A stretch of 64,000 bases of DNA, from contig JAGTXK010000105.1 of NCBI GenBank assembly GCA_019096195.1, positions 81,324 to 145,323 of the forward strand, read 5' to 3'. The notes under the pieces were generated by a model that saw nothing but the letters and a program-made list of their open reading frames with translations, was not told the DNA's origin and did no database searches. Origin of the DNA: Boletus sp. NGJ. Taxonomy: Eukaryota > Basidiomycota > Agaricomycetes > Boletales > Boletaceae. The number at the start of each line of letters is the position of its first letter. The first letter of the stretch is position 1. The translations under genes were made by a program, and so were the position numbers. Shown here in pieces: positions 1 through 64,000 of this stretch.

Positions 1-1357
1 GGGCGCTGTGCCGCGCCAGTGAACTCGCCCGTGACGTGGGCGTGGAACGACACATGACTCTCGTGCAAGACACCTGACCATCGCTGGTTCTTGCCTTCAC
101 GTCTTGCACCTGTACGCAAAGCAACGGCGGTTTCCTACCCCGAGTCGGCGCCGTTCCTCTTTCTTCTCGATTCGATTTGTCAGACAGTGTAGAGCTCTTG
201 CGTGTCGACGCCGTCTTTGCCGTCCTCGTGGATGCAGCGTCCGATGTAACGGCCGCTGAGCCGCTGACACCACTTAATAAGGCTTTTGCGACCGACTCCA
301 TCCAGTTTCGTGGGAGTGGTGGGTGTACCTGGTGATCGTGATCGTCTATGGTAGCGCGGGAGTGTGGTTCGTAGTCAGATTCCGCGATATTATCTTCATC
401 GTTAAGGATGAACGTGCGACGCGTGCCATTTCGACGATCGCGTCCTAATGCATGCGCCCTCAAGGAAGTCTCTGACAATGCAGTGCGTTTGGCGAGTGGT
501 TGGATGTTTGGCGCTGACACCATATGGCGGAGATACGCGCGGGCATTAGGCGGATTTGGCTTAGAAGATGATGATTTGGATGAGTAATTATTATTAAGTT
601 GATGATGGTAACGGTTAATATGACGGTGATGATGCGCCCCGAGAGATGAGTGAGGATGTTGGGGTAGTCCTTGAGATGACTGGTGGAGCTGTGCGTCCGC
701 AGACAGGTCAACGTAGGTGCGGCGACGCAAGTTCTCAGAAGAGCCGTTGCGGGAGAGGGAAGCCATTGACGAAACACGTTTGGTTCTGCTGTCCCTGATG
801 TGTATTGCGTGAGCCAGTGGTGAAGGTGGAGGTGACCACGCATGTGAGGCAGATTGTTCAGGGTGGTCCTCCAAAGGAGCTGTTTCATGCGACAAGCTCG
901 AACCCCGACTCACGAGCCCAGCAAAGAAGTCGACGACGGCCCCAACACTTCCTCGCACACTATTTCCCGCATTTCCGGCGGCCGACCGTGCATTGCGGTC
1001 TGATTCGGGGGTGAAGACGCGAGTCTCTTTGTAGCCAGCTTCACGGAGGAGATCCTCAAGACACTCGTACGTTTTGGAAGTACCACGGCGGTGGAGGGGG
1101 ACCCTGCTAAGCGATTCTGGATAACGAGTTGTCGAGCGGCCTCTCTGGGGCGTCAAAGGGGCTTGCGAAGCGGTCGTATGGGTGGAAGTCGGCGTGGGAT
1201 GTGACGAAATTCCGGAATCACCCTGCGAAGAGACTGGTGTAAGAGAAGCCGCAGGCTGCCAGAAGCGCGAGGTCTATTAGTCTGCCGAGGAGCGGGTTGG
1301 GTGTACACGTACAATGTCCGTTTGGCGACCAATGCCTCGTGCAGGTGCTGCAGTCAT
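1..1357 (-). CDS. Uncharacterised Ser/Arg/His-rich protein, C-terminus cut by window edge
   Basis: Two exons give one continuous frame. Exon 1 is 1357-1313 (15 codons starting MTAAPARGIGRQ). A 57-bp intron at 1312-1256 has a GTACGT donor, a CTAAT branch site and a CAG acceptor. Exon 2 then runs from 1255 off the left edge without a stop, for more than 415 codons. The long uninterrupted frame is the main evidence, because random frames here stop often. The protein is rich in Ser, Arg, Thr and Pro. It contains a short ordered-looking patch (YECLEDLLREAGYKETRVF) around residue 75 and a His/Asn-rich stretch (HHHRHINRYHHQLNNN) near residue 235. I recognise no domain; nuclear or signalling disorder is only a guess. 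A TATAAA box lies about 82 bp upstream of the ATG. The true C-terminus lies outside the window. Confidence 0.72.
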
Positions 1358-2992
1358 GATCTCGATTGTTGGCTAGCACGCGCGAGATGGAGGACGCCAG
1401 ACCTCCCCAGCTGCTAGACGATCCTGACGCTAGAACGGTTTATATGTAGGAAAGGAGAAGAATAGAGAGTGATGGTGGTGGTGGACGTCAATGCGGGGTC
1501 ATCCGCTCGCGAGTGCACTGCTCAGTGGCGCCGACCGAGTCCGCACATGATGCATGATGGATCAAACCGGCCCTTTCCACTGGCTACAGCTATCACAGTT
1601 CCTCATTTCTCTTAATCACTGACGTGTCTTCGAGTTCATCGAGGCTGACGCTTTCTACAATGTCATGTACAAGCTATACGGCGCTGACATCGACACACTT
1701 CACGATGGCAGCTTTGACCTCATATGCCAGGGCTTGGCACAAAGCGAATTACTCTCCACCTTCACTTCCCCTGGACGACCACACCGACCACACTTGCAGG
1801 TAAATCACGTATGTGGTTCGTCCACAACCTTCAAACAATGGAGCCACCGAGCCATGCGTCCACAGCCAAAGCTTGCCGACATACAAGGGTTCGGGACACA
1901 AACATGCACGGAATAGTGAAAAGGCGTACGCAACGTGTTGGAAAATTTCTCTTGCACAGGTAGAGCGCCATCCTGAAACACCGAATGTGATCATCAACAT
2001 CAAGCTGTCCCTTACCACTCAAGAGTGGCACTGGCGTCGTACCATTAAGTTGCAAGATGGTGACAAGAATACATAAAGAAGAACAACTTCTGAATCCGGG
2101 ACCTGTGCGATAGTACCAGGGTATCGGTCGACCTGTCTTTACGTCGCACCGCGAACTCACCTCTCAACTCCGTCAGGAATTGACGGAACAGCGAAGAATC
2201 ACCAAGGAAGCACTTACAAACACTGGACGTATTCCATCTTCCAGTCTGACGAGAAGTGTACCAACCTCATTTGTGCCACAGGGAAACAAGTTCAGCGTTG
2301 TGATTGCAATACCTCTGGGAACTAAGATAATGCCTTAACTTCCACAGATGTTGAAATAACCCCACGTTCCGTCTTCCAACCGTCACGTAATAGGGCTTCT
2401 CATTCGGTCGTGTCACTTTCGGCCAGACTGGCCAGTCACTCGAACGATGCGCGCGAAAGTTGAGTAGTCGCTAACGTTTGTCACCTACGAATTTCCATAG
2501 ACGAGTGGGCAGCGCCTCGCAAATAAACGTCACTCGCAAAACGAAAGTGTCGCCGATACCAACACAGCACACAATGTATCAGAAGTTCTGCAACGACTTT
2601 GAAACGGTCTGCCGAGTCAAGTTTGGGTTTCACCAAAGTTACCAGTACGCGACTGTGACGGATCATGCTACACGGCCACCATTAGATCACATATCGGACA
2701 ACGGAATACGAACCAGTGCCCGGAGGAGAGCCGCAAGTTTGTCCCGACTGAGATAGATATGTCTAAAGGTAGGTCGTTCCGAGAAGCCTAACTACAAGAA
2801 ATGTGTCTTCTCTGGGGAAGATGTGGTGGAATATATGTTGTTTGGGTTAAACATTAAGTGAGATTCTAACTAGTGCTGTAATTCACTGGGCCTATGCACA
2901 GATCCAACATTCAGTATCGTTAGGATCCGCAGCGGTGATCAGATTGTTTTGCAGAGAGAATGGATTCTGCACCATTAATGTTTTGACCTGTC
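1358..2992. other. Intergenic stretch, no gene recognised
   Basis: About 1.6 kb between the left-edge gene start and the 3' end of UBA4. Only short open frames (up to about 110 codons) occur on both strands. They overlap one another, show no recognisable domains and could not be joined by plausible introns into a longer protein. The left part must hold the left-edge gene promoter and the right end the UBA4 3' UTR. I see no repeat or RNA gene. Confidence 0.5.
1439..1444 (-). promoter_or_regulatory. TATA-like box upstream of the left-edge gene
   Basis: TATAAA on the minus strand, about 82 bp before the ATG at 1357. Position and sequence fit a core promoter, but a 6-base match in a moderately AT-poor region is weak evidence. 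Confidence 0.3.
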
Positions 2993-4498
2993 TCAGTACA
3001 CTGGAAATTGTGGATCCACATATTTTGCCCATGCACGTAACCCCCCTATAACATCTTTCACATCAAACACTGGGTTGAATTCACGAAGTGCTTCCGCCGC
3101 GATCTGCGAATCATTACCGAGTCGACACAAGACCACAATCTTCGAGCTGACACTGGGTGGTAGATGGGCAGAGGGATCTGCGAGCAGTTGTGGAAGTGGA
3201 ATGCCTATATGAAATTTGTGAACGATACTGGGAGGATAATGCAAATCAAACTTACTTAGTGAACCCGGTAAACGGCATATACCGAATTCAGTCTTGGGAC
3301 GAACATCAAGCAACACGCATTGTTCCTGCGATTGCAGTATTCGTAACTCCTGAAAGTAGTTGAGACTGTTCTTTTCAGCGCGGAGCTGAACACCTTACTT
3401 GAACAGAGATGCGGTCACCAGGATTTCCTGAAATTGAACCCCTTGCTTCCCAATCGGGACGGGGTCCCCCACAAAATGCGATGTAGTCAGTCTCATGAAT
3501 GGCACCCAGTCTCAGTCCATCTACCCCACAGGCAGCACATGTTGGTTTTCGTGCCCTTAGCTTGATGGTCCGGAACAGTGGCATTGACATAGCAGAGAAC
3601 AACATAAGGGAGGCTTTACCATCTGCGCTAATGACTTGTCTCAGGGGGACGAGCATCAGAGGCATTGTACACACCATGCAGACCGGCGAGGATCTTGATA
3701 GTCTCCAATGCTTGCATGACACCGATGACACCCGTAACAGCACCTAGGATACCCATCTCTTCACAACTCCCAGACATCTCTGGAGCAGGAGGTTTGGGAA
3801 ATATGCAACGATAACAGGGTCCCGACTCGCCGAGGTTGTAGATACAGAGCTGACCCTCGTATTTTTGGGCGGCACCACTGACCAGAGGTCTCCTGAGTCG
3901 AACGGCGGTGTCGGACAGAAGATACCTGGTCGGCACATTGTCTGTGCAATCAAGAATTACATCATATGGCTGCAAGAGCGCCACCGCGTTGGACGAGTTT
4001 ATCGCCTCATTGATGGGTTCCACTCGAATCGTCGAGTTGATTCTAAGGGGATATCATAAGGAGAGGAACGAGCCTGTAGTAGACACTCACTTTTTGATAG
4101 CAGCTTCCGCTGAAAGTACTTTGGACATGCCGATCGTCCCCTCATTGTGGAGTACCTGTCTCTGTATGTTGGAAAGTTCGACTGTATCATGATCAATAAT
4201 AGCTATTCGACCTAGTTCCGACTGGTAATTACGCTGATACCGCGTCGGAGAGGAAATGCTTGCCAACACCGGCAGCGGCAAGGTACTGGAGTGCAGGGCA
4301 TCCAAGACCTCCCGCACCAACTACGGCTACCGACGCGCGTTGCAGCTTGATTTGACCTTAAAGCGCCTGAATGCCTGAACAATAGAAGGAAGCATGTAAA
4401 GGACCTTGCAAACCGAAGTTGTCCAGTATCATTTGTCGGCCATAGCGAGGGTAGTCGTCGATGTGGGCTAGTCTCGGCCAACTTGCGTCGTCCATCAT
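2993..4498 (-). CDS. UBA4: UBA4/MOCS3-type adenylyltransferase-sulfurtransferase
   Basis: This protein activates the ubiquitin-like sulfur carrier URM1 by adenylation and thiolates it for tRNA wobble-uridine thiolation. The related role in molybdopterin synthesis belongs to MOCS3. Spliced in about six exons it reads: N-terminal [10 protein letters not shown], nucleotide-binding [23 protein letters not shown], the DCTDN motif, a catalytic-Cys region [10 protein letters not shown], CxxC pairs (CYRC, CAAC) for zinc, and a C-terminal rhodanese domain with active-site loop CRLGNDS ending [17 protein letters not shown]. Both half-enzymes look intact. I chose the ATG pair at 4498, because it precedes the conserved YGRQM block by about 15 residues, as in fungal homologues. 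One intron (4212-4263) uses a GC-AG border (see findings). The start is only 67 bp from the divergent APC10 gene. Confidence 0.93.
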
Positions 4499-4565
4499 CG
4501 TGGTACAGTACTCGGAGCCTGAATGGTAATAGGAGCTGCATACTCTGGGTCCTGACACAACCAAC
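4499..4565. promoter_or_regulatory. Short bidirectional upstream region, UBA4 / APC10
   Basis: Only 67 bp separate the chosen start codons of two divergent genes, so the core promoters and 5' UTRs must overlap each other or the coding ends. If APC10 actually starts at the downstream in-frame ATG near 4699, the shared region is about 200 bp. No clear TATA box is seen. Confidence 0.45.
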
Positions 4566-5496
4566 ATGTCCACACCTACTGGCAGCATACGCAACGATGT
4601 ACCAAATGTCATCAATTCCACACCGTCTGCCGTAGCTAATATGCCCAAGGACGGTCTGCCCATTATGCACCAAAGTTTGCCCTCGTGTTTGCCACCCGGA
4701 ATGACTATCCAGGGACTGAAACAAACCCTAGGTCGTATACAACCCATCCTTCCATGGCCAGATATCGGTCGTATCGCCAAGTGGTCTGTCTCCTCGTATA
4801 AATTTGGTTTTGGTGCGGAGTGCTTGAGAGACGGTGACCCGGACACCTTCTGGCAGTCAGTGCTTTCACTGCTGATTCAATTGCTGCATGTTTGAGCTTC
4901 GAGTAAGTTCCGATGGTCCCCAGCCTCACTTCATCACTATAGAGTTCCCTCGCAAAGTCGCAATTCAGGTCGATTCAATTTCCTTCCTTTGCTTTCCGAA
5001 GACCTGATTACCGGGCTGCTCAGAAACTCAGCATATATCTCAGTTGGCCACTAGATGACTCTTACACACCATCAACCTTGGCGATTCGTGCCGGCACCGG
5101 TCCAAGTGATCTTCAAGATGTTCGAGTAGCTTCCCTCGACAAACCTGACGGCTGGATCACTTTTGATGTGTCGTCAGAACTAAGTGAAGACGGAACCACC
5201 TAGTGAGTTTCTCGGTTGACTAACAGTTGTTGCTGTACTGAGGAGTGCTGTTCTCCAGCAAGCCGGTCCATGCCTATGTCCTCCAAATCATTATTGTAGC
5301 AAACCACATGAATGGTAAAGACACCCATATCCGTGGGCTGAAAATTCTTGGACCTATCGAGTGCGTAAATTCGTTACTCAGCTGGTCGAGTTACAAGCCT
5401 GATCATTTGAGACTCGTTAGGGACAATGTCACAGATGATGATGATCCATTCCCTTTCACGTCTCCTGCATTCAAAATGTATGCAACAATTCGATAG
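4566..5496 (+). CDS. APC10: Anaphase-promoting complex subunit 10 (Doc1)
   Basis: This is a substrate-receptor subunit of the APC/C ubiquitin ligase, binding D-box degrons together with Cdc20/Cdh1. About five exons join into a DOC-domain protein: KWSVSSYKFGFG, ECLRDGDPDTFW, SDGPQPHF, DDSYTPSTLAIRAG, DKPDGWITF, IIVANHMNGKDTHIRGLKI. It ends in Ile-Arg immediately before TAG, the conserved IR tail that docks on the TPR subunit APC3/Cdc27. The first intron is 4856-4907. The N-terminal 40-50 residues before the DOC domain are not conserved. ATG 4566 gives the longest form, but the ATG near 4699 (MTIQGLKQTL) is also possible. The C-terminal linker has an acidic DDDD run, possibly giving spacing for the IR tail. 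Confidence 0.93.
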
Positions 5497-6286
5497 ATTA
5501 CTTATCCCAACTCTACATTACCCGTGTTCTAAAATGTATAACAGCGTGTCTCATAATATCATTCGCTAACAGCAATAAACCAAACCTGGACCACAGCAAT
5601 TAATCGTGAAATCGACCGTTATTTACTATGTTGGTACGATGGGACATGCTGCACACGGTCGGGAGCATGTCCAGTGTAATCGTGGGAACCCGACAAAACG
5701 ACTCCCACCCGTAGGAAGTCTTGGCTTGACTTATACGTCACCTAACCTTAACCATGGAACAGGGTTTCGTTGTTTTTCTCCCCCCCGGGGCCAGGGATGC
5801 CCGTAGGGCAATGTTCTTAACTAATGGTGGCTCTTGGTGGCTCTTGGGCCCTTAATTTGCTTAAATAACTCCGGGGTCAGCTCACTTCGTTTCATAGATT
5901 GGGGCAAGGTATGGGGTGTAACGTGCCAACAAACCATCTTTTGCAGGTGTATCATCGCTCAGACGCAAAGGGACCTCTGAGTCATAACTAGTTGAGGTGC
6001 GAGCCCGAAATCACAGGGGAAGATGACATTCTGCCAGCTTTTGTTCCGCTCCGGGCTCTGCGGGCGGCGGCCGTCCCCTGGCAAATTGCACATAGGACCT
6101 GCATTTCAGTGTGGCGGCGCGCTGAATGCCCACTGTCAAGCCGTAATATATGTGGTACATGATGTATCATATCGACACTAAATCCTATTCTCGTGGCTGC
6201 GTCCAATGCCATCGAATGGGATATAAGTCATTGTTTGAAGCCAGGCGAGCGAACATAGTATCCCCCCGACCCTCTCGGAGTCAGGT
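5497..6286. other. Intergenic stretch, APC10 to FAD oxidase
   Basis: About 0.8 kb with no convincing gene on either strand. A small tandem duplication (ggtggctcttg twice) lies near 5826-5847, beside a C/G-rich run. A TATA-like element (gatataag) about 65 bp before the oxidase ATG is the only promoter-like sign. Confidence 0.5.
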
Positions 6287-8318
6287 ATGATTCACGCTAC
6301 TCTCCTCTTCATTGCGATGGCAACCACGGGCAGCGCCATGAGGCACACTTTCGTTGGCGATGCACAGAGAATGCTCTCCCAGTCCAGCCTTTTCTCGAGC
6401 GAGACATGCCGGGAAATTGCAACCTCTGTTTCTACGGCATCAGAAGTCTACGATGTCGGTTCGTTATTCTCTATATCGCTCACATTTGAGTCCACATTCA
6501 AGCATGATACTCGTTGCAGAATCGGTTAGCTACAGTGAAGATATCAGTCACTGGGCATCATCGAGCACCCAGGTTGCAGCGTGCTCGTTCGAGCCTGGTA
6601 CACCCGAAGATGTCGGTATTGCAGTAAGCACACTCTACTAAATTCATGACCTTTTATTCGATGATGTATCTAGCTGCGAATTCTGGGCCAAACAAATACC
6701 CCATTTGCGGTTCGTATCATTTGCTCTCGGAATAGTTCAAAACCTGTAATGCATCCCTACAGATCAAGGGTGGTGGTCACACCGCTAACCCAGGGTTTTC
6801 GTCAACTGTAGGAGTCCAAATAACGATGTCGAGGTTCTCCGACGTTGTTTACGACTCCACGGCACAAACGGCTACGATAGGGGCGGGTCTGATCTGGGAT
6901 AATGTTTACATGGCACTTGAGCCACATGGAGTGAATGTCGTTGGCGGACGAGTGTCCGGTGTGGGTGTTGCTGGATTTACGCTCGGGGGAGGTATGTTCG
7001 GAAAGGCGTGTACGACTGAAAGATACTTTAACGGTATTCATAGGCTATTCGTGGCTTACAAACCAATATGGCTTAACCATTGACACTGTGCAAACTTTTG
7101 AATTGGTCGTGCCGAATGGCACAGTCCTGAACGTTACAGAAACATCAAGTCCTGATCTATTCTTCGCTCTGAAAGTATGTGCTTTTCTGAAGATGACATG
7201 GTAACCTTGTTGATCCCTTCGTAGGGTGGCCTGAATAACTTTGTACGCAAAAATATTCTGCCATTGACTCGCTGCTAATCGTTGTTCAGGGTATTGTAAC
7301 TAGGTTCACATTAAAGACGTTCCCGCAGACGAAAGTCTGGGTACGTATGGATTGTCCCTAATACCTATCCAGATGACCTAACCCAAGATATAAAGGGGGG
7401 TTTCATTACCTATACCGCGAACGTGCTAGACGAGGTTAACCTAGCGACGGCGAATTTTGCAGCAAACAACACGGATCCCAAGGCTGCGATACTCCCAACA
7501 TATAACCACCTCCTTGGTCAGGTGATTCCTTTTTGCAGCATCCTCTTTAGAATCCAGTTTTAACAGATTTGCTCGTCCCATGCTAGCCTGGCGTGTCCGC
7601 AATCCTCTTCTACGACGCGCCAACACCACCCGCCGGAATCTTTGACGAATTTCTAGCAATTCGCTCGTTCACGCGGGATGTTTCGACACGGTCCTTCTCC
7701 TCTTTTGTACAGTCTTCACATGCAACTGCAACTTCTGGAACACGGTAAGCGCACCTCTTGTCGAAGCTGTGAGAAGATCCCAAATGCATCTATAGAGCCA
7801 TCTTCAACTCGATTTCTCTGACGAATTATCCGCTCTCCTTGCTTCAGTCCATCGTCAACGAGTCCATCGTAAGTAGATTGTCTCTCATTCCCTGTAATGA
7901 GTTGCTGACCGTTCCACTCCAGCATTGGGGGGAAAACCTTCCGGATTCTGTGTTTTTCATTTCTTATGATGTAGAACCTTTTCTCCCCACGCTCTTCACC
8001 CACCATATGACTCCGTCGGCGTACCCGCCTGACCGTACTCGGGGTCTCTTCCCGCTCAACATCTACTATGCATGGCTGTCGTCGGAAGATGACGAACTCG
8101 TTCACGATGCGATACGAACGAGCGCGAAGACGCTCCAAGCACATGCTATCGCTGACGGTCAGAGTGACATCGCCGACGCGGCTGTATATCCCAACTATGC
8201 CATGTTTGATACGCCACTGGTCAGCTTGTATGGTGCGAACCTACCGAGGTTACAGGCGATCAAAGCGGTGGTAGACCCGGGGAACGTTATGGGTCTTGCT
8301 GGCGGTTTCAAGTTTTGA
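6287..8318 (+). CDS. Secreted FAD-linked oxidase (berberine-bridge-enzyme-like)
   Basis: Flavin-dependent oxidase of the PCMH/BBE family. It probably oxidises sugars, alcohols or secondary metabolites in the secretory pathway or outside the cell; the substrate is unknown. A signal peptide (MIHATLLFIAMATTGSAM) is followed by an FAD-binding domain spread over about a dozen short exons. Visible motifs are IKGGGHTANPGFSST (the His is the usual covalent FAD ligand), TIGAGLIWDNVY, GGRVSGVGVAGFTLGGG, LTNQYGLTID and GGLNNFGIVTRFT. The C-terminal BBE segment is present with YPNYAMFDTPL and NVMGLAGGFKF at the end. No second cysteinyl FAD site is obvious, suggesting mono-covalent attachment. One exon is only 18 nt (7225-7242) and another 36 nt. 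The frame is intact once spliced, so it looks functional. Confidence 0.9.
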
Positions 8319-9362
8319 TATCATTTCGACGCGTACTTGTACTTGTATAGTATGTCAATCCTGGCTTGCCATCAGTATCCAGTGCAACCTCTCCTTGGAG
8401 AACGTGGGTGATAACGTATATGAAGATGCCAAGAGCTAGCGGACTCGGAATCAACTTCTCTTAGTAGTGGCGTTACCCTTGCATGGTGTTTTGCACAAGT
8501 TCCTCGTTAAACAATAGTCCCATTATGGTGTGTAATTCTTCGTGTCGTTCTTGTTCTGCTATATTCGACTGGTGCAAGGGTCCATGTCAAATCCACCGCC
8601 AGATCACAGTCAATCAACGCGAATCCACCTCGGTAGATTAGCCAAGGTTCATCACTCCCATATTTACTCACTGGCCAGTAAATACCATGAATTTCAGCGC
8701 ACGATCGAGTGTATGTCGACAAGGGATAGCTCTGAAAGTGAAAAACACGGAGAGCAAATCCAATGCAGCAGCACAGATCCACTCTGAATTCCAGCTGAGT
8801 TTACCGTGCGGAAGAGGAGAATACATCATCAGCTACAACGACCACCACATGGTGGGATCAATCTGTAAAGCGGCCTCTGAGTGAGGGTTTGTGGATGATG
8901 TGGATGTGAATGGCACTTATCTGATGGGCTCAGGCATGATGATCAGGAAGACATCGCGGTCGAAGAAGAAATATGTCGGAGTCTGAAAATGCGACACGAT
9001 GCGGGAAGCGCGTCTGCATCACGTGACTAATAAGCATTCGTTCCAACTTCAAAGCACTGATTCATTGATTGGACCGAAGATTGAAATATTGACGGACAGG
9101 ATCGATTGTCAGCTTCGGACCAAGTAAATGAATGTCCGGCACACCATGTAAGTCAAAGACAACAGTATTACCAGATCACCCACCACTACCCGACACACAA
9201 GTGGCCACGGAACGGACAAACGTGACAATGTAGATGTGATCCCAATCCGTTATGCCATATCTATTTCACTAGTTGACTTATGCCTTGTATCTGTGGAAAG
9301 AGCAGTTATCTACAGTGAATAAGGACTATGTTACTAGTAGTCTTGTTGACCACCTGTTCGGC
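8319..9362. other. Intergenic stretch, no gene recognised
   Basis: About 1 kb between the FAD oxidase stop and the 3' end of the damaged gene on the other strand. Open frames are short and shadow one another. No tRNA, repeat or domain was seen. Confidence 0.5.
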
Positions 9363-11172
9363 CTACGTCTCTCCAACGTATATCAGCGGTTTGCGGGCGT
9401 TAGAACAATGGTAATAGCGATAACCGCGCTCCTCTCCTTCGGGTGGAGAAGACACCGCTGGCTCAAGAATTGGCGCGCGCAGTTCTCGCTCCGCAGGGTC
9501 GACGGAACGGGGTTCGTGAATAGCATTACGGTCCACAAAAATAGGTGCACGCGCACCCTCGTCGAGATAGTGGTTCAACGAGCGCTGCTCGCAGCCCGTT
9601 TCATCCGATAGGACCACCTGCCCCAACATATCCGTACTTGCGTGAAGGCAGCGGCTTGATGACGTCTCTTCCCTGGTGGGGTGTACCACAGCCGCATACA
9701 CGCCCTGAATATGAGCGCCACGTCTTAGTTCGTGCCATCCCATTCTTTCCACAAGGTACCCACGCCTTTTCATCAGATCGACATCCTCGTCCTCTCTGCG
9801 AGGGGTTTCCAGAGTGATGGTGAGTGAATTGGCAAGTGTCTGGTAATACGTTTCAAAGTTAGGGATGTGCGTATCATCCACGTTAATGGAGATCGTGAAT
9901 GCTGCGCTCGTCGTTGTAACAACTTTGTTTGCTTGAATCTCGTCCGAAGTTAAATTTGGCATTATGACACTGATTCCAGCATTACGTTGGCGGGAACACC
10001 GTGGCGGCCACATATTCATATTGAATGGTTGTTTGTCGCTGTCTGATGTTGCACGTAACACTGATGTTTGTTTTGGGACGTATCCGCGTCAACATCCGAC
10101 ATGTCATACTCGGCAGCCCATTTCGATGACAAGTCTGGCATTACACATGCCAAGACGTTCAACGGCGCAGAGAATGTGCGTGCAAATCCAGTCCGGGTAA
10201 TGATTGCGGCGACAATGTGACCCTTTGTTCTTAGTGTCGTGCGATCAATGGGGTGAGAACAACATGAATTGCCTGAATCATACCTGCAGCAAACGTGAAA
10301 CCAGAATCGGTACTGAGTTCTATTGAGTAGTTGGCAGTGGGTTCTCCCATACCACCAAATGAGATTGGCTTGAGTCTTACTGTCGCCGAGGTCAGCCCTT
10401 GAGAGGCGTGAGCCGGATCATATAGGGGCCGGAAAGCTGTGAATCCTGCGGATATCTCTTTCGTCGTTCCGTTGGAGAAGGATATTTGAGCAAAGTACTC
10501 ATATATCCACTCGACATGCGCGATCTAAAGCACGGAGTATGAGGATCGTTCGTTATATTCAAATTCGACCAACCTCATGTTCCATGGGCCATGCTCGTAT
10601 TGTCGAGAGCTGGGGGGAAGTTCGTGGACGGAACGAAGATCGAAAAATCTTGTATAGCGTCACGAAGAGCATCGTTGTTACTGCTCCCATGATATTGATG
10701 GGTTGCATTGTTTCAAAGACTGCCCTCTCCTCTTATCGAACGATCCATAGAGCCTCGTTAGTGATGGTCTTTTCATACGCTTCTTTGACACTTTTATTAA
10801 CAAAGCGCGACGGAACCCAGAGTGATGGATTTGAATAGTCATATTTCGGACGTTCAGGATTCAGCCGTTTCATGTCCTCCCGAAAACGCCTGTTTGAACG
10901 AGTCGACACGTCAAAAAAAAGTGCTGTAGACAATGATAGGAGCTGTACAAAGCTTTCACAAAGGACCTTTCCTTGAATTGCAATCCCAACGAAACATTTT
11001 CGATAGCAGGATATTCAGCGCTTATCTTCACCCTCGCGTCGCCTTGCACGACGGCATTTGGAGTGAAATCAGGTGCTCTGACCCATGCTTGAGCATTACA
11101 CTCACAATACCCGTGTGAGCCGTGCCCAGCAGGGCTAGGAAAGTGAGGATACCCTGGAATGGTTTTGTGCGC
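9363..11172 (-). pseudogene. Damaged gene, possibly an arrestin-like beta-rich protein
   Basis: The order on the minus strand is: start MRTKPFQGILTFLALLGT (hydrophobic, signal-like), VKISAEYPAIENVSLGLQF, KYDYSNPSLWVPSRFV, YEKTITNEALWIVR, FVPSTNFPPALDN, WIYEYFAQISFSNGTT, AGFTAFRPLYDP, then FTISINVDDTHIPNFETYYQTL and a 140-residue low-complexity tail. The middle is broken. The frame reads IVR-stop(TAA, 10733-10735)-EERAVFE, where a glutamate codon would be expected. The next block (STNFPPALDN) is in another frame and runs into TGA without a splice donor. Two repeated beta-rich halves suggest an arrestin-like fold, but this is a weak family guess. If unusual splicing avoids the stops, it could still be a gene. 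Confidence 0.5.
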
Positions 11173-12520
11173 ATTTGTCCAGGGATGGAAGAAGCGCTGA
11201 TACTTCGCATTCTATTTACACGCTGTGTTCATCGTGATCTGTCAAGTCGAACGGTAGCTGGATATGCTGATGCGTTCCCAACGGAGCAATGAGAAATCGA
11301 CGCTTTCGGTGTGATGCTTGGACGAATGGAATATTACTGTAATGCACACAGCCCCGGACTACCCATATAAATCACTCGCTTGCCGGAAAAACAACTCAGT
11401 CTGCCACAGGATGTGCATAAAAACCCACGAAGTCGCCGCCCGTCGGTCTTTTGATAATTCAAGGCTATCTTTGTACTGCGACTCTGTCGCTGGTTGCAAA
11501 CCAAAACGGTTAGCAGCCTTATCGAGTTCAAACTCTGTTTTATCTGGAGGACCTGGCAAAGTTCATGTTCTTGTCCGGCAGAAAATGATTGACTTGACAC
11601 TGCTTCGCGCGAAGTCTATGAGGAACAGCTCTTCTGGGGCGCAGAACAACGAAATGTGTTCAGCTGATTAGTAGAGGTGAGGCCCACTTAGAGCTAGAAC
11701 CACCTCCCCACGCAATCAGCTGATTAGTATGCATACGCCGCCGACCCGAAGATGACGCTGACCCACCGAGAGCACATTGAGATTTTTCCAATGCATACTG
11801 AGAGCTGGCTGGGCCATCGTCGCCCCAACTATCGCGACCGCCCAGCAGCGACGTGATGGTTCGAGAGGATGACCCGACGTTGTAACTGAACTACTAGTTG
11901 AACTAGCCAGCTGCTTGGCTTACCGGATGTAGTGATTTTTTCGCGCGGTTCGTGACTTCGGCTAGCATTGTCAAAGACATCACTTGCAGTTGCTGCAAAT
12001 AAACGTGGTTCTTACCTCGCCTCGCCATACTCGCTCGTGGCATATAAATTTTATACCGCGTCGGCCGCTACCCTCACCTCGGCGTCAGAACTTGAAGAGG
12101 ACTACATAGAGTGTGACCTCGAGGCCGTCCCACAGGTCACCACGGATTTCCGATAATCACCTTATAATCGCCGTCTACGTGCACTGTCCCGGATTAGTGG
12201 GCACTAGCTTGGCGCGTTAAATTCTCAGACTCTCACAATCTGTAATACTGCGTAATAGTAATACCATACTTACTGATGCTTGGTGGTATTATTTTACTGA
12301 TCTCAACCTCCTTCAGAGGTGCTCACACTATGCTTTCGTATGTGGCTGGTGACGATAACGAACTGGAAAAGATATTGAGTTACGGAATGCGGTCGCGCCG
12401 TGCGAGCGTCCTCTTCTCAAGGACAAACTGTGAACCATGTGAACATCCGATTCTCCGAAGCTAAACGGACACGAGTCAAACTGCAATTTTACGCCCGAAG
12501 AACACCATCGTCCTTGCACT
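11173..12520. other. Intergenic stretch, no gene recognised
   Basis: About 1.35 kb. A short direct repeat (cagctgattag) occurs twice about 55 bp apart near 11660-11730. A 62-codon open frame at 11968-12156 and an antisense pair at 11318-11671 show no domain and no splice partners. The right end should contain the PPOX gene promoter. Confidence 0.45.
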
Positions 12521-13553
12521 ATGGCCAAGTTCTACAACGAAATACCTGAATGGCTCTTTGAATGGATCCAGAAACAGCACATGTTCTGGGTTGCCTCGGC
12601 TCCACTCAGTCTCCAGGGTCATATCAATGTCTCACCGAAAGGGACAGCAGACTCCTTCCATGTGGTCAATGCAAGACAAGTCTGGTACGAGGATCTGTCC
12701 GGCAGCGGTACGTGTATAAAGCATGAAGTAAACTCAGGCCGGTTGGCTGATCAGGCTTTTAGGTATAGAGACTATTGCTCACATTCGTGAAAACGGCCGG
12801 ATCACCATCATGTTTTCCGCCTTCGATGGTCCCCCGAGGATCCTGAGGGTCTTTGGTGTCGGTAAGTTCCCCCTTACCGCCCGTGCCATGCTTGATCTTG
12901 GTCCAATCGTGCTGAGTGTCATTGGAGGTACTGTGCACGAATATGGCACCCCCAAATACAACGCTCTGATCCCCGCAGAAATCCGCAAGCCAGGCTCACG
13001 CGCCGCCATCGTCGTCGACGTTTACCAAGTTAGCACGGTACGCACTCACCCACCCCGCTTACCGTAACATGTTTACGCCCCGACTTGCGCTGCGATTGCA
13101 TAGTCCTGCGGCTACGCAGTCCCGCTGTACGACTTTGTGACACATCGTACACAGCTCCTCAGAGCTTTCGACAAATTTGAATCACATGACCGATTTCTCG
13201 CTACTTCAAACGGTCAGGAGCAATCTGAACAACAGCTCACCCGTCCCTGCGACATCAACGACCACAAAGAGAAAGGCGCTGTTTCACCCCGTACGTCCCT
13301 CCGTGGATACTGGCTCCTGAAAAACATGCGCTCTTTGGATGGTCTGCCGGGCCTAGCCACAGCCCCAGATGCTATTCTTATCATAACTCCTCAAAGTCAA
13401 TTCGACAAAGACACTCGGCCGAGGATGCGTCACAGAAAGGGAGTGGCGGATGTTGCACAGGAGCCGGTGTTCGGAGATCGCATAAGTTTTGCCTCGGGTT
13501 TCATATTCGGTGCTGTCGCTATGGTTGCGTTTGCCGCTGTCTGGGGAAGTTAA
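12521..13553 (+). CDS. Pyridoxamine-5'-phosphate-oxidase-like split-barrel protein, C-terminal membrane segment
   Basis: Member of the PPOX/FMN-binding split-barrel family (the yeast YLR456W group). Its biochemical role is not established; FMN binding is inferred from the family. Four exons read MAKFYNEIPEWLFEWIQKQH, HINVSPKGTADSFHVVN, ENGRITIMFSAFDGPPRILR, GTPKYNALIPAEIRKPGSRA, a Cys-Gly-Tyr-Ala-Val-Pro block and RGYWLLKNMRSLDGLPGL. The introns have clean borders (for example GTAAGT...GGAG and GTACGC...ATAG). The last about 20 residues (SGFIFGAVAMVAFAAVW) form a hydrophobic helix right before the stop, suggesting a tail anchor. The start is the first ATG before the conserved block. Confidence 0.88.
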
Positions 13554-15329
13554 AGTTGTGAAACAGCCATTGTAATTAAATGACCATCATACACGAAGGG
13601 GGAGGCGCCTGCTGGGTACGATCCAGTCGAAATTCGGGCTAAGAGGCTGTCCTTGGTGGGCACAGCCAGGAATCGGCAGTGGTCTAGATGTCCGTACTCA
13701 TACTGTACCTTGGGATGAAGGGTGACCGGTGAATGTTTGAACGAGGGTGGCTCGATTGAAAGAAGTAGGCATCCGAGACTCGGAAAGTCCCGTGGATTCA
13801 GAGTTTGCTTCATTGTGCTTCAGCAAAACGCAGTCGATACCAGTCGACATGCCTCTTCATTTACCTATCCACGTAGCAACAGGCCGCTCTACGTGCTGGG
13901 CCTATATGGAAGGGTATCCCTGCGGGTTCGGATGCAATGAACATCTCGAGGTCATGTCACCCAGAAACATCAACGTTTCAACTCCCATCGATTGTCGCAG
14001 CCCGCTCTCAATACACCAGATATCTGGTCCAATGCAACTGCCGACCACCTCGACATTTCCCAAGTGAGTAACCTCTTTAAAACCCAATAGCCCGAGAATG
14101 CAACGTTTCTGCTCGCCCCAGCAACCTCTTCTACTAGTATACCCAGACGATCGCCCCATACCAGTGGTCTTTGCAGACCTTACTTTTGCAAAGAGCGGGG
14201 CGGAAAAGATCATGTTTCGACATTTTTTGCCCTCGATCGCAGCTGCACAGCGATTGTGATCGTACCAAGTACGTTCACGAGATGGAAATCCGCCTCCACT
14301 CCAATAACGGACTGTGTGTTCGTACAGGTCTCAGTGCAATGCATTCAGGAATCGTGCACACTTTGGAAAGTCTGACCAGCTTTGCACACTGAAATACTCT
14401 GTGACCAACCTCCCTCGGCTGATCAACCTGCGATGCTCCTTATCAGTCGACACCACCTCCGATAAAGACGAGAGTTTGCTGTCTTTACTTCCCTGAGTGG
14501 CTGTTTCCAACGACCTCGATGGTTGCCGGGGATGAGGAAACAGGATACCAGTTCTTGACAGTGTTGAAAAGGTGTGTGAAGCAATCACCGAAGCTCAATC
14601 TCAGACAGCAGCCGGCGTTGTGCGAAGAAAAACAGAGGCCACGTCGCGTTCATTTCCTTAATCGTCCACCGTGGCCGCTTTAAACACGGCAAGTTAAGAA
14701 CGACATGAAACGCTCAAGGCCAACTAGGGCCGAGATCGGGTTGAGGGGGGAAGGACTTGTTCTTGTTGTCATGCAGCCGATTTGAAGCAATTGTTGTCAA
14801 CCGATGCTTGGGCTCGATTGGCATAGCGATTGGATGATCCATACTTCAATACTTGTAATTAATTGATAGGACAGTACAATTGAGCGTTTGTGGGTCTCCT
14901 TTCTGTTAAACTCTCCAGTAATGATGTATATCTATCATGGTGCATGCTTGGATTTCGATTCTTGAAGTCAAGTGCTTTGCTGGCACGTGACTTTTACGCG
15001 ACGCGCTCTTAAGAATCTTCCCACGATAGGCTTTCTATTCCAAAGCCTGTTGCGTTTCACGTTTAGGTCGGCCGTCTCAACTCAAGAAAACACCCTCGAA
15101 AAGACATTCAACACCTGTAGCCTCCCCGATCCGTACTCTATAGAAGGTTTTTTTCTTTCCCCCGAGCCACCGCAACAGTCCTTGCCTTGCTTTCTATCTC
15201 CCTCATATCGCCATTTGTCTCTTGCTGCTCAATATCCGCTCAGCTCGAGGTAACTTTGGCGTGCCATCGCACCTGCCATAACCTTTTTCGCTCATATCTT
15301 TACGCGTATTGTAGGTACCGCCGGTCGTC
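13554..15329. other. Intergenic stretch with weak coding-like fragments
   Basis: About 1.8 kb. Fragments such as LLLVYPDDRPIPVVFADLTF (about 14120-14180, +) and TNLPRLINLRCSLSVD (about 14405-14455, +) look protein-like, but they lie in different frames separated by stops and could not be joined. They could be a decayed leucine-rich or F-box-type gene; I cannot assign it. The right third is AT-richer and should contain the promoter of the RING gene. Confidence 0.35.
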
Positions 15330-18065
15330 ATGCACAAGCACTCTGTTTCCATCCCTGTAGTTCCCGCATCTGCACCAACCTCTCCTTCTGCCGCTCGTTT
15401 GAACAGGATGGAACGTACACTGGGGTTTCCTGTCACACCGCAGCGCATAATTCGCCCTCAAAAGACGCTATATCGGTCACCGGTCACTCCAGCGAGCACC
15501 ATTTCCACGCCTTATACGCCTCTTAGTCTCCGTTCTTTCTCAACAAATTCAAGCTCGACGATAAACACACCGGACTCTGCAGCGAGCTTGAAGCGGTTTC
15601 CTGTCATCCATTCTGCTGAAAATGAGACCTCCGCCCAGGTAGCTGATAAATGTTTGGCGGATATTGCTGCGAACTGGCGCTCACGCGCCAACGAAAACGG
15701 TATAAAGGTAGCTACTGGCGAGGACTCGAGCTTTGGTGATGACGAGGGTACGTGTATGCGTTCCTCGAAGTGGTTTGATCGCTTACTCTGTTCCGTTTCC
15801 TCTCCATATGTTAATTCCGATCGTTTCTCGCCACCGGATTGCTTTGATGGCAACATGCCTCGACTTCTAAACGCATATATACACATCCCCAGCTAGCGAC
15901 CTTACCCCTTCTGATGCCAGTTCAACGCCGTTTGCAAACGAAGAATGTTAGTCGTTGCCGAGAGCCTCCCAATTCGAGCCATCTCTGATGATTCCCTGTA
16001 CAGCTTTCCCCTCCCCTCCATTCTTTCCGAACCACCGCCGATCTCGTACACAATCGACCATTCAGCCGATGTGTCCATCGGCTTCCGCGCATGTACACAG
16101 GACGCCAGCAAGGCGGACGCTGGGGATCTTGAATACACCGCCACCTAAACCTACGAACTCTAGCCAATTGAAATTTAAAGGAAGCATGACGGATCCCGCA
16201 CACACGCGCCGCCGCCCCCCTTTCGGACAGGTCTGTGCTTCATTGGCCATATATCCGATTAATTCTACCATGACTCATGTATGTGTGTACCAATTCCAGA
16301 TATCCACTGAACTCTTTGACATCGATGAGAATGCTTTTGAACCTTACCCCCAATCTTTTTCCTCCACAACTCAAACGTTGGTCCTACAAGACCCCTTCAA
16401 CGGCTCTGGACTGTCGACAATTTCAGAATCTGTCCCACAGCATCATCAAAGCTCGTATTCCGAGATGTTCAACGTCTCTTCCGCCACGCCGCCACACGCC
16501 ACCTGCTCTGTCTGTGATTGCGCAAGCGATCGGATGGCAGTCCTGGTGCCCTGCAAACATCTGCTTTGCTCCGCTTGCATGACGAGTGCTCTCAATATCG
16601 TGGGTGAAAAAGATATTCATTGTGCCGTCTGCAAGACGTTCGTCAATGATTTCGAATTGCAAACTCCCTCGGACGACGACGCTTCAGTATCCACTGTCAG
16701 CCAGAGGCGTTTCCTTATGCCTCCAGATATCGCATCTTCACCGTTACAACAACGATCGGTTCGAGGTGAACCTGCACTCCTGCCGAGTACATTTGATTCC
16801 AATCCTCTACCATCTTTGATGAGCAGTATGCATCTCTGCAAGCCCCAGATGCGCCACTCGTCTGCGTTTCCCGTTACCGGCGCTCAAACGCAGAGGGTAG
16901 AGAATGTTGTTCTCCGTATTGACAATGTTCCCTGGGTGGGTTCACTCGAGGCATGACTTTCCCCTAGATCTGACAGTTTAGCACTAGGATATTACCCCTC
17001 CTGTTGTCGCTGCGTGGTTGAGGCATCCTATTGTCCGTGTTCACATACTTTTGGACCATCGAGGGAAAACCTGCAGTCATGCCTATGTTGAGCTTTCTAC
17101 AGAGGAGATCGCTAGAGCAGCTCTCCGAACAGTCCAAAACTCGGTGCTTGGTAAAGGGAAACGGGCGCGCGGAGTCACTGTTACCCTCAGTAACCAAAGT
17201 GAGCTTATGCATGCGGTACGTCTACCTCGTTGGAGAATGATGAGAAACTCAACTCATCCGACCAGTTATTCCCATCATGGAAAGGCGATTGGAATGGTTC
17301 GCGGCCCTCTATCTCTGGACTGCGAGATGAACTATCGTGTCTGATGTCGAAGGCGGAGCTTGATTCGTTATTGAATCTCATCCAACGACCTGATGTAAGT
17401 TGACTGCTTCCTATTGTTGCTCTTCGTTAACATGGTTCGTCGTCCAGTCGCATTTCTTGAAGGTGGCATCCCTTCCCTTTCATTTACTTATTAGCATCTT
17501 GTCGAAGTTCCCGGTGGATGTCGACAGCAGGGTCTTTTGGGAAGTTAAGATTAGTGATTCACTGTTCTGTTAGTGTTCATTGGCATCCTCGCAGTATGAT
17601 TGACCAATTGAACTGTGCAGATATCACGCATAGTAAAGGCCTGGTCTTCGCTGGCTGATACCGTGGCTGATTCTTTGTTCTAGGTGCGCTTGATATACTT
17701 GGGGCACGTTACCGGCAATCTATCCCTCATGATGAACCTGAGCTGCTTAACGAGCTCTTGGAAACTGCTATTAACTGCAGGGGTGAGTTCGAGCGGTGCT
17801 TCACTCGTATATTCAATTTTGACTTTGTGTTTCAAAGTATTCACAGAGGAACAAACCGCAACGTTGACAACAATCCACAAGGCTTACGCTTCCGCCTTTT
17901 CTGCGCAACCCCAACTATCCTCCAACCTACGTCCAACCTCCTCTTATGCCGGTCATGTGGGACCTGACTTCTGCTGGGTCGCCATACGGTGCGCTCGCCC
18001 GAGAATTCGGACTCCCTGAAAACGTTGTGCATGCGCTTGCTCATAGACTACACGAGTTTCGTTGA
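15330..18065 (+). CDS. RING-finger plus RNA-recognition-motif protein
   Basis: Likely an RNA-associated E3 ubiquitin ligase; the function is inferred only from domain pairing. About eight or nine exons join. A Ser/Thr/Pro-rich N-terminus (residues 1-300) precedes a C3HC4 RING starting CSVCDCASDRMAVLVPC and continuing KHLLCSACM...HCAVC (16504-16634). A linker follows, then an RRM-like domain from VVLRIDNVPW across an intron to AYVELSTEEIARAALRTVQN. A helical C-terminal region (DSRVFWEVKISDSLF, LDILGARYRQSIPHDEPELL) ends LPENVVHALAHRLHEFR. A 12-nt exon (17621-17632) is needed to keep frame. The last intron, near 17780-17890, is the least certain. The first ATG at 15330 opens the long frame; exon 1 ends at 15747 with a GTACGT donor. 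Confidence 0.85.
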
Positions 18066-19643
18066 CTTGATTTCCGGACGCATTCCGAGTACGACCACCC
18101 CATCGTTTTAACACAGCACAAACCTCACGACAAATCACGACGCCATTCCTGCTGTTTCCGCGCTAGGCATTGACTGCCTTTTGATGTTTCTTGGTACCAT
18201 GGACTTGAGATGAAAAGGTTCTTTCTCCTGCTTCCATTTCGCACATCATAATGTTTTTTTTTTATTGTTGCACCGTTCGCATTCCCGAGATCCTGCACTT
18301 TGCTATGGATTTGCACATTGCTTCCTCTCATGCTTACTTTTTCCTTCACTCCTTTGTAATGTGCAACGAACACCATGAGATAATGGTACGTTTGTATCGT
18401 AGACAGCCCTCCTGAATGTTGACGTTGGACGGCGCACGTGCTCCTACTTCCGTGGGATGTAGGCAAAGTACAAGGATAGTTCCAAGTAACAAAAACGAGC
18501 CTTTTATCTAACCGTATGAGGCTACCAATGAGAATGAGGCCCTTCCGCTTCCCGTGCCGATGGGCGGATGAAACAAGGTCACAGGAAACGGGAGCTATAA
18601 GTTGTTTTTGCTCTAGTCGTAGGCTGTACGGTACCACCCGACAGCACCGCAAAAAAAAAATGCCGATCGTAATTGGCAACGACGACGGTGCTTTTTCTCC
18701 CAATGCACTGCTGGTTACTAGTAGTCGTCTACAGGACCTGCGGACATCATTCGGCGCAGACAAAGGGTGGTAGGCTATTCGATTCCGAGACGTTCAGAAT
18801 TTCTTGGTGGAATATCCCGTCATCGCAATATGTAGTCAGTCATCTGAACGGTTTTTTTTTTTTTTTTTTTTTTGCCTTTTCTTGGCGTCCCGACGCGACG
18901 GTGACATACGGTTCCTTTGACCCTGTGTTGGTTAGTCGAAGCGCCTCAAATTCTGACGCCCGTTATCAATGATTAATGATGCCTTTTCTGAGACGAACGA
19001 CATCACTGCAATTTTCTGTTACTCAATATTTCCAATCAGAACTTGCCGAGGGGCCGGGTGCAAGTGCTACATATCCTCTCCGTCCAAATGACTGTCGTAC
19101 CTTTTGTACTTTTTTTATCCGTAGGGAGGAAACACGGAGGTCGGTCGTTTGTCGACAGCGTCGAAAAACACAATGAGAACGGCGGCGCTGAGATCAAGGT
19201 ACTGACGCACGACGAACGAACGATTAGCAAGCACGAGCGAAGACGTATATATACGACGAGTGAAAGAGAAGCGGGCTGAAAAGAGGATCGGAATTCGAAC
19301 CTGAACTAGGGTGGCGCTTCACACGTTTCAGAGAATGACTTGGAGAAGAACAGCCATGAACTCACTCAAGAGCTCTCTCCGAATCCTTGGAATATTACCA
19401 GCACGCCCACGGTCGTCCGATCATCATGCATCAAGGCTGGCGTATCACATGTATGGACCGTTGTTATTTTTGATGGCGACGACAGGTGCCGTGATTGACT
19501 GACACTGCACTCGGTTTTCACAGACGTGTCCAATAGTGTACAAAACGTCATCGATATCGTACAGCCTTGATACAGCGACCGATCACGGAGAAAAGGGGGT
19601 ATACTCCATCCCAAGATAACGCAAGATAACGCAAAATAATCGG
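18066..19643. other. Intergenic stretch with long poly-T
   Basis: About 1.6 kb between the RING gene and the 3' end of the F-box gene. It holds a 22-nt T run and several shorter T or A runs. A 212-codon minus-strand frame (18125-18763) has no domain and a composition unlike the neighbours, so I do not call it. Confidence 0.45.
18852..18873. repeat. Poly-T homopolymer, 22 nt
   Basis: Uninterrupted run of 22 T. It could be a retrotransposed poly-A remnant on the other strand or a simple homopolymer. No flanking element is recognisable. Confidence 0.8.
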
Positions 19644-20885
19644 TCAGAGATCCCATGAAGCGTGGACGCCTGGCGCAAGGGACACGTCAACCCGTGCCAG
19701 CGCGCACCACTCTGTCTTTGGCCGGTGGAGCAAGAATGTCTCAATGGCAGTGCTCCAATCTTGGAGATCGTCGAGGGCACATTCACGTGCAAAATCGTCT
19801 TCTGATGGGGTTTTCAGAGCAAGGTCTTCAAACCCCGTGTGGCGTTCTTGCTCGTAAGCAATCGTGATGGACTCGACACCGCACTGCTCCAAGGTGTTCA
19901 AGGTGGACGACAGATCGTCGACGAGAATACGCGAGGCGTTGATGAAGACGTGAGAAACACGAGGGGGAGGCGACTGCATGGGTTCTGGAAGCGGGGCGAG
20001 AGTGGTTCCAAGCCCAAATGAACGCACTGATGGACAGGCACGAAGCCACGCTGTACACGCCTGGGATTCGCACTGCGTGTCTGCGGAATACATGCTCCCG
20101 GTGAGCACAAGGTTCTGCAGCGACGACGTGGCGGGCTGGTCGAGCTCGATTTTGGTGTCGCAGCCTAGCCATGTGTCGCGGATTTCGAGGGTGCGGAGGG
20201 AGGGGAGACGCAGGAGATTTGGGAGGGCGAGGTCGCTTCCCAAAACGGGGTGAGCAGGGACATCAAAATCGTTGGTGACTATGGGGACGTCGTATGGGAC
20301 GTCACACGGGTCGACGTGGACGGCCGAGCGTGTGATGCGAGACACGGTGAGATGGGAGAGGGACGGAAGAGAAGCGGCGAGCGCGACGACAAGACGCTCC
20401 GAGCTGATCGCGAGAGATGAGTTGTGCGGGGGGGGAGGAGCAGAAGGGTGCACGGCAACTTACACAGGTACGAGGTCTTCTCTGCCCCAACAGCCGATAT
20501 CGAACGAGTGCACGTGGACAAGACGGGAGAAGACGGGCACGGCTTTTTCTGCGTCGAGCGAGGACGCGAGGGAGAGGGAGAGGACGGTGAGACGGGAGCA
20601 GGAGCGGAGGATTGCGAGGATGGGGTCGGTGACAGCCCCTGTGGCACGGGGGTGCTGTTTTGTGCAGATGGCGAGGGATCTGACGTACACGCCGTACTCG
20701 GGGGGGACATGGCGGACAAAGGCGTGGAGTGACGCGGTCGAGGGGAGGGCTACGTTGGCAAAGATCGCGGGGAGACAGAGCGCACGGGCAGCGCAGGCGG
20801 TGGAGGAGAGGGCGCGGATGGCGTGCTGGGGGAGGAGGTGGAGGACGGCGAGATGGAGCTCTGTGGGGAGTCGGTTCCAGGACAT
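19644..20885 (-). CDS. F-box protein with leucine-rich C-terminal region
   Basis: Probable substrate adaptor of an SCF ubiquitin ligase. Two exons are joined by an intron near 20405-20461 (GTAAGT donor, CAG acceptor). The F-box is at the N-terminus (MSWNRLPTELHLAVLHLLPQ, then HAIRALSSTACAARALC). The rest (about 350 residues) carries irregular leucine-rich strands (LPNLLRLPSLRTLEIRDTWL, SSLQNLVLTGSMYS, LVDDLSSTLNTLEQCGV) typical of the variable, fast-evolving F-box families of Agaricomycetes. The ATG at 20885 is chosen because the F-box begins there; an upstream in-frame ATG only adds a hydrophobic non-conserved stretch. The substrate is unknown. Confidence 0.82.
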
Positions 20886-21384
20886 GTTGGCGGGGGATGG
20901 GAGGGGGGAGAGGAGGAGGAGGATATTTGTATGGTGGATAAGACTAATCTCCATCTTTGTCGGCAGCTGCTTGTCTCAACCGTGTCCGATTCACAAGGAC
21001 CCTGCCTGCCAAACAAGGTATAGGATTACCACGCCCTCCTCCGCCGCGGCAGAGAGGCGAGAATCCCTCCCGGGCTCTTTCCGTCCGAAACAGCGCACGT
21101 CCGCTTATCCCGGCTGGCATCAAGCCACTCCTCCTATCTCTCCTCTCGTGACGACCAGCCAATTTATCAGTGCGCTTGTCGGAAATTACAGCCTATCATC
21201 TCTCCGAAAAATTCGCAGAATCGTTTCTTGATGCGTACTAGTCCTTGGTTGGAAACGAGCATGCTGTGTCACACCGTCGGGGAGGCAGTGCCAGACGGGG
21301 AGCGTCCCTGTCTCGCATGATGCCGACTGCATTCGCATGTTACAGTGTATGAAACACAGCGTTTGACCTATCTCCGCCTCCGTC
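20886..21384. other. Intergenic stretch, F-box to eS26
   Basis: About 0.5 kb between a start (left, minus strand) and a 3' end (right, minus strand). It should contain the F-box promoter and the eS26 3' UTR. No element stands out. Confidence 0.45.
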
Positions 21385-22029
21385 TCATGCCTTGCCTGCA
21401 CCCGCTGCTGCTGCCTTGGCATCCTCCGCTGCTGCCACAGCTGGGTTCACCTTCTTGCCATCTTTCCAGCGGATGCGCGGTGGCGGCGCACGGTTGCGAC
21501 GGCCCTCGCGTGACCGCACACGGACGACTGCGACACAGATTACTTCAAACTGCGGAACGGATCTCGCGAGCCCTTACCATGCGAGTGAATAGCGCACGAG
21601 ACGCAATATGCGATTTTGATGTATAGCTTTGGAATGACGTATTCTGTTCGGGGGGTCAACTCACCCAAAAAAGAGAGAGAGAAAAAAAAAGGAAAACTCA
21701 CCAGGATATACGCTCGCCTCGCTGATATCGCGCACGGCCGCGCTCTCGACCATGTTCCGCACGGTGAAGCGCTTGATCGCCTTGTCCTTGGCGACGCACC
21801 GCGAGCAGTTGGAGCAGCGCACGAATCCGACGTGGCCGCGGTGTTTCTTGTTGCGACCGCCGTTTCTTCTTTTCTTGGTCTGTCGAGAGCAAGCGTGAGC
21901 GTTGGGTGGGGACCCCGCAGCCATACGAGCGTGCTGCCATCCACCCCGTCCGATCGTCCCTTGCTCGCATGGAATGGGTCCCCACCACAGAAACAGCGCC
22001 GTTTACATGTCAGAGACTGGGCTTACCAT
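21385..22029 (-). CDS. RPS26: 40S ribosomal protein eS26
   Basis: Component of the small ribosomal subunit near the mRNA exit channel. Four exons read M / [90 protein letters not shown] and an Ala-rich tail ending GAGKA. The zinc ligands CxxC...CVSC are present. The first coding exon is only the ATG (22029-22027), followed at once by a GTAAGC donor; an intron right at the start codon is common in ribosomal protein genes. The length is as expected for the family. Confidence 0.96.
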
Positions 22030-22225
22030 GTTGACGTGTCTTGAGCGTTGTCCGTCGTCCTCTGTCGCTCGATAGCCCATCCACGTCTGCCCTCGGCATC
22101 CTCCGGTTCAGTTCCCACGCTCTCACGTATAACCTGCCCTGAGTCTGCGATCACCCCTAAAAGTATGTACACGAGTTACTCCAAATTCACTTGATTAAGA
22201 TCCGCTACGCTTTGCTTTCCTCTAT

Positions 22226-25200
22226 TCAAAACACAGTCTCCACTTCGTTCTCGTCCCTCGGGTCCACGCAATGTTGTTTAATCCCATCCTGCTCCTCGGC
22301 ACTCTTGAACATCTTGCTCAGCGTAAACTTGCCGTCACATGCTATTCGGAACTCGTCCGCCCGCCGCGATCGGATCTGTTGGAGGTAGCACAGAATCCCT
22401 TGCGCATCCTGTGAGCGCACACAAAATTTCAGCGAACGTGAAAAAAAAAAGGTGGTCATTATACAGACGAACCTCGTGACAAAGTCGGACGTCGTCATTG
22501 AGCGTCGTAAACAAGAGACTCTCAATCTCTTCCGTCGGCGCGTCCAAGATGCCCAGCACCTTGGCAGAGCCGAGGATGGCGCCGGCACACGACGCATTGC
22601 GTTGCAGGTATTGCGAGTTGAAGGTGTCCAACGAAACTTTGGCGGGCTTCATCGCAGCCACGGATTCATCGAGCGCAGACTTGATCAGTTCCGAAACGTC
22701 GCTCAAGGAAGCCACTGCAGCGAAAATCGCATCGGTAAAAACATGTCGGTGTGAATCCCAGGGACACTCACCTTTTCTCGCCAGTTCTACGACGCGGACA
22801 TGCACTTCAGGATGGTTTTGGTCACATGTGTGTGCCCGACGAAGCGCTTGCGCAGCTTTCAAGTATTTCTCTACAAAAAAAAAAAAAAACGTAAAAACGT
22901 AAAAATCCCCTCGCCAGAAACGTCCGAATACGCACTCTGCCGTATCGCAACGTCAAACGAGGTCAGATTCACGTCTATATTGTCCTTTCCATACTCTCCC
23001 AGCGACCCAAGGAACTTGCTCGCCCGCTCCAACAGATCACCTGTCGTGACAAGTTTTAACCCCTCTGGATCGTCATCCGGGGACGGAGGTGCTTCGAGTC
23101 CCTTGTCTTCGTTCCGCTTGGTTGCTGCTCGCACTACGAACCGGAACGTGATATTGTATGCATGGAAACTAATAGAACGATGCCTTAATTCACCCTTTTG
23201 TGAGCTCGCGTCGTCATAGTCTTTAGAGGTTTCGGCCGTGGCTTTATGCGCCGCCTTCTTTGCCTTGTTGAGCGCTTTCTTGGACACCTCCGGCGAAGCC
23301 TCTGCCAACGAAGATCGGTTAGGAAGAACACATGCGACAAGCGGTTGCAAGCCGTACCCGGCGGCTGTAAGGATTTGATCATCGACGGATCGTCGTAGAG
23401 CTGAAGCCATATCTGGCAGCAAACCCGTTAGTATAGGATACTTGCGTAAAAGAAAAGTGTTACTCGAGCGCTCGACACCGCAGCGTGGATATATGCCAGA
23501 TGAGAGGGGAGATGGTCTTCCCACGTCAACAGTCTGTAAAAGTAAGATGAATCATGCGTGGTTTCAAGCGGTTGGGGTGGCATCGACGCACGAAAGGTAA
23601 GAGCTAAGCATGCTGATACGAAGCGAATACATGTGGAAGTCGTAATGCTCTTCCCGGAAATTGTTGAAGATCTAAAAGCAAGCTCCAGCGTCATCTTGGC
23701 GTATCGGACAGCGAAGCCTGTACCTTTTGGATATGGTTGAACGCCTTGAGCGCAAGATGGTACTTTCCCAACCGTCTCTGTGCCTCGCCCACTTCCATGA
23801 GATAATGCAACGCTTGCATCTCCAACAAGTCTGAGCTAGGGGATGCGTCTTTCTGGAGAGGCGGTCAGCGATAAGGGCAGGGGATGTTGTACGCGAGAAG
23901 GTCAACCTTGGTGAACAGCCCCAAGATTTTGTCTGCTTCGTCGATCATCCCTGCGCGCAATCGGTATTTACCCGACTTGGTGTTCAAATACCGATCTTGT
24001 CCGTCGAGTTTCCGAGCGTCCTCCATGGCACGCACGGCCCCAAAAGGGTCTCCAGCACGCTTCAGCACTCGCGCCTTTGTCATGTACAGCTCAGGCAGTG
24101 TCGGTGTATGTTCAATCGCAATGTGGAGAATCTCCAGCGATTTTTCATACTGTCCCAAGGAGGAATAGTGTTGTGCAAGAAAGTATAGCGCCCAGAGATA
24201 TTCTGTAGGATCTGAGGAGAGTGACGGTTGTGATGGATCTTTCGGTGTGACACTCGATCGAATGTCTTCAACAATCTCCTGGATCGACTGGAGCTTGAAC
24301 GGATCAACATAAAGCGTTTTGACGTCGCCAAAAAGGGAGGGTATTCCTTTCCGAAGTGCGCGCGCGAGATAAGGCTTCGCTAATTCCTTGAATTTCTCGT
24401 CTGCGGACGGTTTGAAAGGTTTAGTTTGCAATAGTATCCTAGCTTACCTTTCGCGATAGTCAGACCTAACTGTTGATGTGTATTCGCCTTTGGGTGCTTG
24501 CATGAGAATTCCTCGAGGATATCGAGTGCTTTTGCTCGGGACTCGTCAGTCAGGCTGTCTTTCATGGTGTAAGACCGTGCCAAAAGAGGTAAATATCGTG
24601 CGTGTTACCAAGATCGATGCCAGCGTTGGTAATAAAACCTTTGTAGTAGTCTTGACTGTCCGGATTTTGTTCAATCAGTTCTCTCCACGATCGTTCAGCT
24701 GCCTCTCCCCATTCCTCCTTTTGTGGACTCTCCGCGTCAGCAGACCACTTCAATTTTCCATAAAGACGTGCTTGTAGGGAGGATCAACAACCGAGAACAA
24801 GCAATCAATCGTTCCTCACCTCTGCATTCTGCGATTGCCGGACGATCAACCAACATTCTATCCTTTACCTTTCTATCAAGCAGAGACAAGGCTTCCTGCC
24901 ACTCTCCCAGCTCTTCCAGGAGACGGATATGGAAGAAAACCAGCTCTCCGTACTCGGGATCACGGGTAGGGACATTCTAAGATGCAAAATGAATGGAAGC
25001 AGTGACACGACGATGATCAAATCGCACCCGCAAGAAACCCTCCATATGATCCATGTAACGTCTTGCTTCTGCTACATTACCCACTAGCTTGTACGCAAGC
25101 GCGACGCCGACCCAGTGGACGCGTGAGTAAGGACGCAAACGAAGCATGTGAAGGCGCGATTCGAGGAGCGCGTCGTATTGGCGGCTATGCGTTTGGAGGA

Positions 25201-25661
25201 TAGATGTTTCTCGAATGATGTTGAAGTTGTCCTATATTCTCGAGGTCAGTCGGATGAAAAGATATGTCGCTGTCTTTGCCCACCTTGTCGATCTTGAGCG
25301 CCCTCATGTAGGACTTGAGGGCTTCTTCGTAATTGTGCTCGCCCTTTTGTACGAGGGCCCAAACGTGCCAACATATATGCGATTGGAGGTCTTTGAGCAT
25401 GCCCTCCTTTATCAGAGCTATACCTGCTTCGCGCTCGCCGAGGTGGACCATTACGAGGCCCTTCATGCACATGGTTTCTGTGACAGGTTAGATAAAATAC
25501 ACGGCCAAGAAATGATGGATGAACTCGCCCCCATGCTGTGGATATTTCTTGAGGATCTGGTCAGCGATTTTCCGCCCTCTCGAGAGCTGCTTATGTTCGT
25601 ATGTCTGCAGGAGCTCTGAGAAGAGCTTGCGCTCCTTTGGTGCCATGGGCTGCGAGGACAT
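22226..25661 (-). CDS. NAT1: NatA N-terminal acetyltransferase auxiliary subunit NAA15
   Basis: TPR scaffold that anchors the NAA10 catalytic subunit to the ribosome for co-translational N-terminal acetylation. Many exons on the minus strand read: N-terminal PKERKLFSELLQTYEHKQLS, GETMCMKGLVM, SHICWHVWALVQKGEHNYEE, YMRALKIDKDNFNIIRE, RPYSRVHWVGVALAYKL, DADEKFKELAKPYL-type middle blocks, EYLWALYFLAQHYSSLGQY, ELYMTKARVLKRAGDP and DKAEK-rich linkers with KKALNKAKKAAHKA, ending near KMFKSAEEQDGIKQ. The intron at 25478-25528 has a GC-AG border, and the conserved HGETxxMKG junction supports it. The C-terminal exon boundary is approximate. The gene is divergent from PDS5. Confidence 0.9.
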
Positions 25662-26068
25662 GACAGACGTTAGCTGGTGAGGTGTGTATGTTCCTCTTGG
25701 TAGGCGATGGCGTGTCGGTTGCCTCGAGGTGGACCGTGCTGGACCGAGATAATCTCCGGTCTATCGGAGTTTCAATTCTCCGAGTCATGCCGAGCAGCTC
25801 CTCGACGCCAGTCCTCACCGACAATGACCGCGTGCTGTGTGGCTTTATGATAATCCAAAGGACTGCTGTAGCACCACCACACGAATCGTCAACGCTCAAC
25901 TACAGATCGGCACACGCACACGCACGGCAGACAGTCGGACTCTGAACATTTACATCTCCGACCGGCTTCGCACTAAGCTACGACGCGCTTGGACGCGTTG
26001 ACCCGTCGAGCGACACTGTGCCAACCTCAATCAGGCCCCCGCTCGTGTCTCTGTCGACGTCCACGACG
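25662..26068. promoter_or_regulatory. Divergent upstream region, NAA15 / PDS5
   Basis: About 0.4 kb between two divergent housekeeping starts. A CA-rich stretch (cacacgcacacgcac) lies near 25914-25925. No TATA box is clear, as is usual for fungal housekeeping promoters. Confidence 0.4.
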
Positions 26069-29000
26069 ATGGTGGCACAAACGCGTACCGCCACTGCGCC
26101 CTCCAAGAAGCTCACTTTCAGCGAGAAGATCGTCGGCAGGTCCCTTTCCACCGACACGCTCCTCAAGAAGCTCAAGGCCCTCCATACCGAGCTCGCAGAG
26201 CTCGACCAGGAACTCGTCGACGTGAACTCGCTCTCACCCGTGCGCTCCCAGCTCATCAACACAACCCTCCTCCTCCACAGGGATAGGGGGGTCAAGGCGT
26301 ACACCGCTTGCTGTCTTGCGGACATCCTCAGGCTATACGCACCGGACGCCCCTTATACTCAAAACGAACTCAAGGACATCTTTCAGTTTTTCTTTAGGCA
26401 GCTTGCCGCCGGGCTCAAAGGAACCGATGCTCCGTATTACAACGAATACTTTCACCTTCTCGAATCCCTCTCTACCGTCAAGAGCGTGGTGCTCGTGTGC
26501 GATCTTCCGCACGCCGACGAACTCATGACGGAAATATTTCGTGAATTCTTTGTCCTCGTACGACGCGACCTTGCAAAAAAGATAGAATTATTCATTGCTG
26601 ACATCCTCGTCGCCCTCATTGACGAGTGCCAGTCCCTCCCCAACGATGTCTTGGATACCATTATGGGACAGTTCTTGGACAAGAATACGGTGCGTCGTGA
26701 AGCACGCTGATTATGATTTCTCGTTCGTGATACCCGTTCAGCGTCTGGATCAGCCTGCCTACAGACTCGCGGTGCAGATTTGCAACGCAACATCGGACAA
26801 ATTGCAGCGTCACGTCTGCCAATACTTTACGGACATCATCGTCACCAATTCACGCGACCTCGAGTCGGAGAGCGATTTTGATGAAATACGTACTGCACAC
26901 GATCTCGTCAAGCAACTCAGCAAGTCGTGTCCGTCCTTGCTGCACAGTGTAATACCACAGCTTGAGGAAGAACTCCGTGTGGACCAAGTTCAAGTGAGGT
27001 TGATCGTAACTCATGCACTAGGAGAGATGTTTGCGGAGAAGGGTGGCTCCGATCTCATCAGAAAGTATCCAACGACATGGAACGTGTGGTTGCTGCGCAA
27101 AAACGACAAGGCACCGACCGTGCGTCTGAAACTCGTCGAGAGCGCTAGGGGACTGCTCATGAACCTGCCTGAACATAGAGAGACTGTCGAAGGCAAGCCC
27201 CTATCCCAGAACCTGTAGACGACAACCTTGACACGCTCTTGAGTAGAAATGCTTCAACTCAAACTCCTAGACCCCGACGAGAAAGTTCGTGCTGCGGTGT
27301 GCAAAGTGTACTCTCAGCTCGATTACGAAACTGCGCTTCATTATGTTTCAGAAGCACAACTTCGGGCAGTTGCTGGCCGTGGAATGGACAAGAAACATGC
27401 CGTCCGTGTAGAGGCTATGAATGCGCTTGGTAAGCTGTACGGTCTTGCATATCCGGAGATGTATGTTTTTTTTTTTCCTCTCATGAGTGTCACGGTCTAA
27501 CACATTTATATCCAGCGAGAACGGTGACTCGTCCGCGGTCAGCCATTTCGCGTGGATTCCTAATGAGATCTTGCACATCTCCAACATGACGTCTGAAGCC
27601 AAAGCTGCTGCGGAGCAAGTCATTGCCGATTATGTTCTCCCGTTACCTTCGTCTTCCACTACTTCTGCCTCTACGTCGAAAAACGTCGAGGTTGATGAGG
27701 TAGCCTGGACAGATCACTTGCTCAATACCATGCAGCATCTAGATGACCTCGCTGTCAACACAATTCTGAGTATGAGTGGGATTAAAGCAAAGTGCGTTGA
27801 TCTGTTTTTTTCATTGTGGGCAACGGGGATCAACCTCGTGTATAGTCGCCCGACCATGTATGAGCATTATCTGCAAGCATGCATACAGAACAACGTAAGC
27901 CCTTTGTGGATGTCGTCGTAGTCTTCCTTATCGGTGCCTGTTAGGGTGGCGTGATCGACGAGAACGAGGAATCGATCATACAACGTTTAAACAACGTGGT
28001 CAAACACTTGTCTCGTGCGTAAATTTCAGGGTCGGATTCAATGCATTAACCCTCCATACTAGGACAATTTCCCGATCCCCAGAAAGCAGCTGAGGATATG
28101 CATGACTTTGCCAAGGCGAACGAGAACAGGCTTTACAAGTTACTCAAGACGTGTATGGATCCTCAGTCTGATCTGAAGAGCATCGTGAAAGCCTCAAACG
28201 AGTTTCTACGGCGCGTAGAACAATCGCTCGAGTCCACCCTCTCAACGATGACAATCTTTCTCCGTCGCGCGACGCTCCGCATCGTCAACCAATCTTCCAT
28301 CTCGACCCTCATCAAGAGAGTTCAAAAGTTGGCTCCGTTGTCGAAGCATGCCCAACAACTTTTAACTTTTATATCGAAACATTGTCCGATCCTCTATAAA
28401 CCCCATGTCAGCGAACTTACAAAGGCAATCGCCGATGAGAGGAACGTGATTCTGGCGGAGGTTGGCATGCATGCACTCGCAGCCGTGGCGAAAGCTGATG
28501 AATCCCAAGCGGCATTGGATAAGTATGTTTCTTTACACTATCTTGAGGCAGTCCACTCACATGGATTTCTTGAACGCAAAAGACGAACGCTAGAACGCAT
28601 AACGCGATTTGCGCTTGGAGAAAACCCCAAAATTGCCAAGTTTGCGGCTCGCTTATTGGCTTCGTTGAAGGATCATGAAGGTCCTTGTGTGGAAATCATT
28701 GAAGTACGTGAATTTGTCGGCGCTCAATTTTGCGATATGTTCATTCCTTTAAAGTCTATCTCGGAGAAGCTTTCGGAAGCTACGCCAGAGGAGCTCGTTG
28801 CCCATACGACCGTTCTAGCACAGATGGCGCGCTTCAAGCCTGACGCATTTGAACATAGGAGTGATACGATCATGGCATTCTTGATTAAGAAATTGCTAAT
28901 GGGTCGACGGTCAAAAGATCCAGTAAGAATGCTGCACTCACTCCGGATTGAGTCCTGACTTATTTTCGTGATCAAGGAGGAAATGGACGTCGATGACGAC

Positions 29001-30805
29001 TGGGTGGAGGATGACAATATGATGCCAATGCAAAAGGCCAGGATCCTTGCGCTGAAAGTTTGCCGGAATCGGTGTCTTGCCAACGCGTCTGCAGAAACCG
29101 CATTGGAGCTTGCTACACCCGCGCTTAAAATGTTTTCAACATTACTCGAACATTCTGGATCATTTTCAGCAGATGCGCCGGACAGGTTAGGTTTTCGAGC
29201 GGCCATGGTATTTGGGACTCGGGGCTGATGCATCACACGTAGTCCGCCGGTGAAGTCACGCATGCGACTGCAAGCCGCTGTATCGCTTTTACACCTTTCT
29301 ACAGTCGAAGCGTTTGCAAACGTGATAAATAACAACTTTATATGGCTCGCGATCACAGTCCAGGTAAGGAGTCGCTTCGAACTGACGTGCTCGCTGATGG
29401 TGATGCGCATTTGCTCAGGACCCATGCTACCATGTTCGAATAATCTTTTTAACGAAACTCGTGTCTCTCCTGACCGCACGTAAACTCCCGCCACGCTTTA
29501 ACACGATACCTTTCCTTACAATCCATGATCCTGAGGCCGATATTCGAGACAGGGTGAGCCCTAGTCTACGCAATCCGGTACTGAACATTGAAGCCTTTTC
29601 TAGGCCATAGCTTATATTTCGTTTATCTCGAGATCTATCCCACTCGCCGCACGCGTCGATCAACTAGAAATAATTTTCATCCGTCTTCTTCATCTCCTCG
29701 CGCATCATCCCGATTTTTCTACCGCGCACGAGAACATGCAAGAGATAGCGAAGTGGCTATTCCTCTTCTCGTCTGGGTCCATTCTTATTCACTCGTCTCT
29801 TCTTTTAGATACATTGAGTTTTACCTCGATTTGATCGCGAGTTCTGATAACATTGCGCTCCTTTACCACCTTGCGATGAAAGCCAAGACCGTGCGTGACT
29901 CTGAATCGCATACATACAGCGAGGTGCGAAGATTTTCGCCCGACTTGCAGACGTTTGTTCAACCCCCTTGCATATCACTGAATCTAGAATCTCTATACGA
30001 CGGCAGAGCTCGCCCAAGAGTTGATCAAGGCCCGTACGCAAGCTCGCTCGTGGACCCTTCAGAGTTACCCCGGTAAAATCAAACTGCCCTCGGACATTCT
30101 GCGTGCGCTTCCGAATCCAGAATCTGTCACCAAGGTAAGCGACAAACTCCGACGGAGGTTTGTGTTGAGAGACGGTACAGGTGGTCAAAACACAATATCT
30201 ATCCGAGGAAACCGTCGCTTGGCTGAAGGAGATTAGGGGACACAAGCCAGCCGCGGCCACCAAGGTACGTCGAATAGCAGATTACATCCTCACTTGTGAT
30301 CCGCTGATGCCCTGATCTGTAGGAGAAGAAACGGGAACCAAGAGAGACGAAGGATGGCAAGTCTCCGCCTGCCAAACGTAAAGCTTCTCGAGCTCGAGCA
30401 AACGGCGCGCAAAAGTGGGTTCTCGGGCGATGTGGAGTACAGCTTCTCGCTGACGTCAAACTTCTCAACAGGCGCCTGAAGACGCAAAAGTCGGCACGAT
30501 GGAACAGTGATCAATCAGACGAAGAAGAAGAAGAATCTGATGAGGATTCTGTTCTTGATCCATCAGAGAAAGCGACGTCCCCGAGACGCTCTAGTTCGGT
30601 GCCAAGCGAAGCCGGTCAGGACAGCAATAAAGAAGAGGACGGCGGCGAACCGTCAGAACGAGAGAAGAAATTCGGTAGGAAGGCTAGAGCGAAGGCGCAG
30701 GTGAGTCACCATGCAGCGCGGTGGACCGACGATGTTGATAGGGTCGAAAAGGAGAAGATAAGCAAGCATGTAAAGAAGAGTACGACGCGACCAAGAAAGT
30801 CTTGA
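26069..30805 (+). CDS. PDS5: Sister-chromatid cohesion regulator Pds5
   Basis: HEAT-repeat protein that binds cohesin with Wapl/Eco1 and controls cohesion and loop size. It is spread over many exons. The N-terminus KLTFSEKIVGRSLSTDTLLK leads into LADILRLYAPDAPYTQNELK, YFHLLESLSTVKSVVLVCDL, SLPNDVLDTIMGQFLDKN, YVSEAQLRAVAGRGMDKK and FISKHCPILYKPHVSEL, typical Pds5 helices. The C-terminal tail is acidic then basic (SDEEEEESDED, KKFGRKARAKAQ, KKSTTRPRKS), consistent with a nuclear localisation and DNA-binding tail. An upstream in-frame ATG at 26018 would add 17 residues. The last exon may instead splice at a GTGAGT near 30700. The length (about 1,200 residues) fits the family. Confidence 0.9.
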
Positions 30806-33036
30806 CGATGTGTTCCGACGCGGTACTTGTGGATCGTGTACAGCCTATTCGTGATGCCTTGTATTGCTATGCATGTTCTATTGCTCTCGCGATCTCTACT
30901 ATTATACTTTTGATTTGTCTTCGTGCAGGTTGTGAGTTGACGCGCAGCGCCATGAATGTAAGTTACATCAATGCTGGTCGTGCATCCGTAGCGTCAAAGA
31001 CTTGGGTTTTCTATCTGCATGTGATATCCCTACAGCCTTCTGGCGTAGTAGGGATTGGAAGAAGGCGAGTGTCCCCTTTAGCTTCTTCGCTTTGAATTTT
31101 TGACTGTGGTACATCGGGCAAGCTTGGACAATGCTGTCAGTCTGTCACGGACGTGCTACTACTTGACCTCTGCACACGAGAGTGCTGGTTCAACTCAACT
31201 GTCAGGTATATTCTTTAGGGAACCATACCTTTAAACCCGTAGCTACTCTGATACCTCCCCCAGTTCTCGTACAATCTCAGTCCTGGGGCTTTACTTGGCC
31301 GCATCAGCTGTTCAACACTCTTCGCCGTGCGATCATCCATACGGTGGTGTCCAATACCCTCGTAGGCGCACAGTAACCGAGTCCCCGATCCTGAACCATT
31401 CCCCCGCACTCGATTCGCCAGGCGATGGAGGCGGAGATCCGCCAGTAACCGCGAAACGCTCTTATCGGCGCACTCCGGAGTGTGAGGTTACCTCTATAGA
31501 AACCGCCTTGTTGATGGTCTGCATCATCAGATCCATTATCGCTCACAACTGACGGTTTCGTCAGGGAGGGTATACTCGCCAAGGCGACGTCTCGATAAGA
31601 GCGTTTCGCGGCCAATGACGGATCTCCGCCTCGATCGCCTGGCGAATCGAGAGCGGGGGGTTCGGGGCTGAGGACTCAGTGACCGTGCGCCCAAGATTGA
31701 ACGCCACCATAGGGATAATTGCACGGCGAAGAGTGTCGAACAGTTGATAGTCCTAGGATTGAGACTCTACGAGAACTGAGAGACTCATCAAAGTAGCTGC
31801 AGGTTAAATACTAGAAGACTCGTTCCTATAGTGATATGGTTCCTTAAAGAACATACCTGACAGTTGAGTTGAATCAGCACTCGTGTGCAGATGTCAAGTA
31901 CTTGGCACGTTCGTGACTCGGACAAATACAATGTCGGGCCGCCAGAGGTCTTCATTGCCTAACCTCTTCTCTCACATCAACTCTGTTCCTCAATCCATTC
32001 TACTCGTGTCCGAGCGCAAAACTCGTCGACTTGTTTATGCGTGCCCTGGGAGCATGGATCGTGAATACACGCCCCCTCCGCTTGGCAGTGCGTCAGATTC
32101 TCCATACTCACCCGAGGTACTTCTGGTCAAAAAGAGGTCAGGTCCTACCGTATGGCGGGATCGACTCTTCCAAAGCACGGTTTGACCGAGCCGTCGTGAC
32201 AAACTGCGGGTATTAAATCCCCGAGGTAGCTCAATTTCATTAGACGAATGGATGCGCGTACTGGGATAAGCCTTTTTTTCTTTTCTTTTTCCCCGGGCCG
32301 CTAACATGGTTTGTTTTTGGGGGCGGGATGCGATTCGAGGACGCGTCATAGGGTGTCTCTCCACCTTTTCCAAAAGGAAGCTTTACACGAATAGGCTACG
32401 TGAGTCGTCGATTCTCATATAGATTTTGATTCCTTGTTTGATGAAACTTCTCGATCAACTCCGAGTTGCCTTGCGAGACAGTCTTAGGGGTCGATGTGTT
32501 TTCCGATCAGTGTTAACTTGCAAAGGATTGACTACCGCACGCAAGCCGAGAGCCTAGTGCCAGGACGCGACATCTCGACTGAGCCTTCCCCTTGTCAGTT
32601 TTTGATACACGCTTCTGGTGCCTGTGCGAGGGAGCCTGAAGGATATTTCAAAGTCTCAGACGCAGAAATAGTAAGCCAAATCGGTGCAGTAGGGCTCCGG
32701 ATCAAGATCAGGTACAAGTACCTGTGACAACGGCGCCGAAAGAGCAATGTTGATTCCAGGCGCGGTCGAAGAAAGGGCGATAAAGATACATGTGTCCATG
32801 TTATGTGACGAACCTTCTAATGCTATGAGAGTGCGGCGGGATACACGTGTTCCTCGTGGAAGGTCGGAGAATACTATACAGATAACAAGATGGAATTTCG
32901 GTACAGGATCACCCGAACCGTTTTACAACTTGGATGAAACCTGGATGATAAAATATTCGTGTGTTTGAGAGTGTGGGATCACGGATCGGAATACAAGATG
33001 TGGTATGTGATAGTGAAAGGGGATGTTACCCAAATA
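30806..33036. other. Intergenic stretch holding a large palindrome
   Basis: About 2.2 kb between two 3' ends (PDS5 and the CBS gene converge). No coding sequence is convincing. Its main content is the inverted repeat annotated separately. A T-rich tract (ttttttcttttctttttccccggg) lies near 32273-32297. Confidence 0.5.
31120..31945. repeat. Long imperfect inverted repeat (palindrome, arms about 350-400 bp)
   Basis: The left arm (about 31120-31490) matches the reverse complement of the right arm (about 31580-31945) over nearly its whole length, at roughly 75-80 percent by eye. Exactly shared blocks include TTCAACTCAACTGTCAGGTA, ACACTCTTCGCCGTGC, CTCGATTCGCCAGGCGAT and GCGAAACGCTCTTATCG. Homology fades gradually at the outer ends. 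The inner spacer is under about 90 bp. No transposase or clear target-site duplication is seen. It could be a fold-back transposon/MITE, an inverted duplication, or the template of a long hairpin RNA. Confidence 0.88.
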
Positions 33037-33790
33037 TCATGTACCCCGGCGAGAAACGAAATTCTGTGAGGAAATGATAAGATGGCGTCCCCACGAAGGC
33101 TGGGTGGAATACCCACCTCCAAATCTTGTGACGTCGCAACGGCAAGTACGAACTTTCTGTTGGAATCCGTCACTAGATCGCTGTCAATCCATTGCACAGT
33201 TGAGAACATCTGAGTTGACTCACCTAGCGCAAAGATATTGTCGCGCAAAAACTCCGCCAACTCAGCGAGGGGGGTGTCAGGTGTGATGATAGTGTATGGA
33301 TGTTCACTGCGCTGGAACCTGGACATGTATTCCTTGACGGAATCATTCTAATGAAATAGCCGAGGAAGGTGAGTCAACAGTAGATATGAAAAGTAGGCGA
33401 TCAAGTAAGAGAAGAACGTACTGGATTTGCTTGTCCTGCCTGCCATTTTGCTCTCAGTAAGGCAGCATCGACGTAACCAACTGGTCGTCTGTTCTTGTCG
33501 AGGACCCTGCGAGAAAGAGGGTAGGGTCAGTCGACATATGCGGAGTGAAGGATAATCACGGTATGTGAGAGAAATCGCGCTCGTATGCGAGCTCGATTGC
33601 ACGCGAGATGGATTCGTCAGCTGGGAGCGAGAAAGCTGGAGGTAGTTGGAGATCCTAGAGGGATCGATAGGTTCAGTGTGGCCTGTACAGAAACTGTGCA
33701 CACCTCCACGACTGCACCGCGGTACCTGTCTACTGGTAACATCGAGATGGTGTGTACTGCAGGAACTGCAGAGAGAATGGAGGTAGCCAT
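33037..33790 (-). CDS. Small CBS-domain-pair protein
   Basis: Stand-alone CBS pair (Bateman module), probably an adenine-nucleotide-sensing regulator; its partner is unknown. About six exons read EDLQLPPAFSLPADESISRA, YERDFSHIPVLDKNRRPVGY, VDAALLRAKWQAGQANP, KEYMSRFQRSEHPYTIITPD, TPLAELAEFLRDNIFAL, VTDSNRKFVLAVATSQDLE and end NFVSRRGT. All junctions keep phase with canonical GT-AG borders. ATG 33790 is chosen; ATG 33742 (MLPVDRYRG) is an alternative start nearer the first CBS motif. The total of about 150-180 residues is the usual size for this fungal group. Divergent from MLH1. Confidence 0.85.
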
Positions 33791-34146
33791 CTTCACGATG
33801 GAGGTTGCAATGTCCGCTCTGCCGCTCTGAGCTGTCGCTGCGGGCTTGCACGTGATCTCAATCAAATGCCTCTGGCGTGCCGCTCAACTTTGTTTCAATG
33901 ATCCACAACATTGATTTAACTTGACTGTGTTTTATTCTTTACCCAGTTTCGCCTCAAGTTATGATCTGAGCCAGCACGTGACGACTTCATAGACGCGGTC
34001 GAAGGAGTCGACGCATCTTTGTAGTTAACTCGTGAATGCCCTGGGTAGGTATCGTTGTCGCCAAAAGTTGAACTTCTGGGCACACGGTCGCTCTGTACAA
34101 ATCTTGTACACTCCGAATTTTTGTTTGTCCCTCGGCATCACATAGT
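33791..34146. promoter_or_regulatory. Divergent upstream region, CBS protein / MLH1
   Basis: About 0.36 kb shared between two start codons. No specific operator is recognised. Cell-cycle MCB (ACGCGT) elements, common for repair genes in yeasts, are not evident. Confidence 0.35.
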
Positions 34147-36971
34147 ATGGGTGAGCAAGCCCAAGATGATTCGCAACCTCCACCGGGTCCTTCAGCCATA
34201 CAAAGGCTCCACGAGTCACTCATAAATCGCATCGCTGCAGGAGAGGTGCACTTCTGCATTGCTTTTCATCAGCATTGGGTTAGCTCACTTGTTAGAAAGA
34301 TCATACATAGGCCGGCTTCTGCATTAAAGGAACTCCTTGAAAACTGCTTGGATGCTGGCGCTACGTCGATTCGTATTACCGTCAAAGACGGCGGAATAAA
34401 ATTGCTCCAGATTCAGGACAATGGCTGCGGCATACGCGTGCGTGTGCTCGCCTCTCGTTGCCATTTCCGTTCGTGCGGCTTACTCCTTTGACAGAAATCC
34501 GATCTGCCCATCCTAGCTGAGCGGTTCACGACCTCAAAAATCAATTCTTTCTCTGACTTGTCTCGACTGACGACCTATGGTTTTCGCGGTGAAGCGTTGG
34601 CTTCCATATCCCATGTGGCCCACATGTCCGTCGTGACCAAAACTAAGACTGATTCCTGCGCTTGGAAGTGAGTGTTTCAATAATTTCATTGGGCATCAAG
34701 TCAACACTCTCACGCAGAGCATGCTACTCTGAAGGTGTGTTGGTTCCACCAAAAGCAGGTCAGACACCAGATCCCAAACCTTGTGCTGGAAATGATGGAA
34801 CTACCATCGTTGTACGTTTCTTCTTTGACGATTTACTGTTCAACCATTCCTCACCAACTTATCAGATCGAGGACATGTTTTATAATACGCCTACTCGCTT
34901 GTCGGCGTTGCGTAGCCCGTCTGAGGAATATGCAAGAATCCTTGATGTTGTGACCAAATATGCGGTTCATAACTCAAAGGTAGCATTCTTTTGCAAAAAG
35001 GTGTGTAAACTCGACAGTGTATTTACTTTCTTGCTCATCACATCGACCAGGCTGGCTCTGTGACTCCAGAGCTCTCCACTCCGCCCACAACCATCGACCA
35101 AGCAATCCGCCTATTGTATGGTCACGCCATAGGGAAAGAACTCTTGCACGTCAAGGTCTCTTCATCGCCCACTGACGGGACCTCACGGCCTATTGGATCC
35201 GGTGACGTCGATGACACTGAAAACTGGTCTGCCGAGGCCTATTGCACGAGTCCAAATTATCAAGCCAAGAAAACTGTGTTCTTGCTTTTTATCAACCGTA
35301 AGTCAACGTTGGTTGTGGGATGGATGCTAGGCAGTCTGATTACTCGTGATGTTGCAGACCGTCTCGTCGAGTCGACCAGCGTCAAACGGGCAATCGAAAG
35401 TGTATACAGTGGGGTACTGCCCAAAGGTGCATTCCCATTCGTATATCTCAGGTACGAACAACCCCCCACGACAAGACTATGCATTAAAAACATCAGTCTC
35501 GACATAGATCCCCGGTCTGTGGATGTGAACGTACACCCTACGAAACGAGAAGTTATCTTTTTGAATGAGGAAATAATAACGGAGCGGATATCAGACACTA
35601 TCCAGCAAGTGATCAGTCAAAGTCAATCCAGGACCTTTGAATATCAAGTAGGTTTGAACGTGCTACTATATCCGTGTTTTTGAGGGTTTCTAGACATTAC
35701 TTACTGGCGGCTCAAACGCGTCAAACACGAAAGGCAACCGGAAAGCGGGAGAAGAGGAACGAGAAAATGGGGAAGACGAGAAAGAACAGCCCGCTTCGGC
35801 GTCCCAACGTATGCCTTCCTGACGTTCTGAACTTGTTGTTGCTTAATCGTCCCTTAGCTCCGAAGTTGTATTCACAGCACAAAGTCCGCACGTCGGTTCA
35901 CGATCGTACTCTTGAATCAATGATCCCTGTGTTGAACCCTTCGCGCTCTGATGGCGATGATATATCCAAGAAAGCAATCGGCCTTCGCGATATTCCGGAG
36001 GCCAGTTGTGATCTGACTTCCATCCTGGAGCTCAGGAAGGCTGTCCAAAAAAGCGTGCACCATGGTTTGTCGCATCAACCGTTCGAGTAGGACGACGGAT
36101 GCTGAGCTCTTTCGACAGACCTGACCGAACTCATAAAAAAGCATACGTTCGTCGGAATTGTGGATGATTATCGGTGTTTGTCACTGGTTCAGCATGCTAC
36201 CAAACTATATCTTCTCAACCACGCAGCTTTGGCGTACGTCGCGTTTACTGCTTTGTATCCGTTCCGGTTTGACCCGCATGTTCGTAGCGAGGAGATGTTT
36301 TATCAGCTTGCTCTGATGCAATTTGGTAGTTTTCGTCGGTTGAGGCTAGACCCTCCTCCGCCCCTTCGTACTCTCCTAAAGCTCGCTGTGGACGCAGAAC
36401 CAGGCACAGAGAAGAGTGGACTCAGCAAAAACGAAATCGTAGATGCAAGTGTTCCCTACCATCTCTAAAACCGATCTGAACTCACATCCAGCGCATCTCC
36501 AAAACGCTCCTCGCGCGTCGTGGCATGCTGGCCGAGTACTTTGAGATCAACATCACTTCAGATGGCGACATCGAGAGTTTGCCGCACCTCTTGAAAGAGT
36601 ACACCCCTGACCTCAACAAGTTGCCCGTCTTCCTTATGCGCCTCGGGCCACAGGTGAGGCGTCTTCCGCCATGAGTGATCCCCAACCGTTGATTGAAAGG
36701 GATTTGTCAGGTGCGATGGCAATCGGAGAAGGAATGCTTCTCCACACTCATGCGCGAACTCGCATACTTTTATTCCCCGTCTCCATCGCATTTCATACCC
36801 TCGATTCCTGACGGCGCCCATACGCAAGCAAAGGCGGCGACATGGCAGACGGAGCATGTCTTGTTCCAGGCTATGCGCAAGTTCTTGGTTGCAACAAGGT
36901 CGTTGCTAGAAAATGATGTCGTCCAGGTGGCCAATCTCCCCGATCTTTACAGAGTCTTTGAGAGATGTTGA
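34147..36971 (+). CDS. MLH1: DNA mismatch repair protein Mlh1 (MutL homologue)
   Basis: GHKL ATPase of the MutL family that acts with Pms1 after MutS recognition in nuclear mismatch repair and meiosis. Exons read [105 protein letters not shown]. The C-terminal dimerisation domain carries [20 protein letters not shown] and [15 protein letters not shown], ending YRVFERC with the invariant C-terminal FERC. ATPase motifs I-III are intact. The linker region (about 35690-36090) is variable and its exon borders are uncertain. First ATG 34147; the conserved N-terminus starts about 20 residues later. Confidence 0.95.
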
Positions 36972-37239
36972 TGGAGGCGACCTTCTCCCTGACGACTTGC
37001 TACGGTTTTATGACGAAGATTAACCCCTGTAATAGCTGTAGCGTAAGTAATCACCCGTTCAACGCTCGTGCGGCTGCAAGTGAAATCTCCCGATCGTAAT
37101 CCATTATCATACAAGGACTCTTGCGCTTTGTACACATCGAAAAAAAGCCTGGGTCGAATTCACAAGGTGCCAACTCGAATCTGTGCTGCCCATCAACAAT
37201 GCCGTACGGCTACTCGCCAGGGGGTAGGCGACTGAGGGA

Positions 37240-38440
37240 TCAAGGCAAGCCCATCCCGGTATTGATCGCGTTCGCGACTTGACTCGTGTTCGGTCTGTTG
37301 AAGGCATACCTGCAAGGGGAACATCAGCAAAGACAAAATAAACACGACTTTTGACGGTGCTCGCCTCTCGTAACTATCAAAGTAGAGCTCGTCCGTGCTA
37401 CAAGTACGCTTGAACGCGGGGTGCTCGAACAACCTGTTCAACCATGCATCGAGCCTCGCCCCTTTTGGCATTTCGAATCCGCGATAGTGTTTGAGAACGT
37501 TGGTCGCTCTGAACATCCCTGGTATGATCCCCATCATGAATTGAGTCAATCGTCGGTAACCCCAGTTCGTGAAAACACTCACAGGGTCCCACCATGACGT
37601 CCGCCCATCCGAGTTCGCCTCCCTCTCTCCACAGTCCAGTTCCCCCGACGTGCTCCTCCGCGCGTTCAAAGAGCCCCACGAGCGTATCGATGGCTGCTCT
37701 GAATCCGGTCTCGCCGGCGCGTTGCGCGGCCGAGTCTTGGGCTTGGAGATAGCGATAAAAGGCGGGCACGAGGGTGCGGTTGATGTGGTCTGATTGGAGG
37801 CGTACGAGGGCTCGTGCGTCTAGGGGGTGGTTAGCGCGACGGAACGAGGGCATTTGGACTTGGGGATCGGGCGTACGGACATGGATTAGAGACGGGCGGA
37901 AAGAGGGTTCGTTTGGTCGACGTAGATGCGAGGCTATGTAGATGAAAGCGAGACGTGATATCGACGTGATAAAGGGCAAGGGAAAGAGAGACGGGTACGA
38001 ACTCTTCGAGAAAGTCCATGATGACGGTGCTCTCGTTGAGTGCGCGCGGGGGACTGTGATTGTTGAGCCTCAATGCGGGGACCAGACCCTTGGGAGAGAG
38101 ATCGAGGAGTTCCTTTGGTTTCTTGTATGGATCGACTTCGTCTGTCGACGATGTAGTTACCGGGTTGTTCACGTCATTCATACCAAGTTATCAATAGGAT
38201 GGTTTGGACGTACAATACTGCTTGCACGAAGACGAGTGTGAGGGAGTTGGATCGTTTAGGGACGAGCAAACGTACTTTGTACGGAATTCCGAGATATTCG
38301 AGCGTGACCCATGCGCGCTGGACGAACGGGCAGAAACAGCCTGCGAAGAGGATGATGTCCTCATCGCCAGCATGGCGCTGGACGGTTTCAAGGGCCTCGC
38401 CAGTGCAGCGATTATGATAGACTTTTCCAGTGTCCGTCAT
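37240..38440 (-). CDS. Omega-like glutathione S-transferase (Cys-type)
   Basis: Thiol-transferase-type GST of the GSTO-like group found in fungi, acting in detoxification and redox control in the cytosol. Exons read MTDTGKVYHNRCTG, FAGCFCPFVQRAWVTLEYLG (active-site Cys in CPF), IPYK-YYEVDPYKKPKELL, LSPKGLVPALRL, NESTVIMDFLE, NPYARALVRLQSDHINRTLV, PAFYRYLQAQD, GFEMPKGARLDAWLNRLFEH, ELYFDSYER and the end AFNRPNTSQVANAINTGMGL. Two oddities are needed to keep frame: a 4-nt exon at 38214-38217 and a GC-AG intron at 37310-37364. The start at 38440 precedes the conserved region by about 35 residues. Confidence 0.9.
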
Positions 38441-38505
38441 GGTTTTGACTCGCAAGTTGGCTGAGCCTTTGTCACACGCACGTTCAACTCGATCCCGGGA
38501 GGCTG
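38441..38505. promoter_or_regulatory. Very short bidirectional upstream region, GST / ALF4-like
   Basis: 65 bp between the chosen start codons of divergent genes, so 5' UTRs and core promoters must overlap. The GST frame stays open upstream to an ATG at 38524, which would make the coding ends overlap; I judge this less likely. Confidence 0.4.
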
Positions 38506-40470
38506 ATGAATTCACAAAAGACATCTTTTTTGCAGGCTCTACGACTACCGCCAGATCTCACCGACGAGGTAAACGTTCAGCTCGCCATTACTACCCAGCT
38601 TTACATCGGTTCTCCAGGCATGCACGCACTCCACTTCTGAGCTCATTTCCCTTGCTACGGGAGAAGGATCCCACTCGCTGTCCCTCAAAGATATCCACGA
38701 GGCTGTCTTGCGGTACGAGTGTGCAGAGTATCTAGTAATTCGACGTCGTTTCTTGCCCCGCATCGGATTTGACGCTCATCTTCAGGAACCGCTCGACGTC
38801 CTTGCGATATTACTTCCCTGCCAGCACGACGGCGCCATGGACTTGATCCGCATCTGTGCACTCAACAGTAGTTCGAAAGAAGTCATGATTGTGCTCCAGG
38901 AGGCGATCGAGTGCTTGCGGACGTGTTTGGACGACGAAGAGCACGAAGACGACGAAAATCTCGTACAGAGGGTCATTGGGATTGTTGCGCTTTTCTCGCC
39001 AGGTTCTTCCATTGATACCAGGGGAATGACTGACTGATTGAAGCGAACAGCCATGTCTCGATCGAGACTCGGGAAGAGATCCGCACTCGACTTGTATTCT
39101 CCTGTCTTGACAAATGTTGCCTCGTTGATTACCTCCGTCTCGCCGTTCGCCACAAGGGAAAAAGGCCGCGGGCTCATTACCGAAGTAGCCCGCCTTGTCA
39201 AGTCACTGAATGTCTGGGCATCTGAATTCGGTGACGCTGATGGGCCACAAGAAATCAAGGTTATTTCATGTCTCGCTGTTCGTCGAACCGTAGTGATATT
39301 TGTGCAGAGCCTTCTTCGTGATCTGCTTAACACGACCGTTATAAGCTGTGCGCCATCGATCCAGGCGTCTCTAGCTGTAAGAGCTGCCGAGACTTATTTT
39401 CCCCGCTTTTTCGGAAGATCGTTGGCGGAGAAAGAGTGGCGAGATGGAGAAGACGCGATGCTCGAAGTCCAGGTACGTGCAGACCGATCATGGCGACAAA
39501 GCGTGTCACACTACGTATGCAGCTCGCCCTTGAAGATTTGGGAACGACGCACTTGAATCCCCGCTCGTTCAGTGATTTGGTATACCTAGCACACTCGACA
39601 CCTCCAGTGACCCTGTCCCCCTACGGTGCAGATCTTTTTTACCTACTTATCAACGCCTTGCAGATGAACATGGTCGTCGACGAGTCATTGTTCTTGCTCT
39701 TCAGAATACTCACTGACGAGAACGTGAGCATGTCACCAGACGTGGCGACGTTGTTATGTACGGTGCTCACAGCGTTGGCGAGCACGCATCTCGACCCGAC
39801 CATCAGGCAGCTGAATCTTTGGTTGTTGTCCTTGACATTGTCTAACCTTGCACCGCCTTCAAGATTCGAAATGCTGTTGAAGCTGACTACGGACGAGGAC
39901 TTTCCTCAAATGCGAGGTCCGGCCGTGGGACTGCTGAAAGAATCTGTTTTGGAAGCGCTGGCGCTCCCTCCAGACCATGCACCGCGTAACCCGTTCGCAT
40001 CCCCAGAGTTACTGCGCGTATTTGGTGGCGTGCTGTTTAGACCGAATCCCCCAGGGTTCTTCAATGAAAGCAAGACCAGGGAAGAGTTGGCGCAGTCACT
40101 GGAATTATTGCGCATCGCAGACTGTCTTTCGTTTTATTATGTGCTTTTACAGCGAGATCGAGAAAACAAGGTACGTACTACTGCGCGGCGATCTTTTTTT
40201 TCTTACAAAACGAATCTTATGCGCCCCGAAAGACGGGAGTAAGGTCCAGAGGTAATGTTACGAGCGTACAAAGTTTCATTCTTGGACCACTGCAGCGATT
40301 CTTGGATGAGAATACCGCCGGAGAAGGTGTGCCATACAGATATCCTAATTAACGCGACTCAGGGCTGTGTCCACGCAGAACAACCGCTGATGGCCATGTT
40401 GTCGCTCCAAGTTGGCCTCGACCGCATTGAAGGCGCATTGAAGATGCTCGATTTGGCGAGGGATACGTAG
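38506..40470 (+). CDS. HEAT-like protein, probable YAP-binding/ALF4/glomulin family
   Basis: An all-helical protein of about 600 residues. It starts MNSQKTSFLQALRLPPDLTD, splices into SELISLATGEGSHSLSLKDI and continues through HEAVLRYECAEYLVIRRRFL, PRIGFDAHLQEPLDVLAILL, RSALDLYSPVLTNVASLITS and AETYFPRFFGRSLAEKEW. The C-terminal RIADCLSFYYVLLQRDRENK is followed by TGVRSRGNV. The last pattern (long helix, LLxRDxENKTG) is what I associate with the glomulin/ALF4/Ybp2 group, which regulates cullin ligases or kinetochore/oxidative signalling; this assignment is tentative. The final intron appears very short (about 34 bp). The start follows from the first ATG whose frame continues through a good GTAAAC donor. 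Confidence 0.75.
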
Positions 40471-41966
40471 CGCCGTACAGCCTACTTACATTGTGCTTGA
40501 TTAATGAAAATCATCGCGATTGGACGGGGCCAGTCCAGTCTCGGCCTAGGATATTTGGTGTGAATGACCGCCGGGGGTCCGATTGCTGCGGGCTTTGATG
40601 GATATTGGCTGCGGCGGCTTATCGCGCGCGGGATGTTAGTCTAGATTTACTCGAAAGATAGATGCGGATAGATGAAGGCGTGCCTGACATGTCGCCCTAC
40701 TAACCTTAATACAAGTCCCAATGGCATCCGCGGGGGGAAACCAATATAACGCTGCCAACCGACGTCCGGCAATGCTAACGTGCGTGGATTCATAATCAGA
40801 CGGTCATTGATCATGTGGCCGAGAGGTGTGAAGGAAACTGTAATTTCACCAGAGTGGCTCTCTATAATCAACGGCGTCAGGTGGAACCGCGCCTGCTGCC
40901 CGACGTGTCGCTCCACTCCGAGTCTCCGAGGACGTCCTGCTAGACAAGTCGCCTATCATCGCGGGATCACTTGGAGCTCGCATGCGACATACGCCGCACG
41001 TCTTTCAACTCACCGGGAGACGTCCTCACACTGCGGCAACACACACGCTGTCTCCATCATCGGAGTCACCAGGACCGGATGCGGTCGTCCGTCTCCGTAT
41101 CAGTAGAGACGACGTCAGAATGCTGTCCTCCTGGGCAGAGGTTAGCTTTTATCTAGATGACGGGAGTCCGACGCGCGGTGCGTTTGCATTGTGATGGTCG
41201 TGTGCGTCGGCTCGTTCGAGAATGCCACACGGACATCCCACATCACCTTTTTTTTTTTCTTTTCTTTTTTTTTTTTTTTTTTTCGAGACGAGCGAGTACG
41301 TGCTTCACGTTTCCCAAACGCCCAGCCGCATCTCGCATATCCACCTGAAAGAAATTTTCATACGTGTTGACCTGGAGCGGTTGCCCGTTCCAGTTGGATC
41401 GCAAGGTCCGATCTCGCGGTCGTCCGTGAGCGACAGAGAAAAAAAAGGCACGATACCCATGACCCTGCGAACATGACACACGCGAGGTGCCACGTCCGCG
41501 ACCGAGCAAATAAAGTGAACGCGAGTTCCAAACGCCTCACGCCAAATCTCGGAAGTATTTTATTTCAGTTCAGCCATATCTAGGAGTAGTGTGTGGATTG
41601 GGTACAACATCCAGTCGGCTACTACTATCATCAACCTAGTGTTAGCACGAGTATAATCTAAGTATGTCAGAAAAAAAGCATATAAAAAAGGAAAAGATGC
41701 GATGGTGTGCTTTGATCGAACCGCACCACATGCAAAGGAAAATTTGTAACATGATAACCGCCCGGGTTCCCGAATCGGAGAGCAGGGACCGCTTGCTGAT
41801 GAATGGTTCCTGGAAACCATCAAAGCTTGCCAAAAAAGAAAGAAAGAAAAAGGCCACTAAAAAAGCTATGTGCGTGGGGCTTGGGAATTTCCACCGTCAG
41901 GAAAATAAATCAGGCGTTTTATACTACATACAATTTCCAAGAGAAACTTCCATGAGCTGAGGGTAT
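40471..41966. other. Intergenic stretch with an uncertain minus-strand coding fragment
   Basis: About 1.5 kb between two 3' ends. On the minus strand, 40647-40916 encodes a protein-like piece (FHLTPLIIESHSGEITVSF, TPLGHMINDRLIMNP) with no ATG. It could be the last exon of a gene beginning near 41500 (fragment NTYENFFQVDMRDAAGRLG). I could not join the exons or recognise a family. A T-rich tract interrupts the region at 41248-41283. Confidence 0.35.
41248..41283. repeat. T-rich tract, about 36 nt
   Basis: Thirty-six bases, all T except two C. On the minus strand it is a poly-A-like run, so it could be the tail of an old retrotransposed sequence or an intron polypurine tract of the uncertain gene here. 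Confidence 0.75.
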
Positions 41967-43950
41967 TTAGTCGATGTTTTGATACCGGCGCTCTAATGTG
42001 CGGAGTGGCAGGTACAGCAGACCGGCGAGGGGGAACGCAACTTCAAACCCAATATCACCTGTTTTCATGCCGATCGGACCCACGAACCACACTTGGTTCA
42101 TGCACGGAATGACAAGGCCAAATGAGAGTAGAGCCGCGGCCACGGCAGCTACTCCCCATGGCAGGCGTTTGGCAACATTCCAATCGGCCTGATGATAGGC
42201 ACTGAAGTCGCCTCCTCGGAAATAAAAGTGTTCAACGAGGAGGATGGCACCATATACGCTCGCCCAGTAGCCGATGAGACTAAGGAAGTCCGTAAGCGTT
42301 GCATAGAACTTGTGGGCGCCGACAATGGATAGCGGTAGCGCACTACGGAGATTAAACAGGTGAGATAGAAATCAGCCGGATATTCGTTGCGAGAATAATT
42401 GAGGGACGCACATTGCCGTACCCACAACCGAAAATACATATCTGGGAACAACAGCGAGCCTAGGTATGAGCACCTGGAAGTTAAAGCACATGGAGTACAG
42501 GGTGCATGCGATGTTCGCCGACACGCTGAGACTGAGCATCACGGTCAAGAATTTCCCAAAGTTGCCAACAGGGCTCAGCATGGCCTCAAGCAGGCCACCA
42601 ATGTTGCCATCCACACCGTAACCTGTGTTCCAGCTGTCAACGTTGGGCGCAGCTAAGACGGCTGCTGCGCCAAGGCACTCCAGTAGAACCTTACAAAGTG
42701 GTCAAATAGGTGTGGTAATGGGTGATGTGATGCAAGACGTACAATAGGTACCACGTATCCGAGATAGGCATACAAGAAAATCCGTCGACTATCGTGCGAC
42801 CCTCAGGTAAAAGGGGAAGGATCTCGACAAAGGCACATACCTCGATACCGTTGGATCGTAGTACATTGTGAAATCGGATGCCATCGCAGAGTAGGTGATG
42901 ACGAAACCTGCGATTGTGGCAGCAAAGGAAAGGACCGCGGGTGCAGTTGCAGGGGCAGCTGGCTGGGCATTGTAGAGGTTCTTCCCTCCGACACCGAGGG
43001 CGACGACGAAAGCGAGGAGAACTGGTGGCCATGCGAGACGCTCGTACCAGTTCAGAACCTTGTAGCCCATGAAGGAGATCTACTATGTGTTCGGCACCAC
43101 AAGCGAAAGAATCCACGAGATGTGACATACGATCATCGAGAGCACAGCAATAATTACAATCCCAACCCTGAGCTCAGGAACGAAACTGTCAGCCCAAGTG
43201 GAAGCGAAGATGAAAAAAAAAACCAACTTACGTCCAAGACATATTGTTGTTGGAAACGCTCGCGAGAGCTTGTCCTCCGAGGATACAGTTGAGAATGTTG
43301 AAACCACAAAGACCCATAAGGTTGAGAATAGTGGGAATAATAACGCCGTAATATCTGAGAATGGCGCGGTATCAGAATACCTGAGGTAAATTGGGGGGAC
43401 GAAGACGGACCCAAAGCTGTAGCGAGATGCAATCATCTGCCTCATGCCGGTTTTTGGACCCCACGTATTTCTGGACGAATTAATAAGTGGATGGGCAAGA
43501 GAGGGAGGGGCTCACAGATATGCAGGAAGGAGATTTCCAATGAGATTAAAGAATAAAATTACAAGACAGGAGTCGCGAAGACCGAGGCCAAAGACAATCG
43601 GTCCAAGTGATCCGGCCGAAAACCTGGATGAGGGTCAGATGGGGGTGGGCCAAGGGTAGAAGGTGCTACGCACGAGAGGATGTTAAAGTTCATAGAGAAC
43701 CAAACGAAGAATATTTTATAAAACTGGGTGTCTTTGCGTTCCTCATAATGTACAGGGACAGTCCCTATGGACGGGGAGTGAGGGGGGGACGGATCACGAG
43801 GAAAGGCAAGTTTGACGCACCCCGAGCTTCCACACCCCAGCGATAACCCTTTGGGAGAGTAGGGTATTGGTCGGCGAGCGAGTCGGTGTGGGAGGCAAAA
43901 TCCTTCTCGACATCGGAGTCGACTTTGGACTCGAGGAAGTGGTCAGACAT
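41967..43950 (-). CDS. Nucleobase:cation symporter-1 (purine-cytosine permease type)
   Basis: Plasma-membrane importer of purines/cytosine by proton symport (Fcy2/Fcy21-like NCS1 family). About ten exons. The N-terminus MSDHFLESKVDSDVEKDF and LPKGYRWGVEARG precede membrane segments such as LGPIVFGLGLRDSCLVILF, GMRQMIASRYSFG, VGIVIIAVLSMIVCHISWIL, TAPAVLSFAATIAGFVITYS, AMASDFTMYYDPT, GKFLTVMLSLSVSANIACT and VYGAILLVEHFYFRGGDF. It ends LERRYQNID. Around twelve hydrophobic segments are visible, as the family has. Charged N- and C-termini face the cytosol. The exact substrate (purine against cytosine) cannot be told. Divergent from the MOB gene. Confidence 0.92.
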
Positions 43951-44241
43951 GGTGAAGGAAAGACGCGCACAAAGTAACGACAGAGATGAGGGGATGAGAG
44001 TCTAATATAAGATTTGGACGAGGGACACTCGAGATAAGCAGTCGAAAAAGGGTCGGACGCAAATAAAAATGAATAAAAATAAAATAAAATACATAAAATA
44101 AAGATCTCTCATGATCCTGTTGTTGCGTTGTTGTCATGTCATTTCGAAAAGATTCGCTTCGTTCCCCTTTTGGTAATACACCCACGTGATGTTTACCCTC
44201 AAAAATTCAACATCCCACCAGCGTGCTCACAGTCAACGACG
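43951..44241. promoter_or_regulatory. Divergent AT-rich upstream region, permease / MOB gene
   Basis: About 0.29 kb with a strikingly A-rich run (repeated aaataaaa units, about 44060-44103) and a CACGTG E-box-like neighbour (ccacgtga, near 44181). The A-rich run probably excludes nucleosomes and serves both genes. Confidence 0.45.
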
Positions 44242-46119
44242 ATGGCCGCGTCCGTCCTCCAACGTCCCTACCGTGGATCACGTGTATCCTCGTTCTACCC
44301 AGTCAAGTCACTCCCTCCCATCTCTTCCCTTGATAGTGCCTTCCAGCTCCAGGAATACATCTCACTCCTCATCCGGCTTGACGTCCACGATGTCGATACA
44401 ATCGTTTCTCTTCCCGGAAGACCCACCCAAAGGGATCAGGATGAAACCTTTGACTCTGTGGAGCCTGATGTGAAAAAGTCCGAAGACGGTGACCGCAAGA
44501 GTGACATCTCCGTTGACAGGCCATGCTGGATATATGAGCAGTTGCGGTAGGTCAAGTCAACCAGCTGGATACGTGTGCCTTCTGTATTAAATTTCCCTAT
44601 AGTCGTCTTGCCCAAGACCTCTCGCACCCTCTGATCACGATGCTGCAGCAAGAATGCACTAGGAGCTCGTGTCCTCAAATGAAGGCGGGAGAGTGGCTAT
44701 ATCTGTGTGTTGCACACGGTAATGACGGCGCTATGGAGGTCCGCATCCAACCGATTCTGCCACTCCATTACATTCTGATGCACCTGATACAAAGCAATGC
44801 TGTGCAATAGATTACATCCTGCACACAGTCGATAGCGCGACTGCGCTCCTAAACTCTCCCAGAGCTTTCCCTTCCAGGTACATATTTAGCCAACTTTTGA
44901 TCCACTTTTTCCCCGTACTGATCCATCTCGATATGGACTTCTTTCACTGATCAGGCTCTCGATTCCACAGACATCACACAGGCACTTCTCTTCCCTTGCC
45001 CGGCGTCTCGGCAGAATTTTTGCTCACGCCTATTTTCACCATCGGGAAGCTTTTGAGCAAGCTGAAGCCGAATCATCGCTTTATGCCCGCTTCCTCAAAC
45101 TCACTAATCAGTTTGATTTGGTGCCCGCAGAGTTTCTCGTCATTCCTGAAAGTGCCATCCATCACGATGACAAGAACCATAACGAGGAAGTAGAGCCCCC
45201 TCGTTTATTCTCGGCTGCCGTCCATCCAATACCAAATCTTCAACATGACATACTTACGGCAGACGATTGTCTGCCCGACATGGATCAGGCTTCCATCAGT
45301 CGCCCAAGGGTTGTGGATGCTGCCAGCCAATTTGGGACAGATAGCCCTCGTAAACTTGGGCGCAACCGAACTGACACGATGGTGTTTAGCGAAGCTTATG
45401 GCGTGGCGGAGGAACTGTCCAAGAACGAAGATGGCAGAGGGTCCGCCAGCGGCACCTTGCTCGGCACCTCGCCAGTAACCGAATCCCGGTCATTAGTCTC
45501 GGGGGAGTCTTGGCCCGACCTTGAGACAAGAACAGAGGATCTGGACGACGAAGATATTGGCGATGCTCACTCTGAGTCGACTCTCGCTGGTCCACTATCC
45601 CCGCCGGTGGAAGAGCTCTCACTCATTTCACTTGAGGACACTTCTAGCGTAGCCACGCCAAGTGAGGCCACTCTCGATGATGCACCATCGGAGTCGTCAC
45701 CACAAGGGCCGCCTATCGAATCAAGTGTTGAAGAACCCATCCAAGTGATAGATGCACCCGCCGATGAATTCACTCCCTCTGAGGCTGTGGAATATACATC
45801 GGAAGAAGCAGACGCGACTGCATCGGAGGTATTGACTGAATCGGCACAAATCCCACCCGAGCTGGAAGAGAGCGTCGCAGAATCTGTCAGCGAGAACGAC
45901 GATCCTATCCCATCGTCCACCAAGCAACAGCTGGAGGGTGCGGAGACACATACAGATTTCGAGTTGCCCTCTTCGTCTATGCCCCTGCTCGAATTAAATG
46001 AACCACCGCCATCAGAACCGATCCCGCCGGAGTGTGAGAGCGATATCACCGACGAGGTTGGCGGGCTGGACGGGAATGAAGTAGGGGTGGGAGGGGAAGA
46101 AGCACCTATTGGTGAATAA
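44242..46119 (+). CDS. MOB-family (phocein/Mob4-like) kinase activator with long acidic tail
   Basis: MOB proteins are kinase co-activators (Hippo/MEN/SIN) or STRIPAK subunits. The MOB fold is spread over four exons: LDSAFQLQEYISLLIRLDVH, YEQLRRLAQDLSHPLITMLQ, CTRSSCPQMKAGEWLYLCVA, DYILHTVDSATALLNSPRAF, SHRHFSSLARRLGRIFAHAY and FHHREAFEQAEAESSLYARF. The zinc ligands (C-x4-C and the two His of the HxxxxH region) are present. The pattern fits the phocein/Mob4 branch better than Mob1. After residue about 230 an acidic Ser/Glu/Pro-rich tail of more than 300 residues follows, with repeated EE, SE and PSE motifs, probably disordered. The ATG at 44242 lies close to the first conserved block; an upstream ATG at 44128 is unlikely. 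Confidence 0.88.
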
Positions 46120-47930
46120 AAATCGGGTTGGACAAGACGGTGCCGCTGCATCGCGATCTACAATCAACATTTGGCCTGCGTGGTCTCGTAACAGTCATGG
46201 CAGTTTGAGGTACCCCACAGTGCTTCTTTCTCCGTCGTTTCTCCCCCCCTTATTTAATACTAGGCCTTGTGCACGTTGGCTCGTACGGTTCGCAAACTTG
46301 GCACTGCGGATCATGATTTTCTGTTTGTCATTTGCGTGTTGTGAGCTTATCTGTGGATGTACTTTGGATGAATACGGACGTTTTAGAAAAGCCAGGCACC
46401 ATGCATGTGAGCATTTCGGATTGGATTTGTGTGACACGTATGAGGGGGAAGCTTTGGCTCAATCTGAGATGGCATCGCTCATGCGGGGAACACATAACCC
46501 ACCGTATTCCCTCGCTTGCCATCTTTATCGCTAGTCCCCTGGGCGCTTCGCGCAGGGCTGTCCATAAGGGACCTAAGTCTGTCAAAGTACCATAAGCACT
46601 GATCACCGACTCGAACGTCGACCTGGAAAGTGCCTTGGGTGCCTGGTTACACACGTCCGGCGTTCTCGAACACCCACGACCGCCGGCGCTCGAGTCGGGT
46701 ATTAGGCGGTGGAGTCTGCCACATGAACTGGTGTTATCTATCTACTCCCGACCGGGCCGTACCCCCAATGATACAGGGCCACGTCGTCGCTACCAAAAGC
46801 CAAAACAGGACGATTTACATGATTCTCACCGCTATAGTCGTGGGGGTTAATCCCCACCATATGCATGGTGGAGCTTACCCATCTACATATGTGGCAGATA
46901 TGCATCCGCCAGTTGAGAAGACTGGTAGGGTTTTTTTGTCTCCACGGAAATTATCTGCCCTGGAATCGACCAAGGGCACTTGACTCGGACAGGTGATGTG
47001 CTGGATCGATCGTCATCAGCCACCTGCCCTTCCACGTGGTCAACGACAGTTCTGTTTTGATTCCCGGTGGCACATCAGAGCCGTGCCGTCTAAAATTGCT
47101 GTCTGGCTAATGGCACTTCGTGGAGAGATCCGATAGCAAGTCATAGGCGTGACATTATTTCGAATGATATGTAAATAAATGACAAAAATGTGTCGTAGAT
47201 AGTGCAAGTTGGTTGAGATCTGAATTGATTTGGAAAGTACTTGCTTGTGCTCGGGCTTTGTGCCAACGGCACTGCGGGCGCCGGGAAGTAAAACAATCAG
47301 TGTCAAAAACATGGATTGGTCTTCCAACTAGCACCGCCGAGGGAAGAACTTTCAATACAACAGGGACCGTGGCCATTTTAAAAAAAAAAGTCTGGATTGG
47401 CCCGGCCGGCCCGGGCATGTTCCCTGAGCGACCTTGTGGCGTCGTTTTGGCCTGCAAAAACTACCAGTACCAGCGTTCTTCCCTGCGACACTCTCCTTCG
47501 CGCGCTTGCCCAGCCATCAAAGCGTTATGTTTCAAGTTCCTCCCGTTCTTCCCTTCCCACTTCAAGTTTTCCATCCACCGTTGCTGTTTACTGTGCTCCG
47601 ATCATCGCCCCAGCAGTCTGCAACTCAGTGAGACAGCCCTCCGGCGGTGTCGACTCAGTCCAGCACATTCGACCCTGTTTGGACCTCGATCCTACAGCCA
47701 CGCTCGAGGCCGCATATCAGCACTTGTTACACTTGGAAAAACCATCACACTATCCATCGTGTCGTCTGTTGAGCATATTAGCAATTGCTAGACTTGACTG
47801 GATGAGACAAGTAGTGGATAGATCGGTGCTGTGGTAAAAAAATCTTCCGTCTCCCCATCCATTCAGGGATAGTGATTCCGCATGCATTCTAATATACATA
47901 CACCAGGTGTACAGTCACGCATACTATACA
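46120..47930. other. Intergenic stretch, no gene recognised
   Basis: About 1.8 kb between the MOB gene and the amidase 3' end. Two long plus-strand frames (47213-47791 and 47397-47837) overlap in different frames and lack domains; the second has no ATG. Two adjacent small hairpins (ggggttaatcccc at about 46843-46855, and ccaccat-atgc-atggtgg at 46854-46871) could form stem-loops. Confidence 0.4.
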
Positions 47931-49891
47931 TTACAAAGGTATCCCGGTATAGGCCAAGCCAGCACCTTTCATTAGCTTTTCGATCAACTTCATCCCTTCC
48001 AGCACGCGTTCCTCCTCTAGACGTTTACCGACGACTTGGATACCCACCGGAAGACCTTCCATCGCAGTTGCATCATACATGCGATAGTTTTCCCGTTCGA
48101 TGGCGTTACGGGCTCGGAAAGAACGCGGAACGATGTCAGTCCTCTTGACATGGGTAATTGGCATCACCCCTGCAGTGTAATCGAGCTGTGGCCACGATGA
48201 ACGAGTCAGTCAGAAAAGTGCCAGCCATTTTACTTCGAGTGGGTCACTACCCACCAGGTTGAACAGGAAAGTGTAGCCACACGCTTTCCATCCGTGACGC
48301 ATCCCCCGATGCGGCACGGCTGGCAATCCATTCGGTACTGTGAGGATGAAATCGACACCCTTGTCTCCCGGTGCACCTTCTACCTGAGTGCCACGCCAGA
48401 CCCTGAACCACCGTGCACGGTAGTCCTCACGTCTCGCTACGAGTGCATAGTACTCTGGGACGCTCTTCTCGTAAAAGTTGTCTACAAGACCAGCATAGAT
48501 TGGGTCGCGGCGAATATATCTCTGATACCAAGCATAGATTTTCATGATGAAACGCGGTAGCCAGAGGGCACGAAACGCTGGAACCATCCCTGCGTCGTTC
48601 GTCTCAAATGATCGGATCGGTTTCCCCGCCGCCTTTCCGCCGTCAGCCAGCAGAAGCTGGGAGGCGATCTGAAGTCCCTCATATGGGCTAGGCGGGTTCC
48701 TTGACACAACGTTAAAGAGGTGTATCCAGAGAAAAGTTACTCTTACAGGGTAACAATTTCATGACCGTTCTTCTCTAACACTTCGGTCACCGTTTTGAGC
48801 GCCCTCAGACACGCGGGTGACGGAGCGACAACACCTGTACCCTGCTTAGTTTCCGAGCATCGCGCTGGAATAGACACATACCATCGTCCCATAATACACC
48901 CCACCTAAGGGGTCTATCAACAGGCAGTTTCACCTCCCTCCATGGAATGTTGAGGACCTGCGACATGATATGTGCCTAACAAGAAAAAGGTAACGAGAGT
49001 GCTCACGGAATGGTCATACTCCCATGGTTTCATCTGGAACACGCCGCGCCAAAAGGTCTCGAGATCTTCGAGTGTTCTCGCCATGGGACTGTGCGTAGCA
49101 GGTATCCCCTCTTGCCCAGGTATACTCGTGACGCTCCCGGTCTTTATGAACCTATGCATGCTCGACCTGATCGCATACACCCCCGAATAATGCGATGGCA
49201 CTCGAACGCTACCAGCTACGTCCGTGCCTATACCAATCCTGGAACCACCCAGAGCGAGAAGTGCACCCTCGCCCCCAGAGGACCCACCCGGGCTGTACCC
49301 CTTCTTGTGAGGGTTCTCTGTCGTACCAAAGACATCGTTCGTGGCTTCCAGCGAGAGCATAGTGAGTGGTACGTTGGTCTTGACAAACGGGATCGCGCCC
49401 GCATGTCGCAGGAGCCTCACAAAGGCACCGTCGTACGACAAGGGTTTACCCGTCATCGAAGAGTACCCCATGCACGCATCGTAACCCTTGACGGCGAGCA
49501 TGTCCTTGAGGGATACAGGCACGCCAGCGAGCGGACCGGAACGCGGGGCGCCACGAGCCCATCTCTCAGCTGGCTCGATCATGATTTCGGTGAGACAGTT
49601 GGTTTGGGCGTGCGCTTGCAAGGCACGCTTGGCGTATGCGGTGAGGACGTCGGATGGGTTCAGTGAGGCGGTCTGAACGCTGGATATGATGGCGGAGATG
49701 GGGCGGGAGAGGATGTCTTTGTCTTGGGGCGTCAAGGGTTTGTGGTACACCTCTGGAAGGGATGCGATCCTCTCAGTACGCTCGCGTTGTTTGTCATGGC
49801 TGCGAGAGAAGAAGGCGGTTGAACCAAGATGAAGGTGGTGATGAAGGGTTACTTACCAAGCTCGCCGGTGGGCCAAGTAGGATAACAACAT
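47931..49891 (-). CDS. Amidase-signature hydrolase (fatty-acid-amide-hydrolase/acetamidase type)
   Basis: Ser-cisSer-Lys hydrolase of carboxylic amides; the substrate is not predictable. A short first exon MLLSYLAHRRAC (from 49891) splices by a GTAAGT donor into KQRERTERIASLPEVYHKPL and then the amidase core. Catalytic Lys is in VPVSLKDML, cis-Ser in SPGGSSGGEGALLA, and nucleophile Ser in GIGTDVAGSVRVP. Later exons contain DAGMVPAFRALWLPRFIMKI, FDFILTVPNG-type and AMEGLPVGIQVVGKRLEEER, ending LAYTGIPL. The length of about 560 residues is normal. The catalytic triad is complete, so it looks active. No secretion signal; probably cytosolic. Confidence 0.92.
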
Positions 49892-50089
49892 GGGGACGAG
49901 GGGAATCGAGGCAGGTCACACCACGAGCGTTAGAGTAGCGGTAGCCTGAGAAGACGGCGAGCGGTGGACATGAAGCTTTGAATACTTTTCGCACACGAGG
50001 TGATCATGAGTTCGAGGTTCAAGTTGGTAACTGCGCTGTGGGACAAGTTTGTCTTCAGACATATGGTACTCCTTGCGGTAGATAGCATG

Positions 50090-50178
50090 TCTCTGGTAGT
50101 ATATCGGATAGTACACCCGCCTGTCAAGTGTGATCACTTTGATCGCGGGAGAGCGGGGTTCGACTCCCCGCCAGAGAG
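50090..50178 (+). tRNA. tRNA-Asp (anticodon GTC) with a 17-nt intron
   Basis: The acceptor stem TCTCTGG pairs with CCAGAGA (7 of 7), discriminator G. The D-stem GTAT/GTAC and anticodon stem CCCGC/GCGGG are present, and the T-stem CGGGG/CCCCG closes the TTCGACT loop (B-box gGTTCGAcTCC). The anticodon loop CTGTCA...C carries GTC. The intron AGTGTGATCACTTTGAT sits one base 3' of the anticodon, the canonical 37/38 position, and is itself partly self-complementary. A TTTTT Pol III terminator follows 4 bases after the discriminator. The gene lies between the divergent amidase and the orphan gene. Confidence 0.96.
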
Positions 50179-50182
50179 ACTA

Positions 50183-50187
50183 TTTTT
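50183..50187 (+). terminator. RNA polymerase III terminator of tRNA-Asp
   Basis: Run of five T, 4 bases after the tRNA 3' end, as expected for a Pol III gene. Confidence 0.85.
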
Positions 50188-50379
50188 CCTGCTGCCCGCT
50201 CGGTCGTTACAGTGGACATGTAAGGATGCGACAGTAGATTCTTATTTTTTAATTCTAATTCTGCTCGTTTTGAGTTTTCGGCCAGTACGACGTCGGCTAG
50301 AAAGTGTTGATTTCGGTCTTGATCACAAACCACTATACTACCAGCCCCGCCACTGAAGTTAATCCACCCACACATCATC

Positions 50380-51218
50380 ATGTCTGATTTCATTTATGAT
50401 GCCTCTAACCCTGGAGACATGTATGGTATCACGATCCTGAAGTTTGTCACAATGCTATCGAGCATACCACCAGCAAACGCTTAGCCATTGTATACTCAAA
50501 GGAACAACACCGGCGAAGGCGCTCTCAGAACGCGCGCATACCGGCTACTTACCACAACCACATGAAGCATTTTCTATGGAGGTATTACCTTCTGTCAGCC
50601 CTTTACGAAACCTTTGGCTCTGGCCCAAACAAAATAACGCCTGGGGGAACAATTTTCCTAACTACCACCATCATAATGATGGATACCCTGGTTGAGCAAC
50701 TACTCAGTGAATGCAGGGAATTTGGTAAAAATGTCCCTCATGACCTTCGGTCGACCCTCTTCGATGTATACTTAACGACCGAGTTTGTTGTTGGTCGGCA
50801 CGATCCACGCAGTGTGGACAAATGGAGGAGGGACTCCAACATTGAGTTGGAGTTGGAACAAATCGATCCATTCACGCTCGGTGAGTGTCATCCGAATCAG
50901 GTCCTAGTGTTGTTGTTCTGACTCTGAGCCTAGATTGGGAGCTGTACGAGACTCGATTGGGGGATCTCCTTGGCGGTCGCCATTATGGCTGGGATATTGA
51001 CAACGTGGGTGAGGAAGATCTCCCTGACCTCCTGGATGCTGTTGGTCAGTGGTTTCGTATACCACTAAGGCCACTTGGACAAGCTCGTACGTATTAAACC
51101 TTATCACTAGTGAGATATTGCTGACCTGCTTGGCAACCAAGGCAAGCTGGTCAATGGTTCAGCAGGAATGGGCTATAGACTGGTCGGTGGGCCGAGCAAT
51201 GCTAATGTGGAGGGATAG
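50380..51218 (+). CDS. Orphan gene, function unknown
   Basis: Four exons give about 240 codons: MSDFIYDASNPGDMY, then AIVYSKEQHRRRRSQNARIP, KHFLWRYYLLSALYETFGSG, DTLVEQLLSECREFGKNVPH, VYLTTEFVVGRHDPRSVDKW, WELYETRLGDLLGGRHYGWD and INNVGEEDLPDLL-like DNVGEEDLPDLLDAVGQWFR. The first intron is GTATCA...TTAG and the second GTGAGT...CTAG. After ARTY a good GTACGT donor suggests a final exon (KLVNGSAGMGYRLVGG) ending at 51218; without it the stop is at 51097. No signal peptide, membrane segment or known domain is seen. It looks like a real but lineage-restricted protein, since three introns keep phase. Confidence 0.6.
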
Positions 51219-51658
51219 ACCAAGTGAGGTGAGTTGGAGACACATTTCTTTCAAATGGCTGAAGCCAACTGTCCATGAATTACGAGGCTGATGAGGTTGT
51301 AGATGATGTCCTGTGAGTGGTGATGATAATGTAGCTTCAAAATGAATGGTATGATTGTATGGACTTCGGACAGATCAATCGGATGTCATTGTGAGACAAT
51401 TCATATTGTGATGGTCTGAGCAGGTACTATGGGCTTCCGAGCTGATTAAATTACACTGGCCGAGAAGCTCAGGCTGAGCTTTGGTATGACCAGATGAAAA
51501 ACGCAAAACAGAGTTCAAGTCGGACGACATTGTCCAGCGTGTACTATACCACGAGACGCCTTGCTTGATATGAATTTGTGCCATTGTTTGCCCACTCCTA
51601 CCCCACGTCGTTCCAGCATATCCGCACTAGGCGCGGGAAAAAAAAAAAAAAAACATCC
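51219..51658. other. Convergent intergenic stretch
   Basis: About 0.44 kb between the 3' ends of the orphan gene and the SET-MYND gene. It has only short frames and the poly-A run given separately. Confidence 0.5.
51638..51653. repeat. Poly-A homopolymer, 16 nt
   Basis: Sixteen A directly after the SET-MYND stop codon (5 bases downstream on the minus strand, where it reads as poly-T). It lies in the 3' UTR. Confidence 0.8.
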
Positions 51659-53855
51659 TCAAGTCCTACCGCTCACTTCCGCCCGAGCGTCTTCCAACAC
51701 ACTCCGCACGCCAGTCGTCCACACCCCCAGCTCCTTTTCCAACGCCACAATACACTCCCTAACCTCCAGACCCACCTGACCGCCCCCATTCTCCCGACCG
51801 AACCCCACCAGCAACTCGTTCCTCGCTTTCAATAGCGTTTCGTATGCAATCTTAAGCCTTGTCGGACCGCTGGGGGGGAAGGACGTCGTCTGAGGCAACG
51901 ACGATGGTGACGGCTCATCGACGGCGAGCAGTTTGCCTAGCTCGGCGAGCGCGACGCCGCGCACCGGATGTCCTTCATCGAGTACGGCGGCTAAACCCGC
52001 GATGTGCTTCGCGGCGATACGTATACTCTCGTCTAAACCTTCCTGTGAGATCCGGTCGGAGAGCGGAGCAAGTAATAACGACTGATGGAGCTTTAATAGC
52101 GCGAGGAGGGGATGAGATGAGGGTGGCAAACCCGCGGAAGCCAGGATTGGGATCATATGCGTAGTTAATTGCTTCGCCTTGCCGTCATCTACGAGATGAT
52201 GAACGTCATGGATTGAAGAAACGTCCGAATGAAGAACCATACCACTCGACTGGAGACGCGTCGCCTTATCCAGTGCTTCTTGACCGAGGCGAACCGCATC
52301 AATGACAGCATGAGGATCAGCGATTGCAGCTCTACATTTCAAACACTGAGAAATCGGGTTGTCTGTCGTTCTAGCTCAGAAGATGTGTTTGAGTCATCAT
52401 CAACGTTTACATACCCTCATTTGGGATAGGACAGATGCCACCACATGATTTAGGACACAGGATAGCTTCCCGTGGGTCGACGATAGTGGGGGTTTGCTTG
52501 CACAACGGACACTGACAGGTAAAGTTGTAGGTTTCGGCGAGTGCCATTTGTCTCTGCATTTTTGGGAGGGTCGTGTCGACGTAAGCCATCAGTACCTGGC
52601 GCGAGCTGTAAATTGAGCACTGCCTAAGTCTGGACGACGGGTGGAATATACCTCTTCTCCGGCCCGAATATCACGCAAAGCGATGATATTCATAATCGGT
52701 TCCTTCGCTTTTGTTCTACCGCTACGAGGGAATACAACAACTGCATTTGGAAGGCAAGAATGATTCGTGAATGCGACAAGCGGCGACACAGTGGCACCAA
52801 TCGGTGTAAGTGAGGGCGAGGTCAGGGCGAACGTGTTCGTGATGAACTAGGACACGGACCGGATGAGCAAAAAAAGAGTGGGAGACCTGTTGAACTCTCA
52901 CCCTCGAGATCATATCGACGAGGGCGCCCAGCAGACATGATACCATATTCTTCAAGGTCAGAGGGTGCTGTCAGACCGAGGTATCTGACCACCGAGTGCG
53001 CCAGGTGGGTATGCGCCTCGACAGAGGCAGATTGTCGCAATGCTACTTTGTCTGGGACATACCTCTTGTCAAAGAAAAAAAAATCGATAGCAAAGGACAC
53101 CTACGGGATTGCATCGCCTGTATTTCTTTTGACTGAAGACGTACGTGAATGATCGGACGTACACAGAACGTGCATACGAGAGGACTGACCCATCCGCTAT
53201 TCAGACCCTTGGATTTCATTTGCCATAAAATGCGACCCAAACACCGGACTGCATCGTTAGGAACACCCAGCGCAGCGGATGGAGCTGTCTTGGCCCATCT
53301 CTGGAGCGCACTGCACTCGATTTTGTGCAATTTCCAATCTGCCTTTTGACAGCTCTGTTCAAGGTAAATGAGTTGCATTGGTGTGGGTGCTCAAGAACTT
53401 ACGCTGTCACAGTACCTTAGTGTCCCACAGCCAGAGCATCGCATGAGGGAAGACACCGAAGCGGCATTCGCGCAAAAAGCACAATGTGAATCGAGGTATT
53501 GGTTAGAGATGACGAATACATGGGGATTCTATAGACAGGATGATGGATCCTTCGAGCAGGAAACGATACATCAACGAATTTGCCCGTGAAAGCATCTGAA
53601 GATCGCCGTACCAGGTTTGAAAGGTTTCCGTGTCCACAAGGCCCTCCCCGAATGATCTGTTTTCCTAATTTCAAGTGAAGAAGGGAGCTGTGGATAAAGA
53701 CCCTCGGTGTGCACCACTATGTCATTTCGAACAGCGGAAGTTGAAGCTTGGGGTGAAGATTGTGTGGGCACCGATGCGACAGGACCACTCAACGCAGATA
53801 CATACGATTTTGAGCTTCTGGATTGCCTCTTGGAATTTAAATCAGCAAAAGACAT
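51659..53855 (-). CDS. SET and MYND domain protein (SMYD-type lysine methyltransferase)
   Basis: S-adenosylmethionine-dependent protein lysine methyltransferase family; the targets (histone or other) are unknown. Spliced exons: N-terminal Ser-rich MSFADLNSKRQSRSSKSYVS, SET beginning LEIRKTDHSGRALWTRKPFK, and an inserted MYND zinc finger (HCAFCANAASVSSLMRC, SGCGTLRYCDS, CQKADWKLHKIECSALQRW). The SET core has TNHSCLPNAVVVF (NHS motif), ALRDIRAGEEV and YVDTTLPKMQRQMAL. A post-SET CxCxxC follows (FTCQCPLCKQ), then a TPR-like C-terminal region. All catalytic landmarks are visible. ATG 53855 is chosen; an upstream ATG at 53879 adds 8 residues. Confidence 0.9.
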
Positions 53856-54627
53856 GTTAGCCTCGTAAGTTGAAACCACTGGCCAGCGAAATCGGGAGCA
53901 GGTGTTGTTTGCCTCTGTTTACAATGGACTTTATATGGACATTGCAAATCTGCGCAAAGACTCGTTGTAAACCGCCGAGACACTGCAAGATAACTTTTTA
54001 CCATTCGTTTTACTTCCCAAATAACCCTTTGGTAGTAAATAGGTTATTTCACGGGCCCTAAAGGCACCGCGTACTTGTTGCGGTATACAAATATAGAGTT
54101 TATCTCACTCCTTGTAAATCGCCTAGCTAGACTGAGTGTCCTCTCACGCATTCGTTCTTGCCAGGTTCTCGTGACATTCATATGGCCCACTCGTCCGCGG
54201 TTCAAACATTCGTGCTCGTTCCCAGGTCCGGATCTGACGACCTTACATCATGCTATGTCTGAACTAGAAAGTGCTAAAACTATATCTCTTTTCCTTCTAG
54301 AAGGAGTTCAAAACAAGTTAGTCTCTTTTGCGGAGACAAGGGGAGCTCGTGTTATGTGTAACACAAAAAAGTCTATTGCATTTTACCTGCGGAGGGTTTC
54401 GCCACAGGCCTCCCCGCTATCGCCCCAGGTAAGTGATGCGGCTTCTTCCTCCTACGTAAACCCTTCCAGCGGCGCCGCTTCCCAAGTTTACTCGACTCCA
54501 CAGAGTATGCGTCGGCCCGATGATAATCGGGTTCTACCGCTTATTTCTATGTATATCTAGAAACGACATTCTGGAAAACGGCTCCATAGTACTTCCTGCA
54601 CTCTCTCTCGAATAAGTGGCTAGACAC
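53856..54627. other. Divergent upstream region, SET-MYND / sugar transporter
   Basis: About 0.77 kb. It contains a 161-codon open frame (54075-54560, +; includes KTISLFLLEGVQNKLVSFAE) with no recognised domain and no splice support, which I leave uncalled. Regulatory elements for both genes should lie here. Confidence 0.4.
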
Positions 54628-57121
54628 ATGGCTACTTTAAACGTGGGTCCGAATGCAAATGAAAAAACGCGAATGAAGAATGGAAGATCAGATCCTGGGA
54701 TTCCCGAGGAAGATGTACAGAGGCATGCTCTGTCTCTACGGGGCAGTACATTAACGGCCTCGTTGGCATTTGTCGCAGGGACTGGGTTTACACTCTTTGG
54801 GTGTGTCTTTGATTTGAAATGTGGGCCATTTCCGTACTCTCGAGCTTATCGGATGACTACCCGTAGATATGATCAAGGCGTTATGTCGGCATTGTTGACG
54901 GCTGGCCAGGTTCGTCATAAGGTTTCTCCTCGCTTCGCATCGTGCTGACGTGGGGGGGGGTTAGTTCGAAAGAGTCTTTCCCCAAGTGGTCGTAGATGCG
55001 AGCCACCCCAATCACGCGACGCTGCAGAGCTTTGTGGTTGCCATCTATGTATGTCGATATTCGCTTGCAACGCACCACACTCATGCCGCGGCCCCTCTAG
55101 GAAATCGGGTGTTTGATTGGCGCTCTGTCCAACCTATGGGTTGGTGATCGGCTGGGTCGTCGAAAGACGATTTTCGTCGGGGGATGCATCATGATCGTCG
55201 GCGCCATCCTACAGGCAACATCCTATAGCTATGGTCAGCTCGTCGTCGCGCGTATCATCACCGGTCTCGGAAACGGACTCAACGTGGGTGGACGCCTTTC
55301 GGACCGTCGCGCACGCGTGCTGACTGCATAATAGACGTCGACCGTACCCAGTTATCATGCGGAATGTTCGCCTGCTTCCAAGAGAGGCAGCTTAATCATG
55401 ATCGAAGGTAGTCTCATCACGTTTGGTATCATGATATCGTGCGTGACGTTTCCTCGAAATGCTCTTCTGAATGACATCTGATTTCGTTGGGTACAGTTAT
55501 GTGAGCGATGGTCGCTATTAACCCATTTTGCGAGAAACTAAACAATCCGTTTGTGTAGTGGGTTGATTTCGCGTTGTATGTCCCATCCCTCGGAAGAGTG
55601 CCATGATGTACGGTTGATAGATACTGGGCATCTGGATCCTCTGCCCAGTGGCGGGTTCCCATCGCGCTCCAGATCGTTCTCGCCCTAGTCATGATCTTCG
55701 GGATTGGTTTCGTACGTGTACTAACTCTGTCGCTATTCGGAGGTAACCAGTTATCAGCTCCCAGAATCACCGAGATGGTAAGTACTTCGAGATTGCTTAC
55801 GACCGGTACTCATCTAGTGCAACAAGGCTTGTGAAGCATGGGCGCGATGCCGAAGCTGTAGCTGTCATTTCAGCATTAGACGATAAACCGTTCAGTGACC
55901 CCGAGGTCCAAAGGACGTATCACGCCATCCGCGAAGCTGTAGAAATCGAAGAAGGATCTCAAGACATTTATGCAAACAAGGAAGCTAAGAGCTCGCGCTC
56001 GCAGCTTAGAGAGCTCTTCACCAGTGGGCGTACTCAGAACTTTAGACGGGCTTCTCTAGGCGTCATCAACCAGTGTTTCCAGCAGATCACAGGAATCAAC
56101 TTGATCACCTAGTGGGTTTGAAGTACTTTCATTCCCTCGTTCTTGACTCATCGGATTTTTCACAGCTATGCCGTCAGTTTGTTATCGTTATCCTGTCGTT
56201 TTCAACTCTTGCCTTGATTACTGTTCTTCTTTAGACATTGCTGTTCCAACGTCTCGGCCTTTCCGATGTCACCTCCCGTATAATCGCTGCCGCAAACGGC
56301 ACAGAATATTTCCTCGCTTCTCTCATTGCGATCTTCCTGATAGATCGCGTCGGTCGACGAAAGCTCATGCTGTTCGGCGCGGTGGGACAGTGTCTGACAA
56401 TGGTTCTCCTCGCGGTGCTCGGTAGTGTCAAAGGTAGTGGGGCACAGGTCACGAGCTCCGTGTTGTTATTCGTCTTTAATTCCTTCTTTGCTGTCGGCTG
56501 GCTGGGCATGACATGGCTATATGTGCGTCGACCTTGTTCCACTTGCGAATTTGGAACTCACGGAGTCTGTGATTGGTGTTGGCAGCCTGCTGAAATTGTG
56601 GGACTGAGAATCCGCGCGCCAGCCAACGCACTTAGCACAGGTGCGTCGGTTGGTTCCCCAGGACGGTTGCACTGAGCTGATGGGTACGATTAGCTTCGAA
56701 CTGGATCTTCAATTTCATGGTAGTGATGGTCACCGGGCCTTCGTTTAATAACATCTCGTGGGGGACGTATATCGGTATGCTTTCCGTGGTTGATCCATGT
56801 GTATATTCCCTCACCGCCCATTTCAGTATTCGCCGCCCTGAACGCCTTTATCATACCCGTCGTGTACTTCTTTTTCCCCGAGACTGCTGGTCGTTCGCTC
56901 GAGGGTGCGTATGCTCTGCATGGCGTTGGTGTTTTTCCCGTTGCCTCATCCGTTTTTCAATGATAGATATGGATGTTATCTTTGCGTTGGCTTACAACGA
57001 GGGTGTCTCGCCGGTCGCTGTCTCGCTCCGGAAAGATATACCTCCTGCCGGTTCGCCCGAGGCTGACAGGATATTGGGTATACAATCTGGCGCGACGACA
57101 ATTGGACGAGATTCTGGTTAA
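54628..57121 (+). CDS. MFS sugar (hexose-type) transporter
   Basis: Twelve-helix sugar porter of the plasma membrane, proton symport or facilitated uptake. Exons read LTASLAFVAGTGFTLFGYDQ, GVMSALLTAGQ, EIGCLIGALSNLWVGDRLGR, RRKTIFVGG, ARIITGLGNGLN, TSTVPSYHAE, RVPIALQIVLALVMIFGIGF with PESPRWLVKHGRDAEA, INQCFQQITGINLITYYAVT, FLIDRVGRRKLMLFG, WGTYIVFAALNAFIIPVVYF and PETAGRSLEDMDVIFALAY. The diagnostic loop motifs (RLGRRKT, PESPRW, RVGRRKL, PETxGRSLE) are all present. ATG 54628 is chosen, because the frame upstream begins with a GTG only. Intron borders are canonical. Convergent with IMP2. Confidence 0.93.
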
Positions 57122-57246
57122 AAGGGTCACAAATTTCCTGAAGGAGCACTCGTTTAAAGGAGAGACGATGCAAGACGAATATTCCAAAGGGATGAAAGTC
57201 ACCTATGCCTATGTCTATCTGCCAGTGTAGACATCGCATCACATAG

Positions 57247-58101
57247 TCAAGGAACAGCCACTTCGTCATCTTTGGTAGATGCTTTTGTGACACGTGCCTG
57301 CCTTCTGCGCTCTCGTTCGAAAGCTGCCATTGCATCGCGCCATGGAGAATCACGTGGGACACCTATTTTTGAAATGGGCCTTTCTGGAGGCTTCAACGAG
57401 CCAACCCGGTGAAGGGGCCAGATAATATAACTCAGTCTTGCATCCACCAAGCCCAGAGGCACCTATCCCGGATCCAGAGTTACAGAGACGGCACGAATAA
57501 CAAACGATGAGTAACGCGACGCACCGGTCCAAACGTGTTGCTGTCCAAGGTACGGAAAGGCTCGTCGCCCTCGACCCATATATGGCCCTCTGGGACGAGC
57601 ACCTCGGTGTCGGGATACGGCGGGAGCGTTTGGATGACATCGTCTGCGACGGCGACGACCCGCTTGACGATCACTTTCCGAGAGTCGACGGGGTCTCTGG
57701 AAGGAGGTTGGTCAACGCAGATACGTGTACGAATGGCATACCTGAGCGAGACGACGTCACCCTTTGCGATCGGGTGCCCTGCATGAACTCTGAAGCGGTC
57801 AAACACGACGATGTCGTCCCACCGGGACGTGTCTGGATTGAGCGTAGGCTAACTGGCGGAAATTGGACGACGCAGGAGGTGAACTTGACGGGGATTTGTA
57901 CGTGTAGAGTGTACCACGGACCTGCATGCTTCGTCCTCGGACGGTCTTTATGGTGTAGCAATAGTGGGTAAATGCGATGCCAAGGGGTAGCCAGTAGAGT
58001 ACGCGGAGGGCCCGTCTGAGTAGGGAAGGGCCATTAGGAGAAGGAACTCGGGTTGTATACGAGCGGGTTGTCCTTGTAACGATGTGGTGGAATCTGATCA
58101 T
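57247..58101 (-). CDS. IMP2: Mitochondrial inner membrane protease subunit 2 (signal-peptidase-like)
   Basis: Catalytic Ser/Lys peptidase of the mitochondrial inner membrane that removes sorting signals on the intermembrane-space side. Exons read MIRFHHIVTRTTRSYTTRVP (mitochondrial-type presequence), RVLYWLPLGIAFTHYCYTIK (membrane helix), VRGRSMQPTLNPD (catalytic Ser), DIVVFDRFRV, RKVIVKRVVAVADDV (catalytic Lys), GHIWVEGDEPFRTLDSNTFG and PVPLGLVDARLSYIIWPLHR. The C-terminal tail is charged. The order and spacing of catalytic residues fit Imp2 rather than Imp1 (the D-S-N-T-F-G and GLVxARxxYIIWP blocks). Convergent with the transporter, 126 bp apart. Confidence 0.92.
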
Positions 58102-58407
58102 CCGAACTCGGGTTACTTGAAGGCGAGGGAAAGAGTGAGTGTGTCAGTGCACTGCCACAAGTTACAAGTTCCCCACTCGCACTCACTTCAGCTTCAGGTA
58201 CGTGTATCCCTTTCTCCCGTTCCAACTCGATAACAATGGCTGGACAATTAGAATGCAGTACTCCCGACGGTGGGTTTTCCATACTTCGCCTCGAATTTAT
58301 AAACTGACCTATCCTACAGAACAACATACAAGTACCCCGGGCCGTTCCTGACCCCCGCCACGAATATCAGGCGCAGAAGCAAGGAAACGAGGAAACACCA
58401 AGCCCCG
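58102..58407. other. Intergenic stretch, IMP2 to CHAT relic
   Basis: About 0.3 kb. It must contain the IMP2 promoter. No other feature is seen. Confidence 0.45.
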
Positions 58408-60671
58408 ATGTGCCATCATCCTCATGGTTTTGTAACGCACGCAGACGAGGGCGAAGAAATGGTTATTACGAGTATGAACTTTATTTCTCTACATAGTTTA
58501 CGAAGGTCGCCAACGACAAGGCAGGCATTCGAGCAACAGATGACGCTCTTGGCCTTCAACGAATCCCTACCAGCTTCTACGCTCTGGTGTACCACAGCGA
58601 TAATGAATGGAGAACATGCATCATTCAAATCCCAACCTGTACCGGGTAATGGGGAGCAGCTGCGAGAGGTGACAATTACGGTGGAACAACTACTGGACCG
58701 CAGTGCGAAAGGTCTTTGTGAGTCGAATTGGAGATCACATGAGGGTCTGAGCATTCACACCATGTCAGCGTTTACCTTCTTCTCGAAAGGATGGGGATGT
58801 CGCATCCATGTGTTCATCCCTTTCGGTAACTGTCAGGCGGCAAAAGCGCGAGAGCAGTAGTTCATCGGCGTTGGGGGTCACTCACCTTGATTGCGTAAGT
58901 AGGCGATTTATGTCAATACCATCCTCGTTAATCTGTTTATGTCCACACTTTATCGTATCGATTCCGCCACCTCCAGGAGCTGAGTGAAACTCGCACAAGC
59001 GATTTCGACGCACAAGGATGCTGTTAACCCCACCCCTGATGGGCACCCCGACAAACCTGGCCATCTGACCAACCTTAGTAACTCCTTCGGGAATCGTTTT
59101 GTGCACCTCGGGGAGCTTAGTGACCTCGAGGAGGCAGTTTCACTGTACTCGTAAGCTGCTTGTGCCTCCACAGGCCCTATCTCCATTCGATTTCGAGCAT
59201 TACAGCAATGGATTTCATGTGCTCGTACTTCAGGGCATCACTCTCTCCATGCATACTCTGTTGCCATTGGTCTCCTTCCTGAACTCGCATGGGTCGGCCT
59301 CTCCTTTACATACCGCTATCGTAATCTCATGGGAGCTGCCGATGTAGTGCGGGAGGCAGCAGCCGCAGCCCTGCATTCTGGACACCCGGAAACCGCTGTG
59401 GAGTGGCTCGAGCAAGGACGCTCGATCGTTTTGGGGCAATTGTTTCAGCTCCGCAGCTCCTACGAAGAGTTGTCAGCTGTTCACCCAGATCATTCCCGCA
59501 GACTTCAGGAACTGTCGGCCACATTGGAGCATGCTGGTGTAAATCGCGAAAAAATCATGTCCTCACCATTGGAGCAGCCTCATAGTACAGCTCATCATAC
59601 GACAGGGTCTTTGGAACAAGAAGCTGACACACCGTATGTTCGCGATTGAACGAGACAAATTACTGGAGGAGATCCGGGGGCTGCCTGGTTTCGAGCGATT
59701 CCTCATTCACAAAGAATTTTCTCAGCTCCGTTCTTCAGCACACTCCGGACTGGTAGTCATCCTCAGTGCTGCAGAAAGTCGCTGCGATGTGTTGATTGTT
59801 CTCGCCGACGTGGATCATGTAACCCACGTCCCGCTTCCTTTCACTCTCGGTATGTGGTCTCATGCTACTCAAATCCATACGTGATTCGTTCATCTACGTC
59901 TCCGAACAGACCCCTGGGGACCTATCGCGCATTTTTTGGTGTCCAACTGGGCCTTTCGCATTTCTTCCTATCCACGCGGCTGGTCTTGATGGCACTGGGG
60001 ATCCACAGCCTGGGCATAAAGTATCCGATTTCGTTGTCTTGTCATACGTTCCAACTCTCAGCATTCCTGCGCCATCACCCAAACACGATGCCGCATCTAA
60101 CGGCGATCCTGCCTACTTGCAGTCCGTCAACCATTTTCAGACGGCGAATCCCCGCTTCCAGGTGTGGACACCGAATTGCAGCATATCAGGGCGGTAATAG
60201 AGAACTCCCCTTCGGCACGAACCACCCTCCTCCTTCGGAACCATTGAAGAGGTACTTTCATTGACGAAAGAAGCAGACTGGGTCCATTTCGCATGTCACG
60301 GAGTCCAAGATGGTGAAAACCCAACTGAGAGTGGACTGTGTCTCGCCAATCGGCGTCGCTTGAAACTATCTGATATCATCGCGTTGTCACGTCCCCGTGG
60401 TGGGCTCGCCTTTCTCTCCGCATGTCAGTTTCCCCGACAAGGCGATCCATATCGCTGCAGGAATGCTATTTGCGGGGTATGAGGCGTCATTGGTACGATG
60501 TGGTCGATCAGCGACGAGCTTGCGCCTCGTGTGGCCAGGACGTATAGGAGCAACTGTTTCGGAATGGGGCAACACCGGATTATCGGGAGGCTGAAAGGTG
60601 CTGTTGGACGTCATCGAGATAGCGGAGAGCCATTCGACGAATGGCTTCCGTTCATCCATGTGGGACTTTGA
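58408..60671 (+). pseudogene. TPR/CHAT-domain protein, degenerate
   Basis: CHAT domains are caspase-like cysteine protease domains, expanded with TPR repeats in Agaricomycetes. Blocks in order: GEQLREVTITVEQLLDRSAK (C2-like N-terminus, about 58650), TPR-like HLTNLSNSFGNRFVHLGELS, then RALQQWISCARTSGHHSLHA, ALHSGHPETAVEWLEQGRS, IERDKLLEEIRGLPGFERFL, LSRIFWCPTGPFAFLPIHAA, DWVHFACHG (catalytic His), LAFLSACQ (catalytic Cys), AAGMLFAGY and GTMWSISDELAPRVART, ending EWLPFIHVGL. These blocks lie in different frames. A TAA stands at 59152-59154, a frameshift lies before FAIERDK (stop 59647-59649), residues after LSACQ are missing with another shift, and a further shift follows FAGY. Both catalytic residues remain, but no full-length product is possible. 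Confidence 0.85.
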
Positions 60672-61189
60672 ATGTTCGGGTATGGTGTACGGTCTATATG
60701 TCTTTTACTGTCTTGGACATCTCGTCGTTGACAACGAATACTAGAAATTGGCTTAGCACCCTTGGATTCGCCAGAGTCTCATGAACTCGTAAGTTGTCAG
60801 TTTGAAAGATGCAATCAATGGGTGGAAGAGTAATTACCTTGCTGGGGGCAAGGTCATATGATGTGGGTGTCTGCCAATAATTAACAGATGTAAATAGCCC
60901 CTAACTGAATTCCAAAACCGCCGCCATCCAGACTACCATGGTTCAGGTCATTGGTCAATTATAACCATCGCAATTGACTTTGCTGTGGGCCTTGACCCCC
61001 CCTTGGCGGCTGCTTAACGCCCTCTTGTCACACCCCAGCAATCCTTGCGAACCGGTGCTGCTGAACACCAAAACTGCATGCCTCTAATCGCCATCTTTTG
61101 TAGCTAGTCTCTGATCATCGGATGTTACTCACTTGTCGTACTTGTCTTGGAAACTTTTTACTCAGGCGCTTCTCTTTCCAGCAAGGTCT
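60672..61189. other. Intergenic stretch, no gene recognised
   Basis: About 0.5 kb, CT-rich toward the right end just before the next start codon, as in many fungal promoters. Confidence 0.45.
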
Positions 61190-63423
61190 ATGTCAGCAGA
61201 GCCGACCCTAGTAAGTTACGTTGCAGCCGCTGTTTGGCATAAGTCGACTGCCGCACCTTCTGCTTCCGCCCTGTGAGTAAATCTGAGACTCGTCAAGACA
61301 TGTTGCTACTCACACAATCTACACTCTTCTTTCGTGACCTGGCGCTCAACACCAGGGCACAAAAGGTGTCGCTGGACTGTGAAGTCGAGAAATGGACTGC
61401 AGGAGTGGAGGCGGCTGAAACCCCTGCGAGTTCTGCTCCCACGACAATATCGTTGGCCTTTCATCTGGCCGCCCCTCCTACACTGGGCACGAGTGCTTTG
61501 ACCAAATCAACTGCTCCAACATCTGTCAGCAAACAAAGTGAAGAGCTGCCACCACAACTCACTAATTCACCAGTTGATGAAGACCTCGACCCTGAAAATT
61601 TCGGTGCCGACGTGGATGAGGTTGATGAACGTGCGCAATCCGTCAGCTATCATTCTCGGCCAAGTTCTGTTGGGGAGGTATGCACCACCCCTACCCTTGG
61701 CTATCACTGCACTTACTTGGGTTTATTCCAGTTTATGGCTCCTGACAGCGATGGCAAACAAGATGGCATCCCCGCTAGTTTGGCTGCCTACATCCACACA
61801 ACCAGCTCAGGCACTAGCAAACGAAAAGCCTCATTGCATGAAGACTCTGAAAGTGAACCCGATGGGAATGAGCCAGAGATGGTGGCGGTCGACAATCCCA
61901 TGATTGTGTCTTCGCGGACCACTCCCTCTGTAAGTTACCACCATATATTTCCTTTTATCATGGCTCGTTAACCACAGCTCCCACGAGACGTCGTTGGGTA
62001 TTGTGCGCAAATCTCAGCCCCCTCCAAAGAAGACAAAGCTCGGGGACACCGAGATGGCAGCGCTGACCACGGAACCTGACGCGTCGTCTTCTTTTTCACA
62101 AGTCACCACAGCGCCTGTCCTAGCCTCTGGAACTCAGTACAACCAAGATGGGTATATCGTCGAGATTATCAAGAAGAAGTACACCGTTAAGGACCTTCCC
62201 GTGCCAGGCAATGACAACCGATGGTCACGTGGCCTTGTCGGTACCATCACACTCTGGGCCGCCTCGCAGCCCAATCCATGGGTCATCCCTGAAGAAAAGC
62301 TCGCTGCCGCTATCCAGGTCGTCTGGGACATCGTGTTTCCAGAGATTAAGTATAGAGTCGCGCTGGACGGTTCGGTCATGAGTATTGTAAGTACACCACT
62401 TCACTTCAATCATTGCTAACTCGATACATTTTCAGATGCAACAACGCCTCTCGGAATGGCGAAGCGGTATTGGGTCCACCGCCATCTCCATGATGATTTC
62501 CTTCTTCATGACAATCGATGATGTGGACGTCCCTGCAACAGCAGAAGCGCTATTCGAAAACTACGGCTACCTTCGTGCTGATCCGGCGGATATGGAAAAA
62601 GGAAGTGTGTTTCGTTCGCACTTCTTAATCCAATTACTGGGCACTGCGCATCTCAACAACATCGTCGGATATGTCAATGTCCCCGAATGGGGAACCGGCC
62701 ACCTCGCAGCCGGAAAGGACATGGCGGGCGTCGTTGGAATGGCTGCGGCAGCGGTGATGTTTCGTTCACTCGCTGCAGACATATAACTGATGTTTTGTTT
62801 TGTTGACTTAACAGCTAGAACGGGCCGTTTTGTACATCAAAAATGGCAACATCCTTATTGACGAGACTCTGATTACTGCAATCGCCGCTGGAGACGGCAT
62901 GTTGAAGTACAAGTTCAAACAGCCCAAAGTCCTCAATAAGCGGACCGGGAAATCAACATTGTCGCCATTCAGTTTCTCGTGGGTCAACTGGGGCAGTGAA
63001 TCGCTGGCATACAGACAGGCTGTTCTCAAGCGCGGTGCCGGCTGGCTTCGGGATCTTTTCACCACGGCCCAAAGTGTCTGCAAACTCGCGTGCAGCAATG
63101 CCCCAGACGAAGCCGGTGAAGCCGTCAATCCCCGTTCCTTGCTTTGTATGTTTTTTTACCCGCATTTCCTCCCACTGATTACGCACTAATCTCGTCCACC
63201 AACAGAATTTTTTCTCGCAATCCATCATGCATGCTCCATCATATACCCCAACGTGCGAACACATGTCCGTGCTCCTTGTTTTATCTCGTTCTCGTGCTTT
63301 TCGCTCCTGTTTGCTTATTGCTTTGGTTGCCTACTCTCTTTTTTTCCTTATTCTACTTATCTGATAGACGGCGCGGTACATCAATCGAGGCCACTTTTCT
63401 CAGAAGTCCAGAAGAAACTGTGA
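61190..63423 (+). CDS. Protein of a probable Agaricomycete multicopy family (DUF6532-like)
   Basis: About six exons. Start MSAEPTLVSYVAAAVWHKS, then a Ser/Pro/Glu-rich disordered region (TSGTSKRKASLHEDSESEP, with a basic PPPKKTKLGD patch, possible nuclear signal). A folded C-terminal half follows: WSRGLVGTITLWAASQPNPW, QQRLSEWRSGIGSTAISMMI, FENYGYLRADPADMEKGSVF, FRSHFLIQLLGTAHLNNIV and LERAVLYIKNGN. The helix-rich layout (RLSEWRS, ALFENxxYLRxDP) resembles the uncharacterised DUF6532 family common near transposons in mushrooms; this is a tentative match. A 219-bp intron (63149-63367) leads to a short last exon ending SEVQKKL. The frame is intact, so it may be expressed. Confidence 0.7.
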
Positions 63424-63850
63424 ATAAATGTAATTACAGTAAGTAAATGACTAAATTCCTGATGCTAATACAGAAGAAGGTGGTTGACAGAAAGTAACTT
63501 GGTTGGGCGAACTACTTGAAAGGTATATGAATCCTTGTTGACGAAGATACTGAAGCTTGATGATTCAGTGCAAGCGTATCCCCGGCGGAGTGTTTGCCCC
63601 TGATTGATACGATGATTCTCAGATCTCAGACTTGGATCAGAGTTTTATCACTGGGGTCGGGATGGTCGCAGGACCACATACCCATCGCCCAAAGACCAGC
63701 ACGAAGACGGATGTAGTATACGGAGATCCGCAGTCGAGATTGCTGACTCGCACACTGCGCACCGCAACACCCCGGCTGCTGCGTCGTGTTGTGTTCGATA
63801 GTTTATAAGTACGAGTTCATCCGAACGATTGTAAACAACAAAATTTGGTG
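63424..63850. other. Intergenic stretch, no gene recognised
   Basis: About 0.43 kb between the preceding gene and the right-edge gene start. It should hold the promoter of the latter. Nothing specific is seen. Confidence 0.45.
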
Positions 63851-64000
63851 ATGCCAGTCACAACGCGCAGTCCGCCGAGGTGGCAGCCCAAAACAACTAT
63901 CGCTCGTCCATCGACATCAGCCAGACTCGTTTCGTTCACGCCACCATCGTCCCCCATGGAAGCGCTCCGACTGCAGAGAAAGTACCCAGAGGTCACTAAA
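63851..64000 (+). CDS. N-terminus of a gene cut by the right window edge
   Basis: An ATG opens a frame with no stop for 50 codons to the window end: MPVTTRSPPRWQPKTTIARP, then SARLVSFTPPSSPMEALRLQ and RKYPEVTK. An internal ATG (63956) is an alternative start. The Ser/Pro-rich beginning followed by a charged helix looks protein-like, but 50 codons alone could be chance. Product unknown. Confidence 0.45.
   Translation, partial: MPVTTRSPPRWQPKTTIARPSTSARLVSFTPPSSPMEALRLQRKYPEVTK

Follow-up and report, generated by a model that had tools for sequence, protein, structure and literature searches.

In the rust fungus Puccinia striiformis, 33 small-RNA loci are located in or close to predicted genes; 14 of these are long inverted repeats, some of them at tail-to-tail genes (PMC4578785). 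The arms of such loci consist of tail-to-tail gene copies whose complementarity is near-perfect, and small-RNA reads come from them. The Boletus locus described here is similar in that a long inverted repeat separates two converging genes and Piwi-domain genes are present in the genome. It differs from the Puccinia loci in that its arms are a diverged repeat without recognised genes.

Hairpins of fungal milRNAs are mostly short, and whether natural long hairpins trigger silencing is said to need exploration (PMC9757828). The palindrome of Boletus would form a hairpin as well; compared with those mostly short hairpins, it measures approximately 400 bp per side and has many mismatches.

The third comparison is with fold-back transposons such as Tetris of Drosophila virilis (PMC4079207; basidiomycete transposons are surveyed in PMC3411680). 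As in Tetris, long inverted arms are combined with an absence of recognised coding capacity, and few complete copies occur together with pieces elsewhere. Unlike in such elements, no target-site duplication beyond chance was seen here, and a single palindromic copy was found.

The palindrome and its setting

The window analysed is a stretch of 64,000 nucleotides from contig C99 of Boletus sp. NGJ, the genome of which comprises 32.8 Mb in 141 contigs. A first-pass annotation of the window had proposed an imperfect palindrome of about 0.8 kb between two converging genes. The palindrome is real and lies where it was first placed: it spans 31127-31935, in intergenic DNA, and its best inverted score is 345, whereas none of 500 mononucleotide shuffles scored above 36. 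The neighbours, a PDS5 cohesin-cofactor gene and a CBS-domain-like ORF (Table 1), do converge on it. The stop of PDS5 at ~30805 was placed by eye, and the score of the CBS-domain-like ORF comes from two exons joined by hand. Sixteen inverted pairs of at least 25 nt were listed in the window, and the three longest (67, 53, and 53 nt) are the palindrome's own; the remaining 13 are at most 39 nt long, and 10 of these 13 are A/T runs.

Table 1 Features at the palindrome, with positions counted from the first base of the window
Feature	Position	Strand	Remarks
PDS5 cohesin-cofactor gene, left neighbour	26018..30805	+	Pfam PF20168 over three ORFs; several exons, ends inferred
Left arm	31127..31521	+	High identity to ~31467-31478, weaker further in
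Dispersed low-copy repeat, left-arm copy	31145..31380	+	Clearest at 31145-31227; 31228-31380 weaker, above shuffles for C21 and C61
Axis of symmetry / minimal spacer	31522..31527		Weak inner similarity
Right arm	31528..31935	-	Repeats the left arm in inverted orientation
Dispersed low-copy repeat, right-arm copy	31678..31923	-	Clearest at 31834-31923; 31678-31833 weaker
CBS-domain-like ORF, right neighbour	32982..33326	-	Pfam 21.2 bits, below the cut-off of 24

Between the full arms, 302 of 368 ungapped positions are identical (82%). When the comparison is restricted to 31127-31478 and 31583-31935, the value is 270 of 325 (83%), with 11 gaps that include gaps of 23, 7, and 5 nt; identity with gaps counted BLAST-style is 70-73%. 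This alignment, which had been suggested as a check, agrees with the earlier view of the arms as old and diverged and still collinear. The high-identity part stops at ~31467/31593, leaving ends 125 nt apart. Further in, the arm parts align above chance, their score being reached by 1 and 2 of 2000 shuffles, respectively, for segments that had been picked after inspection of the alignment. As this weak inner match exceeds the shuffles, the axis is placed at ~31522-31527. The original spacer may have been ~6 nt, which would make the axis nearly spacerless. Beyond the outer arm ends, similarity does not rise above shuffles (score reached by 239 of 500).

A coding origin of the arms was considered and rejected, as every frame of both arms contains at least one stop, although this is not a strict test. 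The left arm is free of stops for 87 codons at most, the right arm for 61, and the mismatches by codon position (21, 18, and 16) give no clear codon rhythm. For a 103-aa ORF across the axis, the Pfam search gave nothing at E 0.01. A known structured RNA is likewise not indicated, as no Rfam model reached its gathering score anywhere in the window. An 84-codon stretch at 31932-32183 on the plus strand begins with an ATG where the right arm ends on its outer side, and it has no Pfam match at E 1.

Dispersed relatives and the grouping of the arms

In each arm, the outer ~250 bp belong to a diverged low-copy repeat that also occurs at five or more other loci, a lower bound as the genome search scores the best candidates only. 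Genome searches with the whole element or a single arm returned no match besides the palindrome itself among the best candidates scored. A pattern for the outer arm, allowing up to three mismatches, located a copy at C21:202190, and the control pattern had 0 matches. This copy aligns with the arm over ~90 bp with a score of 73, versus a maximum of 34 in 20 shuffles. With the C21 copy as query, the genome search led to copies on C61, C88, C129, and C59. When the copies on C61, C59, and C88 served as queries, and likewise when a second pattern was used, only these places came up among the best candidates, and the window arms did not. The tie between window and family runs via C21 and C61, and the other copies join mainly through these two.

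The extent of the similarity was assessed in segments, each with 1000 shuffles per comparison. Over their outermost 100 bp, the two arms gave scores reached by 0 shuffles in all four comparisons with C21 and C61, and by 2 and 0 with C59; the match is weak with C88 (30 and 30) and C129 (12 and 1). The next ~155 bp gave 0 and 2 with C21 and 0 and 3 with C61, and less clear values with C88 (8 and 7) and C59 (65 and 41). For the inner ~100 bp, nothing above shuffles was seen with any of the five copies (106 to 755).

The proposed search for other genome copies proved the most telling of the suggested checks: related sequence is present at five other loci, in single copies. An inverted self-copy was sought around each of the five in the stretches compared, and none was seen. 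The seven copies were also combined into a sequence model, which re-finds its own seven members by construction. It gave one copy per other locus (a stretch of roughly 10 kb each) and none beyond these in the 143 kb searched, one overlap at C21 included. Two further pattern matches, C133:453481 and C130:299536, scored below 40 with the arms and with the C21 copy and were dropped. The reversed control of the pattern in question likewise had 2 matches, and the 10-kb stretch at C133 (L041) had no match in the sequence comparison or in the seven-copy model search.

An unrooted tree of all seven places the two arms in a group apart from the remaining five copies (support 100/100). The branch between arms and others is 0.43 in total, which a midpoint root divides into 0.32 + 0.11. 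Core identity is 81% between the arms, 50-66% between the arms and the other copies, and 72-85% among the five; the nearest dispersed copy, C21, has 64-66% core identity to the arms. Both arms have in common the inner ~100 bases (31381-31478 / 31583-31677), which have no counterpart in the five copies and for which the searches of the genome with each arm returned nothing further. The grouping of the two arms apart from the five copies means that a single copy gave rise to both by inverted duplication, or that homogenisation made the arms alike afterwards.

The dispersed repeat contains a TATTTAAA box and a GATTCAACTC box, which we take to be reminiscent of a solo LTR or SINE. This assignment was not adopted, as the flanks share at best a 7-mer (C21, C61, C59, and the two arms) and a full element was not found. 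The C88 copy lies ~0.6 kb away from a reverse-transcriptase ORF (RVT_1, 80.8 bits). The C129 copy lies 1.2 kb away from Copia-like pieces with Pfam scores below the cut-offs, and the ORF adjoining it is Copia-like by eye, without a Pfam match. Both neighbourhoods fit a mobile-element setting for the repeat.

Other features were noticed around the copies. The C59 copy is enclosed by a perfect 90-bp inverted repeat (L040 4592-4681 / 5102-5191; C59 about 459.6-460.2 kb), outside of which there is further inverted similarity of 73% (4474-4534 / 5281-5353); sequence comparison did not match the 90-bp repeat to the palindrome of the window. The C88 copy is abutted by an AT-rich palindrome of 264 bp (L038 4625-4888). 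Thus, two of the five other copies sit at unrelated inverted repeats, an observation made post hoc. On C21 (L023 4640-8752), Tc1/mariner-like DDE transposase pieces lie beside 76-bp inverted repeats, with a DDE_3 match of 24.5 bits that is below the cut-off of 28.6. The C21 copy itself is ~270 bp upstream of an ORF on the minus strand (L022 9428-9850), which by eye is presumably similar to an AA9 (lytic polysaccharide monooxygenase) gene and has similar ORFs nearby.

Proposed origins: inverted duplication or fold-back relic

The palindrome is most likely a decaying, transposon-like sequence. We give a probability of roughly one half to its being a one-off inverted duplication of the low-copy dispersed repeat, which has since been decaying without detectable constraint, and rank this before an origin as a fold-back element. 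The starting point would be one transposon-like copy of the repeat together with ~100 or more adjacent bases, between PDS5 and the next gene. A single inverted duplication with almost no spacer, as by template switching or fold-back repair, would have produced the palindrome, and both arms would then have drifted apart, presumably neutrally, without detectable constraint. A palindrome of this kind likely lacks a function, and read-through transcripts across it, if any, would give dsRNA by accident of shape.

The differences between the arms comprise 33 transitions and 22 transversions (55 of 325 positions). Repeat-induced point mutation, from which near-pure transitions are expected, was rejected as their source on these counts; 9 of the 33 transitions alter CpG. 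The differences are evenly spread along the arms (chi-square 13.0, 12 df, p 0.37; a weak test).

The second explanation, possible and less probable, is that the palindrome descends from a non-autonomous DNA transposon of the fold-back type (terminal-inverted-repeat only) and is now a relic. In that case, the dispersed copies would be truncated relatives or solo arms. The first-pass annotation had named a fold-back transposon as an option, and some features agree with it: two ~400-bp arms face each other about a small middle with little or no spacer, and the ORF at the axis has no Pfam match. In addition, the arm edges at 31127 and 31935 are only 18 and 12 bp, respectively, outside the points at which the arms become similar to the C21 copy; this near agreement would be better explained by defined ends, as in a fold-back element. 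The transposon remnants near some repeat copies point in the same direction. Other observations lend such an element no support. Near the outer arm ends, there are three common 6-mers, including TCGGGC, and none longer; with 593 of 1000 random stretch pairs having a common 6-mer, these are no rarer than chance. Old element copies often lose their target-site duplications. No transposase could be linked to the palindrome ends, and no second palindromic copy was among the genome matches returned, for which the best candidates were scored. Fold-back elements with few complete copies are known (PMC4079207).

Predicted hairpin and small-RNA potential

Both strands of the palindrome are predicted to fold into one long hairpin, as the first-pass annotation had anticipated. 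The folding energy is -501.9 kcal/mol for one strand (z -31.9) and -525.5 kcal/mol for the other (z -34.5; 20 shuffles each), and the longest helices have 30 and 29 pairs, respectively. The fold arises because the sequence is an inverted repeat; hence, it is no evidence of use. Machinery for RNA interference is indicated by Piwi-domain (Argonaute-type) matches above the cut-off on five contigs (C122, C40, C124, C10, and C22). As C122 carries two matches on opposite strands, the Piwi-domain loci probably number six. Small RNAs from the palindrome are thus possible, as far as the sequence indicates.

A functional hairpin-RNA locus, which would be transcribed (e.g., by read-through from PDS5) and cut by Dicer into small RNAs that silence the dispersed copies or the neighbours, is improbable. 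It would be in keeping with the strong predicted folding, the Piwi-domain matches, and the small RNAs borne by long inverted repeats at tail-to-tail genes in the rust fungus (PMC4578785). If a hairpin RNA had been kept, the differences between the arms would favour G-U pairs on the transcribed strand. However, wobble-type differences number 12 for the plus strand versus 21 for the minus strand, which is no significant excess (p 0.16) in a comparison of little power with 33 transitions from one genome. The even decay of the arms, the larger gaps between them, and the low core identity of even the nearest dispersed copy also speak against such a locus. Hence, the earlier suggestion of constraint on the arms was not borne out by these weak tests, and the sequence gave no sign that the hairpin is kept for use. 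Still more doubtful is a palindrome that acts as a small-RNA source from a dead repeat and silences the dispersed copies in trans. An assembly artefact by a chimeric inverted read or false join is very unlikely, as chimeric inverted joins produce nearly identical arms, and the arms here differ at 55 of 325 positions and by 11 gaps.

Read as an inverted duplicate of a low-copy repeat, the palindrome would be a worked case of a regulatory-looking long hairpin in which no signal of constraint was detected. It also offers a cheap place to ask if Dicer processes any long transcribed palindrome. Elsewhere in the window, the segment 20001-21000 is GC-rich (0.62) with a strong GC skew (0.34), and by eye it may contain an F-box-like gene on the minus strand.
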